In this document: piece by piece, positions 1 to 64,000 of the stretch
Layout of the letters: each line of letters starts with the position of its first letter
How positions within the stretch are numbered: position 1 is the stretch's first letter
Assembly (NCBI RefSeq): GCF_000621165.1
Contig: NZ_KK211217.1
Span: 496,001 to 560,000 of the forward strand
Direction of reading: 5' to 3'
DNA length: 64,000 nt
Origin: Enterovibrio calviensis DSM 14347
GTDB taxonomy: Bacteria; Pseudomonadota; Gammaproteobacteria; Enterobacterales; Vibrionaceae
Made by a program: the position numbers and the translations under genes
The notes under the pieces: generated by a model
Told to the model about the DNA's origin: nothing
The model's database searches: none
Seen by the model: only the letters and a program-made list of their open reading frames with translations

Positions 1-14
1 CTTAGGAGGATTCT

Positions 15-854
15 TTGAAGTTTGCGAAATATTGGAAGAAGCATGATGTCACCGTCGATAGCGATATTTTTGGCCGTGAAAAGCTATCGATTTGGGGGGC
101 ATCAAATACCAGTGAAAATGACGCTGGGGTAAATGCAGAAAAACGTTTAGCCGCAATGCGCGCTTTTCTTCAAGGGAATTTTTCAAAGGAAGACGAGTAC
201 GAGTATTGGGTCGACTTTGTTAAAGAGGAAATACTCGAAGAAGTTAACGCGACAGACGGAGGCCTACTTGCAGTTCTTAGTCGCAATGGCTATGGCGCGA
301 GGGTACTGAATACTGACCGTGTTGTGTTTGGCGACATTGATATCCAACCGGCGGGATTTCTTGAACGAATAATGCACCGGTTTGGTCGCCCAAAAAAGGA
401 TAAGCAGTTCGTCATCAAACAGATCGAGACCTATCAACGTCTTCATCCATCATTGTCTTTTCGTGTCTATGAAACGCACTCTGGTATCCGATTTATTCTG
501 ACAAACCAACATTATTCCCCTGGCGACGCAGATGTTGAGACGATTTTCCAAGCGCTAAATGTTGATCCGCTGTATACGACATTGTGTAAGCGCCAAGATT
601 GCTTCAGGGCGCGTTTGACGCCTAAGCCTTGGAGAGTGGGCTTATCGAGGCCGAGCAGTCGTTACCCGCGTTCAACTGACGAAGAGCAGCACGAGTTTCA
701 GCGATGGATTAGAGACTATGAATCGGCTTCTGCCCCTTATACGGCGACAAAGCATCTCGCGTCGTTTGGAGAGGCAAAAGTCAGTGCTGATATACAAAAA
801 GTGATAGATATCCATGACGGACGTCATTCGAAGGCTTCAGCGAATCTCGCTTAA
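15..854 (+). CDS. Orphan protein with archaeo-eukaryotic-primase-like motifs
   Basis: A 279-aa protein read from a TTG start at 15, chosen because AGGAGG lies 5 bases upstream (4-9). I cannot assign a function. A hydrophobic strand ending in GDIDI (about residue 107) followed by YETHSGIRFILTN (about 153) resembles the hhhDhD and SG-x-R/H motifs of archaeo-eukaryotic primase/PrimPol folds. A strongly basic, conserved-looking stretch FRARLTPKPWRVG follows near residue 198. No helicase, zinc-finger or primase C-terminal domain is visible, so it would be a minimal or non-replicative member of the fold. The N-terminal 90 residues are charged and unremarkable. The next gene is a small membrane protein 99 bases downstream with its own RBS. 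The AEP assignment is inference from two motifs. Confidence 0.75.
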   Translation: MKFAKYWKKHDVTVDSDIFGREKLSIWGASNTSENDAGVNAEKRLAAMRAFLQGNFSKEDEYEYWVDFVKEEILEEVNATDGGLLAVLSRNGYGARVLNTDRVVFGDIDIQPAGFLERIMHRFGRPKKDKQFVIKQIETYQRLHPSLSFRVYETHSGIRFILTNQHYSPGDADVETIFQALNVDPLYTTLCKRQDCFRARLTPKPWRVGLSRPSSRYPRSTDEEQHEFQRWIRDYESASAPYTATKHLASFGEAKVSADIQKVIDIHDGRHSKASANLA

Positions 855-953
855 ATCGAAATAGAGCGGAAACATCGCGCTTTGCGGAGTCGGGACTCGC
901 AGAAAATGAACATAAAAGGGATTTTTTATTGGCACATTTAAAAGGAGATAATT

Positions 954-1304
954 GTGAATAAAATTGGGAAATATATAGGGATCGTATTGATAGCATTTGG
1001 GGTGATTACCCTCATGCAGTTGCTTTTCAACCTTCCTGACTATCTAAGGGATTTCCCGAATAACCCGATTTATGAGTACATTGTGGGCACTGACGAGAAG
1101 TCTTACTTTGCCACACTTGAAGGCTCCGAAGTGGTCATCTCCAATGACATCATGCGAATTGTTGCCCTGTTTTTTGGCTTTATGATTTTGAAAATATGGA
1201 TAACAGTAGGCTCAACCTTGATCAATGCGGGTCGAAGTTTACTTATCGATGACATGGAAAACGTAAAAGGGCTTTTGAATACACTGATAAACAAAAAAGA
1301 GTAG
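954..1304 (+). CDS. Small inner-membrane protein, unknown function
   Basis: A 116-aa protein with a GTG start at 954 preceded by AAAGGAG (941-947), a good Shine-Dalgarno. Two hydrophobic helices are visible, one at about residues 6-27 and one at about 65-88, separated by a roughly 35-residue acidic loop that probably faces the periplasm; the C-terminus is short and basic. I do not recognise the family. It follows the orphan primase-like gene on the same strand, but the 99-bp gap and separate RBS do not prove cotranscription. Confidence 0.6.
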   Translation: MNKIGKYIGIVLIAFGVITLMQLLFNLPDYLRDFPNNPIYEYIVGTDEKSYFATLEGSEVVISNDIMRIVALFFGFMILKIWITVGSTLINAGRSLLIDDMENVKGLLNTLINKKE

Positions 1305-1370
1305 CGTTGAGTTTATTGAGCTTAGATAGGACAAGCGGCTCATACCACACTTTAGCGAGGCTAGTGAAAA

Positions 1371-1397
1371 ATGGAGCCTATGAAACATAGACTCCAT
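1371..1397 (-). terminator. Rho-independent terminator of the crotonase gene
   Basis: A 12-bp stem with one mismatch (ATGGAGCCTATG / CATAGACTCCAT) and a 3-nt loop lies just past the stop codon at 1424. On the minus strand it is followed by a TTTTT run, so it ends transcripts of the crotonase-family gene. Confidence 0.7.
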
Positions 1398-1423
1398 GGC
1401 CGAGATTACCGTGTTCGTGCGGC

Positions 1424-2269
1424 TTATTTGATGTCTTGCACGTTCATCACCAGTTCATTCCACTTGCGCTGGTTTTCGATGTCATGCTGAAGGCCTTGGT
1501 CATCGGCAATGGTGAAGCGTTTTAGCGCAGGTGTTTTGCTGGTTGCTTGGTACAGCCAGTAAGCTTCTGCTTTAAGGGCTTCATCGATTGGCTTGTCGAT
1601 AGACTCATAAACCGCCTGTTTACACGCATTGATCGATTCTGCAGGGAATTGCGCGATACGGTTCGCTAGGTTATCAACGTATTCACCGATCTCTTCAGGA
1701 TCAAGCGCTAGGTTGATGGTGCCCATTCGTTCTGCTTCATCAGCATCAAAGTCACGTGCGCTAAGGATGATTTCCAATGCACGGCCAAGGCCAGTTTGAC
1801 GAGCCATGCGTGACGCTCCGCCACCACAAGGCAAGATGCCCATACCCACTTCCATTTGCATGAACTTGAATTTGCCTCGTGCAGCGAAACGCATGTCCAG
1901 AGCAAGTGCCAACTCATGGCCGCCTCCACGAGCAAAACCTTCTAGCTTCGCGATGGTGGCTTGTGGAACCTTGCTGATGCGCTCACAAACTGATTGCAGG
2001 TCTAGAAGCTGAGCTTCGTCGCGAGACACTGCTTCATCAGACATGTCTTTGAGCAGTTCAGTATCATAGTGGCATACCCAAATTTCTGGATTTGCCGACT
2101 GAAACACGACGACTTTTGTGTTTCGGTCACGCTCTAGGCGCATTGCGAGGCTGTTAAGGTCCGCCAGCATTTCTTGCCCTTGAACGTTCACAGTGCCGAA
2201 GTCAAACGTGACGGTAAGAATGCCGTTGTTCTGCTCGGTGGTGAAGGTGGTAAAGCCTGCGTATTTCAT
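1424..2269 (-). CDS. Enoyl-CoA hydratase/isomerase (crotonase) family protein
   Basis: A 281-aa crotonase-fold protein, near normal family length (about 260-280). The oxyanion-hole segment GFARGGGHELALALDMR (about residues 111-127) carries the Glu that matches the first catalytic glutamate of enoyl-CoA hydratase. The second, in QMEVGMG (about 138), is also present, so hydratase or isomerase activity on a CoA thioester is plausible. The C-terminal helices after residue 210 are typical of the trimerisation region. AAAGGATGT precedes the ATG on the minus strand. It is monocistronic with its own terminator. The substrate cannot be told: the flanking CmcJ-like gene is unrelated and no thiolase or acyl-CoA dehydrogenase is nearby. 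Confidence 0.85.
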   Translation of the reverse strand: MKYAGFTTFTTEQNNGILTVTFDFGTVNVQGQEMLADLNSLAMRLERDRNTKVVVFQSANPEIWVCHYDTELLKDMSDEAVSRDEAQLLDLQSVCERISKVPQATIAKLEGFARGGGHELALALDMRFAARGKFKFMQMEVGMGILPCGGGASRMARQTGLGRALEIILSARDFDADEAERMGTINLALDPEEIGEYVDNLANRIAQFPAESINACKQAVYESIDKPIDEALKAEAYWLYQATSKTPALKRFTIADDQGLQHDIENQRKWNELVMNVQDIK

Positions 2270-2352
2270 AATTACATCCTTTTTATTAGCGTTATTGTTT
2301 TTGGTGTTACACCTAGTTGTGTTGAGCCACTTAGGTTTTCGTCGAGCGAAAC

Positions 2353-3138
2353 TTACGCATATCTCACGAGGGTTCGGGTTTCTATGCTCATCCGCGGTGC
2401 GCTTACATCGGATTGACCGACAATATCTAGCGCACTGTGCGCAAGATAAGGGCGACCTTGATTGTCGTAAACGTTGAAAATCACCACCTCATCGGAACGC
2501 ATGTTGGATTGATAAAACCACTCGTGCTTGGGGTTTGCAGCAACGCCGAGAATTTCACCTCGGCGGTCGGGATAGACTAAATCGATGGTCATCCAATCGT
2601 CGGTGTCCATGGATTTGGGATGGATAAAACCGAGGGGCGACGTTGTGATAACGGCACTTATCGGACGCCACACATTGATGAACGCAAACTCGCCTCGTTG
2701 AAATTCCTGCGCCCGTTGCTCGCCCACTAAGTTGACCAAGCGTTGGTTTGCGCCTTCAGGGCTGTAATCGTTGTGAACATTTCTAGCGGGTTGACGCGCT
2801 GAATTCTGGTCATCAATTCTGACGGTGTGGTCAAACACAATGACTTCCTGCGCATCTAATTGCTGTGTGAGCAGCGCTTGAATTTCTTGGTCATAAGCAG
2901 GTTGCCATGCACGGTCTTCGCCAAATTCAGTCACAGCAGAAGGAGTAGTCACAAACGTGATGCCGTCGTTGGCAAAGTTCACGTTGCTGGCGTCATCTCT
3001 GTTGTCTCTGACATTGACTTGCGTGGGCACCAACTCTGGCACGATTAAATTGCCAGTGATGCCATCGACATCAAACTGAAAGGCTTGCGCTTCGTCGCTT
3101 TGCACGTGGTAATTCACAGAGGCTTTGAGGGTCATCAT
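2353..3138 (-). CDS. CmcJ/NvfI-family oxygenase-like protein
   Basis: A 261-aa protein that matches my recollection of the CmcJ/NvfI/AsaB family (non-haem-iron oxygenase-like proteins of fungal and bacterial secondary metabolism). Family landmarks visible: VHNDYSPEGANQR (about residue 143), NVWRPI (about 177), a hydrophobic strand then PLGF, FYQSNMRSDEVVIFNVYD (about 211-228) and a closing RMSIETRTLVRYA. The His-x-Asp of VHND and the His in YLAHSAL could be metal ligands. The product and substrate are unknown. The first 31 codons, the start and the upstream region are duplicated near 10.7 kb, where they are joined to a dehydrogenase tail. The upstream region ends at an IS element 288 bp away, so part of the native control region may be gone. 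Confidence 0.7.
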   Translation of the reverse strand: MMTLKASVNYHVQSDEAQAFQFDVDGITGNLIVPELVPTQVNVRDNRDDASNVNFANDGITFVTTPSAVTEFGEDRAWQPAYDQEIQALLTQQLDAQEVIVFDHTVRIDDQNSARQPARNVHNDYSPEGANQRLVNLVGEQRAQEFQRGEFAFINVWRPISAVITTSPLGFIHPKSMDTDDWMTIDLVYPDRRGEILGVAANPKHEWFYQSNMRSDEVVIFNVYDNQGRPYLAHSALDIVGQSDVSAPRMSIETRTLVRYA

Positions 3139-3426
3139 TCAGGTCTCCACACCATGGTTATGCGGTAAAAATCCGTCGCCGCAAGGTATGGAATAAAGCT
3201 TAATCATTTAGCTAAGGCTAATAAATGACCAGTAAAATGAATCAGAATTCGGGTTTTAAATATAATCAAGTCAGATCAGAGTCAGCGTCGAGGCCGATGA
3301 GAGATCACTCGTGCTCTGTTGGTGCGTGTTCTGCTGATGCCCAGTGCTTTGTAAAAACACGATGGGCAAGGCTGGGCATTCTGATGTGGCAGGCAGGAGA
3401 GGTAGATAGGAGCATTAGCTAGGGGA
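3044..3426. repeat. Copy A of a 383-bp direct repeat
   Basis: This segment holds the first 31 codons of the CmcJ-like gene plus about 290 bp upstream, and reappears at 10627-11009 in the same orientation with a constant offset of 7583 bp and no indels. Divergence is a few per cent over most of the length and rises in the last 15 bp before the IS end. The copies are 7.2 kb apart and could recombine to delete what lies between them. Copy A is probably the native one because the attached oxygenase gene is complete. Confidence 0.9.
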
Positions 3427-4478
3427 GGCCTTGTTGATCAAATCGTTCAGCTAATGGATTGATCCTGTTTTAGTTTTAATGGCCTAACCCGTTGATTTTC
3501 TAGCAGGTATACCGAGTCTTATGATTTTGTTCATTGCCTTGACGTTCGCTAACGCTTCTCCGACTTGTGCGTTGTAATCTCTTAACGTCAGTTTTGGACT
3601 GAGTAGCTGCTTATAGCGGTACATCGCCGTTTCTGACAATGACCGTTTATGATAGCCACTGTCCTGTTTCCACGCGGTAAGTTCGCCCGATTTTAGCGCT
3701 CTTACCGCGGTGTTTCGAGGATGCCCTTCCTCCCAAAAACCTGCGTTACTTCTCGGAGGAATGGTGGGTGTTATCCCCTTATTTTTCAACACACAATGGC
3801 ACGCTTTGGTATCATAAGCACCGTCAGCGCTCACTTGTTTAATCTTTCGACGAAGCGGGTTCAACAACGTCGGTAAGACTTCATTATCACCAACACTATC
3901 CAAGCTCACTTCAGCAGCGATGGTCTCGTGCGTAGCGGCATCAATAGCGAGATGCAACTTACGCCATACTCGGCGTTTTTCTTTACCATGCTTACGCATT
4001 TTCCATTCACCTTCCCCATACACTTTTAGACCAGTGGCATCGATGACGACATGAACGATAGGCCCGCGGCTTGGAGAACGGTAGTGAACTTCGACGGTTT
4101 TTGCTCGCTTGCTAATACAACTATAAGAAGGCGACTTCAGCGGTACATCCATGAGCATAAACAGCGAGTTAATAAATCCTTCGAGTGCGCGCAAAGGGAG
4201 CTTGAAAACCCCTTTAATCATCAATGCCGTCTCGATCGATACATCACTGAATTGAAAACCCCGACCGCGCTTCCCATGGTGTTTATTGCAGCGCCAAGAT
4301 TTGATGGCAGCAGCATCAATCCAAAAAGTGACCGAGCCACGATTTTTCAGGGCTTGGTTGTATTCTTTCCAGTTGCTGATCTTGTGCTTGGATTTGCCCA
4401 TCATCATCTACCTGTTTGAGGTCCTGATGATCTGATCGCTGCTATTAGGATTAGTTCAATGATTTAGGAAACAACGCC
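3427..4478 (-). mobile_element. IS5-family (IS903-group) insertion sequence, 1052 bp
   Basis: A single-transposase element. The left end starts GGCCTTGTTGATCAAATC at 3427. The right end, read inward on the minus strand from 4478, starts GGCGTTGTTTCCTAAATC. These ends share GGC-TTGTT and AAATC plus CTAAT further in, and resemble IS903-type termini. The length suits the group (about 1.05 kb). The 9-bp flanks (GCTAGGGGA left, GATCAGAAC right) do not match, so there is no target duplication. That implies a deletion or recombination after insertion, in keeping with the truncated gene on the right side. Confidence 0.88.
3484..4407 (-). CDS. IS5-family transposase
   Basis: A 307-aa DDE transposase, normal length for the IS903 group. 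The catalytic triad can be placed at Asp in VVIDATGLK (about residue 124), Asp in VSADGAYDTK (about 193) and Glu in SLSETAMYRYK (about 256), the last within the Y-x2-R/K-x3-E-x6-K-like signature typical of the superfamily. The N-terminal region (WIDAAAI, RGRGFQFSD) also matches the group. The reading frame is intact, so the copy may be active. It lies within inverted ends at 3427 and 4478. Confidence 0.93.
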   Translation of the reverse strand: MMMGKSKHKISNWKEYNQALKNRGSVTFWIDAAAIKSWRCNKHHGKRGRGFQFSDVSIETALMIKGVFKLPLRALEGFINSLFMLMDVPLKSPSYSCISKRAKTVEVHYRSPSRGPIVHVVIDATGLKVYGEGEWKMRKHGKEKRRVWRKLHLAIDAATHETIAAEVSLDSVGDNEVLPTLLNPLRRKIKQVSADGAYDTKACHCVLKNKGITPTIPPRSNAGFWEEGHPRNTAVRALKSGELTAWKQDSGYHKRSLSETAMYRYKQLLSPKLTLRDYNAQVGEALANVKAMNKIIRLGIPARKSTG

Positions 4479-4491
4479 GATCAGAACTGTT

Positions 4492-5607
4492 ATGGCAGCG
4501 CAAAAAGCCTCTGTCGCGGTATTGTTCAGCCCAGTCAGTATGCGCTATGCCGCGAATTTCGATGAATATCAGCTGTTCCAATCCCACATTCCCACAACCA
4601 TGATGATTGTACCAATAGAAGGGCCCGTTGCAGTTTTCGGCGCAAGTCAGCGGCATCATCCAAATATCGACATCTATCAGCCCTCTCGAATGGCGACTCC
4701 TTTCGACGGTGGCCTCGATTTTACCGAGAGCTGTCGAGCCATTGTTGAAGACATTGAACAAACACTTAAACAAAACAACCTTTCGGATGCAGGCTTTCAT
4801 ATTGCACTAGAACGAACCTCACCAATACTTAGCCGCTTACTGATTGAAAAGGGCTACTCATTAATTGATGGCGAAGCCTTGGTTGAATCTGCGCGCATGA
4901 TAAAGCACCCGACGGAAATACAATGCCTTCGACATACCATCGATGTTGCACAGCATGGAATGGATAAAATGCGGGAATATCTTCGACCGGGCCTCACTGA
5001 ATTGCAGGTATGGTCGATATTACATCAGGTTAACATTGCGCATGGCGGTGATTGGATAGATGGCCGGATGCTCGCATCTGGCCCAAGAACCAATCCATGG
5101 CTTCAGGAGGCAACGCACCGCAAAATTGCGCCGGGAGATACCGTTGCTTTCGATTCAGATATGGTCGGACCGAATGGCTATCTTGCTGATATTTCGAGAA
5201 CCTGGGTATGCGGCGGAGGGAATGGCAGCCAATCGCAAAGAGAAGCTTATCGACATTCATACGACGAAATTCATCACAACATGTCCTTGTTAAAACCAGG
5301 CGTGGGGTTTGCAGAGCTGACCGAGCGTGCCTTTAAAAGAGCCGAAAAGTTCAGAGATAGACGTTATGTCTGTGCATTTCATGGTGTCGGGTTGTGCGAT
5401 GAATTTCCCAAGATCTACTACCCCGAAGATGCACGCTATAACAATTGCCCCGGTGAACTGCAGGAAAATATGGTTTTATCGGTAGAAAGTTACTCAGGCG
5501 CCGAAGGCGAGCCCGACGGCGTAAAATTGGAAGAAATGGTCTTGATAACGGCGACAGGTTTTGAGCGTTTGTCGACCTATCCATTCGAAACAGAGTTGTT
5601 AGCTTAA
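4492..5607 (+). pseudogene. DddP-like (DMSP lyase-like) M24 protein, 5' end removed by IS
   Basis: A 371-aa C-terminal part of an M24 (pita-bread) metalloprotein. The sequence strongly recalls the DMSP lyase DddP: LASGPRTNPW, AFDSDMVG...ADISRTW, FHGVGLCDEF, SVESYSG and KLEEMVLITATGFERLSTYPF. All six metal ligands known for DddP (three Asp, His, two Glu) have counterparts here at about residues 221, 223, 232, 296, 331 and 346, and the CDE aspartate implicated in DMSP cleavage is present. DddP proteins are about 440 aa; roughly 70 N-terminal residues are missing. The coding frame continues upstream (IRTV before the first Met) to the IS end at 4478, and the ATG at 4492 has no RBS. It is therefore called a truncated gene. 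An ordinary M24 peptidase relative is the alternative. Confidence 0.72.
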
Positions 5608-5685
5608 TCCACCCCTTTACTACACCCTCATGCCCCAAGCTTTTTGTATACTCTCGCTTTAGGTTGTAAAGCAAACCCCAAACTC

Positions 5686-5725
5686 AAAAGACCGCCAACT
5701 CTTATACAAAGAGCCGACGGCCTTT
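5686..5725 (-). terminator. Rho-independent terminator of the MFS/acyltransferase remnant
   Basis: On the minus strand AAAGGCCGTCGGCTCTT pairs with AAGAGTTGGCGGTCTTT (with G-U pairs) around a short loop and runs into TTTTG. It lies 17 bp beyond the stop codon at 5743. Pairing is worse on the plus strand, so it serves the minus-strand gene. Confidence 0.65.
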
Positions 5726-5742
5726 GTCGTATCTAGAATCAG

Positions 5743-7188
5743 CTAGTTCAGCAACAATCCCTGCACCTGCGCTTTCGCCACATGGCGGTCTACCGTATCT
5801 GAGTTCATTGATTCACCAATATTCACTTCAAGTTTTGACCAAAAGCGCGCGGGGCGGTTAGAAGCGCCCATTATGATCAGCGCATCAACATAACTGACGT
5901 GGTTCGCGACAATCAGAGCGGCACCTTCTGTGGGAATGTGTTGGCGACCCTTTACGGATACGCGGTACATGCAATGGCTCAACAAGTAGCTGATAAAACG
6001 TTGCGTAAATTCGGGTACTTGGCGGTAAACAATCAAGGCGACGATAAAGTTGCCCACTGCCATGAAGGCAAACAACTCCACAATTGAAAAGCCCAATACG
6101 CTCAACACCAGAATAGAAACCACGGCAGAGGCCACCATAAACAGTGCATTCATGATGTTGTTTGCTGCGATAGATTGCGCGCATTCGCCTTCCGCAGAGC
6201 GTGATTGAATGAAAGCATACAAAGGCACAATAAACACACCGCCACTCACACCCACAAAGAACAGATCAATCATCACTCTGTGATGCATGGATTGCGCTAA
6301 GAACTCCTGAACATTGTAAAATTGAGCGGGAAACGATTCGATGCTCGGGACTGCCCACAACAAATCGCCTGTGAACAAGGTTAACCCTAAAATACCAAAG
6401 GGAAGCACACCCAGCTCGACTTGGTTGAACGACAACTTTTCACACAACCATGAACCAGATGCAACACCTATTGAGAACAGCGCCAGTAGCAATGAGACCA
6501 CGGTGCTGTCTGCATGCAGATGTTCACGCGCAAAATTCGGGAACTGCGTTAAGTAGGTTGCGCCTATAAACCAGAACCAACTGATGGCGAGAATAGCCAT
6601 CCAGATCCCACGCTGTTTGGTGGAAATCCTCAGTGTTTTCTTTAGCCCTGATATCGGATCGAAACTTACTGTTCTAGGCTGTTTACTTGCCATGGAAGGA
6701 ATACGCAGGCTGCTTATTAATCCCAAAACAGAAAGCGCAATGACAATGCAAGAGGCGAAGAATACACCGTTGGGAACGGCAAGCAGAAGACCCGCACTCA
6801 GTGTGCCGATAAGAATAGAAAGGAACGTGCCCATCTCGACCCACGCATTGCCTTTTACTAGCTCGTCCGGTTTCAACGCTTGAGGCAGCAGTGCGTATTT
6901 TACGGGGCCAAAGTACGCGGATTGTGTGCCAGTCATGAATAGTAGGGCCAGCATAAGCAAGACACTCTGTGTCATGATCGCCACTGCCGCACACATCATA
7001 ATAACCAACTCAACCATTTTCAAACGGCGTATGAGCGTGGCTTTGTCCATGCTGTCTGCCACGGCTCCTGCATGCGCAGAAAATAAAAAGAAAGGAAGAA
7101 TGAAAAGGCCAGCGGCTAAGTTAATGAAGAGGTCAACAGGCATTGGCAGTGCGTCGATCTGGCTGTAGGTCACCATCAACAACAGCAC
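5743..7188 (-). pseudogene. LplT/Aas-like MFS-acyltransferase, truncated at both ends
   Basis: A 481-aa open frame holding an MFS domain of the LplT type (about residues 1-400) joined to the start of a PlsC-type glycerolipid acyltransferase. ALIVANHVSYVDALIIM near residue 430 carries the catalytic H-x4-D. Intact relatives have a complete PlsC domain and often an acyl-ACP synthetase; here the chain stops about 50 residues after the motif. Upstream of the first Met (7188) the frame continues as AALNDNIYKN, matching the family's usual FNDN-x2-KN opening, but it meets a stop at 7214-7216 where unrelated plus-strand coding sequence begins. Both ends are therefore lost. In intact form it would flip and re-acylate lysophospholipids at the inner membrane. 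A terminator follows at 5686. Confidence 0.75.
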
Positions 7189-7204
7189 GTTTTTGTAGAT
7201 GTTG

Positions 7205-7639
7205 TCATTGAGTGCGGCCCAGTTTGGTTACAGCGGGGCAGTGTTGGGCGTGGGGACTTTGCTAGGTAGTGCCTTAAGTAAAATGTTGATCGCTCGCAAC
7301 GTGTCGCAACTTTATCTGCTTTGGGGATCGGTATTGCTTTTAACGGCAGGCGCATTTGGAGTGCATGCTTTGCTGGATTCCATTTGGTTTTTGGCACCCA
7401 TGACACTGGTTGTGATGGCTTTTGGCATCGCGATTCCAAACGTACTGAGTGTCGCTTTGATTGAGTATAAGCAACAGGCTGGCAGCGCGGGTGCTGTGTT
7501 TGGCTTGATGTTTACTTGATGATCGGCTGTGGTTTAGCGTTGGCAGGGGCAATCCAACACTTGGGCGCTGTGCTGATTGCATGCAGTATTATAGCGGTGT
7601 TCGTAACCTTGTCTTGTTGGAAAGGTGGCGAGCGCTGAT
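7205..7639 (+). pseudogene. Bcr/CflA-type MFS drug transporter, C-terminal fragment with frameshift
   Basis: The last third of a Bcr/CflA-family multidrug transporter. Frame 1 (to the stop at 7517) reads FGYSGAVLGVGTLLGSALSK...IPNVLSVALIEYKQQAGSAGAVFGLM, the recognisable later helices of this family. Just before that stop (about 7508-7516) the homology jumps frame and continues as YLMIGCGLALAGAIQHLGAV to a stop at 7637-7639. The N-terminal two thirds are absent and the 5' edge meets the head of the minus-strand LplT/Aas-like remnant at about 7205. This is a dead fragment marking a recombination junction. Confidence 0.75.
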
Positions 7640-7710
7640 GCTTTGAATCGAAAGGTCAAAGGCAGGCAATGTAGATATAGCCAATACATAGCGAGTGTAG
7701 GCCAAATTTG

Positions 7711-7734
7711 CCACCAAGCCAGAAGGCTTGGTGG
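7711..7734 (-). terminator. Hairpin downstream of the RTX gene
   Basis: A perfect 10-bp stem (CCACCAAGCC / GGCTTGGTGG) with a 4-nt loop, 32 bp past the RTX stop. The following minus-strand sequence CAAATTTGG has only a short T tract, so it may be a weak terminator or a transcript-stabilising hairpin. Confidence 0.5.
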
Positions 7735-7766
7735 GCGGTCTTCACGCAATGGGTAAAACGTTACCG

Positions 7767-10097
7767 TCAAACGAACGTGAAGTGGTCTTCTGTGATGTTT
7801 GCTGCGTCTGTGTTATTCAGTGTGATGGTAAACGGTCCTTCATCGAAAAAGGTGTTGCCTACAGTAGCTTCAATGACAGTATCGTCACCTTGTTGAGTGA
7901 TTTGCAGCTGGCTGTAACTTAACGTCGCATCATGTAAGTTGAACGCAATCGTGTCATTGTTCACTTCGAAGTCTGTAATGGTGTCGTGCCCGAAGTCATT
8001 GTTGAGTCGTTCAGTATAGGTCCCACTCCAATCATAGAATTGGAACAAGAAGGTGTCACTGCCTTCACCGCCAGTCAAAGTGTCATTGCCTCTTTGTCCT
8101 TGGAGCGTATCGTTTCCTTTACCGCCGTCTAGCGCAATTCCATCGCTTTTCAGACCTTCGATATGGTCGTTGAAATCTGTGCCTACAACGTCTGCACCTT
8201 TCAGAATGAATTCTACATTTTCTGCATTGAACTCAGATGCCTCGGTATTTTTCAGCGTGAAAGTATGTGCGTCATCGATGCTAAGTACGACATTGGAACC
8301 AGACTGAGTAAATTGCAGCGATGACAGGTCAAGATCTTCGGAACCGAAGACTCGATGCGAAATGACGAGCGCATCTTCGGCGGCATTGAAATCTCGGATC
8401 GTATGGTCGTAATCACCAAAAACGGCGTTATTGTTGACGACAAGCTGTTCGTGATAAACGCCTTCGGTATAGGCAAACCAGTCACCGATGTAGAAGGTAT
8501 CTGAACCTTGTCCACCAATTAACAGGTCGCTTCCTAACCCTGCGTAGAGTTGGTCGTCACCGTTACCACCATTCAATATGTCTTTGTTAAACTCATCGGC
8601 ATCATCCTGCCCTGCGATAAGAATGTCGTTTCCATCTTCCCCTTTCAGAACATCCCCGTGTTCTCCCCCGATAAGTATGTCATCTCCTTTTCCGCCGCTG
8701 AGCTTGTCATTTCCTTTTCGGCCAATCAGAGTGTCATCACCATCTCCTCCAACGAACACTTCGTGATCGATATCTCGAAAGTTTGCAGTGTGTATGCTGA
8801 AGGAAATGTCGTTGGCAATTGAAATATCAGCCGCATTGACATCCAGCAGGATCATCGTGCGGCCATTGATGGTGACTATCGTATTATCACCGTCTTGGGC
8901 GATATCAACATCATATGCTGAGGCATCAATGTTTAGACCCTCGCGCGCTACTTCAACTGCAACCCTCAGATTGTCGACGCCGACTTGATAGTCGGTGATA
9001 TACCGTGGGGTTGAGCCGTAAGTTTGAAAAACAAAAATGTCTTCGCCAGCACCGCCTGTGGAAACGCCCGTAACAATAACGGTGTCATCTCCGTCGCCGC
9101 CCCCTGTGTATTTAAATTCTCTGATCCCCCAGCTTTCGACGATCTGATCGTCGGCTGAGCTAAACCCGAGGCGTTTATCAATGGATTGAGGGGAGAAGCT
9201 AAACGAACTGCTGTGCTCGGTCGAGGCATCAAACGAAAAGTGCGCAGAGGTGAGAGAGGCAGCATCTGTGTTGTTCAGGGTGATGGTTGAATCTTCTGCG
9301 AGTGTTATGACCGTGGTACTGCCCACTTGCTCTATCGACAGTTCGCTGAAATTAGACGCAAGCCGCGTATCAATGCTTATCACATCGTTATCAAGTTCAA
9401 AATCAACTATGCGGTCGTGACCCGTCCTGACTGTTTCAACCAAATCTGAGTATCGGAATAGGACATTGGCGCCAAAGAAGAATGTATCACTTCCAGTGCC
9501 ACCAAAGAGCATTTGATCGTTGTGGTTACCCGCCAGCAAGTCATTGCCATCGCCGCCCAACAAGCGAGTACCTTGGCCAAGGCTACCAACAACCACTAAT
9601 GTGTCATCACCGACGCCACCTAACACGCTGTCATGGTTGCCGAGACTGATCAGCATGTCATTTCCCGAGCCGCCACGAAGCGTATCGTTTCCATACCCTT
9701 CGATCCAATCGTTGCCTTTTCCTCCAATCAGGGTGTATGTCGTATCGACATTGCCGATAAGGGTGTCATTACCCGCACCACCGACCGCTCTTTCACTGTT
9801 TGTAATGAAGTCGTTTCCGCTGCCGCCAAAGGCTTGGTCAACACCAGTGCCACCTTGGATCGTATCGTTCCCACTGCCACCAGATATAAAATCATTTCCG
9901 CCATTGCCATACAGCTTGTCGCTCCCGCCAAGTCCGTACAGAAAATCGTTGCCATCTGTACCTTCTAGCTTGTCGTAACCTTCTGTGCCAGTTTGGGTTA
10001 GTTCGGTTTCTGCTGAATAAAGAAATTGAGGTTGAGTCGGTAGTTCGGTGTCAATAGGGGATGAATCGTCCATAAAATGCGCATCATTTGATGACAT
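7767..10097 (-). CDS. RTX calcium-binding repeat protein without visible effector domain
   Basis: A 776-aa acidic protein built almost entirely of GGxGxDxLx nonapeptide blocks that fold into calcium-binding beta-rolls. At least four blocks are seen (about residues 42-215, 325-350, 445-550, 665-700). Each is followed by a linker of the form DHxIxDFxxxxD...LNNTDAAxxTxxHFxF, repeated at the ends of modules including the very C-terminus (ITLNNTDAANITEDHFTFV). No protease, lipase or pore-forming domain and no Sec signal are visible. Such proteins leave by type I secretion with a C-terminal signal; no T1SS genes are in this window. It may be an adhesive or surface protein, or a degenerate one. The start at 10097 has no strong RBS. 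The neighbours on both sides are gene remnants. Confidence 0.85.
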   Translation of the reverse strand: MSSNDAHFMDDSSPIDTELPTQPQFLYSAETELTQTGTEGYDKLEGTDGNDFLYGLGGSDKLYGNGGNDFISGGSGNDTIQGGTGVDQAFGGSGNDFITNSERAVGGAGNDTLIGNVDTTYTLIGGKGNDWIEGYGNDTLRGGSGNDMLISLGNHDSVLGGVGDDTLVVVGSLGQGTRLLGGDGNDLLAGNHNDQMLFGGTGSDTFFFGANVLFRYSDLVETVRTGHDRIVDFELDNDVISIDTRLASNFSELSIEQVGSTTVITLAEDSTITLNNTDAASLTSAHFSFDASTEHSSSFSFSPQSIDKRLGFSSADDQIVESWGIREFKYTGGGDGDDTVIVTGVSTGGAGEDIFVFQTYGSTPRYITDYQVGVDNLRVAVEVAREGLNIDASAYDVDIAQDGDNTIVTINGRTMILLDVNAADISIANDISFSIHTANFRDIDHEVFVGGDGDDTLIGRKGNDKLSGGKGDDILIGGEHGDVLKGEDGNDILIAGQDDADEFNKDILNGGNGDDQLYAGLGSDLLIGGQGSDTFYIGDWFAYTEGVYHEQLVVNNNAVFGDYDHTIRDFNAAEDALVISHRVFGSEDLDLSSLQFTQSGSNVVLSIDDAHTFTLKNTEASEFNAENVEFILKGADVVGTDFNDHIEGLKSDGIALDGGKGNDTLQGQRGNDTLTGGEGSDTFLFQFYDWSGTYTERLNNDFGHDTITDFEVNNDTIAFNLHDATLSYSQLQITQQGDDTVIEATVGNTFFDEGPFTITLNNTDAANITEDHFTFV

Positions 10098-10261
10098 GGC
10101 TTACTCCATAAATACTCTATTGTTGAGGGCAATACGAGCTGTTTTGCCTAGTGCTAGCAAACATTAAATCGTGCATAGGTAGGTAGCGTTGTCTCAAATT
10201 CTAGATATATAGAAGTTTGCTGAAACGCATGAGTAAATGACGAAAATGAGGACGAACAAAA

Positions 10262-10291
10262 ACGGAGTCTAGGTGAGTAGACTCCGTCTTT
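10262..10291. terminator. Bidirectional hairpin terminator
   Basis: ACGGAGTCT and AGACTCCGT form a 9-bp stem with T-rich tails on both strands (TCTTTT on plus). It separates the RTX gene promoter side from the 3' end of the chimeric dehydrogenase ORF, whose stop lies 56 bp away. The rest of the 10098-10346 gap shows no gene; the RTX promoter should lie there, but I see no clear -35/-10 pair. Confidence 0.7.
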
Positions 10292-10346
10292 TGAATGGCA
10301 GTGAGTTTGCGCTTAACACAACGCCTGCCAGTTTTGTTTGCTGTGC

Positions 10347-10721
10347 TTAATCGACGGTGACGACAACTTTTCCGATTGCCTTACCGCTGGCTAGGCGTTC
10401 ATGCGCTTGGCCTACTTGAGAGAGGTTAAACGTACCATCGTCTAGAAGTGGCTTCAGGCCGCCAGACTCAGCAATCGCAGTCATCTCTTTCAAAATGTTG
10501 CCATGCACTTCTCGACCTTGATTGTGTAGCATCGGCAATAGCATAAACACGACGTGCAACGACAAGCCTTTAAAGTGCATAGTGGTGAGGTCAATTTCTA
10601 GCAGAGAAACTGTCGAAGATACATGCATTAAATTACCCGTGATGCCATCGACATCAAACTGAAAGGCTTGCGCTTCATCGCTTTGCACGTGGTAATTCAC
10701 AGAGGCTTTGAGGGTCATCAT
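10347..10721 (-). pseudogene. Chimeric ORF: CmcJ-like N-terminus fused to alcohol dehydrogenase tail
   Basis: A 124-aa frame whose first 31 residues (to DVDGITGNL) equal the start of the CmcJ-like protein at 3138. The rest, from about residue 34 (STVSLLEIDLTTMHFKGLSLHVV...SGKAIGKVVVTVD), is the C-terminal quarter of a zinc-binding MDR alcohol dehydrogenase/quinone oxidoreductase. Both catalytic and most cofactor-binding parts of the dehydrogenase are missing, and the oxygenase part is too short to fold, so no enzyme activity is expected. The junction at about 10627 coincides with the edge of the 383-bp repeat. The fusion is in frame, with the donor's upstream sequence and start codon. This may be chance, since no function can be argued. 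Confidence 0.85.
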
Positions 10722-11009
10722 TCAGGTCTCCACACCATGGTTATGCGGTAAAAATCCGTCGCCGCAAGGTATGGAATAAAGCTTAATCATTTAGCTAAGG
10801 CTAATAAATGATCAGTAAAATGAATCAGAATTCGGATTTTAAATATAATCAAGTCAGATCAGAGTCAGCGTCGAGGCCGATGAGAGATCACTCGTGCTCT
10901 GTTGATGCGTGTTCTGCTGATGCCCAGTGCTTTGTAAGAACACGATGCGCAAGGCTGAGCATTTTGACGTGGCAGGCAGAAGAGGTAGATAGGAGCAGTA
11001 GACAGGAGA
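10627..11009. repeat. Copy B of the 383-bp direct repeat
   Basis: The partner of 3044-3426, same orientation, no indels, a few per cent diverged. It carries the duplicated start codon and 5' region and sits between a dehydrogenase remnant and the 3' end of the LysR gene, filling most of the 321-bp gap 10722-11042. A 65-69-codon plus-strand frame exists in both copies (3225 and 10808) but accumulates amino-acid changes freely and has no RBS. Confidence 0.9.
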
Positions 11010-11042
11010 AGCACTGACGAGAAATAGGCAGAAGAGCGCTAC

Positions 11043-11942
11043 TCATTGCTCCCAATGATCATTGATAAAACTGGCACCTTGAAGCGATTGAATCACGGTT
11101 TCCAACACAGGGCCTACGGCGTGGCGACGGGAAACCAAGCAGCCTACCGAGGTCATCCAACCGCTGTATTCATGGGCAACGGGTAGGGCGATCACGTCGC
11201 CTTTTTCTATGAAGGATTTCGCCGAAAGCTCGGGCACGTTCGCCCATCCCACGCCTTTACTGACTAGCTCAACCAAGGTTTGGTGGGTATTGGCGTACCA
11301 CATTTTTGAACTGATGCCGTAGCTGAACCAAAGCTCCTTGTGCTCTGCGCTGCGGTGCACGCATTGGCGATACCGCTTTAAATCTGCGTCATGAACAACA
11401 GGCAGTGTCGCCAATTCATGATGAGATGCTGCAATGGTCAAAAACCGCGCTTGTCCGAGCAAAAAGAAATCCATATCCACTTTCAATTCACCATCCGCGT
11501 AGATGATCCCCACATGAGCTTTGCCTTCTCGCACTAAGTCTTCCACATCAAACGTAGAGGCGGTGATGATATCGAAATGCGTGATAGGAAAGGCGTCTGA
11601 CAGCGGCGCAAGAATGGCTAAGAGATTCGCGTCGATCAGGCTTTCATCAACGGCAATCACTACCTCATGCTCGTGTTCTTGGGTTAGGGATTCGACTTTC
11701 TGATCGAAGTACTTTTGTTGATGAAGAATGGATTGGGCGATGGGTAATAGCGCCTTGCCATTATCGGTCAGCACGGGGGTGTTTTTCTCGCGATTAAACA
11801 GCTCCTGATCAATGGCGATTTCAAGGTTCGCGATGGCTTGGCTCACACCAGATTGGGCGCGTTTCAATTTGCGAGCGGCGGCAGAGAAGGAGCCGCTTTC
11901 GCAGACCGTCACGAATATCTTTAATTGTTCGAAGCTGTACAT
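11043..11942 (-). CDS. LysR-family transcriptional regulator
   Basis: A 299-aa LysR-type regulator of standard length. The N-terminal winged helix-turn-helix is clear (FVTVCESGSFSAAARKLKRAQSGVSQAIANLE, about residues 10-41), followed by the linker helix and a substrate-binding fold from about residue 90. It faces the PACE efflux gene across 174 bp, the classic layout in which a LysR protein controls the divergent gene; the Acinetobacter pair AceR-AceI is the known precedent. Regulation of the transporter in response to a cationic or amine ligand is inferred. The 3' end lies 34 bp from repeat copy B. Confidence 0.9.
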   Translation of the reverse strand: MYSFEQLKIFVTVCESGSFSAAARKLKRAQSGVSQAIANLEIAIDQELFNREKNTPVLTDNGKALLPIAQSILHQQKYFDQKVESLTQEHEHEVVIAVDESLIDANLLAILAPLSDAFPITHFDIITASTFDVEDLVREGKAHVGIIYADGELKVDMDFFLLGQARFLTIAASHHELATLPVVHDADLKRYRQCVHRSAEHKELWFSYGISSKMWYANTHQTLVELVSKGVGWANVPELSAKSFIEKGDVIALPVAHEYSGWMTSVGCLVSRRHAVGPVLETVIQSLQGASFINDHWEQ

Positions 11943-12116
11943 GATGACACCACGGAAGAAGGCTATGCATTTTAACTAGGTAATGCATTCAAACTAAGTT
12001 CTCAAGCTAAGTACTCAAGCTATCACTAATCGTGATGGCTGTTAACTTTGTTTATTGTTTTTTCCTGCCATAATCGCCACCTCGCAATCTTGGCTATCTT
12101 TCTTTTTGAGTTACCT

Positions 12117-12542
12117 ATGACCACCTTAGAACGCATTTTTCATTCTGTTTTATTCGAAGCACTCGCTATCACTTTCTCGGTGATTGGTTTGTCTATCTTT
12201 ACCGATCACGATCTGAAAGCACTATCAGGAACCATGATAGTTGTGGCGACCATCGCCATGATTTGGAATTATTTCTTCAACCTGACGTTCGATCACTTCG
12301 TGAAAGGCGAGAAAACGGAACGCTCATTTGGCACTCGGGTTTCCCATGTCTTGCTGTTTGAAGGCGGGTTGTTGTTTTTCACCATCCCTGTGATGGCGTA
12401 CTTGTTGAACGTGAACCTGTGGGATGCGTTCATCATGGACATTGTCGTGACCATCTTCATTACGATTTACGCGTTTTTGTTCAACCTGACTTATGACCAT
12501 GCTCGTGTGTTCATTCTTCAGCAACGTCAAGTGAGCGTGTAA
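12117..12542 (+). CDS. PACE-family multidrug/biocide efflux transporter
   Basis: A 141-aa inner-membrane protein with two tandem bacterial transmembrane pairs (four helices). Family landmarks: FHSVLFEALAITF with the membrane-embedded Glu (about residue 14), IWNYFFNLTFDH near 57-68, and the echoing FLFNLTYDHARVF in the second repeat near 119-131. PACE proteins export cationic biocides or short-chain diamines using the proton gradient. I chose the ATG at 12117 (MTTLERIFH) because it gives the usual N-terminus and length; an upstream in-frame start at 12048 would add 23 atypical residues. It diverges from the LysR gene. Confidence 0.88.
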   Translation: MTTLERIFHSVLFEALAITFSVIGLSIFTDHDLKALSGTMIVVATIAMIWNYFFNLTFDHFVKGEKTERSFGTRVSHVLLFEGGLLFFTIPVMAYLLNVNLWDAFIMDIVVTIFITIYAFLFNLTYDHARVFILQQRQVSV

Positions 12543-12568
12543 CGTTTACGGACATTGAAACGAGAAAA

Positions 12569-12618
12569 AGCCCATCGCGTTGTTAACGGAAAATCGTTAA
12601 CCAGCGGCGGGCTTTTTT
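12569..12618. terminator. Bidirectional terminator between the PACE gene and ppsA
   Basis: A long stem (AGCCC-rich base plus GTTAACG / CGTTAAC top) with T6 on the plus strand and T5 on the minus strand. It ends both the PACE transcript and the convergent ppsA transcript. Confidence 0.85.
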
Positions 12619-12686
12619 GTCTTTGCTAGGCTCGTGACTGTTTTAGAAGACCAGTTCGAGAAAGACCAGCTAGCTACAGACCTTTA

Positions 12687-15056
12687 TTACTTCGCGACTT
12701 TCCCGAGCTTCGTCCAGGTATCAACCACAGTATCTGGGTTCAACGATACAGAGCTAATGCCTTGCGCCATTAGCCACTCTGCTAGGTCGTCATGATCTGA
12801 CGGGCCTTGACCGCAAATGCCGACGTATTTGCCAGCGCGTGTTGCCGCATCAATCGCCATTTTCAGCATGGCTTTCACTGCCGGGTTACGCTCATCAAAC
12901 AAGTGCGCGACATCGCCTGAATCGCGATCCAAGCCCAGTGTTAGCTGTGTCATGTCGTTTGAACCAATCGAGAAGCCGTCAAAGTACTTCAAGAAGTCAT
13001 CCGCCAGCACGGCGTTTGATGGCAGTTCACACATCATGATGACTTTCAGACCTTGTTCGCCACGGCGGAGATCGAACTTCGCCAGCAAGTCATTTACTTC
13101 TGCCGCTTCGCCCGTGGTGCGAACGAATGGGATCATGATTTCAACGTTCTTGAGTGCCATCTCATTGCGCACGCGCTTGATGGCTTGCGTTTCCAACTCG
13201 AAGCAATCTTCAAACACGGGCGAGATGTAACGCGACGCGCCGCGGAAGCCCAACATCGGGTTTTCTTCATGCGGTTCAAACTTACTGCCGCCAATAAGGT
13301 TGCTGTATTCGTTCGATTTGAAATCTGACATACGCACGATGACGCGCTTCGGCCAGAATGCGGCTGCGATGGTGGCGATCCCTTCCGTCAGTTTGCTCAC
13401 GTAGAAATCGACAGGATCTTTGTAGCCGCGAATGCGTTCATTGATTTGCGCTTTCAGCTCGTCACTTTGCGCGTCAAAGTTCAACAGGGCTTTCGGGTGA
13501 ATACCGATCATTTTGTTGATGATGAACTCTAAGCGCGCAAGGCCAACGCCTTCGTTTGGAATTTGCGCAAAGTCGAAGGCGCGGTCAGGATTACCAACAT
13601 TCATCATCACTTTGGTGGGCAACAATGGCAGTTCATCAACCGCGGATTGACGCACCACGAAGTCGAGCTTGCCGTCGTAGACATAACCGGTTTCGCCTTC
13701 AGCACACGAAATGGTGACTTCCGCGCCGTCGCTCAGTTTGCTGGTGGCATCGCCACAACCCACGATGGCAGGAATGCCCAACTCACGAGCAATGATCGCA
13801 GCGTGACATGTGCGGCCGCCGCGATTGGTGACGATTGCTGCGGCTTTCTTCATCACAGGTTCCCAATCAGGGTCTGTCATGTCGGTGACGAGCACGTCGC
13901 CTTCTTCCACTAACGACATTTCATCCAGCGAGGCGACAACGCGCACGCCGCCACTGCCGATGCGTTGGCCAATGGCGCGGCCTTCAACTAGCACACCCGC
14001 TTTGTCGTTCAGCTCGTAGCGCTCGATGATGTTGCCGTTCTTTTGCGAACATACGGTTTCAGGGCGCGCTTGTACGATGTAAAGCTTGCCGTCGATGCCG
14101 TCTTTCGCCCACTCAATGTCCATCGCACGTTGGTAGTGCTTTTCGATGATCATGGCTTGTTTGGCAAGTTCTGCGATTTCATCGTCAGTGAGTGAGAATT
14201 GGTTTTGTTCTTCTGGAGAGGTATCAACGATCTCGACTTGCTTGCCAATTACCTGGCTGTCGGCATAAATCATCTTGATAAGTTTCGAGCCAAAAGTGCG
14301 CTTAACCACCGCGGGCGTGCCGGCTTCTAGCAGCGGCTTGTGCACGTAAAACTCATCAGGGTTCACTGCGCCTTGTACGACCATCTCGCCCAATCCCCAT
14401 GACGAGGTAATGAACACCACTTGGTCGAAGCCCGATTCCGTATCTAGCGTGAACATCACGCCGGAAGAGGCTTGGTCAGAACGCACCATGCGTTGAATAC
14501 CCGCAGAGAGCGAGATACCGCGGTGGTCAAACCCTTGGTGAACGCGATAAGAAATCGCGCGGTCATTAAACAGTGACGCGAAAACGTGTTTAGTGGCTTC
14601 CAGTACCGCATCAATGCCTTTCACATTGAGGAAGGTTTCTTGCTGGCCTGCGAAAGACGCATCTGGTAAATCTTCGGCGGTGGCAGAGGAACGTACAGCG
14701 ACAGAAAGCTCCGAATTTCCATCAACTAACGTTTCATAGTTATCACGAATATCCTGCTCGAGATCCGCAGGGAAGGGGGCATCTAAAACCCATTGGCGAA
14801 TAGTAGCGCCGGCTTTGCGCAGTGCATCGACGTCTTCAACATCGAGTTCATCAAGGATCTGATGAATGCGTTCGTCTAGCCCTTCAAAATCAAGAAACTG
14901 GTTAAACGCATACGAGGTGGTTGCATACCCGTTTGGCACAGATACGCCCGCGTTGGCGAGGTTTGACACCATTTCGCCGAGGGACGCATTCTTGCCGCCG
15001 ACTTTGTCGACATCATCCATTGATAGGGAATCGAACCACAGGGTGTTCTTTTGCAT
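12687..15056 (-). CDS. ppsA: Phosphoenolpyruvate synthase
   Basis: A 789-aa protein, full length for PpsA. It converts pyruvate, ATP and water to PEP, AMP and phosphate, feeding gluconeogenesis in the cytoplasm. Order: N-terminal PEP/pyruvate-binding ATP-grasp domain ([11 protein letters not shown] at about residue 18; [28 protein letters not shown] at about 119-146), swivelling phosphohistidine domain ([22 protein letters not shown], His near 418), then the TIM-barrel with the C-terminal GICGQGPSD motif (Cys near 747). Upstream and divergent is ppsR, which encodes the kinase/phosphorylase known to switch PpsA off and on by threonine phosphorylation next to the catalytic His; the Thr of that motif is present here. 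Confidence 0.97.
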
Positions 15057-15231
15057 TTCTTTCTCCAGAAATAGTGCAGCAATTGGGATTTTAGTGACAA
15101 TCTTGGCCTCTCAAACAATAAAACCATGATGAGTTTTAAAAGCTGTGGAGAGGCACATAGCTTGCCGAGTGTCGTTATTGTTATCGTTGTGTTTATATCC
15201 TATGAAAAAATTGCGAGAAGATTAACCATCT

Positions 15232-16065
15232 ATGCACAAAGAAATTCAAAGTCGAGACGTCTTCTATGTTTCGGATGGGACAGCCATCACATGTGAGACA
15301 TTAGGGCATGTCGTTTTGGGGCAATTCGCGTTTAAGGCGAATGAACAAACCTTTCCGTTTGTGGAAACCGAAGACAAGGTGTGCGAACTGCTAAAACGCA
15401 TTCAGCACTCTTACGAACGTGATGGAGTGAAGCCGCTGGTTTTCTTTTCGATGGTGATCCCAGAGATCCGCGAGCGCCTGATGGAGGCCCCTGCATTTTT
15501 CTATGATGTACTCGAAAGTATGGTGCAACGGGTCGCGGAAGATACGCAGTTAGAGCCAAAGCCAAAATTGCAGCGCTCTCGCAGTGTAGGAAAGGATTCA
15601 GATACCTATTTCGATCGTATTTCTGCCATTGAATACACCTTGGCGCATGATGACGGGGTGTCGCTGAGAGATCTCGAACATGCCGACATCATCTTACTGG
15701 GCGTGTCTCGCAGCGGGAAAACGCCCACCAGTTTGTACATGGCCATGCAGTTTGGCCTGCGGGTCGTGAATTACCCGTTTATTGCGGAAGACATGAAGTT
15801 ACTGCGCTTGTTACCTGAATTTGAATTTCATCGACACAAGCTGTTTGGATTGACCATAGACGCAGAGCGATTGACTCAGATACGCGAGAACCGTCTGTCT
15901 GGCAGCGAATACGCCAGTACAGAACAGTGTGAGCAGGAAGTGAGTACCATTGAATCACTGTTTCGCCGCGAAGCAATTTCTTACATCAACACCACGGCGC
16001 TGTCGGTCGAAGAAATCACCACGCGTGTGCTGGAAAAAACAGGGCTGAAACGGCGCTTGTTCTGA
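15232..16065 (+). CDS. ppsR: PEP synthase regulatory protein (bifunctional kinase/phosphorylase)
   Basis: A 277-aa DUF299-family protein (PSRP). The P-loop [15 protein letters not shown] lies at about residues 157-171, and the N-terminal [16 protein letters not shown] and C-terminal [17 protein letters not shown] segments are typical. It phosphorylates PpsA on Thr using ADP and reverses this by phosphorolysis, tying PEP synthesis to energy state. It is divergent from ppsA across 175 bp, so both may share control. Length equals E. coli YdiA/PpsR. The ATG at 15232 is the first in frame that gives the standard N-terminus. Confidence 0.95.
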
Positions 16066-16275
16066 TGTATTGGTGCTTTAGTAAAGGCAATTTTCGGTGC
16101 TCACGCGGGGTGATTAAGTCTTTCGCTAGCCTTCTAACATGCGTCTACGCCATGGCTGAACATTGCATTCAGACACGTCTTCGTACAAAAAAAGGGGACG
16201 TAGAAACTACCCATTGAATTCTCCATTCGATAGTATTGATAAAGCATTCGAATATAGTCTGGAAACAACGTAATT

Positions 16276-16980
16276 ATGAACAGTGCTCCAACACATAAAC
16301 CACGCCCGATGGTCGACCTTGTCGTCAGCATCGTGATCCCTGCTTTTGTTCTCATGAAGATGAGTGGCGAAAATGAACTAGGTGCGAGCGGTGGTTTGAT
16401 TTTAGCGCTTAGCTTCCCGCTAGGCTGGGGGCTTTTCGAGTTAGTAAAGTATAAGAAATTCAACTTCATCGCGTTATTGGGTTTGGCAAACGTTCTGCTG
16501 ACTGGCGGTATTGGCTTACTTGAGCTTGATACCAAATGGTTAGCGATCAAAGAAGCGGCTATTCCCGCCGCCATTGGTCTTGCCGTGCTCGGTTCAACCT
16601 TTACATCTTCGCCACTGGTGAAGGCATTGCTTTTCAACCCAAGCGTGATGGACGTGGACAAAATCAATCAGCAATTGCAGCAGCGCAACAGCATGGCCGC
16701 GTTTGAACGCCGATTACTGAAAGCCACATATCTGGTAGCGTGCTCTTTTGCATTCTCTGCAACCATGAACTTTATCCTCGCCAAGTGGATTGTAACTAGC
16801 CCTGCAGGAACGCCAGAATTTAACGAGCAATTGGGCCAATTAACGCTTTATAGCTACCCGATGATTGCATTGCCATCTACCGTGATGATGATGGGTATCT
16901 TCTACTACCTATGGCGCACCATTCACGATCTGACAGGATTAAAACTGGAAGAAGTGTTAGCGAACAGTTCGTCGAAATAA
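16276..16980 (+). CDS. VC0807-like inner-membrane protein
   Basis: A 234-aa polytopic membrane protein with about six hydrophobic helices: VDLVVSIVIPAFVLM near residue 13, a pair at 40-55 and 65-85, one at 90-108, then a cytoplasmic region with FERRLLKATYLVACSFAFSATMNFILA near 145-172 and a last helix near 195-218. The opening VSIVIPAFVLMKMSGENELG and the FERRL...NFILA segment match my memory of the VC0807 family, which has no known function. It stands alone with a possible terminator downstream. Confidence 0.65.
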   Translation: MNSAPTHKPRPMVDLVVSIVIPAFVLMKMSGENELGASGGLILALSFPLGWGLFELVKYKKFNFIALLGLANVLLTGGIGLLELDTKWLAIKEAAIPAAIGLAVLGSTFTSSPLVKALLFNPSVMDVDKINQQLQQRNSMAAFERRLLKATYLVACSFAFSATMNFILAKWIVTSPAGTPEFNEQLGQLTLYSYPMIALPSTVMMMGIFYYLWRTIHDLTGLKLEEVLANSSSK

Positions 16981-17539
16981 GTCCTCAAAAGGCGAGGGGT
17001 CAAGTGCGGCCTCTCGCTTTCTAGTAACAACATTCATTACCTCAACGTCTTCGCTTTTTCCTGCATTCTTTCCTCCTATGAAACCGCACTAATAAAAAGC
17101 TGTATTTTAGTTCGTGATGTCCTCAATCAAAAAGCCACTTTGAAACATGATTAATGTGAATCTGTGGACGCAGGTTCATCAACGAGTGGTAATGATACAG
17201 CTATAGAAGGCCACGCTATTGGTGAGGGTTGAATGTAACGGAGTTGATTAACATCTAGCTCACTTTTGCCCCAAAACGTGTTAGTAAAAGAAAATAAGGA
17301 AACTCTCACATCGAGAGCTTTCGATGAAATTACTAATCCTAAATATGTGGTGTGCAGAAATTCCCATCTTGTCGTACTTTCTTGTTCGTTATTTCATGAA
17401 ATGTGATTATAATCGTTTAAAAACATAAAGTTATTGAATAGTCTGGTGTTGTTAGATGTGTGCGGAATCCTAAAGAAGGGAAATTTACAACCCTACTTTG
17501 GGAGCTAATAAGTTGTTATAAATTTTAAAGGAGTCATGA
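16981..17539. other. 559-bp gap before the accessory pair
   Basis: Near the left end, GCGAGGGG / CCTCTCGC (16992-17017) with TTTCTAG is a weak terminator for the membrane protein gene. The remainder becomes increasingly AT-rich toward 17540 and shows no convincing gene. Composition shifts here from the backbone to that of the following two-gene pair, so the boundary of acquired DNA probably lies within this gap. No tRNA or repeat was seen at the edge. Confidence 0.5.
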
Positions 17540-18433
17540 GTGGCAAGCTCAGGAACATATTATTTAGGTCGAGTATTGAAACTTGGTACTCTCGATCAAG
17601 AAAAGTTAATGAATGCAATCAAAGAGCCAGTTTCCTTATCTTATAGAGGTTCATCTTGGACATTCATTGACGTCCGAGAAGTTAAAGGCAACGGGGAACA
17701 TTATATTTTTGGTCGCCTAAGCAAATACAAGCCATTAGGTGAGGTTACTGTCGTAGATACTCATCGAAGAACAGAAGAAACACAAATTGAACCTAACTTG
17801 AAAGTTGCCTCTAGCCCCTTTGTGTATATCCCCTCCCACTCAGGCATTGCGTTTCTTAACACATATAATCACATAGAACAAAAAGCTTTTGTTAATCGTT
17901 TTTGTTCTATTATCGAGGAAACTTATCAACGTTTTTTCGTTGATTGTGACATTGAGTTGGTCTCAGACTTACGTTCTTTTGCTGCAAAAGTATCTTCATT
18001 GGATGGTATCTATCATGTTAATGCGAAAATATCTCCTCCAAACCCAATGTTTGGCTGCCTTTGGGCAGAGCTAAAAGACTACCTAATCAAGCGAAATACT
18101 GACCGTATGACTATCGTTGAAGATGCTCCAGAAAGTCAGCCACTAAATACAGATTTGCCATATCACATTGAAAGAGCAGCTAACCAGACGGCAGATGATC
18201 AGTATGTATCAGAAGAGCCTCTTCCGATCGGTGACGCTGCGATACTTATGGCAGCAGATGGCTATGGCCACGGAACAGTCAAAGGGAAAAGAGACAATGA
18301 AGTTATAACTATTAAAACATCCGAGACTGTAAAAAACTTTTCCTTCGATAAAAATCCAGAGCCCGAAGCCCTCTATCACAAAGCTCTTGAAATATTTGAT
18401 GAAATCAAAGAAAAAAGGCACTTAGGTCACTGA
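17540..18433 (+). CDS. Unknown soluble protein, first gene of AT-rich pair
   Basis: A 297-aa protein with no signal peptide or membrane helix. I do not recognise it with confidence. The N-terminal half is compact (YYLGRVLKLGTLDQEKL, then SSPFVYIPSHSGIAFLNTYNHIEQKAFVNRF at about 92-122). A charged, low-complexity linker lies at about 192-230 and the C-terminal 65 residues are rich in Lys and Glu. The opening is faintly reminiscent of DUF4747-type proteins, but I would not call it. The GTG start at 17540 is preceded by AAAGGAG (17526-17532); an ATG at 17536 is in another frame. The base composition is clearly more AT-rich than the neighbouring ppsR and galT. Its stop overlaps the start of the next gene by one base, so the two are translationally coupled. 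Confidence 0.7.
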   Translation: MASSGTYYLGRVLKLGTLDQEKLMNAIKEPVSLSYRGSSWTFIDVREVKGNGEHYIFGRLSKYKPLGEVTVVDTHRRTEETQIEPNLKVASSPFVYIPSHSGIAFLNTYNHIEQKAFVNRFCSIIEETYQRFFVDCDIELVSDLRSFAAKVSSLDGIYHVNAKISPPNPMFGCLWAELKDYLIKRNTDRMTIVEDAPESQPLNTDLPYHIERAANQTADDQYVSEEPLPIGDAAILMAADGYGHGTVKGKRDNEVITIKTSETVKNFSFDKNPEPEALYHKALEIFDEIKEKRHLGH

Positions 18434-18903
18434 TGAATCGAATTCTAGATATTTTTCGCTTTACTATTATATCTCCAGAGTTTGTTGTTATTCTTTTGAC
18501 GACCGTAATGACATATGGTTATCCGGAAGTATTTGTACTTATAGGTGGGAAAATTAAAGGCAATGCTGAACTTTGGAAGTTTATACCCTCACTCCCAGTC
18601 ATCTTTACTGGCGTGACCTTTAAAGTAGCTCAAAAAGTCCATGCACCTTTAGAAAATACGTCCAACAAGCAACTTTACGAATGGACCTCGTTCAATAAGA
18701 TCTCTGATCGTATAATGGCATCTTACTTGATTTGTATATTGTGTTGCGCTGCTAGTTTTACAATTTGGTTCTTTATGTCTGAGTTGAGTGAACTAATGTT
18801 AGGCTCAATTTTATTGAGCTCAATCCTCATCTCTGGATTAACTACGTTCCAAATTATCTTGGCAGCTCAAAAAATCAGGCAAGTCATAGAGCAATACACA
18901 TAA
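18433..18903 (+). CDS. Unknown four-helix membrane protein, second gene of AT-rich pair
   Basis: A 156-aa protein with four predicted membrane helices (about residues 12-32, 46-66, 93-114 and 120-145). A cytoplasmic loop between the second and third (KVHAPLENTSNKQLYEWTSFNKISDR) is the most hydrophilic and possibly partner-binding part. The ATG overlaps the preceding stop in TGATG. No family was recognised. A soluble protein coupled to a small membrane protein in foreign-looking DNA between housekeeping genes is a layout seen in several phage-defence and toxin-type systems, but no nuclease, cyclase, NADase or kinase motif is visible, so that role is speculation. Confidence 0.7.
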   Translation: MNRILDIFRFTIISPEFVVILLTTVMTYGYPEVFVLIGGKIKGNAELWKFIPSLPVIFTGVTFKVAQKVHAPLENTSNKQLYEWTSFNKISDRIMASYLICILCCAASFTIWFFMSELSELMLGSILLSSILISGLTTFQIILAAQKIRQVIEQYT

Positions 18904-19128
18904 AATTTATAACACATATGAGCCCTTCTCAGGTAAATAGGTAATAGCATTCTTTTGGCTGCGTTAGCAGCCGCTGCTCTCGAACAACTAAGCTCTCTAC
19001 TCCACTTTCCCATATCTGAAGTTATCCGAACTGGGTGGTCACAAACGCAATTCCTAACTCGAAATTATCCAAAAATGCTTTAGGGCGTCACCCTAAACCA
19101 CCTTCGTCTAAAAACACTTCATACCAAT

Positions 19129-19596
19129 CTAAATCGCCGCCGCCCTCAACAGCTCTACGACACGATGATGTAAGCCCTCAGGTTTGGGAAATAGACGCTT
19201 TGAATACAGCCAGCTGGTGTGACTGCCAATGGAGATGAGGCCGCTGTTTATCTTGATGCCGGGGCTGACGTAAATGTCACCGTTTTGCAGTATGTTCCGC
19301 GCCATGTCGGGCGAAAGTGTCCAACGGTGACCACTGCGTTTGTTTGGGCGTCGGTCATCCAAATGGCACTCAATGCCGTTGACGGTTTTCTTTAACCATG
19401 TGGTTTGGTTGGTGGTTTCAAACAGCTTAATGTCTTCGACATTGGGGTCGATAGGCGCATTCTCGTCCACGACTTCTGATTCCTGATTATCTTCTTTTAA
19501 GAACGCTTGCCATGCCAGCCAAGCGCCAAACCCTGCGATGCCAGTTTGTGCGAGCTTGGAAAGTAGGTCGACGGTTTCCATTAACACTTGCCACAT
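19129..19596 (-). CDS. Unknown membrane-anchored small protein
   Basis: A 155-aa protein with one N-terminal hydrophobic segment (about residues 8-30, LLSKLAQTGIAGFGAWLAWQ), an acidic spacer (residues 34-55) and a soluble C-terminal part with WTLSPDMARNILQNGDIYVSPGIKINSG near 91-118. GGGAG sits about 8 bases before the ATG on the minus strand, supporting the start. I recognise no family. It is convergent with the AT-rich pair; the 225-bp gap between them (18904-19128) holds only a short hairpin (GGCTGC-GTTA-GCAGCC at about 18958). Confidence 0.55.
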   Translation of the reverse strand: MWQVLMETVDLLSKLAQTGIAGFGAWLAWQAFLKEDNQESEVVDENAPIDPNVEDIKLFETTNQTTWLKKTVNGIECHLDDRRPNKRSGHRWTLSPDMARNILQNGDIYVSPGIKINSGLISIGSHTSWLYSKRLFPKPEGLHHRVVELLRAAAI

Positions 19597-19970
19597 GATG
19601 TTGCTCCCTCATTCACAACGTTCCTACAAAAGATTGGATGAAAATCAGCGAGTAAGGTGTCCGTTAATTTAGACGCGATGCAGGAAGACAACGAAGTCGG
19701 GCTTTCTCACTATGAAGCACCTAGTGAGTCTGTTTGTCGTATGCGTGGTTTTTGGTTCAAACCGATAGGATGATGATGAAAAGGTCGCACGACTTGTTTC
19801 ATGTATTATACTGCTAGTGGTGGAAACGTTTACATGACTGTATGTCTGCTCATGGAAGCAACGATAGATGGATTGCTAGACGGTTGTTTACGCGAGGAAT
19901 CTAATCGATGAAATGCTGTCTAGGGTGGAGCAGTCTTGGTTGGGTATACATGGAATGATGAGTAACTAAG
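19597..19970 (+). promoter_or_regulatory. gal promoter region with GalR-type operator at 19820-19835
   Basis: Within this 374-bp gap, GTGGAAACGTTTACAT (19820-19835) is a near-palindrome with a central CG and fits the GalR/LacI-family operator pattern GTG-x-AA-x-CG-x-TT-x-CAC. It lies 8 bp downstream of TATACT (19807-19812), a good -10 box; no clear -35 is seen. Repression of galTK by the LacI-family regulator encoded at 22411 is the natural reading. The rest of the gap shows no gene. Confidence 0.7.
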
Positions 19971-21026
19971 ATGTCGAACGTTGAATTTAACCCAGTTGAT
20001 CATGCGCACCGTCGTTATAACCCTCTGACGGGGCAATGGATATTGGTGTCCCCGCATCGTGCCAAACGACCGTGGAGTGGGCAGGATGAAAAGCCTGCTG
20101 CACAAACGTTACCGAGCTACGACAAGCAGTGTTTCTTGTGTCCGACCAACGAGCGCGTATCTGGCGATATCAATCCTGATTACCCCGGCACCTATGTTTT
20201 CAATAATGACTTTGCTGCGTTAATGGTGGAATCACCCAATGCGCCTGAATCGGACAATCCTTTGTTCAAAACGCAAGGCGTGCGTGGGTTAAGCCGCGTC
20301 ATCTGCTTCTCGCCCGATCACAGCAAAACTTTGCCTGAACTGTCACTTGCGAGCATTCGTGGCGTGATTGATACATGGAATAGCCAAATTGAAGAACTCG
20401 GTAAAGATTACGTGTGGGTACAGGCTTTCGAAAACAAAGGCGAGACCATGGGGTGCTCACAGCCACACCCGCATGGGCAGATTTGGGCAAACAGCTTTTT
20501 GCCGAACGAGATAGCCCGTAAAGAAGATAACCTGCGGGCGTATTACCAACAGCAAGGCTCGAACTTGCTGGTGGATTATGTGAAGGCGGAGCTAAAAGAC
20601 GGTTCGCGTGTGGTGGTGGATACCGAGCATTGGGTTGCGGTTGTCCCGTATTGGGCAGCATGGCCGTTTGAAACCATGTTGCTGCCGAAAACGCACATTC
20701 GCCGTATGAGCGAGTTGAGCGATGAACAGCGTGATGATTTGGCGATTGCCATTAAGAAACTGACCAGTCGCTACGACAATTTGTTCCAATGTTCGTTTCC
20801 CTATTCCATGGGCTGGCATTACGCACCGTTCTTTGAAGAAGGTACGGATATTGAACATTGGCAACTGCATGCGCTTTTCTACCCGCCACTGCTTCGCAGT
20901 GCGTCGGTACGCAAGTTTATGGTGGGTTATGAGATGTTGGCAGAGAGCCAGCGTGACTTAACTGCCGAACAAGCGGCGCAGCGTCTGCGAGAAGTCAGTG
21001 ACGTTCACTACAAAGAAAACGTGTGA
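19971..21026 (+). CDS. galT: Galactose-1-phosphate uridylyltransferase
   Basis: A 351-aa GalT, full length. It transfers UMP from UDP-glucose to galactose-1-phosphate in the Leloir pathway. Visible: [20 protein letters not shown] at about residues 17-36, a zinc-site CFLCP near 56, and the active-site motif [12 protein letters not shown] near 160, whose central His forms the uridylyl intermediate. The C-terminal HYAPFFEEG and [22 protein letters not shown] are standard. It is followed 83 bp downstream by galK. galE and galM are not in this window, unlike the common galETKM order. Confidence 0.97.
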
Positions 21027-21109
21027 GCACAGTGCGAAAATGCATTCAGAAGCATGGCCTCACGGTGGCCATTTTTCTCCCGATTTGAATATAACCAAGA
21101 GCGATAGAT

Positions 21110-22270
21110 ATGTCTGATCTCATTCAAAATGTGAAAGCGTCTTTTGAGAAGGTATTTCACTACCCGCCCACGCACTTTGTGCAAGCACCGGGGCGCGTGA
21201 ATTTGATTGGCGAGCATACAGATTACAACGATGGTTTTGTGCTGCCATGTGCCATTAACTATCAAACCATGATTGCAGCAGCAAAGCGTGATGACAATAT
21301 AGTACGCGTGGTTTCGGTCGATTTTGGCAACGCCGTGGACGAGTTTGATCTTACCCAAGACATCACCTTTCAAGAAAAAAAAATGTGGGCGAACTACATT
21401 CGCGGCGTCGTGAAATGCTTGCTCGAACGCGGCTTTGTGTTCAAAGGCGCTGACATTTCAGTGAGCGGCAACGTGCCGCAAGGTGCGGGCTTGAGTTCTT
21501 CCGCCGCGCTAGAAGTGGTGGTCGGGCAAACGTTTAAAGAGTTATATCAGCTGGATATTTCTCAGGCTGAGATTGCGTTAAATGGTCAGCAGGCAGAAAA
21601 CCAATTCGTGGGGTGTAATTGCGGCATTATGGACCAGATGATTTCTGCAGAAGGCCGAGAGAATAACGCCATGTTGCTAGATTGCCGCACGTTGGAAACC
21701 CAATTAGTCTCGATGCCAGAAGACGTGGCGGTGGTGATCATCAATTCCAATAAGAAACGCGGCTTGGTGGATAGCGAATACAACACGCGTCGTGAACAAT
21801 GCGAAGAAGCGGCGCGTATTTTTGGTGTGAAAGCGCTGCGTGATGTGAGTATCGAGCAATTTAACGCTCGGGTCGGCGATCTTGATGAGCTCGTTGCTAA
21901 ACGTGCTCGCCATGTGATCACCGAAAATGACCGAACGTTATCAGCGACGGATGCCCTTCGAAACGGTGATATGAAGCAATTGAGCGAGTTGATGGCCGCG
22001 TCTCATGCGTCAATGCGTGATGATTTTGAAATCACGGTGAAAGAAGTGAATGCTTTGGTGGATATTGTGCAAGGTGTGATTGGCGATCAAGGCGGCGTTC
22101 GTATGACGGGTGGCGGCTTTGGTGGCTGTATTGTTGCGCTAATCCCTCCGACGCTGGTCGATGACGTGAAAGCGGCGGTCGAGGCAAACTATGAAGCGCA
22201 GACGGGTCTGAAAGAATCTATTTACGTTTGCCAAGTGCATGACGGCGCGGGCTTGGTGAAAATGCCATAA
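21110..22270 (+). CDS. galK: Galactokinase
   Basis: A 386-aa GHMP kinase that phosphorylates galactose at C1. The galactokinase signature [19 protein letters not shown] lies at about residues 27-45, the ATP-binding loop [17 protein letters not shown] near 121-137, the catalytic-Asp region CGIMDQMIS near 171, and the third motif [16 protein letters not shown] near 330. All key residues are in place and the length is normal. It is in an apparent operon with galT and followed by a strong terminator. Confidence 0.97.
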
Positions 22271-22331
22271 CCGCCGTTAAACACATAACCACTGTTAAAC
22301 ACATAGCCGCTGTTTAACGGCGGTGCTTTTT
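22270..22331 (+). terminator. Terminator after galTK
   Basis: ACCGCCGTTAAACA (22270-22283) pairs perfectly with TGTTTAACGGCGGT (22311-22324) and is followed by GCTTTTTG. The loop contains partial repeats of the arm (GTTAAACACATA twice), and GAAACAGCCGTGCCT is tandemly duplicated just after it (22332 and 22350). Confidence 0.85.
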
Positions 22332-22410
22332 GAAACAGCCGTGCCTTTGGAAACAGCCGTGCCTCTAAGCCATTTCCTTTGGCATAAGCATTGGGTGTTG
22401 CTCATTGAAC

Positions 22411-23418
22411 TTAGCGTTTGTTGGTGTGTGCCACAGAATTTCGATGCACAAGGGTCGGCGCGAAAATGGCGGATTCATTGTCAGCATGTTCTGAGCTAGC
22501 AAGTGCAAGAGCCAAACGCGCAGCTTTATCTGCCATGATTTGAATCGGGTAGCGCACCGTACTGAGGCGAGGGTAGATATATCGCGCGATTAACCCATCA
22601 TCAAACCCCATTATCGATACCTGCTCAGGCACCTTAATGTTGTTTTCGTCTAGTACCGACAACGCACCCGCAGCCATGTAATCGTTGTAAGCAACGATAC
22701 CTGTGGCATCAAGTGATTTCGTCAGAAGATTGGCCATGGCCAATTCGCCACCATCGCCGTTGGGTTCACCGTATTCGATATAGCTGTTTGGCAGCGAGAT
22801 GTCATGGTCGCGCAGTGCAGCCAAGTAGCCTTCAATTCGCTGAGAAGCATCTTCGATCTTATGTGTTGAGGCAATGCACGCAATCTTGGTGTGGCCATGT
22901 TGGATAAGATATTCCGTCGCCAGATAGGCACCCTGATAGTTATCAAGCGAAATGCACCGTTCAGCCAACTCAGGAATGTATCGGTTGATGAGCACCATTC
23001 CTTTCACTTCCTTGGCAAAGCCGATCAGTTCTTCATCGGACAAGCCTTTTGAGTGGATAACCAGCGAATCACAACGGTTGTTGATCAGAAGTTCAATCGC
23101 ATTGCGCTCTTCTTCCGCACGGTGATAACCATTGCCAATCAAGATGTGTTTGCCGTGTTCATGGGCCACGCTGTCCACGGCCTTCACCAAGGTTCCAAAG
23201 AAGGAATCAGACACATCGCTGACAAGCACCCCAATGGTATTGGTGTTTTGGCTGACTAACGCGCGTGCCGCGGCGTTCGGACGATAGCCCAGTTTGCTCA
23301 TCGCGTGGGTGACAGCTTCAATCGATGAGTCGCTTGCCTTGGGCGATTTGTTAATCACTCGAGATACCGTCGCGACAGAGACACCTGCTACCTTTGCCAC
23401 ATCCTTGATTGTTGCCAT
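22411..23418 (-). CDS. galR: LacI/GalR-family repressor, probable gal regulator
   Basis: A 335-aa LacI-family regulator of full length. The HTH and hinge are textbook (TIKDVAKVAGVSVATVSRVIN at residues 3-23; YRPNAAARALVS near 46-57), followed by a periplasmic-binding-protein-like sensor domain with GVLVSDVSDSFF near 68 and VSIMGFDDGLIARYIYP near 270. It is convergent with galTK, and a GalR-type operator precedes galT, so galactose-responsive repression of galTK is likely. The specific gene name is inferred from this context. No matching operator was seen in its own upstream region. Confidence 0.85.
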   Translation of the reverse strand: MATIKDVAKVAGVSVATVSRVINKSPKASDSSIEAVTHAMSKLGYRPNAAARALVSQNTNTIGVLVSDVSDSFFGTLVKAVDSVAHEHGKHILIGNGYHRAEEERNAIELLINNRCDSLVIHSKGLSDEELIGFAKEVKGMVLINRYIPELAERCISLDNYQGAYLATEYLIQHGHTKIACIASTHKIEDASQRIEGYLAALRDHDISLPNSYIEYGEPNGDGGELAMANLLTKSLDATGIVAYNDYMAAGALSVLDENNIKVPEQVSIMGFDDGLIARYIYPRLSTVRYPIQIMADKAARLALALASSEHADNESAIFAPTLVHRNSVAHTNKR

Positions 23419-23551
23419 GTATTACCTCTCAATTTTCTGACGTCATTTAACACCGATTACTTCATTGGCGCAATTGAGGGCCGGGTTTCATTGAGGTGGA
23501 TGTGATGTTTACTGGCTGTTCAATCAATATTTGGGCGTATTTGGCGTCAAC

Positions 23552-23595
23552 AAAAAGCCCGCGCTTATCGATGAAGATAAGCGCGGGCTGGTATT
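23552..23595. terminator. Strong hairpin terminator between galR promoter side and the OYE gene
   Basis: A perfect 14-bp stem (AGCCCGCGCTTATC / GATAAGCGCGGGCT) with a 6-nt loop. On the minus strand, toward lower coordinates, the stem runs into TTTTTG. It ends the Old Yellow Enzyme transcript, whose stop is 25 bp away. Confidence 0.85.
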
Positions 23596-23619
23596 TGTAT
23601 CCAATGAAACGGACGGCAA

Positions 23620-24720
23620 TCAGCTAGCTTGGTACGCTGGATAATCCGTCAAGCCTTTCTCTTGACCACCGAACAGGGTGTTTGGATCGTGTTGTGCCAT
23701 CGGATAACCATGACGCAAACGATCAGGTAAGTCTGGATTGGCAACAAATGGGCGTCCGAATGCAATCATATCGCCAAGCCCTTCATTGATGGCAATGTCT
23801 GCTTTGTCACTGTTGTAGCGTCCGGCATAAATGATCACGCCGTTGTACACTTCACGAAGCGCATGCTTGAACATGATTGGGGTGTCAGGTGCGTCGTCCC
23901 AATCTACTTCTGCGATGTGAATGTAAACAACGTTCAAGGTGTTCAACAGCGCTGCTGCCGCAACATAGGTTTCCACTGGCGAGCTATCGACCGTGCCATT
24001 CAGCGATGTAAAGGGTGCAAGGCGCACACCAACGCGATCTGCACCAATCGCATCCGTCATGGCTTCGATCACTTCTTTTAGGAAGCGCAAACGGTTTTCG
24101 ATGCTGCCACCGTATTCGTCTGTGCGGTTGTTGGCTTCAGAGTCGATGAACTGATTCACCAAGTAGCCATTGGCAGCGTGAAGTTCAATGCCATCAAATC
24201 CGGCTTCTATTGCGTTCAGTGCCGCTTGTCGGTACTCCCCAATCACGTGCTTGATGTCGTCTTTCGACATTTCACGCGGTTCGACTACATCCACAAAACC
24301 CGTTGCGTCTGTACCGTTGTCGATGAACACTTTCACGTTTTCTGCTTTCAACGCAGAGGATGAAATCGGCTGCTTCCCGCCAATGTTATCAGGGTGCGTA
24401 ACACGGCCTACATGCCAAACTTGCGCGAATATCACGCCGTCTTTCTCATGCACGGCATCGGTGACTTTTCGCCATCCTGCAATTTGTTCTTGGCTGTAAA
24501 TGCCTGGTGTCCACGCATAGCCTTGACCCATTTCAGAAATTTGCGTGCCTTCGGCAACGATCAAACCGGCACTGGCACGCTGGGCGTAGTAGGTCGCCAT
24601 GATGTCGTTTGCGGCATTGCCCGGTTGGCTAGCGCGTGAGCGAGTCATTGGAGGCATCACAATACGGTTTTTTAGAGAAAGCGAACCGAGTTGGATCGGT
24701 TGAAATAATGCATTGGTCAT
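23620..24720 (-). CDS. Old Yellow Enzyme family alkene reductase (NemA-like)
   Basis: A 366-aa FMN-dependent TIM-barrel enzyme of the OYE class that reduces activated C=C bonds and often nitro or nitrate-ester compounds with NAD(P)H. Family motifs: FQPIQLGSLSLKNRIVMPPMTRSRA (residues 5-29), FAQVWHVGRVTHP near 99-111, the substrate-binding H-x2-N pair in IELHAANGYLVNQFID near 178-193, and the C-terminal DMIAFGRPFVANPDLPDRL. Length is normal. It is monocistronic with its own terminator. No TetR/NemR or MarR gene is adjacent, so regulation is unknown. Confidence 0.92.
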   Translation of the reverse strand: MTNALFQPIQLGSLSLKNRIVMPPMTRSRASQPGNAANDIMATYYAQRASAGLIVAEGTQISEMGQGYAWTPGIYSQEQIAGWRKVTDAVHEKDGVIFAQVWHVGRVTHPDNIGGKQPISSSALKAENVKVFIDNGTDATGFVDVVEPREMSKDDIKHVIGEYRQAALNAIEAGFDGIELHAANGYLVNQFIDSEANNRTDEYGGSIENRLRFLKEVIEAMTDAIGADRVGVRLAPFTSLNGTVDSSPVETYVAAAALLNTLNVVYIHIAEVDWDDAPDTPIMFKHALREVYNGVIIYAGRYNSDKADIAINEGLGDMIAFGRPFVANPDLPDRLRHGYPMAQHDPNTLFGGQEKGLTDYPAYQAS

Positions 24721-24900
24721 GTCGGACTCCTATAACTGAATGACAGTGAGAATACGCAGGATTGATGCTTGGTTGAAATTATCGATTTTTATGAAATGAA
24801 TAATTTTATGTTATGAAGAAATGAAAAGCGTTGAGGTTTGAAGTAGTGAAGCAGAGTGAGAGAAAAAACGGGCGACCGTCGATTCGCTCAGAAGGAGAAA

Positions 24901-24945
24901 CATCCCACCCACTGACACGGAAAGGTCTGTGGGTGGGATGCGTGT
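24901..24945 (-). terminator. Hairpin downstream of the M66 protease gene
   Basis: CATCCCACCCAC pairs with GTGGGTGGGATG around a 16-nt loop, about 75 bp past the protease stop. The minus-strand side has TTTCTCC, the plus side CGTGTTTTT. Probably the protease terminator. Confidence 0.6.
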
Positions 24946-24959
24946 TTTTGCTTATTGTC

Positions 24960-25011
24960 GCTTATCGATAAAGCTTAGCGACAAAGATTAGCGACAAAGA
25001 TTAGCGATAAA
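24960..25011. repeat. Four tandem 13-bp units after the protease stop codon
   Basis: Units GCTTATCGATAAA, GCTTAGCGACAAA, GATTAGCGACAAA and GATTAGCGATAAA lie head to tail at 24960, 24973, 24986 and 24999, ending 2 bp from the protease stop codon. They share TTA-CGA-AAA and probably arose by slippage. No function is evident. Confidence 0.8.
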
Positions 25012-25013
25012 CA

Positions 25014-28000
25014 TTATTGGTAACTGTAAGAACCGTGTCGGCTTGAGAAAATCCATTGGTTGCCATTTGACCAATACACTTCAGGTTCTTGAACACATTG
25101 ACCGCCTTCGTTCAAAAAGCCTGCGCCGTAGAACTCGCCGCCGCTGGTTAGGCTACATAGCACCGCATCGCTGCCAGCTTTGGCTTTGACGCGCTCACCA
25201 AGCTCAGCGGGGTTGTTCAATGATAGCCATTCAAACTGGTTAACGGTCGATAGAACCGGGCGCTCACCTTCTGAATCTCGTACCGTAATGTCATCCCCGC
25301 CTGTACATTGGAATTCACCATTGCCTAGGTCTTCAACATAACCGTGCAGCGTTTTTTCTGCGCCACTCACCGTCATTGGGAATCGACAAATATATGGATA
25401 TTCATTACCCAAACGTAATGTCGCCAGATTGTTTAGGTCTGCTTTCGATAGATCTGCAGGTTTAAAGGTCTCCGTGTGTGCGAACCAGCTTGGTGGCATG
25501 GCAGTTTCAAAGTCCTCATAGCCATGTTCTTGACCGATGATTACTGGGCCTACCAAATCATTCACCGCTGGGTTGCGTGGCGTCTCTTGGCTATCCAAAA
25601 TACTGATAGAACCATCTGCGCTTGAACAACTTAGGGTGATACGCTCTGGGTGGTTTTCCATTGGCAAGTTGATGTGGAACTTGTTGCTTTCACCGCTGTT
25701 ATAGCGGGTGCTTGCAAGGGCAATACGCTGTACTGAGCCATTCTCGCCTTCAACCGTCAACTCACACTGTTTTTGGGACTGCAAAGTATATTGAGCAATG
25801 CCACCTTGGTGTGAGGCATATGACCATCTTGCGCCATTTACATGTTTGACGTTATCAATTTGCTGACATTTCCCGTCGGCAATAAATCCAGCGCCATCGT
25901 GAGAAGTGCCTGATTTGTCGAGGCTACATAGGGTTTGTTCACCCAAGGCAGCAGTAGGTGTGTAAGTGACGGCACCAAGGTGATCACCTTTGACCGATAG
26001 CAATTGATAATCCATTGACTGAGAAACAGGGTTCTCGCGCTGTCCGTTAACCGCCCAATACATTTCAGGCGCCGTGCGACACACGTTGTCATTGGCATCT
26101 TCATAACCGACGAAGTTGGCTTGCTCGCCGTTTGCGTTGGTATAACTGAACTGACAAACAGGCAACTGCGTGTTATCAATTTTCAGGGTTTGCCACTCTG
26201 TGCTCAGGCGATCAGATGCGCTTAGATCGCTCACCGATTGCCAGCCTTCTAATTGCGTTTCGATATAGCTCGGCGCAGGAAGGTCGTACAGGTTGCCGTA
26301 GTTTGAGTAAATCAGCGGGTAGACTTGGCTCGCGTTCTGTTCTGCTGGGTCGTAAATACCCAACATAGTGATCACCGGAACGCCTTTTGATTCAGGCTTG
26401 GTAAAGTCTGAATCTACCTCAACATATTGCTGCGAGATCTGATCCCACTGCGAGAATCCGGTCGTGCTGTTCATGTCTAGGTTGTTTGATCGGTTAAACC
26501 AATCCTGTGTGACACGTGATGCAATTGGATGCTCAAGCGTGTAGTGGCTAATCAAGCCTGTTCTTGCGAATTCACCGCCGCCCATGGCTTCACGCATGAA
26601 GCGGAACTCGCCCGCAAATGGAGGAACTGACTCCCCACTGGTTGGGTTTTCAACAGTAATCGGATCTGCCGTCCAGTGGAGGTTACCAATGAAGCGCTTG
26701 TAGCGGGCATCCCAACCCCAACCGGATTCCATATCATGAATGGAGTAGCCCTTAGGATGGTGTCCGCGGCCAAAATTGTGGCCGAGTTCGTGAGACCATT
26801 CGTTACCTCGTGTTGCATCCAACGTGACGATACCGCCACCACCGCTTCCGCCGTGTTGGACAACTTTAGAGCTAATCACGCCTGTGTCAGCATCTTTGGC
26901 TAAGTATCGTCCGCGGCTGTTGTGCGAGGTAATGTGGCTAAATGGACGTGGCCAGCTTGCGTTACCGCCCGCGGTATCCGTCACACCGAAGTTGGCGTTA
27001 TTGATACCGATTGAGAATAGGCGCTTACCGACATATTCACGCATATCGCCGCCGTGCCATCCTGGCGTCTCAAACTCACTGGCTTTGGTGTATACCTTGC
27101 CGTTTGGTAGGGTGACTTTTTTCAAATGAATCGGGGTGTAATCCGCCATCACCAGTTTAGAAACGGGGATTTTCTGGAAGTAGTCGGTTGCTAGTTTTGG
27201 CATTTGCTTGATCATGTCGTAGCGATCACGCGGCTCAACCAGCATGCCGATATCGATATTTTGGATCACCATTTCTGGTGCACCACCAAATACTAAGCTG
27301 TCACTAGTCAGGTCGCCTTCACGGCCGCGGTTGTCGCTGAATCGTAGTGATAGACCCGGTTTCATCCATTCCCAGCTTAACGGGAAGCTCCATGCATGGT
27401 GAGAGAACACCACTTTGCTGCGGTCAGTTTTCACCTGATCCGTGTCTGCCAATGCGCTTGGTGGCTGCATTGGGAAACGTCCCATGCTGACGCCATCAAC
27501 TTCTACATCGACCCACAATTGGTTGATGCCGTATTGTGCGGGTGTTACCAGCAACTGCGCTTCACGGGACATCACAAGGTTAGGGTGGCGAATGTCGTCG
27601 TTACCGGTTGGCATCACACTGGTGTGTGTTTGCGCGAAGTTCACGTGTGCACGCAGGTTGCCTTGTAGGTGGTTTTGCGCGTCACGGCTGTCGTTGTAAC
27701 TGAGGCGTGCTGGTAAGGTGGTGAAGCTAAAGGTCTCGGTGTCACAACTTAACGTCGTGCAGCCTTTTAGCTCAACGTCATACGTGGTGTCGGGTTCTAG
27801 ATCGCCAATGTAGAAGTGTGAACCTGTTGCGTTGTAGTTGAAGGTGATCGATGACTCACCTTCAGGGTACACGGTCAGCGCAATGGCATATTCTGCGTCT
27901 TCGCTGGTGGATTTCCATGCCAACTCTACGCCTTTGTCAGAAACGGACGCCGCTTGAAGTTCAGTGATCTCAGGTTGGGTTTGTGCGCCGCAGTCAGACA

Positions 28001-28454
28001 TCACGGTGCGCAGGATCAAATCTCGCTCCCAAATGTAATTGCCTTCGTCGTCTTTCGAGCCACGCGCTGCTGGCATGTACTCGACATAACAACCCGTATC
28101 GTCTGGGGTCATGACACCCCATTCACGGTGCATGAGGTAGAAGCCACCGTTGTAGGGTTCATATTCCCAGTCGGCTTCTACAAACGGAAACGCGGTGCTG
28201 TATTCGCCGTTGGTGTCATTAAGCGGAAATTTTGGGTGGTTTTCGTGGTTTACCCAGTACTCTTTGCCTTCAAATTTTAGGAAACGGCGGCCATCGCGTT
28301 CGACAATGTTGGCGGGATCTTGTGCCAGTCGCTGCATGTTTTCCAACGCAGCGCGGGTTTGTTCACCCAGCGCTGCCAATGTGGTGGTTTCAGCAACCGA
28401 GGGAAGGCTGACGAGTGCGCTTCCTATGAGCAAAGCTAAGACTGATAACTTCAT
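25014..28454 (-). CDS. Secreted M66 metalloprotease, TagA/StcE-like mucinase
   Basis: A 1146-aa exoprotein. Order: Sec signal peptide (residues 1-21, ending SVAET; no lipobox), a short domain, a fibronectin-III-like domain near 165-248, the M66 domain, and C-terminal repeat domains. The zincin motif HELGHNFGRGHH (about 557-568) gives three His ligands and the catalytic Glu, with the supporting DMESGWGWD downstream. The C-terminal part (from about 765) has two or more Cys-containing repeats of the form C-x-F-x15-GY-x-D-x5-C followed by Trp-containing segments, possibly glycan-binding. TagA of V. cholerae and StcE of EHEC cleave mucin-type glycoproteins; secretion by type II is inferred. It is monocistronic. 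Confidence 0.88.
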   Translation of the reverse strand: MKLSVLALLIGSALVSLPSVAETTTLAALGEQTRAALENMQRLAQDPANIVERDGRRFLKFEGKEYWVNHENHPKFPLNDTNGEYSTAFPFVEADWEYEPYNGGFYLMHREWGVMTPDDTGCYVEYMPAARGSKDDEGNYIWERDLILRTVMSDCGAQTQPEITELQAASVSDKGVELAWKSTSEDAEYAIALTVYPEGESSITFNYNATGSHFYIGDLEPDTTYDVELKGCTTLSCDTETFSFTTLPARLSYNDSRDAQNHLQGNLRAHVNFAQTHTSVMPTGNDDIRHPNLVMSREAQLLVTPAQYGINQLWVDVEVDGVSMGRFPMQPPSALADTDQVKTDRSKVVFSHHAWSFPLSWEWMKPGLSLRFSDNRGREGDLTSDSLVFGGAPEMVIQNIDIGMLVEPRDRYDMIKQMPKLATDYFQKIPVSKLVMADYTPIHLKKVTLPNGKVYTKASEFETPGWHGGDMREYVGKRLFSIGINNANFGVTDTAGGNASWPRPFSHITSHNSRGRYLAKDADTGVISSKVVQHGGSGGGGIVTLDATRGNEWSHELGHNFGRGHHPKGYSIHDMESGWGWDARYKRFIGNLHWTADPITVENPTSGESVPPFAGEFRFMREAMGGGEFARTGLISHYTLEHPIASRVTQDWFNRSNNLDMNSTTGFSQWDQISQQYVEVDSDFTKPESKGVPVITMLGIYDPAEQNASQVYPLIYSNYGNLYDLPAPSYIETQLEGWQSVSDLSASDRLSTEWQTLKIDNTQLPVCQFSYTNANGEQANFVGYEDANDNVCRTAPEMYWAVNGQRENPVSQSMDYQLLSVKGDHLGAVTYTPTAALGEQTLCSLDKSGTSHDGAGFIADGKCQQIDNVKHVNGARWSYASHQGGIAQYTLQSQKQCELTVEGENGSVQRIALASTRYNSGESNKFHINLPMENHPERITLSCSSADGSISILDSQETPRNPAVNDLVGPVIIGQEHGYEDFETAMPPSWFAHTETFKPADLSKADLNNLATLRLGNEYPYICRFPMTVSGAEKTLHGYVEDLGNGEFQCTGGDDITVRDSEGERPVLSTVNQFEWLSLNNPAELGERVKAKAGSDAVLCSLTSGGEFYGAGFLNEGGQCVQEPEVYWSNGNQWIFSSRHGSYSYQ

Positions 28455-28697
28455 GTATTGTCCTTGAAAACTGTAATTAGAATTATGTGACTCGGATCTA
28501 ATTTTCTTTCAAGAATCAATAATAATCAGCTGGTTAACGTCAATTCATAGATCTTGGTGCAAAGTGATTATTCAAGACTTTGACATTACTTCCATGGTGG
28601 TCGTGATATAACCAATGAATTAACTAAAAAATAAGCTGTAAATCAGTTAATTAGGTGTATTTTCTTTACTGGTTAATGGGCTCAATATCCCAAAAAA

Positions 28698-29309
28698 TCA
28701 TAAACGGTTCTGTTGAATTAGGGTGCTGAGTCGTAATACCAAGTCAGCCACGTTGCTGGACTCAAACTTCTTCATCATGTTGCCTCGGTGCACCTCAATG
28801 GTTCGCACTGAAACGCACAGCGTTTTCGCCATTTGCTGATTGGTTTGGCTTTTCAATACCAGCTTGAGTACCTCTTTTTCACGTTCCGTGAGGCTGGCGT
28901 ATTTTTTCTCGACGCAAGCATGGCCTTGGCGTTGATAGGAGTGGGCAAGTGCTTTGTCGATGGCTTTCGCCAATTTGTCACCGTCGACGGGCTTTTGAAA
29001 GAAGTCGACTGCGCCGTCTTTGAGGGCATCTACCGCCATTGGCACGTCGCCGTGTCCTGTCAGAAAGATAATCGAAAGTGGGCTTCTAGCGTCGTTGAGC
29101 AGTGCTTGAAGCTCTTGCCCGCGCATTTCGGGCATCCGGCTATCTAGTACGATGCATCCAGGTTCGTGAATATCGACCTTCTCAAGAAATTCTGGGCCAG
29201 AGCTAAAATCTTGAATCTTGAATCCATAGGTTTCGAGCATGAAAACTAACGATTCTCTTACCGCTTCTTCATCGTCAACGACATAGACGGGACCAGTATT
29301 TGTCATCAT
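28698..29309 (-). CDS. TtrR-like FixJ-family response regulator
   Basis: A 203-aa two-domain regulator. The receiver domain is N-terminal (VDDEEAVRESL near residue 10; phosphoacceptor Asp in CIVLDSRMPEMRG near 56; KPVDGDKL near 106). A LuxR/FixJ-type HTH follows (LTEREKEVLKLV...VSVRTIEVHRGNMMKKF, about 140-180). Its start overlaps the stop of the sensor kinase gene by one base, so the two are coupled. The closest functional pair I know is TtrR/TtrS, which responds to tetrathionate. A candidate binding site is the perfect inverted repeat at 31212. Confidence 0.88.
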   Translation of the reverse strand: MMTNTGPVYVVDDEEAVRESLVFMLETYGFKIQDFSSGPEFLEKVDIHEPGCIVLDSRMPEMRGQELQALLNDARSPLSIIFLTGHGDVPMAVDALKDGAVDFFQKPVDGDKLAKAIDKALAHSYQRQGHACVEKKYASLTEREKEVLKLVLKSQTNQQMAKTLCVSVRTIEVHRGNMMKKFESSNVADLVLRLSTLIQQNRL

Positions 29310-31120
29310 TATTCTTGTTCTCTTTTAATGGGGATAATTACCGTGACTTCACAGCCTTTAGGTCGGGCAGGTTGAATAATAAAGTGACCATGGTGCGCAT
29401 CAATCACGTCGCGGCAAATGGCCAGCCCTAGGCCAAGTCCGTCTTGTTTGGTGGTAAAGAAAGGTTCTTTTAAGGTTTGTTCGTTGGCTTCTAAACCAAT
29501 GCCATTGTCAGCAACACGAATCACGATGTCATTCTCGCCATACAAGAGTTCAACGCTGACACCTGACGACGCATCCCATTCGAGATCAGCTAAGCAAGCC
29601 TCTTTGGCATTGCGCAGTAAATTGAGCATCACTTGTTGCATGCCAATGTAATCAAATTCGCCTTGTATCGGTGTGCCTTCTGCGGAGAACTTCAAACCGA
29701 TTTTCAATGCTTGGAAATCAAACTCAATAAGCTCGATAGATTCCTTGATAAAAGCCGCAGGGTCGCAAATCACACGTTCACTCGGGGTACGTTTGATAAG
29801 GCTTCGTAAGCGCTGAACGATATCGCCAGCCACGCCAACTTGCTGGTGGATCTTGCCTAAAAAAGGCGCAAGCTCTTCGGCAGTCATCCCTTGAGCTAGC
29901 CGTCGCTGAATACCTTCGGAATAATTTTTAATGGTGCTTAAAGGCTGATTGATTTCGTGTGCAATGCTGCTGCCTAACTCGCCGACAATCATGGTGCGTT
30001 GAGCATGCTCCAGCATGGTGTTTTTCTCTTTGAGATCGAACAGTGTGCGTTCTAAATCCTTCTTGCTTCGATTGAAGTGATATTCAAGCCAGAAGTGATA
30101 AACGTTGAGAATGATGAGAAAGAGCACGATGCCAAACGTAATCAGTTGGTTTTTGGTGAGCCATTTGAAGAGACCTTCTTGCCAGCTCTCTTGCAAGGGG
30201 TGCATATCAAGGTGCTGAAATACTTGGTCTACGCGAACGGAACTGGCCGGCAAGGTCCAACCAATGTTGCCTGCCGCTGCTGCCGCTATTGAATACTCCG
30301 GCATAGACAATAAGGCCTGCGTGACTTTTTTCCCAATTTCGTTGGACGCACGTTCGGTTTTGGCCAGCGTCCAGTTGGGGTACAAGGCGGTGGTAACAGC
30401 ACACACGGAGTTATGATGGTGTTTTCGGTCAAGTACTCGCAGTTGGTTGCGTTTCAACAAACCTTCTTTGGCCATGTTTTCCAATGTGCAAGCGGGGACA
30501 ATAGCGACGTCTAACGATTTATCGAGCACGTCGAGCAGCAATTTATCGGTCGGCGGCCCTGTAAAAGTGATGTTGTTGTAGAACGCGCTACCAAACAGAT
30601 CGAGTTTGTCGAGTTCGTAGCGTAAGGCAAGAAACCCACCAAAGGCTTTTTCGGAGACTGCTGCGACAGACGCATACTCAATGTCTTGCAGCGTTTGATA
30701 GGGCGAATCTTCACGCACGACGACCACAGAGGCGATGGAATGTGTTGTGTTATTGCTGTAGGCCGTTTTCTGCGTCGCTAACCAGTTCAGATGATATTGG
30801 CGGGCAATTTTGGTGGCTTGTCCGGGGCTGGTCAGCAGGAAGTCGAGTTGGTTGTGTCGAAACGCTTCGTCAAGTTCGTCGAAGTCATAGGTGTGCATTT
30901 CAAAGGTGGTGTTTGGAATTTGGGATTCCAACCAGTTCAGTGTGGGTAACCACGAACGATTGGCGTGATCATCCCCGCGTAATGCCAATACACCGACATC
31001 GTAGTGCTGCATCACTTCGGCTCTGACGGGACACGAACAAAAACAACTGATACTGACGACAAAGAGAAAAGCCGCCTTGATGCTAAAGAGGGGCACTAGG
31101 CGTACGAAAAATCCAGACAA
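29309..31120 (-). CDS. TtrS-like sensor histidine kinase with PhnD-like sensor domain
   Basis: A 603-aa membrane kinase. A signal-anchor at about residues 12-33 is followed by a large periplasmic domain of the phosphonate-binding PhnD/TtrS type (YDVGVLALRGDDHANRSWLPTLNWLE near 40; LLTSPGQATKI near 97). A membrane helix at about 325-345 leads to HisKA (IVGELGSSIAHEINQPLSTIKNY, phospho-His near 388) and HATPase_c (N box MLNLLRNAKEA; VADNGIGL; GLGLGLAICRDV). The domain order equals TtrS, the tetrathionate sensor. The genes of a tetrathionate reductase (ttrBCA) are absent; instead the divergent operon begins with a rhodanese and Fe-S proteins, so the ligand may be a related sulfur oxyanion. Confidence 0.9.
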   Translation of the reverse strand: MSGFFVRLVPLFSIKAAFLFVVSISCFCSCPVRAEVMQHYDVGVLALRGDDHANRSWLPTLNWLESQIPNTTFEMHTYDFDELDEAFRHNQLDFLLTSPGQATKIARQYHLNWLATQKTAYSNNTTHSIASVVVVREDSPYQTLQDIEYASVAAVSEKAFGGFLALRYELDKLDLFGSAFYNNITFTGPPTDKLLLDVLDKSLDVAIVPACTLENMAKEGLLKRNQLRVLDRKHHHNSVCAVTTALYPNWTLAKTERASNEIGKKVTQALLSMPEYSIAAAAAGNIGWTLPASSVRVDQVFQHLDMHPLQESWQEGLFKWLTKNQLITFGIVLFLIILNVYHFWLEYHFNRSKKDLERTLFDLKEKNTMLEHAQRTMIVGELGSSIAHEINQPLSTIKNYSEGIQRRLAQGMTAEELAPFLGKIHQQVGVAGDIVQRLRSLIKRTPSERVICDPAAFIKESIELIEFDFQALKIGLKFSAEGTPIQGEFDYIGMQQVMLNLLRNAKEACLADLEWDASSGVSVELLYGENDIVIRVADNGIGLEANEQTLKEPFFTTKQDGLGLGLAICRDVIDAHHGHFIIQPARPKGCEVTVIIPIKREQE

Positions 31121-31187
31121 AAGAGAGTTCTACTCGGTACAACATTGACTGGCGCGAATCATACCTGATTAAACCCTATTATTTATG

Positions 31188-31201
31188 TTGTTTTAGATCA
31201 A
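31188..31201. promoter_or_regulatory. FNR-like site
   Basis: TTGTTTTAGATCAA differs at one half-site base from the FNR/CRP-family TTGAT-N4-ATCAA pattern. It lies in the divergent gap between the sensor kinase and rhodanese genes, 11 bp from the inverted repeat. Anaerobic control would suit a tetrathionate-like system, but one imperfect match is weak evidence. Confidence 0.4.
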
Positions 31202-31211
31202 ATTACTGACA

Positions 31212-31233
31212 ATATTGTGGTTTACCACAATAT
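31212..31233. promoter_or_regulatory. Perfect inverted repeat, candidate response-regulator site
   Basis: ATATTGTGG, spacer TTTA, CCACAATAT: two perfect 9-bp arms in the 306-bp divergent region 31121-31426. It is too close to the start of neither gene to be a terminator and has no T run, so a dimeric regulator binding site is the simplest explanation. The TtrR-like protein is the obvious candidate. No other gene is seen in this gap. Confidence 0.65.
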
Positions 31234-31426
31234 CCTCCCTTCCTGTAAAAACGCACAATCCGTGCTACTGGCTCATTAGCAGCTATATCCGAATTTATAA
31301 CATGATGCTTTTCAACGTGTTGGCACTAAAAAATAATCATAAAGCCTTCCACAAGCCTCATGTCTCCGATTTCAATCAGCTCAGTGATGAGCGATAAATT
31401 TTTAATGTTTTTTGGGAAGTGATGTG

Positions 31427-32410
31427 ATGAAGAAATCGACGATCGCAATCGGGGTAATCGCGGCGGTAATGGCAGCAGGTTATGTTGGCTATACCTCAAT
31501 GTTTGGTGCAAAAGCGGTTCAAGTAAGTGCAGACGTATTGAACGAAAAGTTCAATGAGTATGCGAACCCAGAAGCGTTCATTTCTGCTCAAGATTTGAAA
31601 AACATGATGGGCACAGATGCTGATGTGGTTGTCATTGGTGCACTAAACCCAGTGAAACCAGACGCGCCAATCGAAGGCTCTTTCTCCATGTGGCGTAACG
31701 ATTACTCAGCGGCTGACGGCGATTACGCGTTCGATGGCATGCGTAATTCTGTTGACGAAATGGAAGCGATTCTTAGTCAGTACGGCGCAACGCCTTCTTC
31801 TACCATTGTTGTTTACGCAGCAAACTCTCATCACGATGCCGCTCGCCTTTTCTGGCAAATCAAAAACCTTGGTCATGACGACGTTCGCTACCTAGATGGC
31901 GGTTTGAACGCGTGGATGGGCGAAGGCTTCGCAACCGGTAACGCAAACCCAACTGTGGCTGCAACTAACTATGTTGCTCCAGCGCCACAAGTCGAAGCTG
32001 ATGGCCTTGCGACACTAGAAATGGTGATCGACGCACAATCGTCTGAAGATTGGGTGATTTTGGATACGCGTGGCACCAACGAATTTGATGGTTCAACCAC
32101 AGTTTCTGGCGCATTCGGCCCAGGTACCATTCCTGGCAGCGTTCATATCAACTGGACTCAAGCCCTTAACGAAGACAGCACGCTGAAATCAGCGGAAGAG
32201 CTGCAAGCGCTGTATGGCGACGTTATCAAAGGCAAAAAAGTTATCGCATATTGCCAGTCTGGTGTTCGTTCAGCACACACTCAAATGGTGCTGGAAGAAG
32301 TGCTAGGTGCAGAAGGCATCTACAACTATGACGGCTCTTGGATTGAATACAGCTACGCCCACTACGAGCAAACACGCTCTGAAGTCAAAGTACAAAACGG
32401 CAAAAGCTAA
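31427..32410 (+). CDS. ynjE: Periplasmic double-rhodanese sulfurtransferase (YnjE-like)
   Basis: A 327-aa protein with a Sec signal (KKSTIAIGVIAAVMAAGYVGY, residues 2-22) and two rhodanese domains. The first (about 45-165; YLDGGLNAWMGEG near 150) lacks the catalytic Cys. The second (about 185-310) has it in IAYCQSGVRSAH. This matches the layout of thiosulfate sulfurtransferase YnjE, which sits with ynjBCDF in E. coli. I chose ATG 31427 because it gives a proper signal peptide; an in-frame TTG at 31412 would add five residues. It heads the operon divergent from the TtrSR-like genes and probably handles sulfane sulfur from the sensed compound. The symbol is by similarity of sequence and context. 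Confidence 0.85.
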   Translation: MKKSTIAIGVIAAVMAAGYVGYTSMFGAKAVQVSADVLNEKFNEYANPEAFISAQDLKNMMGTDADVVVIGALNPVKPDAPIEGSFSMWRNDYSAADGDYAFDGMRNSVDEMEAILSQYGATPSSTIVVYAANSHHDAARLFWQIKNLGHDDVRYLDGGLNAWMGEGFATGNANPTVAATNYVAPAPQVEADGLATLEMVIDAQSSEDWVILDTRGTNEFDGSTTVSGAFGPGTIPGSVHINWTQALNEDSTLKSAEELQALYGDVIKGKKVIAYCQSGVRSAHTQMVLEEVLGAEGIYNYDGSWIEYSYAHYEQTRSEVKVQNGKS

Positions 32411-32542
32411 TCATCCAAACCCGTTGCTTGGCCAATGAGCCAATGAACAAATGAGTAAGACAGTGGGTCAGTGTGTTGCTGACCCCTGCATCATGTGACG
32501 GATAACAAAAAGAATTCAACTTCTACTGGAAGCATAAAAATA

Positions 32543-34339
32543 ATGAGCAATGTAATCTTTAGCCAAAAAATCTATGACGCGGCACAACGCGTAGTAGATG
32601 GCTGTATGGGCGATGCGGATCCTGCATGTCAAACAGCATGTCCAATGCACACTGATGTTAAGCAGTACGTGCGTCTGGCCGGTGAAGGTAAATATCAAGA
32701 AGCACTTGATACCATTCGCGGAAAGTTATTCCTGCCACAAACACTGGGCCGCATTTGTGCGCACCCATGTGAAGCAGCATGTCGTCGTAACACGGAATAC
32801 GGTCAAGCGATCAGTGTTGCTGGCATCAAACGCTTTGTTGCCGAAAAAATGGATAACAAAGAAAACTGGGATCTTGCTGTTCTTAACCCTACGGGCAAGA
32901 AAATCGCAATCATCGGTGCTGGCCCTGCGGGTGCACAGGCTGCGATTGAACTTCGCCGTAAAGGTCACAGTGTCACTATTTTTGAAAAGCTGAACGTATA
33001 TGGCGGCATGATGCGCGTCGGTATCCCTGAGTACCGTCTGCCACGCAACGTGATCGATTTCGAATACAGCTACCTAGATATGCTTGGCATCGAAACCAAA
33101 TTCGGTGTGGAGATCGGCAAAGACATCACCTTCGCTGAATTGCGTGAAACCCATGACGCTGTTGTTCTGGCGCACGGTGCACACGTTGGTTCTATCATTC
33201 CGCTTCCAGGCCACAAAGCAGAAGGCGTTTTCTCTGCAGTTGAGTACCTGAAAGAAATTTCTGAAACCCGCGCGTTCCCACGTGCAGGTAAGCGCGTCAT
33301 GGTGATTGGCGGCGGCGACGTTGCGATGGACTGTGCGCGTTCTTCATGGCGCATCGGCGCAGACGAAGTGCACCAGTGTTCACTGGAAGGCATGGACAAA
33401 CTGCCAGCAAGCCACGTTGAAATTGAAGAATCGCTGGAAGAAGGCGTATCGTTCAATGCAGGTTGGGGCCCTATCTCTATCGAAGAGAAAAACGGCAAAG
33501 TGTTCTCAATTACATTGAAGCGCGTTATCTCAATCTTGGATGAAAACGGCAACTTTGCACCAAGCTATGCAGATGAAACACGCATTGTTGAAGTGGATAC
33601 CGTGGTATTTGCAACCGGTCAGGTTGTTGCTGACATCACTGATGGTGCGCTTGAGCAAACCCGTGGCGGTCGTTACGTGGTTGATAAGAACACCATGGCG
33701 ACTTCGGTTGAAGGCGTTTACGTAGCAGGCGATGCATGCGGCGGTAACATCGTGATTGAAGCGATGGCGCTAGGTCGTAAAGCGGCAATGAGCATTGAGC
33801 GTCAATTCGCGGGTCGTCCTTTGGAAGAAGGTCGTGATTTCCAAGACGAATACAGCTACGCATCTCGTCTAGACATCCCATTGCCAAAAGGCACGGTTGA
33901 TGTTCCGCGTCTGCACGGTGAGCTACGTGATGCTGAAGAGCGCAAGCGTGACTTCGCCCAAGTTGATTTCGGATTTACCCAAGAGCAAGTGAAGCAAGAG
34001 TCCACGCGCTGTCTGCAATGTACGTGCAAACTGTGTATGAGCGAGTGCGTCATGATGAACGACTTCGGTGACTGTCCGAAGACCCTGTTCAACGACTTTG
34101 TGACCAAGAAAGAGATGGATCCACTGTTGGCTTACTCATGTAACGCCTGTGACCAGTGCACCATCGTGTGTCCGAAAGATTACCCAATGAAGGAAATCTT
34201 CCTAGGTGCTCGTGTTGATTTCGTTAACTCGAACAACGGTGAGTCACCAATGAAAGGGCACAAAGCGATCAACATGCACCAGAAGCTTGGCTTCTCGAAA
34301 CTCTTCACTATGGCTAAACGCGCGGTAACCACAAAATGA
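32543..34339 (+). CDS. GltD-like FAD/NAD(P) oxidoreductase with Fe-S domains
   Basis: A 598-aa cytoplasmic flavoprotein. The N-terminal Fe-S domain resembles the glutamate synthase small subunit (DPACQTACPMHTDVKQYVRLAGEGKYQEAL; GRICAHPCEAACRR, about residues 27-92). Next come an FAD-binding GAGPAGAQAAIELRRKGHSV near 126-145, an NAD(P)-binding VIGGGDVAMDCARSSWRIGA near 254-273, and the closing VYVAGDACGG near 392. The C-terminus adds two Cys clusters (CLQCTCKLCMSEC near 491; CNACDQCTIVCPKDYP near 534), a ferredoxin-like electron port. The start at 32543 gives the expected N-terminus; a GTG at 32495 would add 16 residues. It overlaps the next gene by 4 bp (ATGA). It probably passes electrons between NAD(P)H and the CCG protein; the substrate is unknown. 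Confidence 0.85.
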   Translation: MSNVIFSQKIYDAAQRVVDGCMGDADPACQTACPMHTDVKQYVRLAGEGKYQEALDTIRGKLFLPQTLGRICAHPCEAACRRNTEYGQAISVAGIKRFVAEKMDNKENWDLAVLNPTGKKIAIIGAGPAGAQAAIELRRKGHSVTIFEKLNVYGGMMRVGIPEYRLPRNVIDFEYSYLDMLGIETKFGVEIGKDITFAELRETHDAVVLAHGAHVGSIIPLPGHKAEGVFSAVEYLKEISETRAFPRAGKRVMVIGGGDVAMDCARSSWRIGADEVHQCSLEGMDKLPASHVEIEESLEEGVSFNAGWGPISIEEKNGKVFSITLKRVISILDENGNFAPSYADETRIVEVDTVVFATGQVVADITDGALEQTRGGRYVVDKNTMATSVEGVYVAGDACGGNIVIEAMALGRKAAMSIERQFAGRPLEEGRDFQDEYSYASRLDIPLPKGTVDVPRLHGELRDAEERKRDFAQVDFGFTQEQVKQESTRCLQCTCKLCMSECVMMNDFGDCPKTLFNDFVTKKEMDPLLAYSCNACDQCTIVCPKDYPMKEIFLGARVDFVNSNNGESPMKGHKAINMHQKLGFSKLFTMAKRAVTTK

Positions 34340-35106
34340 CCAATAAAGTATTTATGCCAGGATGCAGCCTGCCATCCTACTCTCCAGAAGGCGTTGCCGC
34401 GATGGCTGCGCACCTGAAAAACGTATTCCCAGAGATGGGTGCGGTTCAAAAATGTTGTGGTAAGCCTACGGCGGCAATTGGTCAGGCTGACAAATTTAAA
34501 GAGCGTTATGGCCAGCTTCAGGCTGACTTTGACTCGCTACAAGCTGAAGAAGTGATCGTGGCGTGCCAAAGCTGCTACGGCATGATCAAAAAATCTGGCG
34601 GTACCCAGAAGCCTTTGTCGCTTTGGAAACTGCTGCCAACTATCGGTCTGCCAAAAGAACTTGTTGGCAAAGCAAAAGACAGTGATGTGGTCTTCACCAT
34701 TCACGATTCTTGCTCAACCCGCTACGAGAAAGAGCTGCAAGACGGTATCCGTTGGATCATGACTGAGCTGGGCTACAAAATCGTTGAGCCTGAGTACACC
34801 CGTGAGAACACACGTTGCTGTGGCTTCGGTGGCATGGTTGTGCCAGCGAACCCTGACGTAGCAAACCGTGTTGTTCAGCGTCGTGTTGACGAGTTCCAAA
34901 GTGACCACGTTGTTGTGTACTGCGCAGCATGTCGTGCTTCCATGATGGGTGTGGGTCAAAACGCTTGGCACATTCTGGACCTGATGTTTGGCCCTGTGGT
35001 GATGAAAGATTCTCCAGCGCCAGTGAACGTTTTGGCTAACCCGATGAAAGCGTGGTTCAACCGCTACAAATCACGTTCTGCGCTGATCAAGTGCGTGTCA
35101 CTGTAA
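34336..35106 (+). CDS. HdrB/GlpC-like CCG-domain Fe-S protein
   Basis: A 256-aa protein with two cysteine-rich CCG-type domains, as in heterodisulfide reductase subunit B, GlpC and LutA. The first has FMPGCSLPSYSP near residue 6, QKCCGKPTAAIG near 38 and ACQSCYGMIKK near 75. The second has HDSCSTRYEKE near 124, TRCCGFGGMVVPANP near 155 and YCAACRASMMG near 194. These motifs bind noncubane [4Fe-4S] clusters that reduce or form disulfide-type bonds. Translationally coupled to the upstream flavoprotein, it should form an electron-transfer complex with it, acting on a disulfide, persulfide or related substrate (inference). Confidence 0.85.
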   Translation: MTNKVFMPGCSLPSYSPEGVAAMAAHLKNVFPEMGAVQKCCGKPTAAIGQADKFKERYGQLQADFDSLQAEEVIVACQSCYGMIKKSGGTQKPLSLWKLLPTIGLPKELVGKAKDSDVVFTIHDSCSTRYEKELQDGIRWIMTELGYKIVEPEYTRENTRCCGFGGMVVPANPDVANRVVQRRVDEFQSDHVVVYCAACRASMMGVGQNAWHILDLMFGPVVMKDSPAPVNVLANPMKAWFNRYKSRSALIKCVSL

Positions 35107-35266
35107 TCGCTCAGTACGTTTAATTTTGGTCACGTTAGCGTGTAACACCCTCATGAGCTTCCGGTTCCCCCGAGTGTGTTGATGGTGCTTCCACGCTAAC
35201 TGTCCGACCAAGTGCTTGCTCATACGGCAAGACGTTATCGAATTCGTTTTTATCAGGTAACTCAAA

Positions 35267-35944
35267 ATGAAATTTGTCAAAATTGGTTTGTTCGCGCTGG
35301 CAATCGCCGCGATTATCTTCGTTGCAAAACAAACGGGTATTCTTGAAATCATCACTGATATTAAGAGCCTGCAAGACTGGATCGCGGGCTTCGGTGCGCT
35401 AGGTTATGTTGTGTTTGTTGCAGCATTCGTTTTTGCCTGTGTGTTCTTGCTGCCGGGCAGTGCGTTTACCATTGTTGCGGGCATCGTATTTGGCCCAATC
35501 AAAGGTGGTGTTCTGGCACTGTTCTCTGCAACGCTAGGTGCGGTAGTGGCTTTCGTGGTTGCGCGCTTCTTGCTTCGTAACACCATCATGAAGAAGTTTG
35601 GCGATAACCCAATCTTCAAGAAAATCGATGACGGTGTGGCGCAAAATGGTACTAGCTTCTTGATCCTGACTCGCCTTGTTCCTGTTTTCCCATTCAGCCT
35701 ACAAAACTACGCTTACGGCCTAACCAGTCTGAACCTAGGCACTTACGCGCTAGTTTCTCTGATCACGATGGCTCCGGGCGCGTTCATCTTCGCTTACATG
35801 GCCGGTGATATCGCAACGAACGGTGTGTCTGCGATGCTACTTGTTAAGTTTGCGGGTGCAGGTTTAGTGCTTTTCGGTATGTCTCTTATCCCGAAATACA
35901 TTGCCAAGAAAAAAGGCATCAACATGGCAGATCTAGCGAAATAA
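35267..35944 (+). CDS. TVP38/TMEM64-family membrane protein
   Basis: A 225-aa inner-membrane protein with the VTT/DedA-like domain: LLPGSAFTIVAGIVFGPIKGGVLALFSATLGAVVAFVVARF (about residues 62-102), RLVPVFPFSLQNYAYGLTSL near 142, and a terminal helix near 190-210. YdjX/YdjZ of E. coli belong to this family and lie beside ynjA-F, so the gene belongs with this cluster. Some VTT proteins act as lipid scramblases; a role in transporting a selenium or sulfur species has been suggested for others, so the function is open. A terminator follows. Confidence 0.85.
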   Translation: MKFVKIGLFALAIAAIIFVAKQTGILEIITDIKSLQDWIAGFGALGYVVFVAAFVFACVFLLPGSAFTIVAGIVFGPIKGGVLALFSATLGAVVAFVVARFLLRNTIMKKFGDNPIFKKIDDGVAQNGTSFLILTRLVPVFPFSLQNYAYGLTSLNLGTYALVSLITMAPGAFIFAYMAGDIATNGVSAMLLVKFAGAGLVLFGMSLIPKYIAKKKGINMADLAK

Positions 35945-35975
35945 CTTGCGCTCTTTTCTGAAGTGAATATTGTGT

Positions 35976-36006
35976 CGTCCCTTGCGTCATGTAAGGGACG
36001 ATTTTT
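35976..36006 (+). terminator. Terminator after the TVP38 gene
   Basis: CGTCCCTT pairs with AAGGGACG around a short loop and is followed by ATTTTTG. It splits the rhodanese/Fe-S operon from the downstream ABC transporter genes. Confidence 0.8.
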
Positions 36007-36113
36007 GCGTTTATGTCAGTCATACCCAAACACATTCGTGTTGAATCATCAGCGTGAGGTTGCTTGGTTATGAAGAATGCAAACTGCCTAATAAAATAAT
36101 AAGACCGAATTCG

Positions 36114-37298
36114 ATGAAAAGACTGATTTCAGCCATTGCTTTGTTGACTGCCTCGTTCGCAGTCCTTGCCACCGACCAGTTTGCTAACGAGCCGCTTGCT
36201 ACAGGCGCAGACATCCCTAACTGGGAGCGCGTTGAAGCCGAAGCCTCAGGACAAGATGTCTATTTCCACGCTTGGGGTGGGAATCAAGAAATAAACCGCT
36301 ATCTGCAATGGGCAAAGAAAGAAGTTCAGCGTCGTTATGGTGTGACCTTGCATCATGTCAAAGTCGCCGACATCACCGAAACCACCACGCGATTGATTGC
36401 TGAAAAAGCGGCCGGTAAAACACAGGGCGGCAGCGTCGATTTAATGTGGATCAATGGCGAGAATTTCAAATCGCTCAAAGACAACCAATTGTTGTTTGGC
36501 CCGTTTGTTGATGCGCTACCGAGTTGGCAATATGTTGACCAAGCGTTACCCGTCACCGTGGATTTTTCAGAACCGACTGAAGGCTTAGAAGCACCCTGGG
36601 GCATGGGCCAACTGGTGTTTGTGCATGATACGGAAGAGCTGGAAAATCCGCCTCGTTCGTTCGCAGAAATGCTTCGCTACGCACAATCCAATCCAAATCG
36701 AATCACGTATCCGAGACCGCCAGAATTTCACGGAACCAGCTTTTTGAAAGCGCTGTTGATTGACCTTTCTGGCAATGACGCTCGCTTGCAAAACCCTGTT
36801 TCTGACGCTGACTATGCTGATGTCACTCAGCCGCTTTGGACGTATTTAGATGCCTTACATCGCGTGGCGTGGCGTGGCGGAAAACAGTTCCCCGCTGGCA
36901 CGGCAGAAACATTTCAGTTGCTTGATGATGGGCAGATAGACCTCGCCATCACTTTTAACCCGAACGCGGTATATGCCGCACATGCGTCAGGTAACTTAGC
37001 GGAATCAACTCGCGCCTATGCGATGGATTCTGGCGCGCTCTCGAACATTCACTACCTTGCTGTGCCTTGGAACGCGAATGCAAAAGCCGCGGCGTTAGTG
37101 GTCACTAACTTTTTGCTGTGCCCAGAAGCGCAGTCGCGCAAAGGAAATATCGAAATCTGGGGCGACCCGTCGGTATTGAAAAGCGAGCACTTGTTTGGTT
37201 CAGCCAAAGACAACAAACCGTTTAAATCCGTTTCTGAAACTCACCCGAGCTGGCAAAGCGCCATCGAGAAAGAGTGGCTGAAACGCTACGGAAGTTAG
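36114..37298 (+). CDS. ynjB: ABC transporter substrate-binding protein YnjB
   Basis: A 394-aa periplasmic solute-binding protein with signal peptide KRLISAIALLTASFAVLA (residues 2-19). YFHAWGGNQEINRYLQWAKKEV near 44 and SVDLMWINGENFKSLKDNQLLFGP near 105 match the YnjB type of the extracellular solute-binding family 1. The start at 36114 is set by the signal peptide; the frame stays open upstream but gives no sensible N-terminus. It is the first gene of the transporter set. Its ligand is not known in any organism to my knowledge; the surrounding sulfur genes hint at a sulfur compound, but thiamine-like ligands have also been proposed for this family. Confidence 0.9.
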   Translation: MKRLISAIALLTASFAVLATDQFANEPLATGADIPNWERVEAEASGQDVYFHAWGGNQEINRYLQWAKKEVQRRYGVTLHHVKVADITETTTRLIAEKAAGKTQGGSVDLMWINGENFKSLKDNQLLFGPFVDALPSWQYVDQALPVTVDFSEPTEGLEAPWGMGQLVFVHDTEELENPPRSFAEMLRYAQSNPNRITYPRPPEFHGTSFLKALLIDLSGNDARLQNPVSDADYADVTQPLWTYLDALHRVAWRGGKQFPAGTAETFQLLDDGQIDLAITFNPNAVYAAHASGNLAESTRAYAMDSGALSNIHYLAVPWNANAKAAALVVTNFLLCPEAQSRKGNIEIWGDPSVLKSEHLFGSAKDNKPFKSVSETHPSWQSAIEKEWLKRYGS

Positions 37299-37303
37299 GT
37301 CTG

Positions 37304-39013
37304 ATGTTACGCGCGTTCTATTTGTTAATTCTTATTTGCTGTGTGCTGCCTACCGGATGCGGGTTGCTGGGTGTGTCATTGTCGTCATTCGGCTACATTC
37401 CGCCATTGGGGATGCACCACCCGTCGCTTGATGGCTTTGCGATGGTATTTGAGTGGCAGGGCGTTTGGCGCTCGATTGCGATGACGGTTTACTCTGCTGT
37501 TGCCAGCACCTACCTTGCCTGTCTCATTACGTTTGCCATTTTGCAGGCGAGTTGGGGCACGTCGTTTTGGCGCAAAATTGAAGTCTCTTTGTCGCCGCTT
37601 TTGGCGGTTCCTCATGTCGCGTTTGCCATCGGTTTTGCGTTCTTGTTTGCACCGACAGGCATGGGTGCTCGCATCATGCGTGAGTGGTTTGCGTATGACA
37701 CGTCAGGGCAGAGTGGGGCAGATCTCGCGCTGGTGATCAACGACCCTCATGCGCTGGGTATGATCCTGATGTTGGCGCTGAAAGAAGTGCCGTTTCTCTT
37801 GCTGATGAGCATTTCAATCTTGCAGCAAGTGAACGTCAATCAAATCGAAAAAGTTTCAGCATCACTGGGCTATAGCCGTGCGCAAGCATGGTGGAAGTGC
37901 GTGCTTCCGCAATGGCTCACTAAGCTACGTTTCCCGATGCTGGCTGTCATGGCCTACGGTTTGTCGGTTGTGGATGTGGCGATGATCATCGGCCCAACCA
38001 ACCCGCCAACGTTTGCTGTCTTGGTATGGCAATGGTTTAACGACCCAGATTTAACCTTGTTGCCACGCGCGTCGGCGGGTGCGGTCGTTCTGTTCATTAT
38101 TTCCTTACTGCTGATTGGCCTTGCCCGCGCGTTAGAGTGGTCACTCACCAAGGGATTTAGAACGTGGCAGTTTTCAGGGCGGCGTGGCATTGCGCTTCCT
38201 GGCAGACCAGTGTTTTTGGGCTTGCTTGCCATGTCGGTTTCGATGATGCCGTTGATGCTGCTGTGGAGTGTGGCTCAGCGTTGGCGATTCCCTGATTTGC
38301 TGCCAAGTCGCTACAGCTTGCGTTTTTGGGAGTACGAATGGGCGTCGATTCTTAGCACGATTGAGCAGAGCATGATCATTGCAGTCATTTCTGCCACCAC
38401 CGCGCTTGTGATGGCCTTGCTAGCCCATGAGTATCGCCTGCGATATCGGCTGCAAGTGCCGGGATACATCATTGCGATTCCTATGCTGATCCCGCAGCTT
38501 TCTATTTTGTTTGGTATGCAGGTGGCGACCTTATACCTCAGCAGTGATGCCCATTTCTTCTGGGTGTGTTGGGCGCATGTATTCTTTGCCTTTCCGTATG
38601 TCTACTTGTCTTTAGATGGCCCTTGGCGCAGTTACAACGAAGGCTTCACCCGTGTTGCGTTAAGCCTTGGTAAATCGCCTATCCGTGTTTGGCTGAGCGT
38701 AAAACTGCCCATTTTGCTTCCGGCGATTGTGTTTGCATGGGCGATTGGCATCAGTGTCAGCCTTGCGCAGTACTTACCGACGTTGGTGTTGGGGGCAGGG
38801 CGGATCAGCACATTGACAACGGAAGCGGTGGCCTTGTCGAGTGGCTTTGACCGTCGCGTTACCGCCATTTATGCCATTTGGCAGGCACTATTGCCGCTGT
38901 TGTTTTTCTCGTTCGCGATATTGATTAGCCATTTGCAGGTGAAATATCGTCGATTATCAATCAAAGGGTTACTGCCAGATGAGTATCTGTCTCGAAAACC
39001 TCGCCATTCGTAA
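37304..39013 (+). CDS. ynjC: ABC transporter permease YnjC
   Basis: A 569-aa fused double permease with about 12 membrane helices. Each half has the EAA-type loop that contacts the ATPase: EKVSASLGYSRAQAWWKCVLPQW at about residues 184-206 and TRVALSLGKSPIRVWLSVKLP near 451-471. The fused-permease layout is that of YnjC and of the ThiP/FbpB type. I chose ATG 37304 (MLRAFYLLIL), 5 bases after the ynjB stop; the frame upstream overlaps ynjB. The 3' end overlaps ynjD by 35 bp. Confidence 0.9.
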   Translation: MLRAFYLLILICCVLPTGCGLLGVSLSSFGYIPPLGMHHPSLDGFAMVFEWQGVWRSIAMTVYSAVASTYLACLITFAILQASWGTSFWRKIEVSLSPLLAVPHVAFAIGFAFLFAPTGMGARIMREWFAYDTSGQSGADLALVINDPHALGMILMLALKEVPFLLLMSISILQQVNVNQIEKVSASLGYSRAQAWWKCVLPQWLTKLRFPMLAVMAYGLSVVDVAMIIGPTNPPTFAVLVWQWFNDPDLTLLPRASAGAVVLFIISLLLIGLARALEWSLTKGFRTWQFSGRRGIALPGRPVFLGLLAMSVSMMPLMLLWSVAQRWRFPDLLPSRYSLRFWEYEWASILSTIEQSMIIAVISATTALVMALLAHEYRLRYRLQVPGYIIAIPMLIPQLSILFGMQVATLYLSSDAHFFWVCWAHVFFAFPYVYLSLDGPWRSYNEGFTRVALSLGKSPIRVWLSVKLPILLPAIVFAWAIGISVSLAQYLPTLVLGAGRISTLTTEAVALSSGFDRRVTAIYAIWQALLPLLFFSFAILISHLQVKYRRLSIKGLLPDEYLSRKPRHS

Positions 39014-39641
39014 AACGACAGGCGAGACCTTGTTTTCGTCGCTCAATATGTGTGTCGATAAAGGCGAAGTTCTTTGTCTTATGGGACCAAGTGGGTGCGG
39101 AAAATCTACCTTGCTTGATGCCATTGCAGGGCACCTTTCCGGTGAGTTTTGTTATAGCGGTAGCATTAAGTTAAATGGCGAACTCCTCGATGATTTGCCG
39201 CCACACCAGCGAGATGTCGGGATTTTGTTTCAGGACGATTTGCTGTTTCCGCATTTGCGGATTTGGGAAAACCTCGCGTTTGCCTTACCGGATTCCATCA
39301 AGGGCCAAGAGCGAAAAGAGCGCGCCATGCAGGCGTTGAAACATATCGCGCTGGTGAAGTTAGCGGATTCATTTCCCGATCAAATTTCAGGCGGTCAACG
39401 CGCACGCATCAGTTTGACGCGAATGTTGCTCGCCAAGCCCAAGGTGGCGTTGTTGGATGAACCCTTTAGTAAGTTGGATAACGACCTTCGTACGCAGTTT
39501 CGCGACTGGGTAGTAGAGCAATTGAAAGAAGCCAACATTCCGGCACTGATGGTCACCCACGATGTCGCTGATATCCCACCGGGCAGCCAACTGCTGACTT
39601 GGCCGTGGAACATGGAACAAAAGGAACAAACAAATGCTTGA
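38979..39641 (+). CDS. ynjD: ABC transporter ATP-binding protein YnjD
   Basis: A 220-aa ATPase. Walker A GPSGCGKSTLL near residues 37-47, Q-loop LFQDDLLFPHLRIWENLAF near 81, signature ISGGQRARISLTR near 135, Walker B VALLDEPFSKLD near 155, and H-loop VTHDVADI near 186. It is at the short end of the family because it lacks any C-terminal regulatory domain, as in E. coli YnjD. It is in an operon with the permease (35-bp overlap) and the downstream phosphatidyltransferase-like gene (8-bp overlap). Confidence 0.93.
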   Translation: MSICLENLAIRKTTGETLFSSLNMCVDKGEVLCLMGPSGCGKSTLLDAIAGHLSGEFCYSGSIKLNGELLDDLPPHQRDVGILFQDDLLFPHLRIWENLAFALPDSIKGQERKERAMQALKHIALVKLADSFPDQISGGQRARISLTRMLLAKPKVALLDEPFSKLDNDLRTQFRDWVVEQLKEANIPALMVTHDVADIPPGSQLLTWPWNMEQKEQTNA

Positions 39642-40251
39642 TAGCATGGGAATTAGAGCCGTACGTTGGCCGCTGGCGAGAATCGCTGAGATGGTGGATG
39701 AACTGGGCGTGGGCGCGAATCAAACCACTGTGGCGGGCTTTGCTATTGGTCTGCTTGCGTTGCCAGCATTGGCGTTTGAACAATACGGTTTGGCGCTGTT
39801 GTTTATTTTGCTCAATCGTATGATGGATGGCTTAGACGGCGCACTCGCGCGTATTCAAGGCGTGACAGATGCGGGTGGCTTCCTCGATATCAGCCTCGAT
39901 TTTCTGTTCTATTCATTAGTGCCGTTTGGCTTTGTGTTGGCAAACCCTGATCAAAACGCATTGGCAGGCGCATTTCTGATTTTCTCGTTTATTGGCACCG
40001 GAAGCAGCTTCTTGGCGTTTGCCATTATGGCGGGCAAGCAAGGCATCGATGATCCTGTCTATAAGAATAAATCGCTTTACTACATGACGGGTCTCACCGA
40101 AGGCTCAGAAACTATTCTCTGTTTTGTGTTGATGTGTGTGTTCCCGGCGCACTTTGTCGAGATAGCCTGCGTGTTTGGCGCTATGTGCTGGTTTACCACG
40201 TCATCACGTATTTACAACGGATTCCAGACGCTTAATAAGACAATTGCTTAA
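39634..40251 (+). CDS. ynjF: CDP-alcohol phosphatidyltransferase family protein YnjF
   Basis: A 205-aa membrane protein with the CDP-alcohol phosphotransferase motif in MMDGLDGALARIQGVTDAGGFLDISLDFLFY (about residues 64-94): D-G-x2-DG-x2-AR, then G-x3-D-x3-D. About five helices follow. These enzymes displace CMP from a CDP-linked lipid or alcohol, but the substrates of YnjF are unknown. It overlaps ynjD by 8 bp, so it is expressed with the transporter, as in E. coli. Confidence 0.87.
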   Translation: MLDSMGIRAVRWPLARIAEMVDELGVGANQTTVAGFAIGLLALPALAFEQYGLALLFILLNRMMDGLDGALARIQGVTDAGGFLDISLDFLFYSLVPFGFVLANPDQNALAGAFLIFSFIGTGSSFLAFAIMAGKQGIDDPVYKNKSLYYMTGLTEGSETILCFVLMCVFPAHFVEIACVFGAMCWFTTSSRIYNGFQTLNKTIA

Positions 40252-40392
40252 TCCTCTGCATCGACGAGGCGATTTCTTAGTTACATGCTCGCGCAAAGCT
40301 GGGAGAATGTCGCGCTCAAACTTATGACACCGATTCTCCGTGCTGATTGCGTAACGCAAGCGGCACGGTTTAACTCTTCAGGAACATCTTCT

Positions 40393-40989
40393 ATGCGTGC
40401 TTTTGTATTACGTGCCCGATCTACCTCTGTCGATAGTCAGCAAGTGCTGGCGTCTGTGGGTCAGGAAGCTCACACCGAGATTTTGGCTCACACTCTTATG
40501 AATGCCATTTTTGTGGCGCAATCTCACCGCGAAGATGTTGTTGTGTACTTGGTGCTGGAGAAGACGCAAGACTACTCTCGCACTATCCGTTTTAAGGCCA
40601 ATGATCTGACCAACGTGGGTGGTTTTCACGAGCAAGCTCTGCTAGCTAAAGTGGCTCGTGCGTTGGATTGCTCAAAGGGAATGGGTAAAGAACAAGAGCG
40701 TGAGGTAGAGCTGGGTATTACCGTGCGCACGGTGAGCTTTGAAAAGTTGATTACTGAGCTGTCGGAAGATTACCAATTGTTCATGATGGACAAAAAAGGC
40801 ACGCCTATTCGCGAGCAAAAGTTCCCAGCCAATTCATGTTTCTTGCTGACCGACCACCTTCCTATGCCGAAGAAAAGCTTCAACAGCTTGAAGCGTCTGG
40901 GTACTGAAAAAATCAGCCTTGGGCCGAAAATGATCTTCGCTTCTCAGTGTGTTGTGTTGATTCACAATGAACTGGATCTTGCTGAATAA
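40393..40989 (+). CDS. TrmY-family putative pseudouridine methyltransferase
   Basis: A 198-aa SPOUT-superfamily protein (former UPF0217/DUF358). The N-terminus MRAFVLRARSTSVDSQQ and the later LVLEKTQDYSRTIRFKANDLTNVGGFHEQALLAKVARAL (about residues 53-91), YQLFMMDKKGTPIRE and CFLLTDHLPMPKKSFNSLKRLG are diagnostic. In archaea TrmY makes N1-methylpseudouridine at tRNA position 54. Bacterial tRNAs normally have T54, so the bacterial target is unclear. The start at 40393 is the family's usual one; the frame is open for 36 codons upstream with no family resemblance. It is monocistronic, with a terminator at 41084. Confidence 0.88.
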   Translation: MRAFVLRARSTSVDSQQVLASVGQEAHTEILAHTLMNAIFVAQSHREDVVVYLVLEKTQDYSRTIRFKANDLTNVGGFHEQALLAKVARALDCSKGMGKEQEREVELGITVRTVSFEKLITELSEDYQLFMMDKKGTPIREQKFPANSCFLLTDHLPMPKKSFNSLKRLGTEKISLGPKMIFASQCVVLIHNELDLAE

Positions 40990-41083
40990 AAGACCCTGCT
41001 GAATTAGTCATTCCGCATTCGAGCAGTTGCCATGCCAGCTCGCTAAGGCTGGCGAGACAATGCGAACATGCTGATTGAGCAAC

Positions 41084-41128
41084 AATAACGCCGCGGATCA
41101 TATTCAAGATTCGCGGCGTTATTTTTTG
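41084..41128 (+). terminator. Terminator after the TrmY-like gene
   Basis: AATAACGCCGCG pairs perfectly with CGCGGCGTTATT across a 16-nt loop and ends in TTTTTGG. Its A-rich left side may also serve the convergent DUF465 gene. Confidence 0.85.
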
Positions 41129-41150
41129 GTTTGGGGGATTTGGGTGAGAA

Positions 41151-41396
41151 TTATTCGCCGGCGGCAGCAATTCGCTGATAAAGAGAGTCTTTCATCACTG
41201 ATCGTTGATGTTTGAGTTGATGCATTGCATCGTCTCCGATCGGGCCATTATTTAGCTCTAGTGTTCTAATTTCTTTGTCTAAGGCGTTGTATTTTTTGTT
41301 ATCAGCCGCAAACGTTGAGTCTGCTTCGATAAGTGCATTGATACGGCTTTCTAGCTCGGGAAAATCGTCCAACAGTGAGTGTTTTTCACCTAACAT
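41151..41396 (-). CDS. DUF465 (YdcH) family protein
   Basis: An 81-aa charged helical-hairpin protein. LLDDFPELESRINALIEADSTFAADNKKYNALDKEIRTLE at about residues 8-47 followed by MHQLKHQRSVMKDSLYQ is the DUF465 pattern. The function is unknown family-wide. Length is normal (70-80 aa). It has its own promoter region; the 240-bp gap 41397-41636 upstream shows no other gene. Confidence 0.85.
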   Translation of the reverse strand: MLGEKHSLLDDFPELESRINALIEADSTFAADNKKYNALDKEIRTLELNNGPIGDDAMHQLKHQRSVMKDSLYQRIAAAGE

Positions 41397-41636
41397 ACCA
41401 ACTCCTTTTGAGTGAGATTAACGCAATACTTGCAAGCACTAACAGGGTGCTCTAACCGAAAGTTTAGCAGGCTATCTCATTGTGTTTCTAACCTTAGGGC
41501 GGGGTTATTCAATGTTCTTACTTAATTTCCCATGAAAGAGACCGATTGCGGGAGTCATCGCAGGGGTCTATACCCAAGTCATGTGAGCCCCGCATCTGCA
41601 AGCTACTTGGCAGTAGTGGGTAAGTAAGACGTGAAC

Positions 41637-42260
41637 TCAGATGCTGACACTCAAATATAGTTCAACCAATCCCGCGAGGCCTGCGAGTAAAATGGCTGCC
41701 CGCATGTTAGAACGAAACGATATGCTTAAAGAGTTGGTAAGGGTTGTCTGTGTACCTGTGATCATGGCTTTGACTAGCGGCTTTCCGCGAAGGTTGTAAA
41801 CCATGATGGCGCTAAGATGCAGGGCGACTAATCCGAGTAGGGTGTAGGCAAACGCGACGTGCAAGGTGATCAGTAGATCCATGTCATACAAGATGCTGTC
41901 ATCGTGAAGGTAGGCATCAAAATATCCACCCATCGACAAGCCTATAAAACATTGCGTGATAAGCAACGCAAGCATGATGATCACCATCCAACCACCTGCA
42001 GGGTTATGCCCAATGCCATTGTGCTCTTGTTCGCCTTTTATATAGCGAACAACAGATTTCGGCGAGCGTATAAACTGACGAAATCGACTGGTTTCACTAC
42101 CAACAAACCCCCAGATAATTCGCCATGCCAATAGCGTTGCCAGTAAGAGCCCGAATTTTTCGTGGGGGCCTACAGCGAAGAAACCGCTCATTGCCAGACA
42201 GGTGAACAGTAATGCTTGTAGCCAGTGGTAAATGCGAGTTGGCAGATCCCATATCTTCAT
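41637..42260 (-). CDS. Cytochrome b561-type membrane protein
   Basis: A 207-aa di-haem b-type cytochrome with four or five helices. The opening WDLPTRIYHWLQALLFTCLAMSGFF (residues 4-28) carries the first haem-ligand His, with further His in the helices near 133 (LLITLHVAFAYTLLGLVALHLSAIM). Such proteins exchange electrons between quinone or donor cytochromes and periplasmic partners. Divergent across 211 bp is a cytochrome c' gene, a pairing common in proteobacteria, so the two probably work together. Confidence 0.85.
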   Translation of the reverse strand: MKIWDLPTRIYHWLQALLFTCLAMSGFFAVGPHEKFGLLLATLLAWRIIWGFVGSETSRFRQFIRSPKSVVRYIKGEQEHNGIGHNPAGGWMVIIMLALLITQCFIGLSMGGYFDAYLHDDSILYDMDLLITLHVAFAYTLLGLVALHLSAIMVYNLRGKPLVKAMITGTQTTLTNSLSISFRSNMRAAILLAGLAGLVELYLSVSI

Positions 42261-42471
42261 GTTTTATATCCGGTTATTATATCGCGCTAATGGTTTTGAC
42301 CATGTTAATAAACCAAGAAAAGGCAGCATACGGGGCAAACAGCCAGCTAAGGCCGCTTTGATTTGGGCTTTGATATGCCTATGTCTTGTCGATAAAGCGC
42401 TTTGAGATTACTGCTAAGCGATTTATTCGGCAATAAAAACATATTGTTACAATAATTTAAGGATGTAATAA

Positions 42472-42927
42472 ATGCGTAAATTAAGCGCCTCGAAAACGTT
42501 ACTTTCGGTGTTTTCTGCTGGCCTTTTAATGACAGCAAGCGCAATGGCGGGCGATTTCGCCCAGCAAATCGATGCTCGTCAAGATGGTTTTCTATCGTTT
42601 GCGGACAGTTTAAAAACCATGAAGAAGTTGGAAGACGGTCGTGATTCTGATTGGGAAGCAATACGTGCGCTGGCGATTAAAAACAGCGAAACATTGGCGA
42701 CGTTGCCGACATTGTTCCCTGAAGGCAGTGACACAGGCAGCCGCAGTCGCAGCACTGTGTGGACAAAATGGGATAAGTTCGAGAGCGACTTATCTAAGCT
42801 AAACGGTCAGTTTGTTGATATGGCTTCAGCGGCAGAAGCACAAGATGCAAAAGCCTTAACCAAAGCATTTAAAGCTGCAGAACGCAGCTGTAAAAGTTGT
42901 CATCGTGGGTTTCGAGTGAAGCGCTAA
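42472..42927 (+). CDS. Cytochrome c' family protein
   Basis: A 151-aa periplasmic c-type cytochrome with a signal peptide (residues 1-26, ending SAMA). The single haem motif CKSCHRGFRVKR is at the extreme C-terminus, the hallmark of the four-helix-bundle cytochromes c'. The Arg after CH and the N-terminal DARQDGFLSFADSLKTMKKLE helix fit. These proteins bind NO, and some protect against nitrosative stress. AAGGATG precedes the start. It is divergent from the b561-type gene and ends at a good terminator. Confidence 0.88.
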   Translation: MRKLSASKTLLSVFSAGLLMTASAMAGDFAQQIDARQDGFLSFADSLKTMKKLEDGRDSDWEAIRALAIKNSETLATLPTLFPEGSDTGSRSRSTVWTKWDKFESDLSKLNGQFVDMASAAEAQDAKALTKAFKAAERSCKSCHRGFRVKR

Positions 42928-42952
42928 TTGAGTGCATCGTGCTTGATGTCTT

Positions 42953-42982
42953 GTAAAACAGCACCTTTGGGTGCTGTTTTAC
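42953..42982. terminator. Bidirectional terminator between cytochrome c' and the EAL gene
   Basis: GTAAAACAGCACC pairs perfectly with GGTGCTGTTTTAC around a TTTG-type loop. A/T-rich arm ends give a U tract on both strands, so it serves the cytochrome gene and the convergent c-di-GMP operon. Confidence 0.85.
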
Positions 42983-43018
42983 GTTGTCACAATCAACGCA
43001 GCCAAGGCTTACGACACT

Positions 43019-45091
43019 TTATTGAACCCACTCCACCGCAGTTGGTTTGTGAATCAAATAGCCTTGCAGATAACCAATTCCCAGTGCCTTCAAATATGAC
43101 GCTTCTTCGTCCGTTTCCACACATTCTGCAACGACATTGATTTTTAGCGTATCGGCCACGGCTTTTAGGTTTTCAATGATCTTGCATTTGATAGGGTCAT
43201 GAATGCAATTTCGTACCAAGGAGCCGTCAATTTTCACGGAATCGACAGGCATGGTGAGCAGTTGGTTATACGTCGCATGACCTGCGCCAAAATCATCAAG
43301 AGCAAGTTTGAACCCGCTGCTTTTCAATGTATTGAGGTTGTCAAAAAGTAGGTTCTGATTCTCGATTTCACCAGACTCGACAATTTCGATGACCACTTTT
43401 TGCGTGTTTATCTCATGCTCTTTCACCCACTGCACTAGCGTATCGACAGCTCGTGTGTCGCAAAGAAACTCTGGTGTTAGGTTAATGGAGCCTGTGTCGT
43501 AGGAGCTTTCATCCAATGAACCTAGATACCCAAGTTGTTTATACAACAACATGTTTTCTAGCGTATCGAGGTAACCCAATCGTTGTGCGAACTGAAATAC
43601 CGCCGCAGTATTGAGTATTTTCCCGTCGATGGAGAATTGGCTCAGTAGCTCGAAACTCTGTTTATCGGGATGTGCCAGATTTAGATAGCTTTGTTTTAGT
43701 AGGCGTATGTTGTCGAAACTGAGTTCGTCCAGCAGGGTGATGTAATCATCCATCGCGGTTTCGTCGCAGTTAATCACAGTGGCGCCCATGTGCTTGTCCG
43801 CCAAGCGCATATTCACGTTCAGCCGGTTGACTGCAGGCTTTATGCGAATGCCTTTTTGGCATCGGCAATAGTAAATTCGATCCGGCCGGTAGTTGATGCT
43901 TCGACGCTGTAAGTATTGATCCAAATGCTCTGGGATACTCTCCAGTTGTTCCACCGAATCAGGGGTGTTTTTGACGATGAACACTAAGGAGGAAACGTCA
44001 TAAAGCATGAAGCTTAAGTCGTAAACTGCCGTGTTGTGTTTAAAGAAATACGCGATTTGACGCAATATCGCATCTCGCTTTTCAAGCGGGTACTTAAACG
44101 CTGGCCTCAAATCTAGCGCGCACACGAGAAAATCATTCATATCTAATGTTAGTGCGTTGAGTTTTTGGAAAGTGCCAAAGTGACTCTGAGCATCGTTATA
44201 GAGGTTCTTCGTGTTTTTCTCTATCTGCCGCTTTAGGGTCAGTTTGTATTCCAGCATGATGTAAATGATCACACAGAACATGGAAAAAACGGCCAGCTTG
44301 GTATTCAACGCAGCGAGATCATTGGGGTCTTTGGTTTGGAAAAGAAAACTATAGCCAATGATCATCAGCGCCACCTGTGCTAACTCCGAAAAGTTAAACA
44401 CGGCGAGTATAACCAGAGGCGCGAGCAGCAAGTATGTCAGGTAGCGATGGTAAACAATGGCGCTTTCGACATTCAATACTAGCAAAATGCTGCCAATGAG
44501 AAGGAGCTTATAAATCCATTCAGTGGCAGAGACGTTAACGAACGATCGCGTAAATGTTCGGAAAGAATCGTGATGATAAACGCAGTGCAGCGCTAGCACG
44601 ATAATTGGTGTCGTAATCAGCACACCAATGGAATCGGTGAGGTACAAATTGAGCGACGCTTCAAGAGAAAAAGCGTCGGGTGCAAATAGGGCAAGTGACA
44701 GTGCCCCCAACCCTGGCGTGAAGAAAACGTAATAGCTAAACGCGGCACGGTTAGCGTAAGCATGGTGTCGGTACTTTTCAAAAATACGCACTGATGCGGA
44801 TAGTGCAACGGTTACTACCAAGGTATAGAGCAACCCGACACCACTCGGAATTGGGTTGAACAGGTAATATGAAATCAGTGCTAAGAACGCACCTAATACG
44901 CCGCTTCGCCCATAAACACACGTGACAGCGACCATTGCGCCCGTGGTAACGGAGAGCAATAAGTTGTTGGCGATTTCTTCTTTGGCGAACCATGACACTT
45001 TCGTGCTGATTAAAACCAGTAGAAATGAGAGTAAGACATGCTTGACGTAGTCAGCGTGTGACCGCTCAGAAATTTGAAGATAGTATTTCAC
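43019..45091 (-). CDS. MASE1-type membrane protein with C-terminal EAL phosphodiesterase
   Basis: A 690-aa protein. About eight N-terminal helices (residues 20-285) resemble a MASE1 sensor. A short coiled segment and a region without a GGDEF motif follow, then an EAL domain from about 455 to the end. Catalytic residues look intact: Glu in FELLSQF (an ELL variant of EAL), Asn in SINLTPEF, Glu in EIVES, the DD of ALDDFGAGHA, Lys in VKIDGSLV, Glu in AECVET and Gln in LQGY. It should hydrolyse c-di-GMP to pGpG. Its start overlaps the stop of the upstream diguanylate cyclase by 4 bp, so enzymes of opposite activity are translationally coupled. Confidence 0.85.
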   Translation of the reverse strand: MKYYLQISERSHADYVKHVLLSFLLVLISTKVSWFAKEEIANNLLLSVTTGAMVAVTCVYGRSGVLGAFLALISYYLFNPIPSGVGLLYTLVVTVALSASVRIFEKYRHHAYANRAAFSYYVFFTPGLGALSLALFAPDAFSLEASLNLYLTDSIGVLITTPIIVLALHCVYHHDSFRTFTRSFVNVSATEWIYKLLLIGSILLVLNVESAIVYHRYLTYLLLAPLVILAVFNFSELAQVALMIIGYSFLFQTKDPNDLAALNTKLAVFSMFCVIIYIMLEYKLTLKRQIEKNTKNLYNDAQSHFGTFQKLNALTLDMNDFLVCALDLRPAFKYPLEKRDAILRQIAYFFKHNTAVYDLSFMLYDVSSLVFIVKNTPDSVEQLESIPEHLDQYLQRRSINYRPDRIYYCRCQKGIRIKPAVNRLNVNMRLADKHMGATVINCDETAMDDYITLLDELSFDNIRLLKQSYLNLAHPDKQSFELLSQFSIDGKILNTAAVFQFAQRLGYLDTLENMLLYKQLGYLGSLDESSYDTGSINLTPEFLCDTRAVDTLVQWVKEHEINTQKVVIEIVESGEIENQNLLFDNLNTLKSSGFKLALDDFGAGHATYNQLLTMPVDSVKIDGSLVRNCIHDPIKCKIIENLKAVADTLKINVVAECVETDEEASYLKALGIGYLQGYLIHKPTAVEWVQ

Positions 45092-46398
45092 AAGATGGTT
45101 ACTCTATTTCGTCCACGATGTTTAGATTCATACAGTGCGGTATCAGCGATTTTGTAGGTGTCTGCAAATGCTGTTTGGTGTGTAGTCACGCCCCCAATGG
45201 ACACGGTGACATCCAGCCCAGCTATTTTCTCATTGGCAATGGCAAGACGAATTTGCTCCGCTTTTTCAAATAAGATGCCTTGATGCATATTTTTGAAAAC
45301 AATAACGAATTCTTCCCCTCCCCAGCGTATGGCGGCATCACCAGCACGGATTTGAGATGAAATAATTCGAGCACATTTCGCCAGTACTTCATCGCCTTTT
45401 GCATGGCCATGACCATCGTTAATTTGCTTAAAATGGTCGATATCAAGAACCAGCAATGAAAAGCTGGTCATGCGCTTTAGTTTTGGCTCGTAGTAATCGC
45501 GACGGTAGAGGTTGGTCATTTCGTCGGTTCTAATTGAGCGGCCTTGTTTCCGTAATACGCGTGAGCCGAACTGATATAACACCGCTAACAGTAATGAAGG
45601 CCACACGGCTTTCATGATGATGTCCGTGAAAGAAAATCCGATACTAAATGCCATCTCATTTGAGCACGGAAAAAGCGCGGTTGTCGTGAACGCATTGTGC
45701 TCACCATCTATGTTTAGCGCGGTGTAATGCCGTTTGTTATAAGCTTCAATCTGATCTTGAATGTAGCTTTCCTTTAAATCGACCGAGACGAGAGCATCCA
45801 AAGATCGGCGATTGTGGATTGGGTAATACACGGTTCTAATGAATGCGTCTGTGCCATTTTCGATATACGGCTCAGTCATTTGCACATTGCAACCGTAGAA
45901 CTCTTGGTAGGTGTGATTCAATTGTTGTCGGACTACCACGCGCTCAATCACATCGTTTAAACGATATTGCTCAAACGCGACGCTGTATTGTTTTCGCAAA
46001 GGGAGAAAGTGCGCATAGAGACTCGGATTTTCGAGCACGGCAACGGTCCATACACTATTGGGGGCGAGTTCTTCGACTTGTGCGTGTAATTTCATTATCC
46101 CCGGCGAGAGATCTTTGACGGACATGTTGTTTTGACGCACGAGCAAACTTACACCGTTATTCTCATGAATGCCTTTAGCCAGCAGAACGTTAGGTGTGTT
46201 GTTGTAGTAAGAACCAAAGCGGCGAATGGTTTCAAAAATGCTATGGAAGTTGGTTTGCAACTGACGAACCAAATCCTGCGTATGAGCCATATTAAAAAGC
46301 TGAAGCGCCGTTGACGTCACCAACAACGACAATATGAATACGCGAATGAACGAATAGGGAAGAAAACGATTCACGTTTGAAGAAATATGCATGGTCAA
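45088..46398 (-). CDS. Membrane diguanylate cyclase (GGDEF)
   Basis: A 436-aa protein. A membrane helix at about residues 15-37, a periplasmic sensor of about 215 residues, a second helix near 255-272 and a GGDEF domain from about 285. The active site RWGGEEFVIVF (near 352) is intact, and RAGD five residues before it is a complete product-inhibition I-site. It makes c-di-GMP from GTP in response to an unknown periplasmic signal. The sensor region is not a family I can name. It is cotranscribed with the downstream EAL protein (ATGA overlap). Confidence 0.9.
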   Translation of the reverse strand: MTMHISSNVNRFLPYSFIRVFILSLLVTSTALQLFNMAHTQDLVRQLQTNFHSIFETIRRFGSYYNNTPNVLLAKGIHENNGVSLLVRQNNMSVKDLSPGIMKLHAQVEELAPNSVWTVAVLENPSLYAHFLPLRKQYSVAFEQYRLNDVIERVVVRQQLNHTYQEFYGCNVQMTEPYIENGTDAFIRTVYYPIHNRRSLDALVSVDLKESYIQDQIEAYNKRHYTALNIDGEHNAFTTTALFPCSNEMAFSIGFSFTDIIMKAVWPSLLLAVLYQFGSRVLRKQGRSIRTDEMTNLYRRDYYEPKLKRMTSFSLLVLDIDHFKQINDGHGHAKGDEVLAKCARIISSQIRAGDAAIRWGGEEFVIVFKNMHQGILFEKAEQIRLAIANEKIAGLDVTVSIGGVTTHQTAFADTYKIADTALYESKHRGRNRVTIL

Positions 46399-46579
46399 TC
46401 GCTAGGGTCAGTTAAAAACAATAAGGTCAACTGTGTGACGTGTGTCGAATTTTTCCGGCAGTGTATTCGATTTGTCTATTTATTCAACTGTTTTATTTTG
46501 TCGCTTGGTTCGAAGTTTTTGATGGTGTTGTTTGTTGCGGATGATGCGGAGGTGTTGGCGGGTTATGTCATTGGGAGAT

Positions 46580-46608
46580 AAGTTGCTCACTGATGTCGTG
46601 AGCAACTT
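46580..46608. terminator. Perfect hairpin near the PatB/MalY gene stop
   Basis: AAGTTGCTCAC pairs with GTGAGCAACTT (11 bp, 7-nt loop), 41 bp beyond the aminotransferase stop at 46649. There is no good T run on either strand, so termination is uncertain. The remainder of the gap 46399-46648 holds no gene that I can see. Confidence 0.45.
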
Positions 46609-46648
46609 AGGTTATTGATGTTAAAGCGGCTATTTGTTCGGCGTGAAT

Positions 46649-47812
46649 TTACAGATCAAGCGTCGCTATTGCGGCTTTCATCCTGCGCAGCGCTTCTTCT
46701 AGGGTTTTTCTGGTACAGCCAAAATTCAGCCTGACAAACTTTCTGTTGCCGAAATCTAATCCCGGTGACAAACCGACGCCTGCTTTTTCAAAGAAGCTGA
46801 AAGGATTCTCGACAGGTAGTTCGCTGCAGTCGATCCATGCGAGGTATGTAGCTTCGATTTGTTCGAGTTTCATTCCGGGCAGGGCGTTAATTTCCTGCAT
46901 CAAATAGTCACGATGGCTAGCCAAATACTTGAGTTGAGCCTGAAGCCAATCTTCACCGTGTTGATAAGCCGCTTCCGCAGCAGTAAACGCGAGCAGGTTG
47001 ACGCCAGGGACAATACCGCGTTTGACGCGATTGAACCGAGCGCGAATATCGGCATTCGGAATGATAGCAATAGAGGCACCGAGCCCAGCAATGTTGAAGG
47101 TTTTACTGGGCGCCATAAGCGTCACACTGCGTTGTGCTGCACTGTCATTCAAGCTCGCGAAAGGGATGTGCTGGCAATCATTGTCCAGAATCAGGTCACA
47201 GTGGATTTCATCGCTGCACACGAGCAGATTGTGCTTTTCAGCAAATGCCAGTGTGGCGTCTAGTTCTTCACGTCGATAAACCGTGCCGCCTGGGTTCAGC
47301 GGATTGCACATTTGTAGTAACCCACCTTGCTCGGTCAACTGATCGTCAATGTGAGTGAGGTCAGGCAGCCACCGGCCATTTTCTAGCTTAACAGGCGCTT
47401 TAACTAATGGACGCTCTGCGAATTTGGCTGAAGAAATAAAGGGGGGATAAATGGGGCTAGGGCTGACGATGGCTTGCCCTTGTTCCGTTAACGCGCGTGC
47501 CGCAATGTTCAATCCGCACACCAAGCCGGGAAGGTAGACCACCCATTCTGGTTGAATGTGCCAATTGTAGCGCTCAGCCATGCGTGAAACGAAGATGTCA
47601 GTCAGAGATTCAGACGCATGCGTGTAACCAAATACACCGTGGGCAATACGGTCTTGAAGCGCATTGATGACCGCAGGCGGAGATTGGAAGTCACTGTCCG
47701 CAACCCACATCGGCAGTATGTCTTTGCCTTTGTACTTGTTCCATTTGTCACTGTCGGTAGCAGTGCGGTCGATTTCCTTGTCAAAATCAAATGAAGGCTG
47801 ATTGACGTCCAT
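46649..47812 (-). CDS. PatB/MalY-type PLP-dependent C-S lyase/aminotransferase
   Basis: A 387-aa fold-type I PLP enzyme of the MalY/PatB class, full length. Visible: WVADSDFQSPPAVINAL near residues 36-52, HGVFGYTH near 74, QMCNPLNPGGTVYRREEL near 168, CSDEIHCDLIL near 200, and the PLP lysine in MAPSKTFNIAGLGAS near 233. The class includes cystathionine beta-lyases; MalY also represses maltose genes in E. coli, but no such context exists here. Cleavage of an S-substituted cysteine is the likely reaction. It is monocistronic. Confidence 0.9.
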   Translation of the reverse strand: MDVNQPSFDFDKEIDRTATDSDKWNKYKGKDILPMWVADSDFQSPPAVINALQDRIAHGVFGYTHASESLTDIFVSRMAERYNWHIQPEWVVYLPGLVCGLNIAARALTEQGQAIVSPSPIYPPFISSAKFAERPLVKAPVKLENGRWLPDLTHIDDQLTEQGGLLQMCNPLNPGGTVYRREELDATLAFAEKHNLLVCSDEIHCDLILDNDCQHIPFASLNDSAAQRSVTLMAPSKTFNIAGLGASIAIIPNADIRARFNRVKRGIVPGVNLLAFTAAEAAYQHGEDWLQAQLKYLASHRDYLMQEINALPGMKLEQIEATYLAWIDCSELPVENPFSFFEKAGVGLSPGLDFGNRKFVRLNFGCTRKTLEEALRRMKAAIATLDL

Positions 47813-47913
47813 TTCGCTTCCTTTCGTCTCGGTGTGTTTTGAGGATTCAGCTTACTTAATCGGCTGTTTAGGGGTAAAGGTAAATCGGTTTTAAGATATT
47901 GATGCTTTTAATG

Positions 47914-47940
47914 AAAAAAAACGGGCAATCGCCCGTTTTA
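47914..47940. terminator. Terminator of the ATP-grasp/7TM/retropepsin operon
   Basis: AAAACGGGC and GCCCGTTTT pair around a short loop immediately after the stop at 47941; on the minus strand the stem runs into TTTTTTT. Confidence 0.88.
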
Positions 47941-48921
47941 TTACTGCTTGTTCAGTTTGTCGCTAAAATGCTCTCTGGCATAGGCAACACGCTCTTTCGG
48001 CGTCATGGGTGTTGCTGAGGTGCCAAGGTGTTCGATATGGCGCAACCTAGGCAGCAGACCACAGCCGTTGGCAATTTGAATGGCTAAGCCAGGGCGAGCA
48101 TTGAGCTCCAACACCATGGGGCCTTGTTCTTTATCAAGCACCATGTCGGTACCGATATAGCCAAGCCCTGTCATTTCCCAAGCACTGGCAGCGAGTTCGA
48201 GAAGTTGCTCCCAATGGGGAACGTTAAGCTCGCTTAGCAGTCGTCCCGTGTCTGGGTGTTGCTCAATCGGACGATTGAACTGAACGGCGCGAACCGCTTT
48301 GCCCGTTCCGATATCAATACCGACACCAACCGCACCTTGGTGAAGGTTGGCTTTGCCGTCAGATGCAGCGGTCGACAAGCGCATCATTGCCATGACGGGG
48401 TAACCTTTGAACACGATAACGCGAATATCGGGCACACCCTCGAAGCTAAACCCTTCAAACACATCATCAAATTGAATCAGGTTTTCTACCACGGCGACAT
48501 CGTTTTTACCGCCCAAAGAGAACAATCCAGCCAAGGTGTTGGTGATATGACGTTCCACCTCACTTTTGCTCACTTCGGCACCGGACGGCTTTTTGTAGAC
48601 GCCGTCTTTGTTGGACGTAACAACCAAGATCCCTTTACCACCAGACCCCTGAGCGGGTTTGATAACAAAGCCCGGCCAGTTTTCTACCATTTTGTGGATA
48701 GAAGGGACGCTGTGCTGCTCGTTAATCACGCCAATAAGCTCAGGAACCGTGGCCCCTGCGTGTTGAGCGAGGTGCTTGGTTTTAAGTTTGTTGTCCACCA
48801 AGGGAAAAAGTCTGCGCTGGTTGTAGCGGCCGATGTAACTGATGTTACGACGGTTCATGCCCATTATCCCAGCACGGTCTAACTTAAACGGCGACGTGTA
48901 TTTCTTTAACCATCCCAGCAT
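47941..48921 (-). CDS. Alpha-L-glutamate ligase-like ATP-grasp protein
   Basis: A 326-aa RimK-related ATP-grasp enzyme. MGMNRRNISYIGRYNQRRLFPLVDNKLKTK (about residues 21-50) is the family N-terminus, then the ATP-binding FVIKPAQGSGGKGILVV near 85-101, the DIRVIVFKGYPVMAMMRLST substrate strand near 165, and MVLELNARPGLAIQIANGCGL near 278-298 with the Mg-binding Glu and Asn. It should join an amino acid or peptide through an acyl-phosphate. It is the last gene of a conserved three-gene set, 4 bp after the 7TM gene. Its target is unknown. Confidence 0.88.
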   Translation of the reverse strand: MLGWLKKYTSPFKLDRAGIMGMNRRNISYIGRYNQRRLFPLVDNKLKTKHLAQHAGATVPELIGVINEQHSVPSIHKMVENWPGFVIKPAQGSGGKGILVVTSNKDGVYKKPSGAEVSKSEVERHITNTLAGLFSLGGKNDVAVVENLIQFDDVFEGFSFEGVPDIRVIVFKGYPVMAMMRLSTAASDGKANLHQGAVGVGIDIGTGKAVRAVQFNRPIEQHPDTGRLLSELNVPHWEQLLELAASAWEMTGLGYIGTDMVLDKEQGPMVLELNARPGLAIQIANGCGLLPRLRHIEHLGTSATPMTPKERVAYAREHFSDKLNKQ

Positions 48922-48925
48922 GCAC

Positions 48926-50431
48926 TTAGTCCTTCACGAGTGGCTTGAAGCGCTTCAATTCACTGAGGCGATAGCCCGTGTAGTTACCTAGCATCAGTAT
49001 CAGCGCCAAGATCACCAATTGAATACCGATGAAGTTGAAAGTGATGTGTCGAACGAAATCATTGGTCATGGCTAGGTAAACCAGCACAGCTGTCAGCAAA
49101 GAGCCGCCGCCTTGCACCAAGACTTCTTTCGGGCCTTCTTCTTCCCAGATAATCGACATACGTTCGATGGTCCATGAAAGGATAATCATAGGGAAGAAGG
49201 TGATGCTGAGGCCTTCAACCAATCCAATCTTAAACGCGACAACGGTAAACACGGAGATAATCAAGATCACCGTGATGATCACTGCTGATATTCGGGCGAC
49301 GAGGAGCAAGTTAAGCCGTGATAAGTAGCTACGAATGATTAGTCCTGTGCCCACAATCAACAGGAAGCCCACGATACCTGGAACAAGTTGTGTTTGTACA
49401 AACGCGACCGCGATAAGGACAGGCATGAAGGTGCCGGATGTTTTGAGGCCAACCAATACACGCAGTAGCACAACAATCAGCGCGCCAATAGGCACAAGCA
49501 TGATGGTTTTGAACATAGCCTGTTCTTCGATAGGTAGGCTGTGAATAGAGAAGTTCAGCAGGCTTTCAGCTTGAATTTTCTCGTCAGTGGCTTGTTTCGG
49601 GCTGATGTCTTGCGAAATGATGGAGAAGCTGACCTGACTGTTGGTGCCGCCGGTAACTTCTAGCATTGGCGTGCCTTTCTCATTCCAAAGCATCAAATCT
49701 TGTGACAGATCTTTCACGCCAGTGTCGAGGTTAAATAGCTGCCAGTGTTCACCGTCCCATATTTCGACCATCGGGATGATGTTCTGACGACGTCGACCGT
49801 CTTCCAATTGCAGCGCGCCAACCACGCGAGCATGGACATTTTCGAGTGAAAGTATGGCGACGATAGCATCACCTTTACTCATCTCTTTGGTCAGCAAGGA
49901 CGCGTTTTGGCTTTCGCTATCATTGAACTGCTTGATGATTTCTCGCGTGAGCGTGCTGTTATCTGCAGAGCGCTGAATGGCTTGCGTCAGAATCGCATCA
50001 GCCGCAGTTTTAACAGGACCATCAAGGGCAATAGGGGCGACATTACCCAGCGGTGGCTCATTGGGGAATTTTGCGTTTTCATCCACCAACATTTGGTTTT
50101 TGAAGTACAAGATTTGCTGACCACTTGCTTCGCGTTTTGTCCATTCAGCGCGGCGGCCATTTTCAGTATTCACCAGCGCAAATCCGTAGCCCGGAGAACT
50201 GGTGTTTTCGTTAATAAGGGTAAAGCCGGATTGCGTATCAGGTGTTGCCAAAGAGACTTTAACCGGATCACCTTTCGCTTCAAATTCAACGCGGGCTTCA
50301 ACTTCCCATACTTGGTGTTTCTGTCCGGCTGTCCATGGCACGCCGTAGACATCATGGCGATACATACTCATGCCGATACCAACAATCACGAGTAGGCTGA
50401 TGAGCATGTAAAATGGGATGCGTGAAGTCAT
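48926..50431 (-). CDS. Inactive-transglutaminase-like 7TM membrane protein
   Basis: A 501-aa protein. One N-terminal helix (residues 6-22), a periplasmic region of about 250 residues corresponding to the inactive transglutaminase domain with LNPALNPLA-type features degraded, and seven C-terminal helices (from about 305). In IPMVEIWDGEHWQLFNLDTG (near 223) the transglutaminase-like Trp/His features can be followed, but no Cys-His-Asp triad is visible. It lies between the retropepsin-like lipoprotein gene (42 bp) and the ATP-grasp gene (4 bp). A membrane receptor or scaffold for peptide modification in the envelope is a fair inference. Confidence 0.85.
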   Translation of the reverse strand: MTSRIPFYMLISLLVIVGIGMSMYRHDVYGVPWTAGQKHQVWEVEARVEFEAKGDPVKVSLATPDTQSGFTLINENTSSPGYGFALVNTENGRRAEWTKREASGQQILYFKNQMLVDENAKFPNEPPLGNVAPIALDGPVKTAADAILTQAIQRSADNSTLTREIIKQFNDSESQNASLLTKEMSKGDAIVAILSLENVHARVVGALQLEDGRRRQNIIPMVEIWDGEHWQLFNLDTGVKDLSQDLMLWNEKGTPMLEVTGGTNSQVSFSIISQDISPKQATDEKIQAESLLNFSIHSLPIEEQAMFKTIMLVPIGALIVVLLRVLVGLKTSGTFMPVLIAVAFVQTQLVPGIVGFLLIVGTGLIIRSYLSRLNLLLVARISAVIITVILIISVFTVVAFKIGLVEGLSITFFPMIILSWTIERMSIIWEEEGPKEVLVQGGGSLLTAVLVYLAMTNDFVRHITFNFIGIQLVILALILMLGNYTGYRLSELKRFKPLVKD

Positions 50432-50473
50432 TTTTTCCTCTTTCGCTTAACTGACAATAACAGTCAGAAGCCG

Positions 50474-51235
50474 TTACTTATTTTCAGCGACAAATTTTGG
50501 ATGTACATATGACTGACTGACATCAACCACGGCAATGTCTTTGAAGAACTCTCTTCCCAGCAATACAGGGAATTCCATTTGAGAGCGATCCGCCAGTGTG
50601 AATTGGGCTTTCTCATGCAGATTGCCCAGTCTGACTCGCAATTCCACGACAGGTCTGCGTTCTAGCTCGTCTGCCGACGCTTGGCGGATTTTCACCCAGC
50701 GCTTTACTTGCGCTTCAATGGTGACGGGCGCAACGTCTTCTTCACTTTCTGATTTCGCGTGCGCTAAATTAAAGCGTACCCAAGTTTTTCCATCGCGCTC
50801 GAAATCTTGAATATCGGTAGCGTTGATGGATGAGGTGGTAGCGCCGGTATCAACTCGGGCTTTGAAATTGTCGCCTGCGGCATCAATCCACACCCACTCT
50901 TGCTCACCCAATATCGTTTTGTCTTGCGCCGCGGGAACAGGCACTTCTTTCTCAACATAAACCACTTTTGGCTCTGGACGGTTCGCTTCGGTGCGAGCCT
51001 GCGTTTGTCTTAGCACTTTGAGTGTGTCAGACATCGAAAGAAGCTGCTGTTCTAGGGTTGCGATCTGAGTTTGCTGTGCAATGGCATTTTGATTAATCGC
51101 GGTTAAATCGGTTTGGATATTGGTTTCGATGTCGTTGATGGCGTCCAATGTCTGCTGATGCTGTTCTTGAGAAGTCAGGCTACAGCCTGAAAGAACAGTG
51201 AGAATAAACATCAGCAATCCGCTGCGAATTAGCAT
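50474..51235 (-). CDS. Retropepsin-like (PF05618) lipoprotein protease
   Basis: A 253-aa lipoprotein. Signal ILTVLSGCSLTS (lipobox LSGC, Cys near residue 18), a coiled-coil-rich segment near 25-85, a proline/charged linker, then the PF05618 domain. ARVDTGATTSSINATDIQDF near 126-145 holds the DTGA aspartic-protease-like motif, followed by VVELRVRLGNLHEKAQFTLADRS and FPVLLGREFFKDIAVVDV. Database entries often call the family ATP-dependent zinc protease, but the visible motif is retropepsin-like. It is the first gene of the three-gene operon with the 7TM and ATP-grasp proteins. Confidence 0.87.
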   Translation of the reverse strand: MLIRSGLLMFILTVLSGCSLTSQEQHQQTLDAINDIETNIQTDLTAINQNAIAQQTQIATLEQQLLSMSDTLKVLRQTQARTEANRPEPKVVYVEKEVPVPAAQDKTILGEQEWVWIDAAGDNFKARVDTGATTSSINATDIQDFERDGKTWVRFNLAHAKSESEEDVAPVTIEAQVKRWVKIRQASADELERRPVVELRVRLGNLHEKAQFTLADRSQMEFPVLLGREFFKDIAVVDVSQSYVHPKFVAENK

Positions 51236-51291
51236 GACAAGCTCCGTGCTGGGTGATTAACGAGTTCAATTTAGGTGACTTAGTTTACATT

Positions 51292-51319
51292 GAAAAAAAG
51301 GACGCGAGAAGCGTCCTTT
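51292..51319 (-). terminator. Terminator after cmoB
   Basis: AAAGGACGC / GCGTCCTTT with a 4-nt loop, 9 bp past the cmoB stop; the minus strand continues into TTTTTTTC. Confidence 0.88.
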
Positions 51320-51327
51320 GTCATGGG

Positions 51328-52299
51328 TTAGTCAGGATTTTTTGCTACTAAAATCGCGCGCTTAGGAGCGGGGTAGCCTTCTATCGTTTTCGATGGGTCG
51401 TCTGGATTTAAGTATTCAGGCAGTGAATTATGCGTCATCCATTCGGTGGAACGTTGTTCGTCGGTGGTGGTTGTACACTCATCAACGATGCGCACATCAA
51501 CAAAACCGACTTTTTCTAGCCAAACCTTGAGCGCTTTCGCCGATGGGAAAAAGTAAACATTGCGCATTTGGGCGTAGCGGTCGATAGGAACAAGCACTGC
51601 GTTTTCGTCGCCTTCGATCACCAGCGTTTCTAAAACCAATTCGCCATTCTTCACCAATTGATTTTTTAGTTGGATTAAATGATCTAATGGAGAACGGCGG
51701 TGATACAGCACGCCCATGCTGAATACGGTATCAAATGCTTTCAGTTCAGGTAGGCGCTCAATACCCAGTGGCAACAAATGTGCACGTTGATCGTTGCCCA
51801 TTAAGCGACGCATGGCTTCAAACTGCACCAAGAACAGTTCAGAGGGGTCAATACCCACGGTGAGTTCTGCACCTTCACCTAACATGCGCCACATGTGGTA
51901 GCCATTACCGCAACCAACATCTAAAACATAACGGCCTTTCAGCGGCGAAATGTGTGGAAGCACACGATCCCATTTCCAGTCTGAGCGCCACTCGGTATCA
52001 ATGTTGATGCCGTGCACTTCATACGGGCCTTTACGCCACGGGTGGAAGGTACGAAGCAGATTTTCTAATTTCGCACGTTGCCCTTCAGGCAGTTCGCTAT
52101 CTGAACCAATTGCCACGCGATCTTTGAGTTCCACTGTTGACGGTGCGTCAGTCGGGATTTTTTTCAGTACGCGCATCCACTTTGGCATATCGCCATGTGG
52201 TTGGTCTTGCCATTCTGCAAGCTGCGCTGGCAATACGTTTAGCCAGTTTTGCAGGCGGTTTTTGGCAATCAATTGGTAGAAATCAGAAAAATCGAACAT
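51328..52299 (-). CDS. cmoB: tRNA U34 carboxymethyltransferase
   Basis: A 323-aa protein, the same length as E. coli CmoB. It transfers the carboxymethyl group of carboxy-S-adenosylmethionine to 5-hydroxyuridine 34 of tRNAs, giving cmo5U and wider wobble decoding. The SAM-type fold has [18 protein letters not shown] near residues 126-143; [29 protein letters not shown] near 89-117 and [16 protein letters not shown] near 194 are family-specific. It lies 76 bp downstream of cmoA on the same strand, the usual order. Confidence 0.96.
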
Positions 52300-52375
52300 G
52301 GCTTATTGGTCTGTCAGTTATGAGTCTATAAAAGTGTTGTTATGCGATGCGAGTGGTCACAAACCTGAGCTTTGG

Positions 52376-53450
<1,075 letters not shown>

Positions 53451-54467
53451 ATGCGAAAGTTGAGGGAGGCGGTATATACGTTTTTTGTTCGAACTGGCAT
53501 TGCCAGAGCCCTGTCATATTTCCATCGCGATAAGTTAGTCATCCTTTGTTTTCATTCGATGTCTTTGAAGGACGAGCATCAATTCTGGCCGGGTGTCTTC
53601 ATCTCAAAAGAAAAGCTCCATGAGTTGCTGAATTATCTTCAACGGTCGCACTTCAACGTGATTAGCCTAGACGACGCAGAACGCCATTTAAACGGGGAAG
53701 TTCAGTTCAAGTATCCCGTTGTGATTACGGTCGATGATGGTTGGCGATCCAGTATCACTGACCTTGTACCTAACTTTCAGGCGTATCAGTTTCCCTCAAC
53801 CGTTTATGTGACCACGTATTACTGCGATCACCAAATCCCTGTGGTGAATGTTTTGCTCCAATATTGGCTATGGCACAAGCCTAGTGATGCGTTTGACGTG
53901 GAGTATCAAGGCCAATGCTATTCGTTTGCTGGTAGCGTGCCTGAGATCGTGAAAGCGGTTGAAACGATCATGGTGTCTTTCGATGACGAGCAAAAAAACG
54001 ACTTTTTGACGGCGATAGCAGGCGCACTCGGTGTGAGTGACGATGCAATATCATCAAAACGCTTCCACAATGCGAACTACGAAGAATTGAAGTCGGCGAT
54101 GGCTTCACCACTCACCAACATTCAACTGCATACCCATACACATAAGTTGCCCACTGACAGTGACGCAATCCACCATGAAATTCAAACCAATCGACAGGTG
54201 TTAGCCACCCAGCTTTCTTCGGAAAAAGCGCTGACGCATTTCTGTTACCCCAGTGGGATTTGGTCGCCCGAGCACATTGCTGATTTGCAGGCGCTAGGGA
54301 TACGAACCGCGACCACCTTGGATGAAGGACTCAATGCGACGACTGAGCACCCGCTGAAGCTGAAACGCAATTTGGTGATGAACTCTCGCTCGTTGAATCA
54401 ATTTATTGTCACGATTTCAGGCGTGACAGACACCCTACGTTGGATGATGGGTAAAACACGGACTTAG
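53451..54467 (+). CDS. NodB-type polysaccharide deacetylase
   Basis: A 338-aa protein. The NodB-fold begins at about residue 28 (LVILCFHSM), with the catalytic and metal Asp pair in VVITVDDGWRSS near 89-100, the ILLQYW-containing middle, the metal His pair in LHTHTHKLPT near 225, and FCYPSGIWSPEHIADLQALGIRTATTLDEG near 263-292. It would remove acetyl or formyl groups from a sugar or related acyl amide. ATG 53451 is chosen because GAGGG lies before it; a TTG at 53439 is in frame. It begins a same-strand run with the FkbH, ACP, MaoC and SDR genes, 20 bp before FkbH. Confidence 0.85.
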   Translation: MRKLREAVYTFFVRTGIARALSYFHRDKLVILCFHSMSLKDEHQFWPGVFISKEKLHELLNYLQRSHFNVISLDDAERHLNGEVQFKYPVVITVDDGWRSSITDLVPNFQAYQFPSTVYVTTYYCDHQIPVVNVLLQYWLWHKPSDAFDVEYQGQCYSFAGSVPEIVKAVETIMVSFDDEQKNDFLTAIAGALGVSDDAISSKRFHNANYEELKSAMASPLTNIQLHTHTHKLPTDSDAIHHEIQTNRQVLATQLSSEKALTHFCYPSGIWSPEHIADLQALGIRTATTLDEGLNATTEHPLKLKRNLVMNSRSLNQFIVTISGVTDTLRWMMGKTRT

Positions 54468-54487
54468 GCGCGAGAGCATGCGCGGCA

Positions 54488-56299
54488 ATGAGGAAGGCAA
54501 TGACGGAATCAGCGAATTTTCGAATCACTTACCCGTTAGACGTGGCGCTGTTGCAGCGTCGCCAAAAAAAACTGCGCAGAACGTTAAAAACGTCTCTTAA
54601 CGCAACGCCTTTGCGTCTTGCCATTTTGGGAGGCTCAACAACGTCTGAAGTGGCGAATTACATTGAGCTGTTCTTGTTAAATGCGGGTGTGAATGTCGAG
54701 ATCTACCAGTCGGATTACAACCGTTTCTATCAAGAAGCGGTGTTTGAAAACGAGGCGTTGGATGCGTTTAACCCTCAAGTGATTTATCTCCATACCAGCA
54801 CGGTTAACCTCACGTCATGGCCGCAACCGACAGACAATCATGTGGAAGCCGCCGACAAAGTGGCAGAGACCTACAATGACTTCCATGCAATTTGGCAGGC
54901 GCTACACGGTAAGTATCAGGCCACCATTATTCAGAATAATTTTGAGTTACCGTTTTCTCGCCCGCTCGGCAATATCGATGCATCGGCGAATGGGGGGAAG
55001 ACGCGTTTCACCCACGCGATAAACGCGAAATTTGCAGAGTATGCGGCGCAAAACGCCAACTTCATTTTGCATGATCTGAACTATCTTTCGGCATGGTTTG
55101 GTTTAGAGCGCTGGTTTAACAAAACCCAGTGGTACGCCTACAAGTACGCGATGTGCAGCGATGCGTTTCCTGAGTTGGGGTACAGCATTGCCAATCAGGT
55201 GTTGGCCGTTTTGGGGTTAAGCAAAAAAGCGCTGGTGTGCGATTTGGATAACACCTTGTGGGGTGGCGTTATTGGTGATGACGGCGTCAGTGATATCCAA
55301 ATCGGTCAAGAGACGGCAGAAGCGCAGGCCTATACCGAGCTACAGCAATACCTCAAAGCCTTGCATCAACGAGGTGTGTTGCTAACGGTGTGCAGCAAGA
55401 ATGACGTAGAGAATGCAAAGCAAGGCTTTTCACACCCTGACTCGGTACTGAATCTGACGGACTTTAGTGAGTTCATTGCTAACTGGGTCAACAAAGATCA
55501 GAACATTGAGCAAATTGCTGACGCATTGAATATTGGCTTAGATTCCCTCGCTTTTCTTGATGACAATGCGAGCGAACGTGAGCTTGTTTCCAGCAACCTA
55601 CCGCAAGTCGCTGTTCCCAATATTGGTCAGGACATTACTCAATACATTACAGCGTTGGATAAAGCCGGGTTGTTTGAATTGGTGTCTCTGAGCGCTGAAG
55701 ATGCAGAACGAGCCAGCATGTATGCGCACAATCAAGAGCGTAAGCAATTGCAGCGCGAGTTTGAAAACTATGACGATTACCTGCGTTCGCTCGACATGCA
55801 GGCTGCGATCACTCCTTTTGATGAGGTGGCCTTACCGCGCATCACCCAGCTCACCAACAAAACCAATCAGTTTAACGTCACCACTCAACGCTATAGCGCC
55901 GCTGAAATGACGTCGTTTATGCACTCGCCCAAGCATGTCGCTTTGTATGGACGGCTGCGGGATAAGTTTGGCGATAACGGCATTGTGTCTGTGATTGTGG
56001 GTGAGGAACATGAAAACACCCTGATGATTGATTTGTGGTTGATGAGTTGTCGTGTGTTTAAGCGAAAAATGGAATGGGCGATGTTTGAAGAATTAGTTCG
56101 CCACGCAAAAGCTCGCCATATTCAAAAATTGGTGGGGCGATATGTGCCCAGCAAAAAGAACGCTTTGGTTAGCCATCACTATCAGTTATTGGGTTTTCAA
56201 TGTTTGTCAGAAGATGAAGACGGCGTCAGCCATTGGGAGTATGCCATTGATGAACATCAAGGTGTGGATGACCTGCCTTTAACGATTGTTTGCGAATGA
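54488..56299 (+). CDS. FkbH-like HAD-IIIC family protein
   Basis: A 603-aa protein of the FkbH class. The N-terminal part (LRLAILGGSTTSEVANYIELFLLNAGVNVEIYQSDYN, about residues 42-78) is SGNH-like; the central HAD domain has LVCDLDNTLWGGVIGDDGV near 248-266 and LTVCSKND near 298. A GNAT-like C-terminal part has the diagnostic NKTNQFNVTTQRYS near 457 and WLMSCRVFKRKMEWAMFE near 517. FkbH-type enzymes load a glyceryl unit from 1,3-bisphosphoglycerate onto an ACP; other members act in sugar amide and polyketide pathways. An ACP gene follows 120 bp later, supporting an ACP-loading role. An in-frame ATG at 54500 is an alternative start. Confidence 0.88.
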   Translation: MRKAMTESANFRITYPLDVALLQRRQKKLRRTLKTSLNATPLRLAILGGSTTSEVANYIELFLLNAGVNVEIYQSDYNRFYQEAVFENEALDAFNPQVIYLHTSTVNLTSWPQPTDNHVEAADKVAETYNDFHAIWQALHGKYQATIIQNNFELPFSRPLGNIDASANGGKTRFTHAINAKFAEYAAQNANFILHDLNYLSAWFGLERWFNKTQWYAYKYAMCSDAFPELGYSIANQVLAVLGLSKKALVCDLDNTLWGGVIGDDGVSDIQIGQETAEAQAYTELQQYLKALHQRGVLLTVCSKNDVENAKQGFSHPDSVLNLTDFSEFIANWVNKDQNIEQIADALNIGLDSLAFLDDNASERELVSSNLPQVAVPNIGQDITQYITALDKAGLFELVSLSAEDAERASMYAHNQERKQLQREFENYDDYLRSLDMQAAITPFDEVALPRITQLTNKTNQFNVTTQRYSAAEMTSFMHSPKHVALYGRLRDKFGDNGIVSVIVGEEHENTLMIDLWLMSCRVFKRKMEWAMFEELVRHAKARHIQKLVGRYVPSKKNALVSHHYQLLGFQCLSEDEDGVSHWEYAIDEHQGVDDLPLTIVCE

Positions 56300-56419
56300 T
56301 TGTGGGCGAATGATTAGGCGTAAATTACTGTGTCTCGCTCATGGTTGAGCACACCCGATTTAATTCACTACACGGTGTGAATCGAAGCAGTATCACCCCA
56401 CCACGAAAAAGGAGTTTTT

Positions 56420-56668
56420 ATGGATATTCTAAACGCGATTTCTCAGATTATTTCTGATGTGTTGGATGAAGACGATTTGGTCGTGTCGCGAGAGACGACC
56501 GCCGATGATGCGGAAGATTGGGATTCCTTGGCACAGATACAAATCATCGATGCCATTGAAAAAGAGCTGACGATCAAGTTTAGCCTGCTGGAAATTGAGC
56601 AACTTAATCAGGCGGGTAACGTGGGTGACACGGTCGATTTGATCACTCGAAAATTGAAAGCGGCATGA
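56420..56668 (+). CDS. Acyl carrier protein
   Basis: An 82-aa acidic ACP. The phosphopantetheine site is the Ser in DWDSLAQIQIIDAIEKEL (Ser near residue 36). Helix I is MDILNAISQIISDVLD. DWDSL rather than DSLDS marks it as a specialised, FkbH-associated carrier and not the fatty-acid AcpP. AAAAAGGAG precedes the ATG. The 120-bp gap from the FkbH gene contains a small hairpin (TTCACTACACGGTGTGAA) but no gene. A dedicated carrier in a cluster with MaoC and SDR enzymes implies acyl-ACP intermediates. Confidence 0.9.
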   Translation: MDILNAISQIISDVLDEDDLVVSRETTADDAEDWDSLAQIQIIDAIEKELTIKFSLLEIEQLNQAGNVGDTVDLITRKLKAA

Positions 56669-56682
56669 TCGGAATAAAATGA

Positions 56683-57105
56683 ATGAAGCACTACCGCATT
56701 GATGACATTGACGTTGGGCTGAAGCACCAATTTTCAGCTGATATCACCAAAGAAAAACTAGACGCGTTTACCCTGGTGAGTGGTGATATTAACCCGCTGC
56801 ATACGGATAAAGAGCATGCCAAAAGGCGAGGGCATCCTGACGTTGTGGTTTACGGCATGATGACAGCCTCTTTGTATTCCACGCTGGTGGGCGTGTATTT
56901 ACCTGGCGAGAATGCGTTGCTGCAGGATATTCAAACGCGCTTCAACCGGCCGGTGTTTGTTGGGGATGTGTTGACCGTTGAAGGAACCGTCGTGGAAGTT
57001 CACACCACGTTAAAGCGAATAGAAATTAAAGCGACGATCCGAAATCAACATGGACAAGTGGTCTCGAAAGCACGGATCCATTCTGGGATTGATGAGGGTG
57101 AATAG
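56683..57105 (+). CDS. MaoC-like (R)-specific enoyl hydratase
   Basis: A 140-aa hot-dog-fold protein. FTLVSGDINPLHTDKEHAKRRGHPDVVVYGMMTASLYSTL (about residues 29-68) contains the hydratase-2 motif with catalytic Asp and His (GDINPLH). TRFNRPVFVGDVLTVEGTV near 85 is also typical. It interconverts enoyl and (R)-3-hydroxyacyl thioesters, here presumably on the cluster's ACP. It lies 14 bp after the ACP gene and 3 bp before the SDR gene. Confidence 0.88.
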   Translation: MKHYRIDDIDVGLKHQFSADITKEKLDAFTLVSGDINPLHTDKEHAKRRGHPDVVVYGMMTASLYSTLVGVYLPGENALLQDIQTRFNRPVFVGDVLTVEGTVVEVHTTLKRIEIKATIRNQHGQVVSKARIHSGIDEGE

Positions 57106-57108
57106 GCC

Positions 57109-57840
57109 ATGAGTAAAACCAGCTTAATTGTGGGCGCGAGTTCGGACATTGGGAAAGCGGTGATGGAGAAGCTGGACGGTGCAGGCAATCGTATTATCGC
57201 CCATGGTTGCAACAATCTGGCAGCGCTAGAAAGCATGCAAGCCTGTTTGCAAAGCGATCTGCATCCTCTTCGCGCAGATTTAAGCGACCCAGACAGTTGT
57301 GACGTATTCATTCAAAAAGCGGTGGCCTTGTGTGCGAACCCTGATCATCTTGTTTTTGCGCAAGCGCCGAGACTGACACTGACGCGTTTGAAAAAGCTAT
57401 CGCGCCAGCAGGTGATGGAGCAGCTAGAGGTTCAGATGGTCAGCAGCATGACGATAGCAAAAGCGTTTCTTCCTGCAATGGTCAAACGGGGAAATGGACG
57501 TGTCGTATTTGTGCTGAGTAGTGTCACCTTAGGCATGCCGCCAGCCGCCATGGCAGATTACAACATCGCCAAGTACGCTCAGTTGGGATTGATGCGGTCG
57601 TTGGCCGCGGAATTTGGCACAAAGGGCGTGCGTGTTAATGCAGTGTCGCCCTCAATGGTCGATACGCCGTTCTTGCAAGATATTCCCGACAACATGGTGA
57701 TTCAAAACGCCGCGGCTCACCCGATGAGGCGCAATGCAACATCCGAAGAAGTGGCTTCCGCGGTGGTATTCATGCTCTCTGACGGGGCGGAGTACATTAA
57801 TGGCGTTAATCTTTCCGTCACGGGAGGAGAATGTGTATGA
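57109..57840 (+). CDS. SDR-family 3-oxoacyl-ACP-reductase-like protein
   Basis: A 243-aa classical short-chain dehydrogenase. The cofactor loop is LIVGASSDIGKAVMEKL (about residues 5-21), where the usual T-G-x3-G-x-G is slightly changed; the catalytic Ser lies in VFVLSSVTLG near 135 and the Tyr-Lys pair in ADYNIAKYAQLGLMRSLAAEFG near 150; VRVNAVSPSMVDTPFL follows. The Asn-Ser-Tyr-Lys set looks usable, though the nucleotide loop deviates. With MaoC it would form the reducing half of an acyl-ACP cycle. It overlaps the next gene in ATGA. Confidence 0.88.
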   Translation: MSKTSLIVGASSDIGKAVMEKLDGAGNRIIAHGCNNLAALESMQACLQSDLHPLRADLSDPDSCDVFIQKAVALCANPDHLVFAQAPRLTLTRLKKLSRQQVMEQLEVQMVSSMTIAKAFLPAMVKRGNGRVVFVLSSVTLGMPPAAMADYNIAKYAQLGLMRSLAAEFGTKGVRVNAVSPSMVDTPFLQDIPDNMVIQNAAAHPMRRNATSEEVASAVVFMLSDGAEYINGVNLSVTGGECV

Positions 57841-58820
57841 GCTTGCAAACACTGCTCGGTGAGTTACGAGAGCTGATTGAAAACCGATTGGATGGCAAGG
57901 GCGTGAACCTGCCTGAAGTGCGCCAACAATACGTCTCTTTTGTGCAGGATCAGATGCCAGGTCGTGCTTACTCTCACTTTCCCGATGATATGGATCGTTG
58001 GTTTGAACAATTGTTTGACACGCTTAGCGCTGAGATGATGGCTGATGTTCATCAACTGGCGCTGGTTGATCTCATGCTGAGTAGTTTGCGCTCGCTTGAC
58101 TCACAGCGTCCTGAAGACAACAGCGTTTGTGTGAATACGCTACCGATGGTTGTTATTGAGTCAGTCAAAGAATGGTTTACCTATTTGGCAGACAGTATGG
58201 CAGCAGGGGATTATGAGCCTGATGTGACAAGCGATTTATTCAGAAAAGACTTGGCCATTAGTGCATTGAATATGTGGCCGAGTGGCTCAATTTGCCATTA
58301 TGAGCCTAGGGCATTGCCACGACGGTTTCTCACCGCAAATGGTATTACACAGTTCGTTTCTGCAGCGGATATGTTGCTGAGAAAAATCAAAGACAGACAG
58401 CAGATGTACGAGCTTCATATGGAAGATCGAAGAACGAACCCTCACTTTCTTGAAGCGGGTTGGCGAGAGTTTTATCTGGAAATTGCACAGCGCATGAAAT
58501 CGGAACCGCAGATTTCAGGCATATTTGCGCAAAGCTGGTTTTGGGATGCTGAGGTGATACAAGCATCGTCAAAAATGGCCTATTTACGCAATCTCCCAGA
58601 ATCCGGAGGTGCGTCGTTTTATCTGCTTGAGGCGTGTGATGATGCAGAACATGTCGCATTACAGAACAAAAAACGTCGACGGTTATTCGAAGAAGGGAAA
58701 TACACCCCAAAAAGCTACCTGATGATTTGGCCGCGTGAAGCCTTGCTGCGCTGGGCTAAAGGTCAGCAACCTATTCAAACAACGCTTACTGATTGTCATC
58801 ACTCCGTTCAGTCTAAGTAG
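57837..58820 (+). CDS. Unrecognised protein ending the FkbH/ACP cluster
   Basis: A 327-aa soluble protein without signal or membrane helices. I recognise no family. It is rich in Trp, Tyr, Asp and Glu. Notable segments are SICHYEPRALPRRFLTANGITQFVSAADMLLRKI (about residues 142-175), GWREFYLEIAQRMKSEPQISGIFAQSWFWDAEVI near 207-240 and LLEACDDAEHVALQNKKRRRLFEEGKYTPKSYLMIWPREAL near 260-300. The start at 57837 is supported by AGGAG 7 bases upstream and forms ATGA with the SDR stop, so it is translationally coupled to the cluster. Being at the end of an acyl-ACP operon, it could be the transferase or other final enzyme; this is inference from position only. Confidence 0.75.
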   Translation: MSLQTLLGELRELIENRLDGKGVNLPEVRQQYVSFVQDQMPGRAYSHFPDDMDRWFEQLFDTLSAEMMADVHQLALVDLMLSSLRSLDSQRPEDNSVCVNTLPMVVIESVKEWFTYLADSMAAGDYEPDVTSDLFRKDLAISALNMWPSGSICHYEPRALPRRFLTANGITQFVSAADMLLRKIKDRQQMYELHMEDRRTNPHFLEAGWREFYLEIAQRMKSEPQISGIFAQSWFWDAEVIQASSKMAYLRNLPESGGASFYLLEACDDAEHVALQNKKRRRLFEEGKYTPKSYLMIWPREALLRWAKGQQPIQTTLTDCHHSVQSK

Positions 58821-58994
58821 GGCAAAATTGGCCAATTTTGCCGTGGGCGTTTTTCTAATTGCATCAAATTAAAGCAGTATTTGATTCGATGAATGAGACA
58901 ATTTTTGATCGTGTCATGCTAGAAAGTGAGTGAAGACTGCCACTCTAATTCTTATTTATGCTATAAAAGTAAGGATCTTTTGAGGGTATTCACA

Positions 58995-59765
58995 ATGTTA
59001 GAGCAAGCAGTATCAAATTTAATCAGTGATGACGCGACGTTGAGCCGTAAACAAGTGGCTATGCGTGATCGCGAGAATGAGTTACTGCAAATTGCATGTG
59101 GCATTGTAGAAAGGGAAGGGTTTGCACAACTTAATATGGATAAAGTTGCGGCCGCCAGTTCGTATTCCAAAGGAACGATATATAACCACTTCAACAGCAA
59201 AGAAGACTTGTTCGCTGCACTCGCGATACAAGCCTTGAGTAAAAAAATCCCGCTATTTCAACGTGCTCTCGACTTTGAAGGCTCAAGCCGCGAAAAGTTG
59301 ATTGCTATGCATGCGGGTATGCATCTTTTCTCGAAACTCTCTCCCATTCTAGCTATGTGTGCTTTGGTTAGCCGCACGCCTGCCGTCACTGAAAAGAGTG
59401 CCCCAGAGCGCTTAGAAAAACTCAACACCTTAGAAGATTTAGTGGTGTCGTTTGGCGATAAATTCATCGAGCTTGGTCAAAGCTCTGGTGACATCATCCT
59501 CGCACCGGGCATTACGAGCGACAGTATTGTGTTTGCAAATTGGGCTATGGCATTTGGCACCAGTTCATTGGTCAACAATGCAACCCAAAGCAGTTGTGTT
59601 TCCCGTCAAAGTGATACCAACATTGTGCTACAGAATATTAACTTCCTTCTAGACGGTATGCGTTGGATGCCTTTGTCTTGCGATTTTGATTACCAGAAAA
59701 CGTGGGATCGTGCTGAAAAAGACCTATTTGATAAAGAAGTTGCCCTCCTAAATAGCCAATCATAA
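58995..59765 (+). CDS. TetR-family transcriptional regulator
   Basis: A 256-aa TetR-type repressor. The HTH is ELLQIACGIVEREGFAQLNMDKVAAASSYSKGTIYNHFNSKEDLFAAL (about residues 30-77), followed by a long helical ligand domain. The ATG at 58995 has GAGGG 8 bases upstream; a GTG at 58926 is in frame but adds unlikely residues. It precedes, by 264 bp, the MMPL/LolA/outer-membrane operon. Four copies of a 13-bp palindrome in that gap are its probable operators. The ligand is unknown, but lipid or acyl-CoA sensing would suit the controlled genes. Confidence 0.88.
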   Translation: MLEQAVSNLISDDATLSRKQVAMRDRENELLQIACGIVEREGFAQLNMDKVAAASSYSKGTIYNHFNSKEDLFAALAIQALSKKIPLFQRALDFEGSSREKLIAMHAGMHLFSKLSPILAMCALVSRTPAVTEKSAPERLEKLNTLEDLVVSFGDKFIELGQSSGDIILAPGITSDSIVFANWAMAFGTSSLVNNATQSSCVSRQSDTNIVLQNINFLLDGMRWMPLSCDFDYQKTWDRAEKDLFDKEVALLNSQS

Positions 59766-59786
59766 CGCTGACAAATGAATCATTAT

Positions 59787-59799
59787 TGACGATTCGTCA
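59787..59799. promoter_or_regulatory. TetR-type operator, copy 1
   Basis: TGACGATTCGTCA, perfect TGACGA/TCGTCA arms around one base, 22 bp after the TetR stop codon. Confidence 0.75.
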
Positions 59800-59835
59800 T
59801 AATTTGGTTGCAACTGTTAATTTCTTGTACTAAAT

Positions 59836-59848
59836 TGACGTTTCGTCA
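59836..59848. promoter_or_regulatory. TetR-type operator, copy 2
   Basis: TGACGTTTCGTCA. Its centre is 18 bp from copy 3, a spacing of just under two helical turns, so two dimers could bind side by side. Confidence 0.75.
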
Positions 59849-59853
59849 CTAGT

Positions 59854-59866
59854 TGACGAAGCGTCA
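59854..59866. promoter_or_regulatory. TetR-type operator, copy 3
   Basis: TGACGAAGCGTCA, 5 bp after copy 2. GATAAT at 59881 could be a -10 element downstream, but a well-spaced -35 is not clear. Confidence 0.75.
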
Positions 59867-60001
59867 GTTTTTTATCTGGCGATAATCTGTAATTTTAACC
59901 ATGCGAACGCGTATTTTCATTTTGCTTGAATGAGGTGAGTGACATAAGCCTTTATTCAGGAAGTATTAAGCCATAGAAGTGGCTTTTTAAAGCAGAGAAT
60001 T

Positions 60002-60014
60002 TGACGAATCGTCA
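60002..60014. promoter_or_regulatory. TetR-type operator, copy 4
   Basis: TGACGAATCGTCA, 15 bp before the transporter start codon, overlapping the expected leader of the transcript and suiting a roadblock or looping partner for copies 2 and 3. Confidence 0.75.
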
Positions 60015-60029
60015 CAAACGGAGTGTGTG

Positions 60030-62372
60030 ATGAAAACAGAACTTTATCGAATGCCAACGGCACGACCTTGGCTATTCTTGATACTCAGTGTTTTGCTTGC
60101 TGTTGTTGCGGCGATGGGTAGCCAGAACTTGTATTTCCGAGGTGATTACCAAATCTTCTTTGATAAAGGAAATCCGCAGCTACAATCGTTCAAAGAACTC
60201 GAAGCGACATTCAATAAAACCGACACCCTTGCCATTGTGGTTGCGCCACATAACAACGACGTGTTTACGAAAGATAACCTTTCATTGATCCAACAGCTTA
60301 CTGATCAAGCTTGGCTCACCCCATATGCAAGCCGTGTTGATTCCATCACGAATTATCAACACACCTCCGCTGAAGACGACGACCTCCTGGTTGAAGATCT
60401 CGCGCCAGATTATTACGAACTCGATGATGCGCGAATCGAATACATTAAAGGTGTCGCCCTTAATGAACCTCGTTTGGTCAACGCTATCGTAGGTCAAACT
60501 GCGCAAGCTGCCATCGTGAATATTACATTTCAACTGCCTGATGGTGACCAAACGGCACAAGTGCAGGAAGTCGCTAATTTTACGAAAGATGTCCTAGCGA
60601 AAGCGCACGAAACCTATCCGAATGTAGATTTCCATCTGGCTGGCATCATTGCCATGAATAAAGCCTTTGCGGATGCTGCGCAAGCAGATAGCCAAACACT
60701 GGTGCCAATGATGTTTTTGGTAGTACTGGTGTTCCTTGGCATTATGTTGCGATCGTGGAAGTTTGTTGTCGCAACACTGATCGTGATTGTGCTGACGATT
60801 GCCGCCACCATGGGAATGCTTGGCTGGGTAGGCCACTACCTGAATAACGGTACGGTGACCGTGCCGACCTTGGTAATGACACTCGCCGTCGCCGACTGTG
60901 TCCATCTGATCACGTCCTATGTGCATGCGCTACGTGAAGGCAAAGACAAAACGGAAGCCATTAACTACGCACTTAAACTCAATTTCCTCGCGCTGCTGAT
61001 CACGTCAGTCACCACTTCGATTGGTTTCTTAATGATGAATGCGTCGGATTCTCCTGTGTTGAGAGATATGGGTAACCTCGCCGCGCTGGGTGTGATGATC
61101 GCGTTTGTATTGTCGGTCACGCTATTGCCAGCATTGCTTCAGTTGATGCCGTTCAAGGTAAAACCCGCCCGTAAAAACAGCAACAAAGCGATGGGATGGG
61201 TGGCAGATACGGTGATTGCTAACCACAAGAAAATTCTACCGGTCAGCGTCATTGTTGTAGCATTAAGCGCGGTGTTGTTGGTGCAAAACCATGCCAACGA
61301 CAATGCGGTTGAGTACTTCGATTCTAGTAACGCCTTCCGTCAGGCCGCGGATTACATGGAAGAGACGGTCAGTGGCACAACGGCCATCAGTATTTCCATT
61401 AAGTCAGGCCAGCCTCAAGGGATTACGCACCCTGAGTTCTTGAATGCCGTTGAAGGCTTCACTGAGTGGCTGCGTACGCAACCAGAAACTGACCATGTGG
61501 CTTCAATCTCGGACACGTTTAAACGTCTGAACATGAACATGCATGGTGAAGACAAAACCTATTACACCTTGCCTCAAGACCCTGAACTCGCGGCGCAGTA
61601 TCTGTTGCTGTATGAAATGTCATTGCCGTACGGCCTAGATCTGAACAACGAAGTGAACATTGATAAGTCTGCCGTCAAATTAGTGCTAACCACTGACAAC
61701 CTCGGCAGTGTGGATTTGATTGCACTTGAAGATCGCATGGATGCATGGTTCCAAGTCAATGCTCCTGAGTACGAAATGGCATCGTCCGGCCCGAACCTTA
61801 TGTTCGCGCACATTGGTGAAACGAACATAGCCAGCATGTTGAAAACCTTGCCAATTGCATTGGTGCTGATCTCTGGATTGTTGGTGTTCGCATTGCGTTC
61901 ATGGCGTCTTGGTGCCATCAGTCTGGTGCCAAACTTGGTTCCCGCCATTTTGGGCTTTGGACTATGGGCGGTGGTGTCGGGTGAAATCAACCTGGGTCTG
62001 TCAGTCGTTATCACTTTGACCTTGGGTGTAGTGGTCGATGACACGGTGCATTTCCTGACGAAATATCGCCATGCACGTTTGCAGGGGCGCAATGTGGAAG
62101 ACGGTATCCGTTATGCGTTTGATTCAGTGGGTCGCGCACTATGGATTACTACCGTCGTGCTAGTTGCGGGTTTCAGTGTGTTAGCAACATCCGGTTTCCG
62201 CTTGAATAGCGACATGGGGCTGCTCAGTGCCATCGTGATATTCATTGCCCTCATTGTGGACTTTATTCTTCTGCCTGCTGTGCTGCTGGTGGCGGATAGA
62301 AAATCCTATGCCAATGATTCGAAGCCGTTGGCCAATGAATCCAAGATTCTGAATAAAGAAGCAACGCAGTAA
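60030..62372 (+). CDS. MMPL/RND-superfamily transporter
   Basis: A 780-aa inner-membrane protein. An N-terminal helix (residues 12-33) is followed by a periplasmic domain, a five- to six-helix block with VPMMFLVVLVFLGIMLRSW near 227 and an SSD-like TLVMTLAVADCVHLITSYVHAL near 281-302, a second periplasmic domain, and a matching block with ITLTLGVVVDDTVHFLTKYRHARLQG near 656. Those D-x2-H and DD-x2-H segments mark the MMPL/HpnN-like lipid-transport branch. ATG 60030 is preceded by GGAG; a GTG at 60027 adds one residue. Next to a LolA-like and an outer-membrane protein gene, it probably moves a lipid toward the outer membrane. Confidence 0.9.
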   Translation: MKTELYRMPTARPWLFLILSVLLAVVAAMGSQNLYFRGDYQIFFDKGNPQLQSFKELEATFNKTDTLAIVVAPHNNDVFTKDNLSLIQQLTDQAWLTPYASRVDSITNYQHTSAEDDDLLVEDLAPDYYELDDARIEYIKGVALNEPRLVNAIVGQTAQAAIVNITFQLPDGDQTAQVQEVANFTKDVLAKAHETYPNVDFHLAGIIAMNKAFADAAQADSQTLVPMMFLVVLVFLGIMLRSWKFVVATLIVIVLTIAATMGMLGWVGHYLNNGTVTVPTLVMTLAVADCVHLITSYVHALREGKDKTEAINYALKLNFLALLITSVTTSIGFLMMNASDSPVLRDMGNLAALGVMIAFVLSVTLLPALLQLMPFKVKPARKNSNKAMGWVADTVIANHKKILPVSVIVVALSAVLLVQNHANDNAVEYFDSSNAFRQAADYMEETVSGTTAISISIKSGQPQGITHPEFLNAVEGFTEWLRTQPETDHVASISDTFKRLNMNMHGEDKTYYTLPQDPELAAQYLLLYEMSLPYGLDLNNEVNIDKSAVKLVLTTDNLGSVDLIALEDRMDAWFQVNAPEYEMASSGPNLMFAHIGETNIASMLKTLPIALVLISGLLVFALRSWRLGAISLVPNLVPAILGFGLWAVVSGEINLGLSVVITLTLGVVVDDTVHFLTKYRHARLQGRNVEDGIRYAFDSVGRALWITTVVLVAGFSVLATSGFRLNSDMGLLSAIVIFIALIVDFILLPAVLLVADRKSYANDSKPLANESKILNKEATQ

Positions 62373-62391
62373 TACATTCAAGGAGAGAAGA

Positions 62392-63186
62392 ATGAAAACA
62401 ATAAGAGAATTATCAAAAGCCGTTGTGATTGCATTTAGCATGATGGCGATAGCAGCGCCTGTGGTTGCCGATGAAGTAAAAGGATTGGAAATCGCCAAAG
62501 AGCGTAAAGTACGAGACCAAGGCTGGGGAGACAGCGTTGCTGAAATGACCATGCTGCTTGAAAACGCAAATGGTGACACCAGCGATCGCAAACTGCGTAT
62601 CAAAACACTTGAAGTTGAAAGCGATGGTGATAAAGGCTTAACCATCTTTGATGAACCTCGCGATGTACGTGGCACGGTGTTTCTGAATTACTCGCACATT
62701 ACGGGTGCTGACGATCAGTGGCTGTACCTTCCTGCGTTGAAGCGTGTGAAACGTATTGCCTCGCGCAACAAGTCTGGTCCGTTCATGGGCAGTGAGTTTG
62801 CTTACGAAGATCTAAGTTCTTTCGAACTTGAAAAGTACACCTTTGACTTGGTGGGTGAAGAAGATATTGATGGTCAAAACACCTATGTGATTGTGCAAAC
62901 GCCAACTGACAAATACTCGGGCTACACCAGCCAGAAAGTGTGGGTTGATCAAGTTCATTACCGTCCGCTGAAAACCGAGTTTTATGATCGTCGTCAGTCA
63001 TTACTGAAAACACTGACTTTCAGTGATTACAAACAATATCTCGATCAATACTGGCGTGCGCACACCCTGATGATGGTGAACCACCAGACAGGCAAATCGA
63101 CCAAACTGACCACCACTGAGTTGGCGTTTAAGACTGGTTTGGATGAAGGCGACTTCTCTAAATCTAGCTTGAAGCGCGCTCGCTAG
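62392..63186 (+). CDS. LolA-like outer-membrane lipoprotein-sorting protein
   Basis: A 264-aa periplasmic protein with a signal peptide (residues 1-26, ending PVVADE). The fold is the PF17131 LolA-like group: SHITGADDQWLYLPALKRVKRIASRNKSGPFMGSEFAYEDLSSFELEKYTFDL near residues 101-153 and GYTSQKVWVDQVHYRPLKTEFYDRRQSLLKTL near 180-211. LolA-like barrels carry lipid acyl chains, so it could shuttle the substrate of the adjacent MMPL transporter. AGGAGAG precedes the start, 19 bp after the transporter stop. Confidence 0.9.
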   Translation: MKTIRELSKAVVIAFSMMAIAAPVVADEVKGLEIAKERKVRDQGWGDSVAEMTMLLENANGDTSDRKLRIKTLEVESDGDKGLTIFDEPRDVRGTVFLNYSHITGADDQWLYLPALKRVKRIASRNKSGPFMGSEFAYEDLSSFELEKYTFDLVGEEDIDGQNTYVIVQTPTDKYSGYTSQKVWVDQVHYRPLKTEFYDRRQSLLKTLTFSDYKQYLDQYWRAHTLMMVNHQTGKSTKLTTTELAFKTGLDEGDFSKSSLKRAR

Positions 63187-63194
63187 GAGTCAGG

Positions 63195-64000
63195 ATGAAT
63201 AAACAACTGTCATTGGCGGCGCTGCTTGCGCTGCCACTTTTCCTCTCGCCGAGCCATGCTTTTGAATTTGAAGGCGAGCTGACCTTTCAACAACGTCAGT
63301 TTGCACAGACTGGCGCTCAAGGTCAGGATAAAAGCCAAACCTCTATCGCCATCGAACCAGAGCTTTACTGGGAAAGTGAAGAAGGGAATACGAGTTTTAC
63401 TTTTTCGCCCTTTTTCCGTTGGGATTCAATGGATGACGAGCGTACTCATGGTGATGTGCGCGAAGCCTTGCTGATGCACTATGAAGATAACTACGAACTG
63501 CGCTTCGGATTAGGTATTGTCTTTTGGGGCGTGACAGAGTCACAGCATCTTGTCGATGTGATCAATCAAACTGATGCGGTCGAAGCGATTGATGGCGAAG
63601 TGAAATTGGGTCAGCCCATGATGAGTCTAGGGCTTGAACTAGAATCTGGCTTGTTGGATTTGTATCTGCTGCCCTATTTCCGAGAGCGTACGTTTGCGAG
63701 CTACGATGGCCGTTTAGCGGTTCCGGGGGCGGGCGATGCGAATGCACAGTATGAATCTCGACATGAAGAGTTCTACCCAGATGTCGCTGCGCGTTATGGC
63801 ACTATGTTTGACGAGTGGGATGTGGGTTTAAGTGTGTTTCATGGCACTAACAGAGACCCTTATTTCCTCAACAGCTTGGCACCCTATTATGCGCTGATGA
63901 CGCAAGTTGGTCTTGATTTACAAGCTATCTATGGTGATTGGTTGTGGAAAGCTGAGGCTATCCGTCGTTATAGCTTGGACTCGAACACGGCCTTTACCGG
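63195..64000 (+). CDS. Outer-membrane beta-barrel-like protein, partial at window end
   Basis: An open frame of 268 codons without a stop, running off the right edge. ATG 63195 is preceded by AGGAG (63186-63190), 8 bp after the LolA-like gene. A signal peptide is clear (LSLAALLALPLFLSPSHA, residues 4-21), followed by alternating beta-strand-like segments rich in Tyr, Phe and Trp (ELYWESEEG, FTFSPFFRWDSMDDER, LRFGLGIVFWGVTES). It looks like a DUF1302-type outer-membrane protein, a usual third member of MMPL/LolA-like operons. It would complete an inner-membrane to outer-membrane lipid route (inference). Confidence 0.8.
   Translation, partial: MNKQLSLAALLALPLFLSPSHAFEFEGELTFQQRQFAQTGAQGQDKSQTSIAIEPELYWESEEGNTSFTFSPFFRWDSMDDERTHGDVREALLMHYEDNYELRFGLGIVFWGVTESQHLVDVINQTDAVEAIDGEVKLGQPMMSLGLELESGLLDLYLLPYFRERTFASYDGRLAVPGAGDANAQYESRHEEFYPDVAARYGTMFDEWDVGLSVFHGTNRDPYFLNSLAPYYALMTQVGLDLQAIYGDWLWKAEAIRRYSLDSNTAFT

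Follow-up and report, generated by a model that had tools for sequence, protein, structure and literature searches.

A compact FkbH–acyl carrier protein gene cassette in Enterovibrio calviensis and a candidate route to a three-carbon acyl-ACP

A block of six plus-strand genes lies at 53451–58820 of a 64,000-nt window from Enterovibrio calviensis DSM 14347 (GCF_000621165.1, contig NZ_KK211217.1, positions 496,001–560,000 of the forward strand; the window denotes this whole stretch, and all coordinates refer to it). The genes encode, in order, a polysaccharide deacetylase, an FkbH protein, an acyl carrier protein (ACP), a MaoC-type hydratase/dehydratase, an SDR, and a 327-aa protein, with intergenic distances of 20, 120, 14, 3, and −4 bases. 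An initial annotation had placed six ORFs on one strand here, and their coordinates were confirmed; its description of gaps of 3–20 bp or overlaps for most of them agrees with the measured values, with the one exception of the 120 bases upstream of acp, which form the widest gap. Profile scans against Pfam and NCBIfam yielded accepted family assignments for five of the six proteins, so that the earlier FkbH, ACP, MaoC, SDR, and deacetylase calls all stand above a Pfam or NCBIfam cutoff, and the last protein, previously described as unrecognized, was indeed left without an accepted match in Pfam, NCBIfam, or the PDB. By the same scans, neither the six proteins nor the scanned neighbors include a ketosynthase, and the block holds no adenylation enzyme, as had been stated; no exporter or regulator gene lies within it. 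Directly after the last stop codon, a perfect 22-base palindrome (58821–58842), with a T run slightly further on, is a possible terminator; it is absent from the terminator-like sites of a terminator scan, whose total of 7 against a mean of 6.2 in shuffled sequences is at chance level.

The deacetylase-like protein (53451–54467, plus strand) comprises 338 aa from its ATG, with an alternative TTG start possible 12 bases upstream, and matches Pfam Polysacc_deac_1 at 44.4 bits (cutoff 23.1, E 2e-11). The sequences TxDDG, HTxxH, and YPSG, which we take to be metal-site or NodB-type deacetylase motifs, are kept in all six copies of the protein. Its nearest NCBIfam and PDB entries are PgaB, with 58.9 bits against the cutoff of 321.9 for the PgaB equivalog TIGR03938, and it scores far below the cutoff of the NCBIfam NodB model. 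With a peak 19-residue hydropathy of 1.14, the protein has no strongly hydrophobic segment and may therefore be cytoplasmic.

The FkbH protein (54488–56299, plus strand, 603 aa) consists of an FkbH_N domain (Pfam, 38.3 bits, cutoff 27), a HAD-type FkbH domain (NCBIfam TIGR01686, 296.6 bits, cutoff 146.65), and a C-terminal part. The HAD motif DLDNTLWGG is intact in six of six copies, and KTNQFN is found in five of the six. The 82-aa ACP (56420–56668, plus strand) exceeds the Pfam PP-binding cutoff of 20.8 with 23.5 bits and carries a DSL serine; the pattern D-S-[LI], containing the predicted phosphopantetheine serine, is present in all six copies. FkbH enzymes are well known from secondary metabolism (PMC4979870, PMC7489565). 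The homologue Tmn16 is described as moving the glyceryl moiety of 1,3-bisphosphoglycerate to ACPs in vitro (PMC3625739; also PMC7489565), and FkbH–ACP pairs in the described systems yield glyceryl-ACP, which dehydrogenases are proposed to oxidize (PMC7489565). On the strength of this established family chemistry, the FkbH of the block probably makes glyceryl-ACP with its own ACP.

Two described gene sets served for comparison. The methoxymalonyl-ACP pathway combines FkbH and ACP with two dehydrogenases and an O-methyltransferase (PMC7489565), and the tetronate glycerate-utilization operon combines them with a FabH-like protein (PMC4979870, PMC7489565). The block shares with both loading systems the pairing of FkbH with a dedicated, free-standing ACP, but it possesses MaoC, SDR, a deacetylase, and an unrecognized protein in place of a FabH-like ketosynthase, an O-methyltransferase, and a polyketide synthase (PKS). 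By Pfam and NCBIfam, it has one SDR and no methyltransferase, and a FabH-like protein was found neither in the block nor among its scanned neighbors. FkbH–ACP pairs are best known from polyketide pathways; in the block, such a pair seems to be the center of a compact, portable unit that contains no PKS.

The MaoC-type protein (56683–57105, plus strand, 140 aa) matches Pfam MaoC_dehydratas at 69.5 bits (cutoff 27) and has DxNPLH in five of five copies; its best PDB matches are (R)-specific enoyl-CoA hydratases. The SDR (57109–57840, plus strand, 243 aa) matches Pfam adh_short_C2 at 139.7 bits (cutoff 27, E 1.5e-40), and its YxxxK and glycine motifs are likewise present in five of five copies. 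The nearest NCBIfam models of the SDR are of the YmfI and FabG type, each below its own cutoff.

The gene for the 327-aa protein (57837–58820, plus strand) overlaps sdr by ATGA and is present in all six loci of the block. The best Pfam hit of this protein has an E value of 0.041, below cutoff, and there was no NCBIfam match at E 0.1 and no PDB match at E 10. It thus matches neither NodA (Pfam, NCBIfam) nor the profile of any known acyltransferase family (Pfam, NCBIfam, PDB); plasmids gave no match at E 0.01, and the best PHROGs hit reached only E 0.072. For this protein the initial annotation had proposed a homologue search and structure prediction, which delivered relatives, no accepted family, and two low-confidence models (mean pLDDT 66.9 and 70.3, falling below 50 over much of the conserved middle). 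Both models have a helical N-terminal part and an α/β C-terminal part. The order of secondary-structure elements suggested a GNAT fold for the C-terminal half, but the fit was not clean and this fold is not claimed. Gene context slightly favors the view that the protein is an acyltransferase, and we propose that it would be an ACP-dependent one.

Searches of genome samples for relatives of the last protein, which include alphaproteobacterial ones, matched 4 of 296 family genomes, leaving out a marginal match in genome G265 (E 9.7e-4, 56 residues, internal stops). In the order sample, the only match among 295 genomes was the window's own; the class sample gave 2 of 369, the class of genome G594 gave 4 of 289, and the phylum sample gave 6 of 398, namely the window's own genome and five of one genus. 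These samples overlap.

The same six genes occur in the same order in four other genomes, with protein identities of 36–93%, so that five of the six loci, the window included, carry the complete block. In Vibrio sp. AND4 the block comprises four genes, maoC and sdr being absent from the locus, and a search of its draft genome for MaoC at E 0.01 found no match, whereas three of three control genomes matched. Because the same gene order recurs in four other genomes, the association goes beyond chance, and the six genes almost certainly form a functional unit. Together with the profile scans, this recurrence supports the earlier suggestion of a dedicated FkbH–ACP acyl pathway that includes MaoC and SDR as a compact unit.

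The complete block is found in three genomic settings, that of the window among them, and the ORF lists of three relatives (L004, L005, and L006) show flanks that differ from those of the window and from one another. A polyketide or O-antigen setting in related genomes had been named as a finding that would speak against a new pathway, and no such genes were recognized in the ORF lists of these three flanks. Nor were glycan genes recognized beside the block in its own settings, as judged from ORF lists, which were built by greedy choice and can miss small genes, and from a profile scan of the window neighbors. In the window, the insertion site is bordered on the left by cmoA (52376–53131, minus strand, CmoA equivalog above cutoff) and on the right by tetR (58995–59765, plus strand, TetR_N 2.5e-11), both outside the cassette; CmoA and CmoB, the tRNA-modification enzymes adjoining the block, are encoded on the strand opposite to it. 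A search of 18 genus genomes for tetR at E 1e-60 gave 12 matches (own genome included) and 6 genomes without a match. Among the 12, the block is present in 3, cmoA directly adjoins tetR in 8, and other small ORFs intervene in 1. Since there are three settings and only 3 of 12 genus sites are occupied, with cmoA and tetR adjoining in 8, the block is, on comparison of these genomes, a rare, self-contained, and mobile cassette that has probably moved horizontally.

MaoC and SDR accompany FkbH–ACP in four of eight other FkbH loci inspected. In Subdoligranulum variabile (L024), fkbH, acp, maoC, and sdr are separate genes, and there, too, sdr and the last gene, which is unclassified, share an ATGA overlap; three glycan-like loci (L040, L041, and L042), searched through ORF lists, have a MaoC–SDR fusion with FkbH–ACP. 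All four modules hold FkbH, ACP, MaoC, and SDR together as in the block but have other partner genes, which include glycosyltransferase-like, PseF-like, and PgaB-like proteins in L042 and a WbbJ-like protein in L040, all below curated cutoffs. The HMMs of the block deacetylase and the last protein matched nothing in the eight loci. The Subdoligranulum gene after sdr did not match the last-protein profile (probability 0.1), and a GNAT assignment for it, suggested by a likeness seen by eye, was dropped for want of Pfam, NCBIfam, or PDB support. A literature search found no publication joining at least three of HAD-IIIC, polysaccharide deacetylase, acyl carrier protein, and MaoC.

MaoC–SDR neighbors are also common on plasmids. 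The fusion of L042 matched 1443 plasmid records, and of two loci inspected among the 20 listed (H26 and H39), H26 has a catabolic-looking acyl-CoA context and neither has an annotated FkbH. MaoC and SDR thus stand side by side in a catabolic acyl-CoA locus as well, so that their pairing does not in itself indicate a lactyl product, and its use as a marker of a lactyl pathway was rejected. One could go further and suppose that the two enzymes serve ordinary acyl-CoA or acyl-ACP metabolism, that FkbH–ACP acts separately, and that the genes merely travel together, as the enoyl-CoA hydratases nearest to MaoC among solved structures would allow. Yet four of five block relatives keep maoC and sdr together with fkbH and acp, the Subdoligranulum block does so too, and another three loci have the two fused; we consider co-travel very unlikely.

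In the route we propose, FkbH would take D-1,3-bisphosphoglycerate and load its glyceryl unit on the ACP of the cassette. MaoC would then remove the C3 hydroxyl as water to give 2-hydroxyacryloyl-S-ACP, which would tautomerize to pyruvoyl-S-ACP and be reduced by the SDR to lactyl-S-ACP; neither a ketosynthase nor an adenylation enzyme would be needed. A likely precedent is the bryostatin loading module, which combines FkbH with KR and DH and would likewise convert glyceryl to lactyl on an ACP; the block enzymes differ in being free-standing and in having no PKS. We put lactyl-ACP as the acyl-ACP of the cassette at somewhat short of an even chance.

Alternatively, the transferred group could be glyceryl or oxidized glyceryl, with the SDR acting as a dehydrogenase on glyceryl-ACP, as proposed for methoxymalonyl-ACP pathways (PMC7489565), MaoC in some other role, and the remainder of the route as above. 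The AND4 block, without MaoC and SDR at the locus, implies that a glyceryl-type group may be enough, and dimethylglyceric acid is reported on the flagellar pseudaminic acid of Campylobacter (PMC3068675); in a separate report, the FkbH-domain gene cj1302 is listed among gene differences in Campylobacter flagellar glycans (PMC7099621). Against this, the closest models of the SDR, FabG and YmfI, are reductase-type, though below cutoff, and the repeated pairing or fusion of MaoC and SDR suits dehydration followed by reduction. We regard a glyceryl or oxidized glyceryl product for the complete block as unlikely and retain the lactyl route, in which the AND4 version would use glyceryl itself.

Beyond lactyl-ACP, the deacetylase would N-deacetylate a sugar or a lipid-linked sugar, and the amine so exposed would receive the three-carbon hydroxyacyl group, handed over from the ACP by the last protein. 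This amine would probably belong to a glycan or glycolipid; for an acceptor of glycan type, the balance seems even. This division of labor would resemble that of Nod factor acylation, in which NodB is the deacetylase, NodA the acyltransferase, and NodF the ACP, with a glycolytic three-carbon acid replacing the fatty acid. The block likewise has a deacetylase with NodB-type motifs, an ACP, and a putative acyltransferase, but its acyl group would be three-carbon where that of Nod factors is a fatty acid. As a whole, the route, a mobile cassette running from FkbH, MaoC, and SDR to lactyl-ACP and acyl transfer to a deacetylated amine, is offered tentatively.

Its product may instead be a small diffusible or secreted metabolite. 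In that case an amino acid, amine, or sugar would be acylated by the last protein, and the deacetylase would unmask or trim the product. The absence of recognized glycan genes around the block fits this picture, as do the distant relatives of the last protein, six of whose seven loci lie outside recognized glycan loci, the place of FkbH in secondary metabolism (PMC4979870, PMC7489565), and L039, a locus that looks PKS-like by eye and holds an FkbH relative. The lack of an internal exporter or regulator and the resemblance of the deacetylase to polysaccharide deacetylases argue the other way, and a metabolite seems to us rather improbable.

If the route through lactyl-ACP to an amine holds, a set of four proteins would draw directly on glycolysis to make a lactyl or glyceryl thioester, the last protein would found a new acyltransferase family, and blocks with and without maoC–sdr would be a natural pair whose products differ by one oxygen. 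Should the last protein prove an N-acyltransferase, the cassette would parallel NodAB acylation, with a three-carbon group supplied by glycolysis. The fullest version, a mobile, glycolysis-fed lactyl-S-ACP pathway with a new ACP-dependent N-acyltransferase family that re-acylates the amine exposed by the deacetylase, and in which AND4-type loss of maoC–sdr switches lactoyl to glyceroyl, is speculative and on balance unlikely.

Seven loci hold remote relatives of the last protein, and in them the block HMMs found FkbH in none, ACP in none, and a deacetylase in one (L031). The relative in L031 is part of an exosortase-A locus, as shown by TIGR03013 and TIGR03098 matches above cutoff; this locus differs from the block in having the TIGR03098 acyl ligase and no FkbH that was found. 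It resembles the block in placing the relative near an ACP, seen with NCBIfam only (elsewhere in the seven loci, NCBIfam covered one neighbor protein, in L023), and near two deacetylase-like proteins; both kinds are below equivalog cutoffs, and one of the deacetylase-like proteins matches the block's own deacetylase HMM at 3e-7.

The six genes recognised in the initial annotation as a compact forward-strand block (53451–58820) are real and correctly placed, encoding a deacetylase, an FkbH, an ACP, a MaoC protein, an SDR and a 327-aa last protein, with gene-to-gene spacings of 20, 120, 14, 3 and −4 bases. Family searches confirmed the first five proteins. Their family motifs are intact across the copies compared, except for the exact KTNQFN string, which is missing from the FkbH of Gammaproteobacteria bacterium 45_16_T64. 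A scan of genome contigs with the last protein retrieved five relatives. The six genes form one unit, as four of these loci carry all six with their order conserved: Enterovibrio norvegicus FF-33 and Enterovibrio sp. ZSDZ42, both flanked as in the window, and Vibrio sp. Of7-15 and strain 45_16_T64, each with other flanks. The fifth, Vibrio sp. AND4, also has flanks of its own; its block lacks maoC and sdr and runs deacetylase, FkbH, ACP, last protein. Block proteins in the relatives are 36% to 93% identical to those of the window. Directly after the last stop codon lies a perfect 22-base palindrome (58821–58842), with a T run somewhat beyond it.

The simplest account of these sequences is that the AND4 line lost maoC and sdr, because the AND4 last protein is 71% identical to that of the window, whereas Of7-15 and 45_16_T64, with more distant last proteins (40% and 37%), possess both genes. 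A MaoC search of the AND4 draft genome at E 0.01 gave no match, and all three control genomes matched. The deacetylase, FkbH, ACP and last protein therefore look like the core, and the MaoC-SDR pair like a tailoring step. The last gene (57837–58820 in the window, 10001–10933 in both FF-33 and ZSDZ42, 10001–10972 in AND4) seems, from sequence identities, to have a history of its own. Between FF-33 and ZSDZ42 it is 97% identical, but fkbH and the deacetylase gene only 89–90%, and the window's copy is almost equally near those of AND4 (71%) and FF-33 (75%). Recombination of this gene, perhaps changing the acceptor, is possible.

The block is bordered on the left by CmoA (52376–53131, reverse strand) and CmoB and on the right by a TetR regulator (58995–59765, forward strand) and an RND-type transporter, and its G+C content falls inside the range of the surrounding DNA. 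A search with the TetR protein matched 12 of 18 genus genomes, the window's own included, and the site was compared in those 12. Three contain the block (its own genome, FF-33 and ZSDZ42); in eight of the other nine cmoA adjoins tetR, and in one three small ORFs intervene. By this comparison of sites the cassette appears mobile, and it is rare: convincing matches occur in 4 of 296 genomes of a family sample, and its own genome was the sole match among 295 of an order sample. The genus-mate with small ORFs between cmoA and tetR (L060, 9038–10708; one belongs to the SgcJ/EcaC family above cutoff) holds other DNA at this position, so the site may be repeatedly open to insertion. A second variable place lies nearby, with extra ORFs between cmoB and its retropepsin-like neighbour in two genus-mates (L057, about 7180–9672; L058, about 7235–9152).

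Judged by the features analysed, the FkbH and ACP are of the FkbH glyceryl-loading type. The block differs from the methoxymalonyl-ACP set in having no methyltransferase and one SDR, and from the tetronate operon in having no FabH-like protein, which rules out both assignments. A literature search for its gene combination found nothing, which is weak evidence of absence. FkbH relatives were found at E 1e-60 or better in 6 of 274 class-sample genomes, including the window's own; with a threshold of E 1e-20, 103 of 72,556 plasmid records also contained one. Eight other loci were inspected, comprising all five non-own class matches and three of the 103 plasmid records. An HMM-detected ACP adjoins FkbH in seven; the exception, L039, has a PKS-like setting by eye. 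MaoC and SDR accompany FkbH in four (L024, L040, L041 and L042), which amount to three cases because L040 and L041 share a cluster type. They are one fused protein in all but L024, from Subdoligranulum variabile, where separate genes run fkbH-acp-maoC-sdr (FkbH, MaoC and SDR 46%, 51% and 41% identical) and, just as in the window, sdr shares an ATGA with the gene that follows, which here encodes a different unclassified protein. The L024 block (7932–12407), with this 335-aa protein, lies in a plasmid record with just two annotated features. At scores below the curated cutoffs, L042 shows glycosyltransferase-like (BFO_1060), PseF-like cytidylyltransferase and PgaB-like deacetylase proteins, and in L040 a WbbJ-like hexapeptide protein is encoded between acp and the fusion gene; flippase-like and glycosyltransferase-like ORFs were read by eye near L040 and L041. 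FkbH has an annotated MBOAT neighbour in L026 and MBOAT-like neighbours, by eye, in L025 and L038. These settings suggest that FkbH-ACP pairs often supply an acyltransferase working on a surface polymer. Neither the last-protein HMM nor the deacetylase HMM matched in any of the eight loci. In L025, Sinorhizobium meliloti 1021 pSymB, fkbH lies in two overlapping frames (7620–9682); three of the S. meliloti records listed (H12, H13, H15) have it split in two, and the rest have it as a single piece.

In the proposed pathway, FkbH would move a glyceryl unit from 1,3-bisphosphoglycerate to the ACP, chemistry described for FkbH homologues in passages of two papers (PMC3625739; PMC7489565). We infer that MaoC would then eliminate the C3 hydroxyl of glyceryl-ACP to give an enol, the tautomer of pyruvoyl-ACP, which the SDR could reduce to lactyl-ACP. 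MaoC enzymes carry out beta-hydroxyl elimination, and the bryostatin loading module may provide a parallel. Such a glyceryl-to-lactyl route would account for the absence of a ketosynthase and an adenylation enzyme. The acceptor would be deacetylated by the cassette deacetylase, perhaps in the cytoplasm, since that enzyme's motifs are intact and a simple hydropathy scan found no strongly hydrophobic segment; the last protein would then transfer the acyl group. Bacterial glycans are known to carry derivatives of glyceric acid, as in the di-O-methyl-glyceric acid on Campylobacter pseudaminic acid; cj1302, an FkbH-domain gene, is named in excerpts of the Campylobacter flagellar glycan work, which show no link between gene and decoration.

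The last protein is regarded as a putative acyltransferase mainly because the other five genes leave that role open. It matched no accepted family in the libraries searched, where its family is nameless. Five genomes of one alphaproteobacterial genus contain distant relatives, as do genomes G862 and G1239; the first six relatives are 24–26% identical to it, and that of G1239 33% over 180 residues. Nearby in the alphaproteobacteria are ORFs that we take to be glycyl-tRNA synthetase (five of five) and IspE-like (three of five). At the G862 locus (L023, 6192–8557), a 391-aa neighbour matched neither Pfam (E 0.1) nor NCBIfam (E 0.001). FkbH was detected by HMM at none of the seven loci. Twelve aligned sequences share 22 invariant columns, among them H72, D133, K137, D138, R162, E192, H194, D237, R280 and R300. 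Two AlphaFold models, with six sequences each (mean pLDDT 66.9 and 70.3), both place a helical N-terminal part before an alpha/beta C-terminal part, with much of the conserved middle below 50. The G1239 relative (L031, 6785–7711) sits in an exosortase-A exopolysaccharide locus. Two of its proteins, a TIGR03013 glycosyltransferase and a TIGR03098 acyl ligase, score above cutoff, and a TIGR03099-like decarboxylase falls just short. An ACP and two polysaccharide-deacetylase-like proteins are also encoded there, at scores below equivalog cutoffs; one of these two deacetylase-like proteins matches the cassette's deacetylase HMM (3e-7). This is one case of association of the last protein with a deacetylase and an ACP outside the six-locus set.
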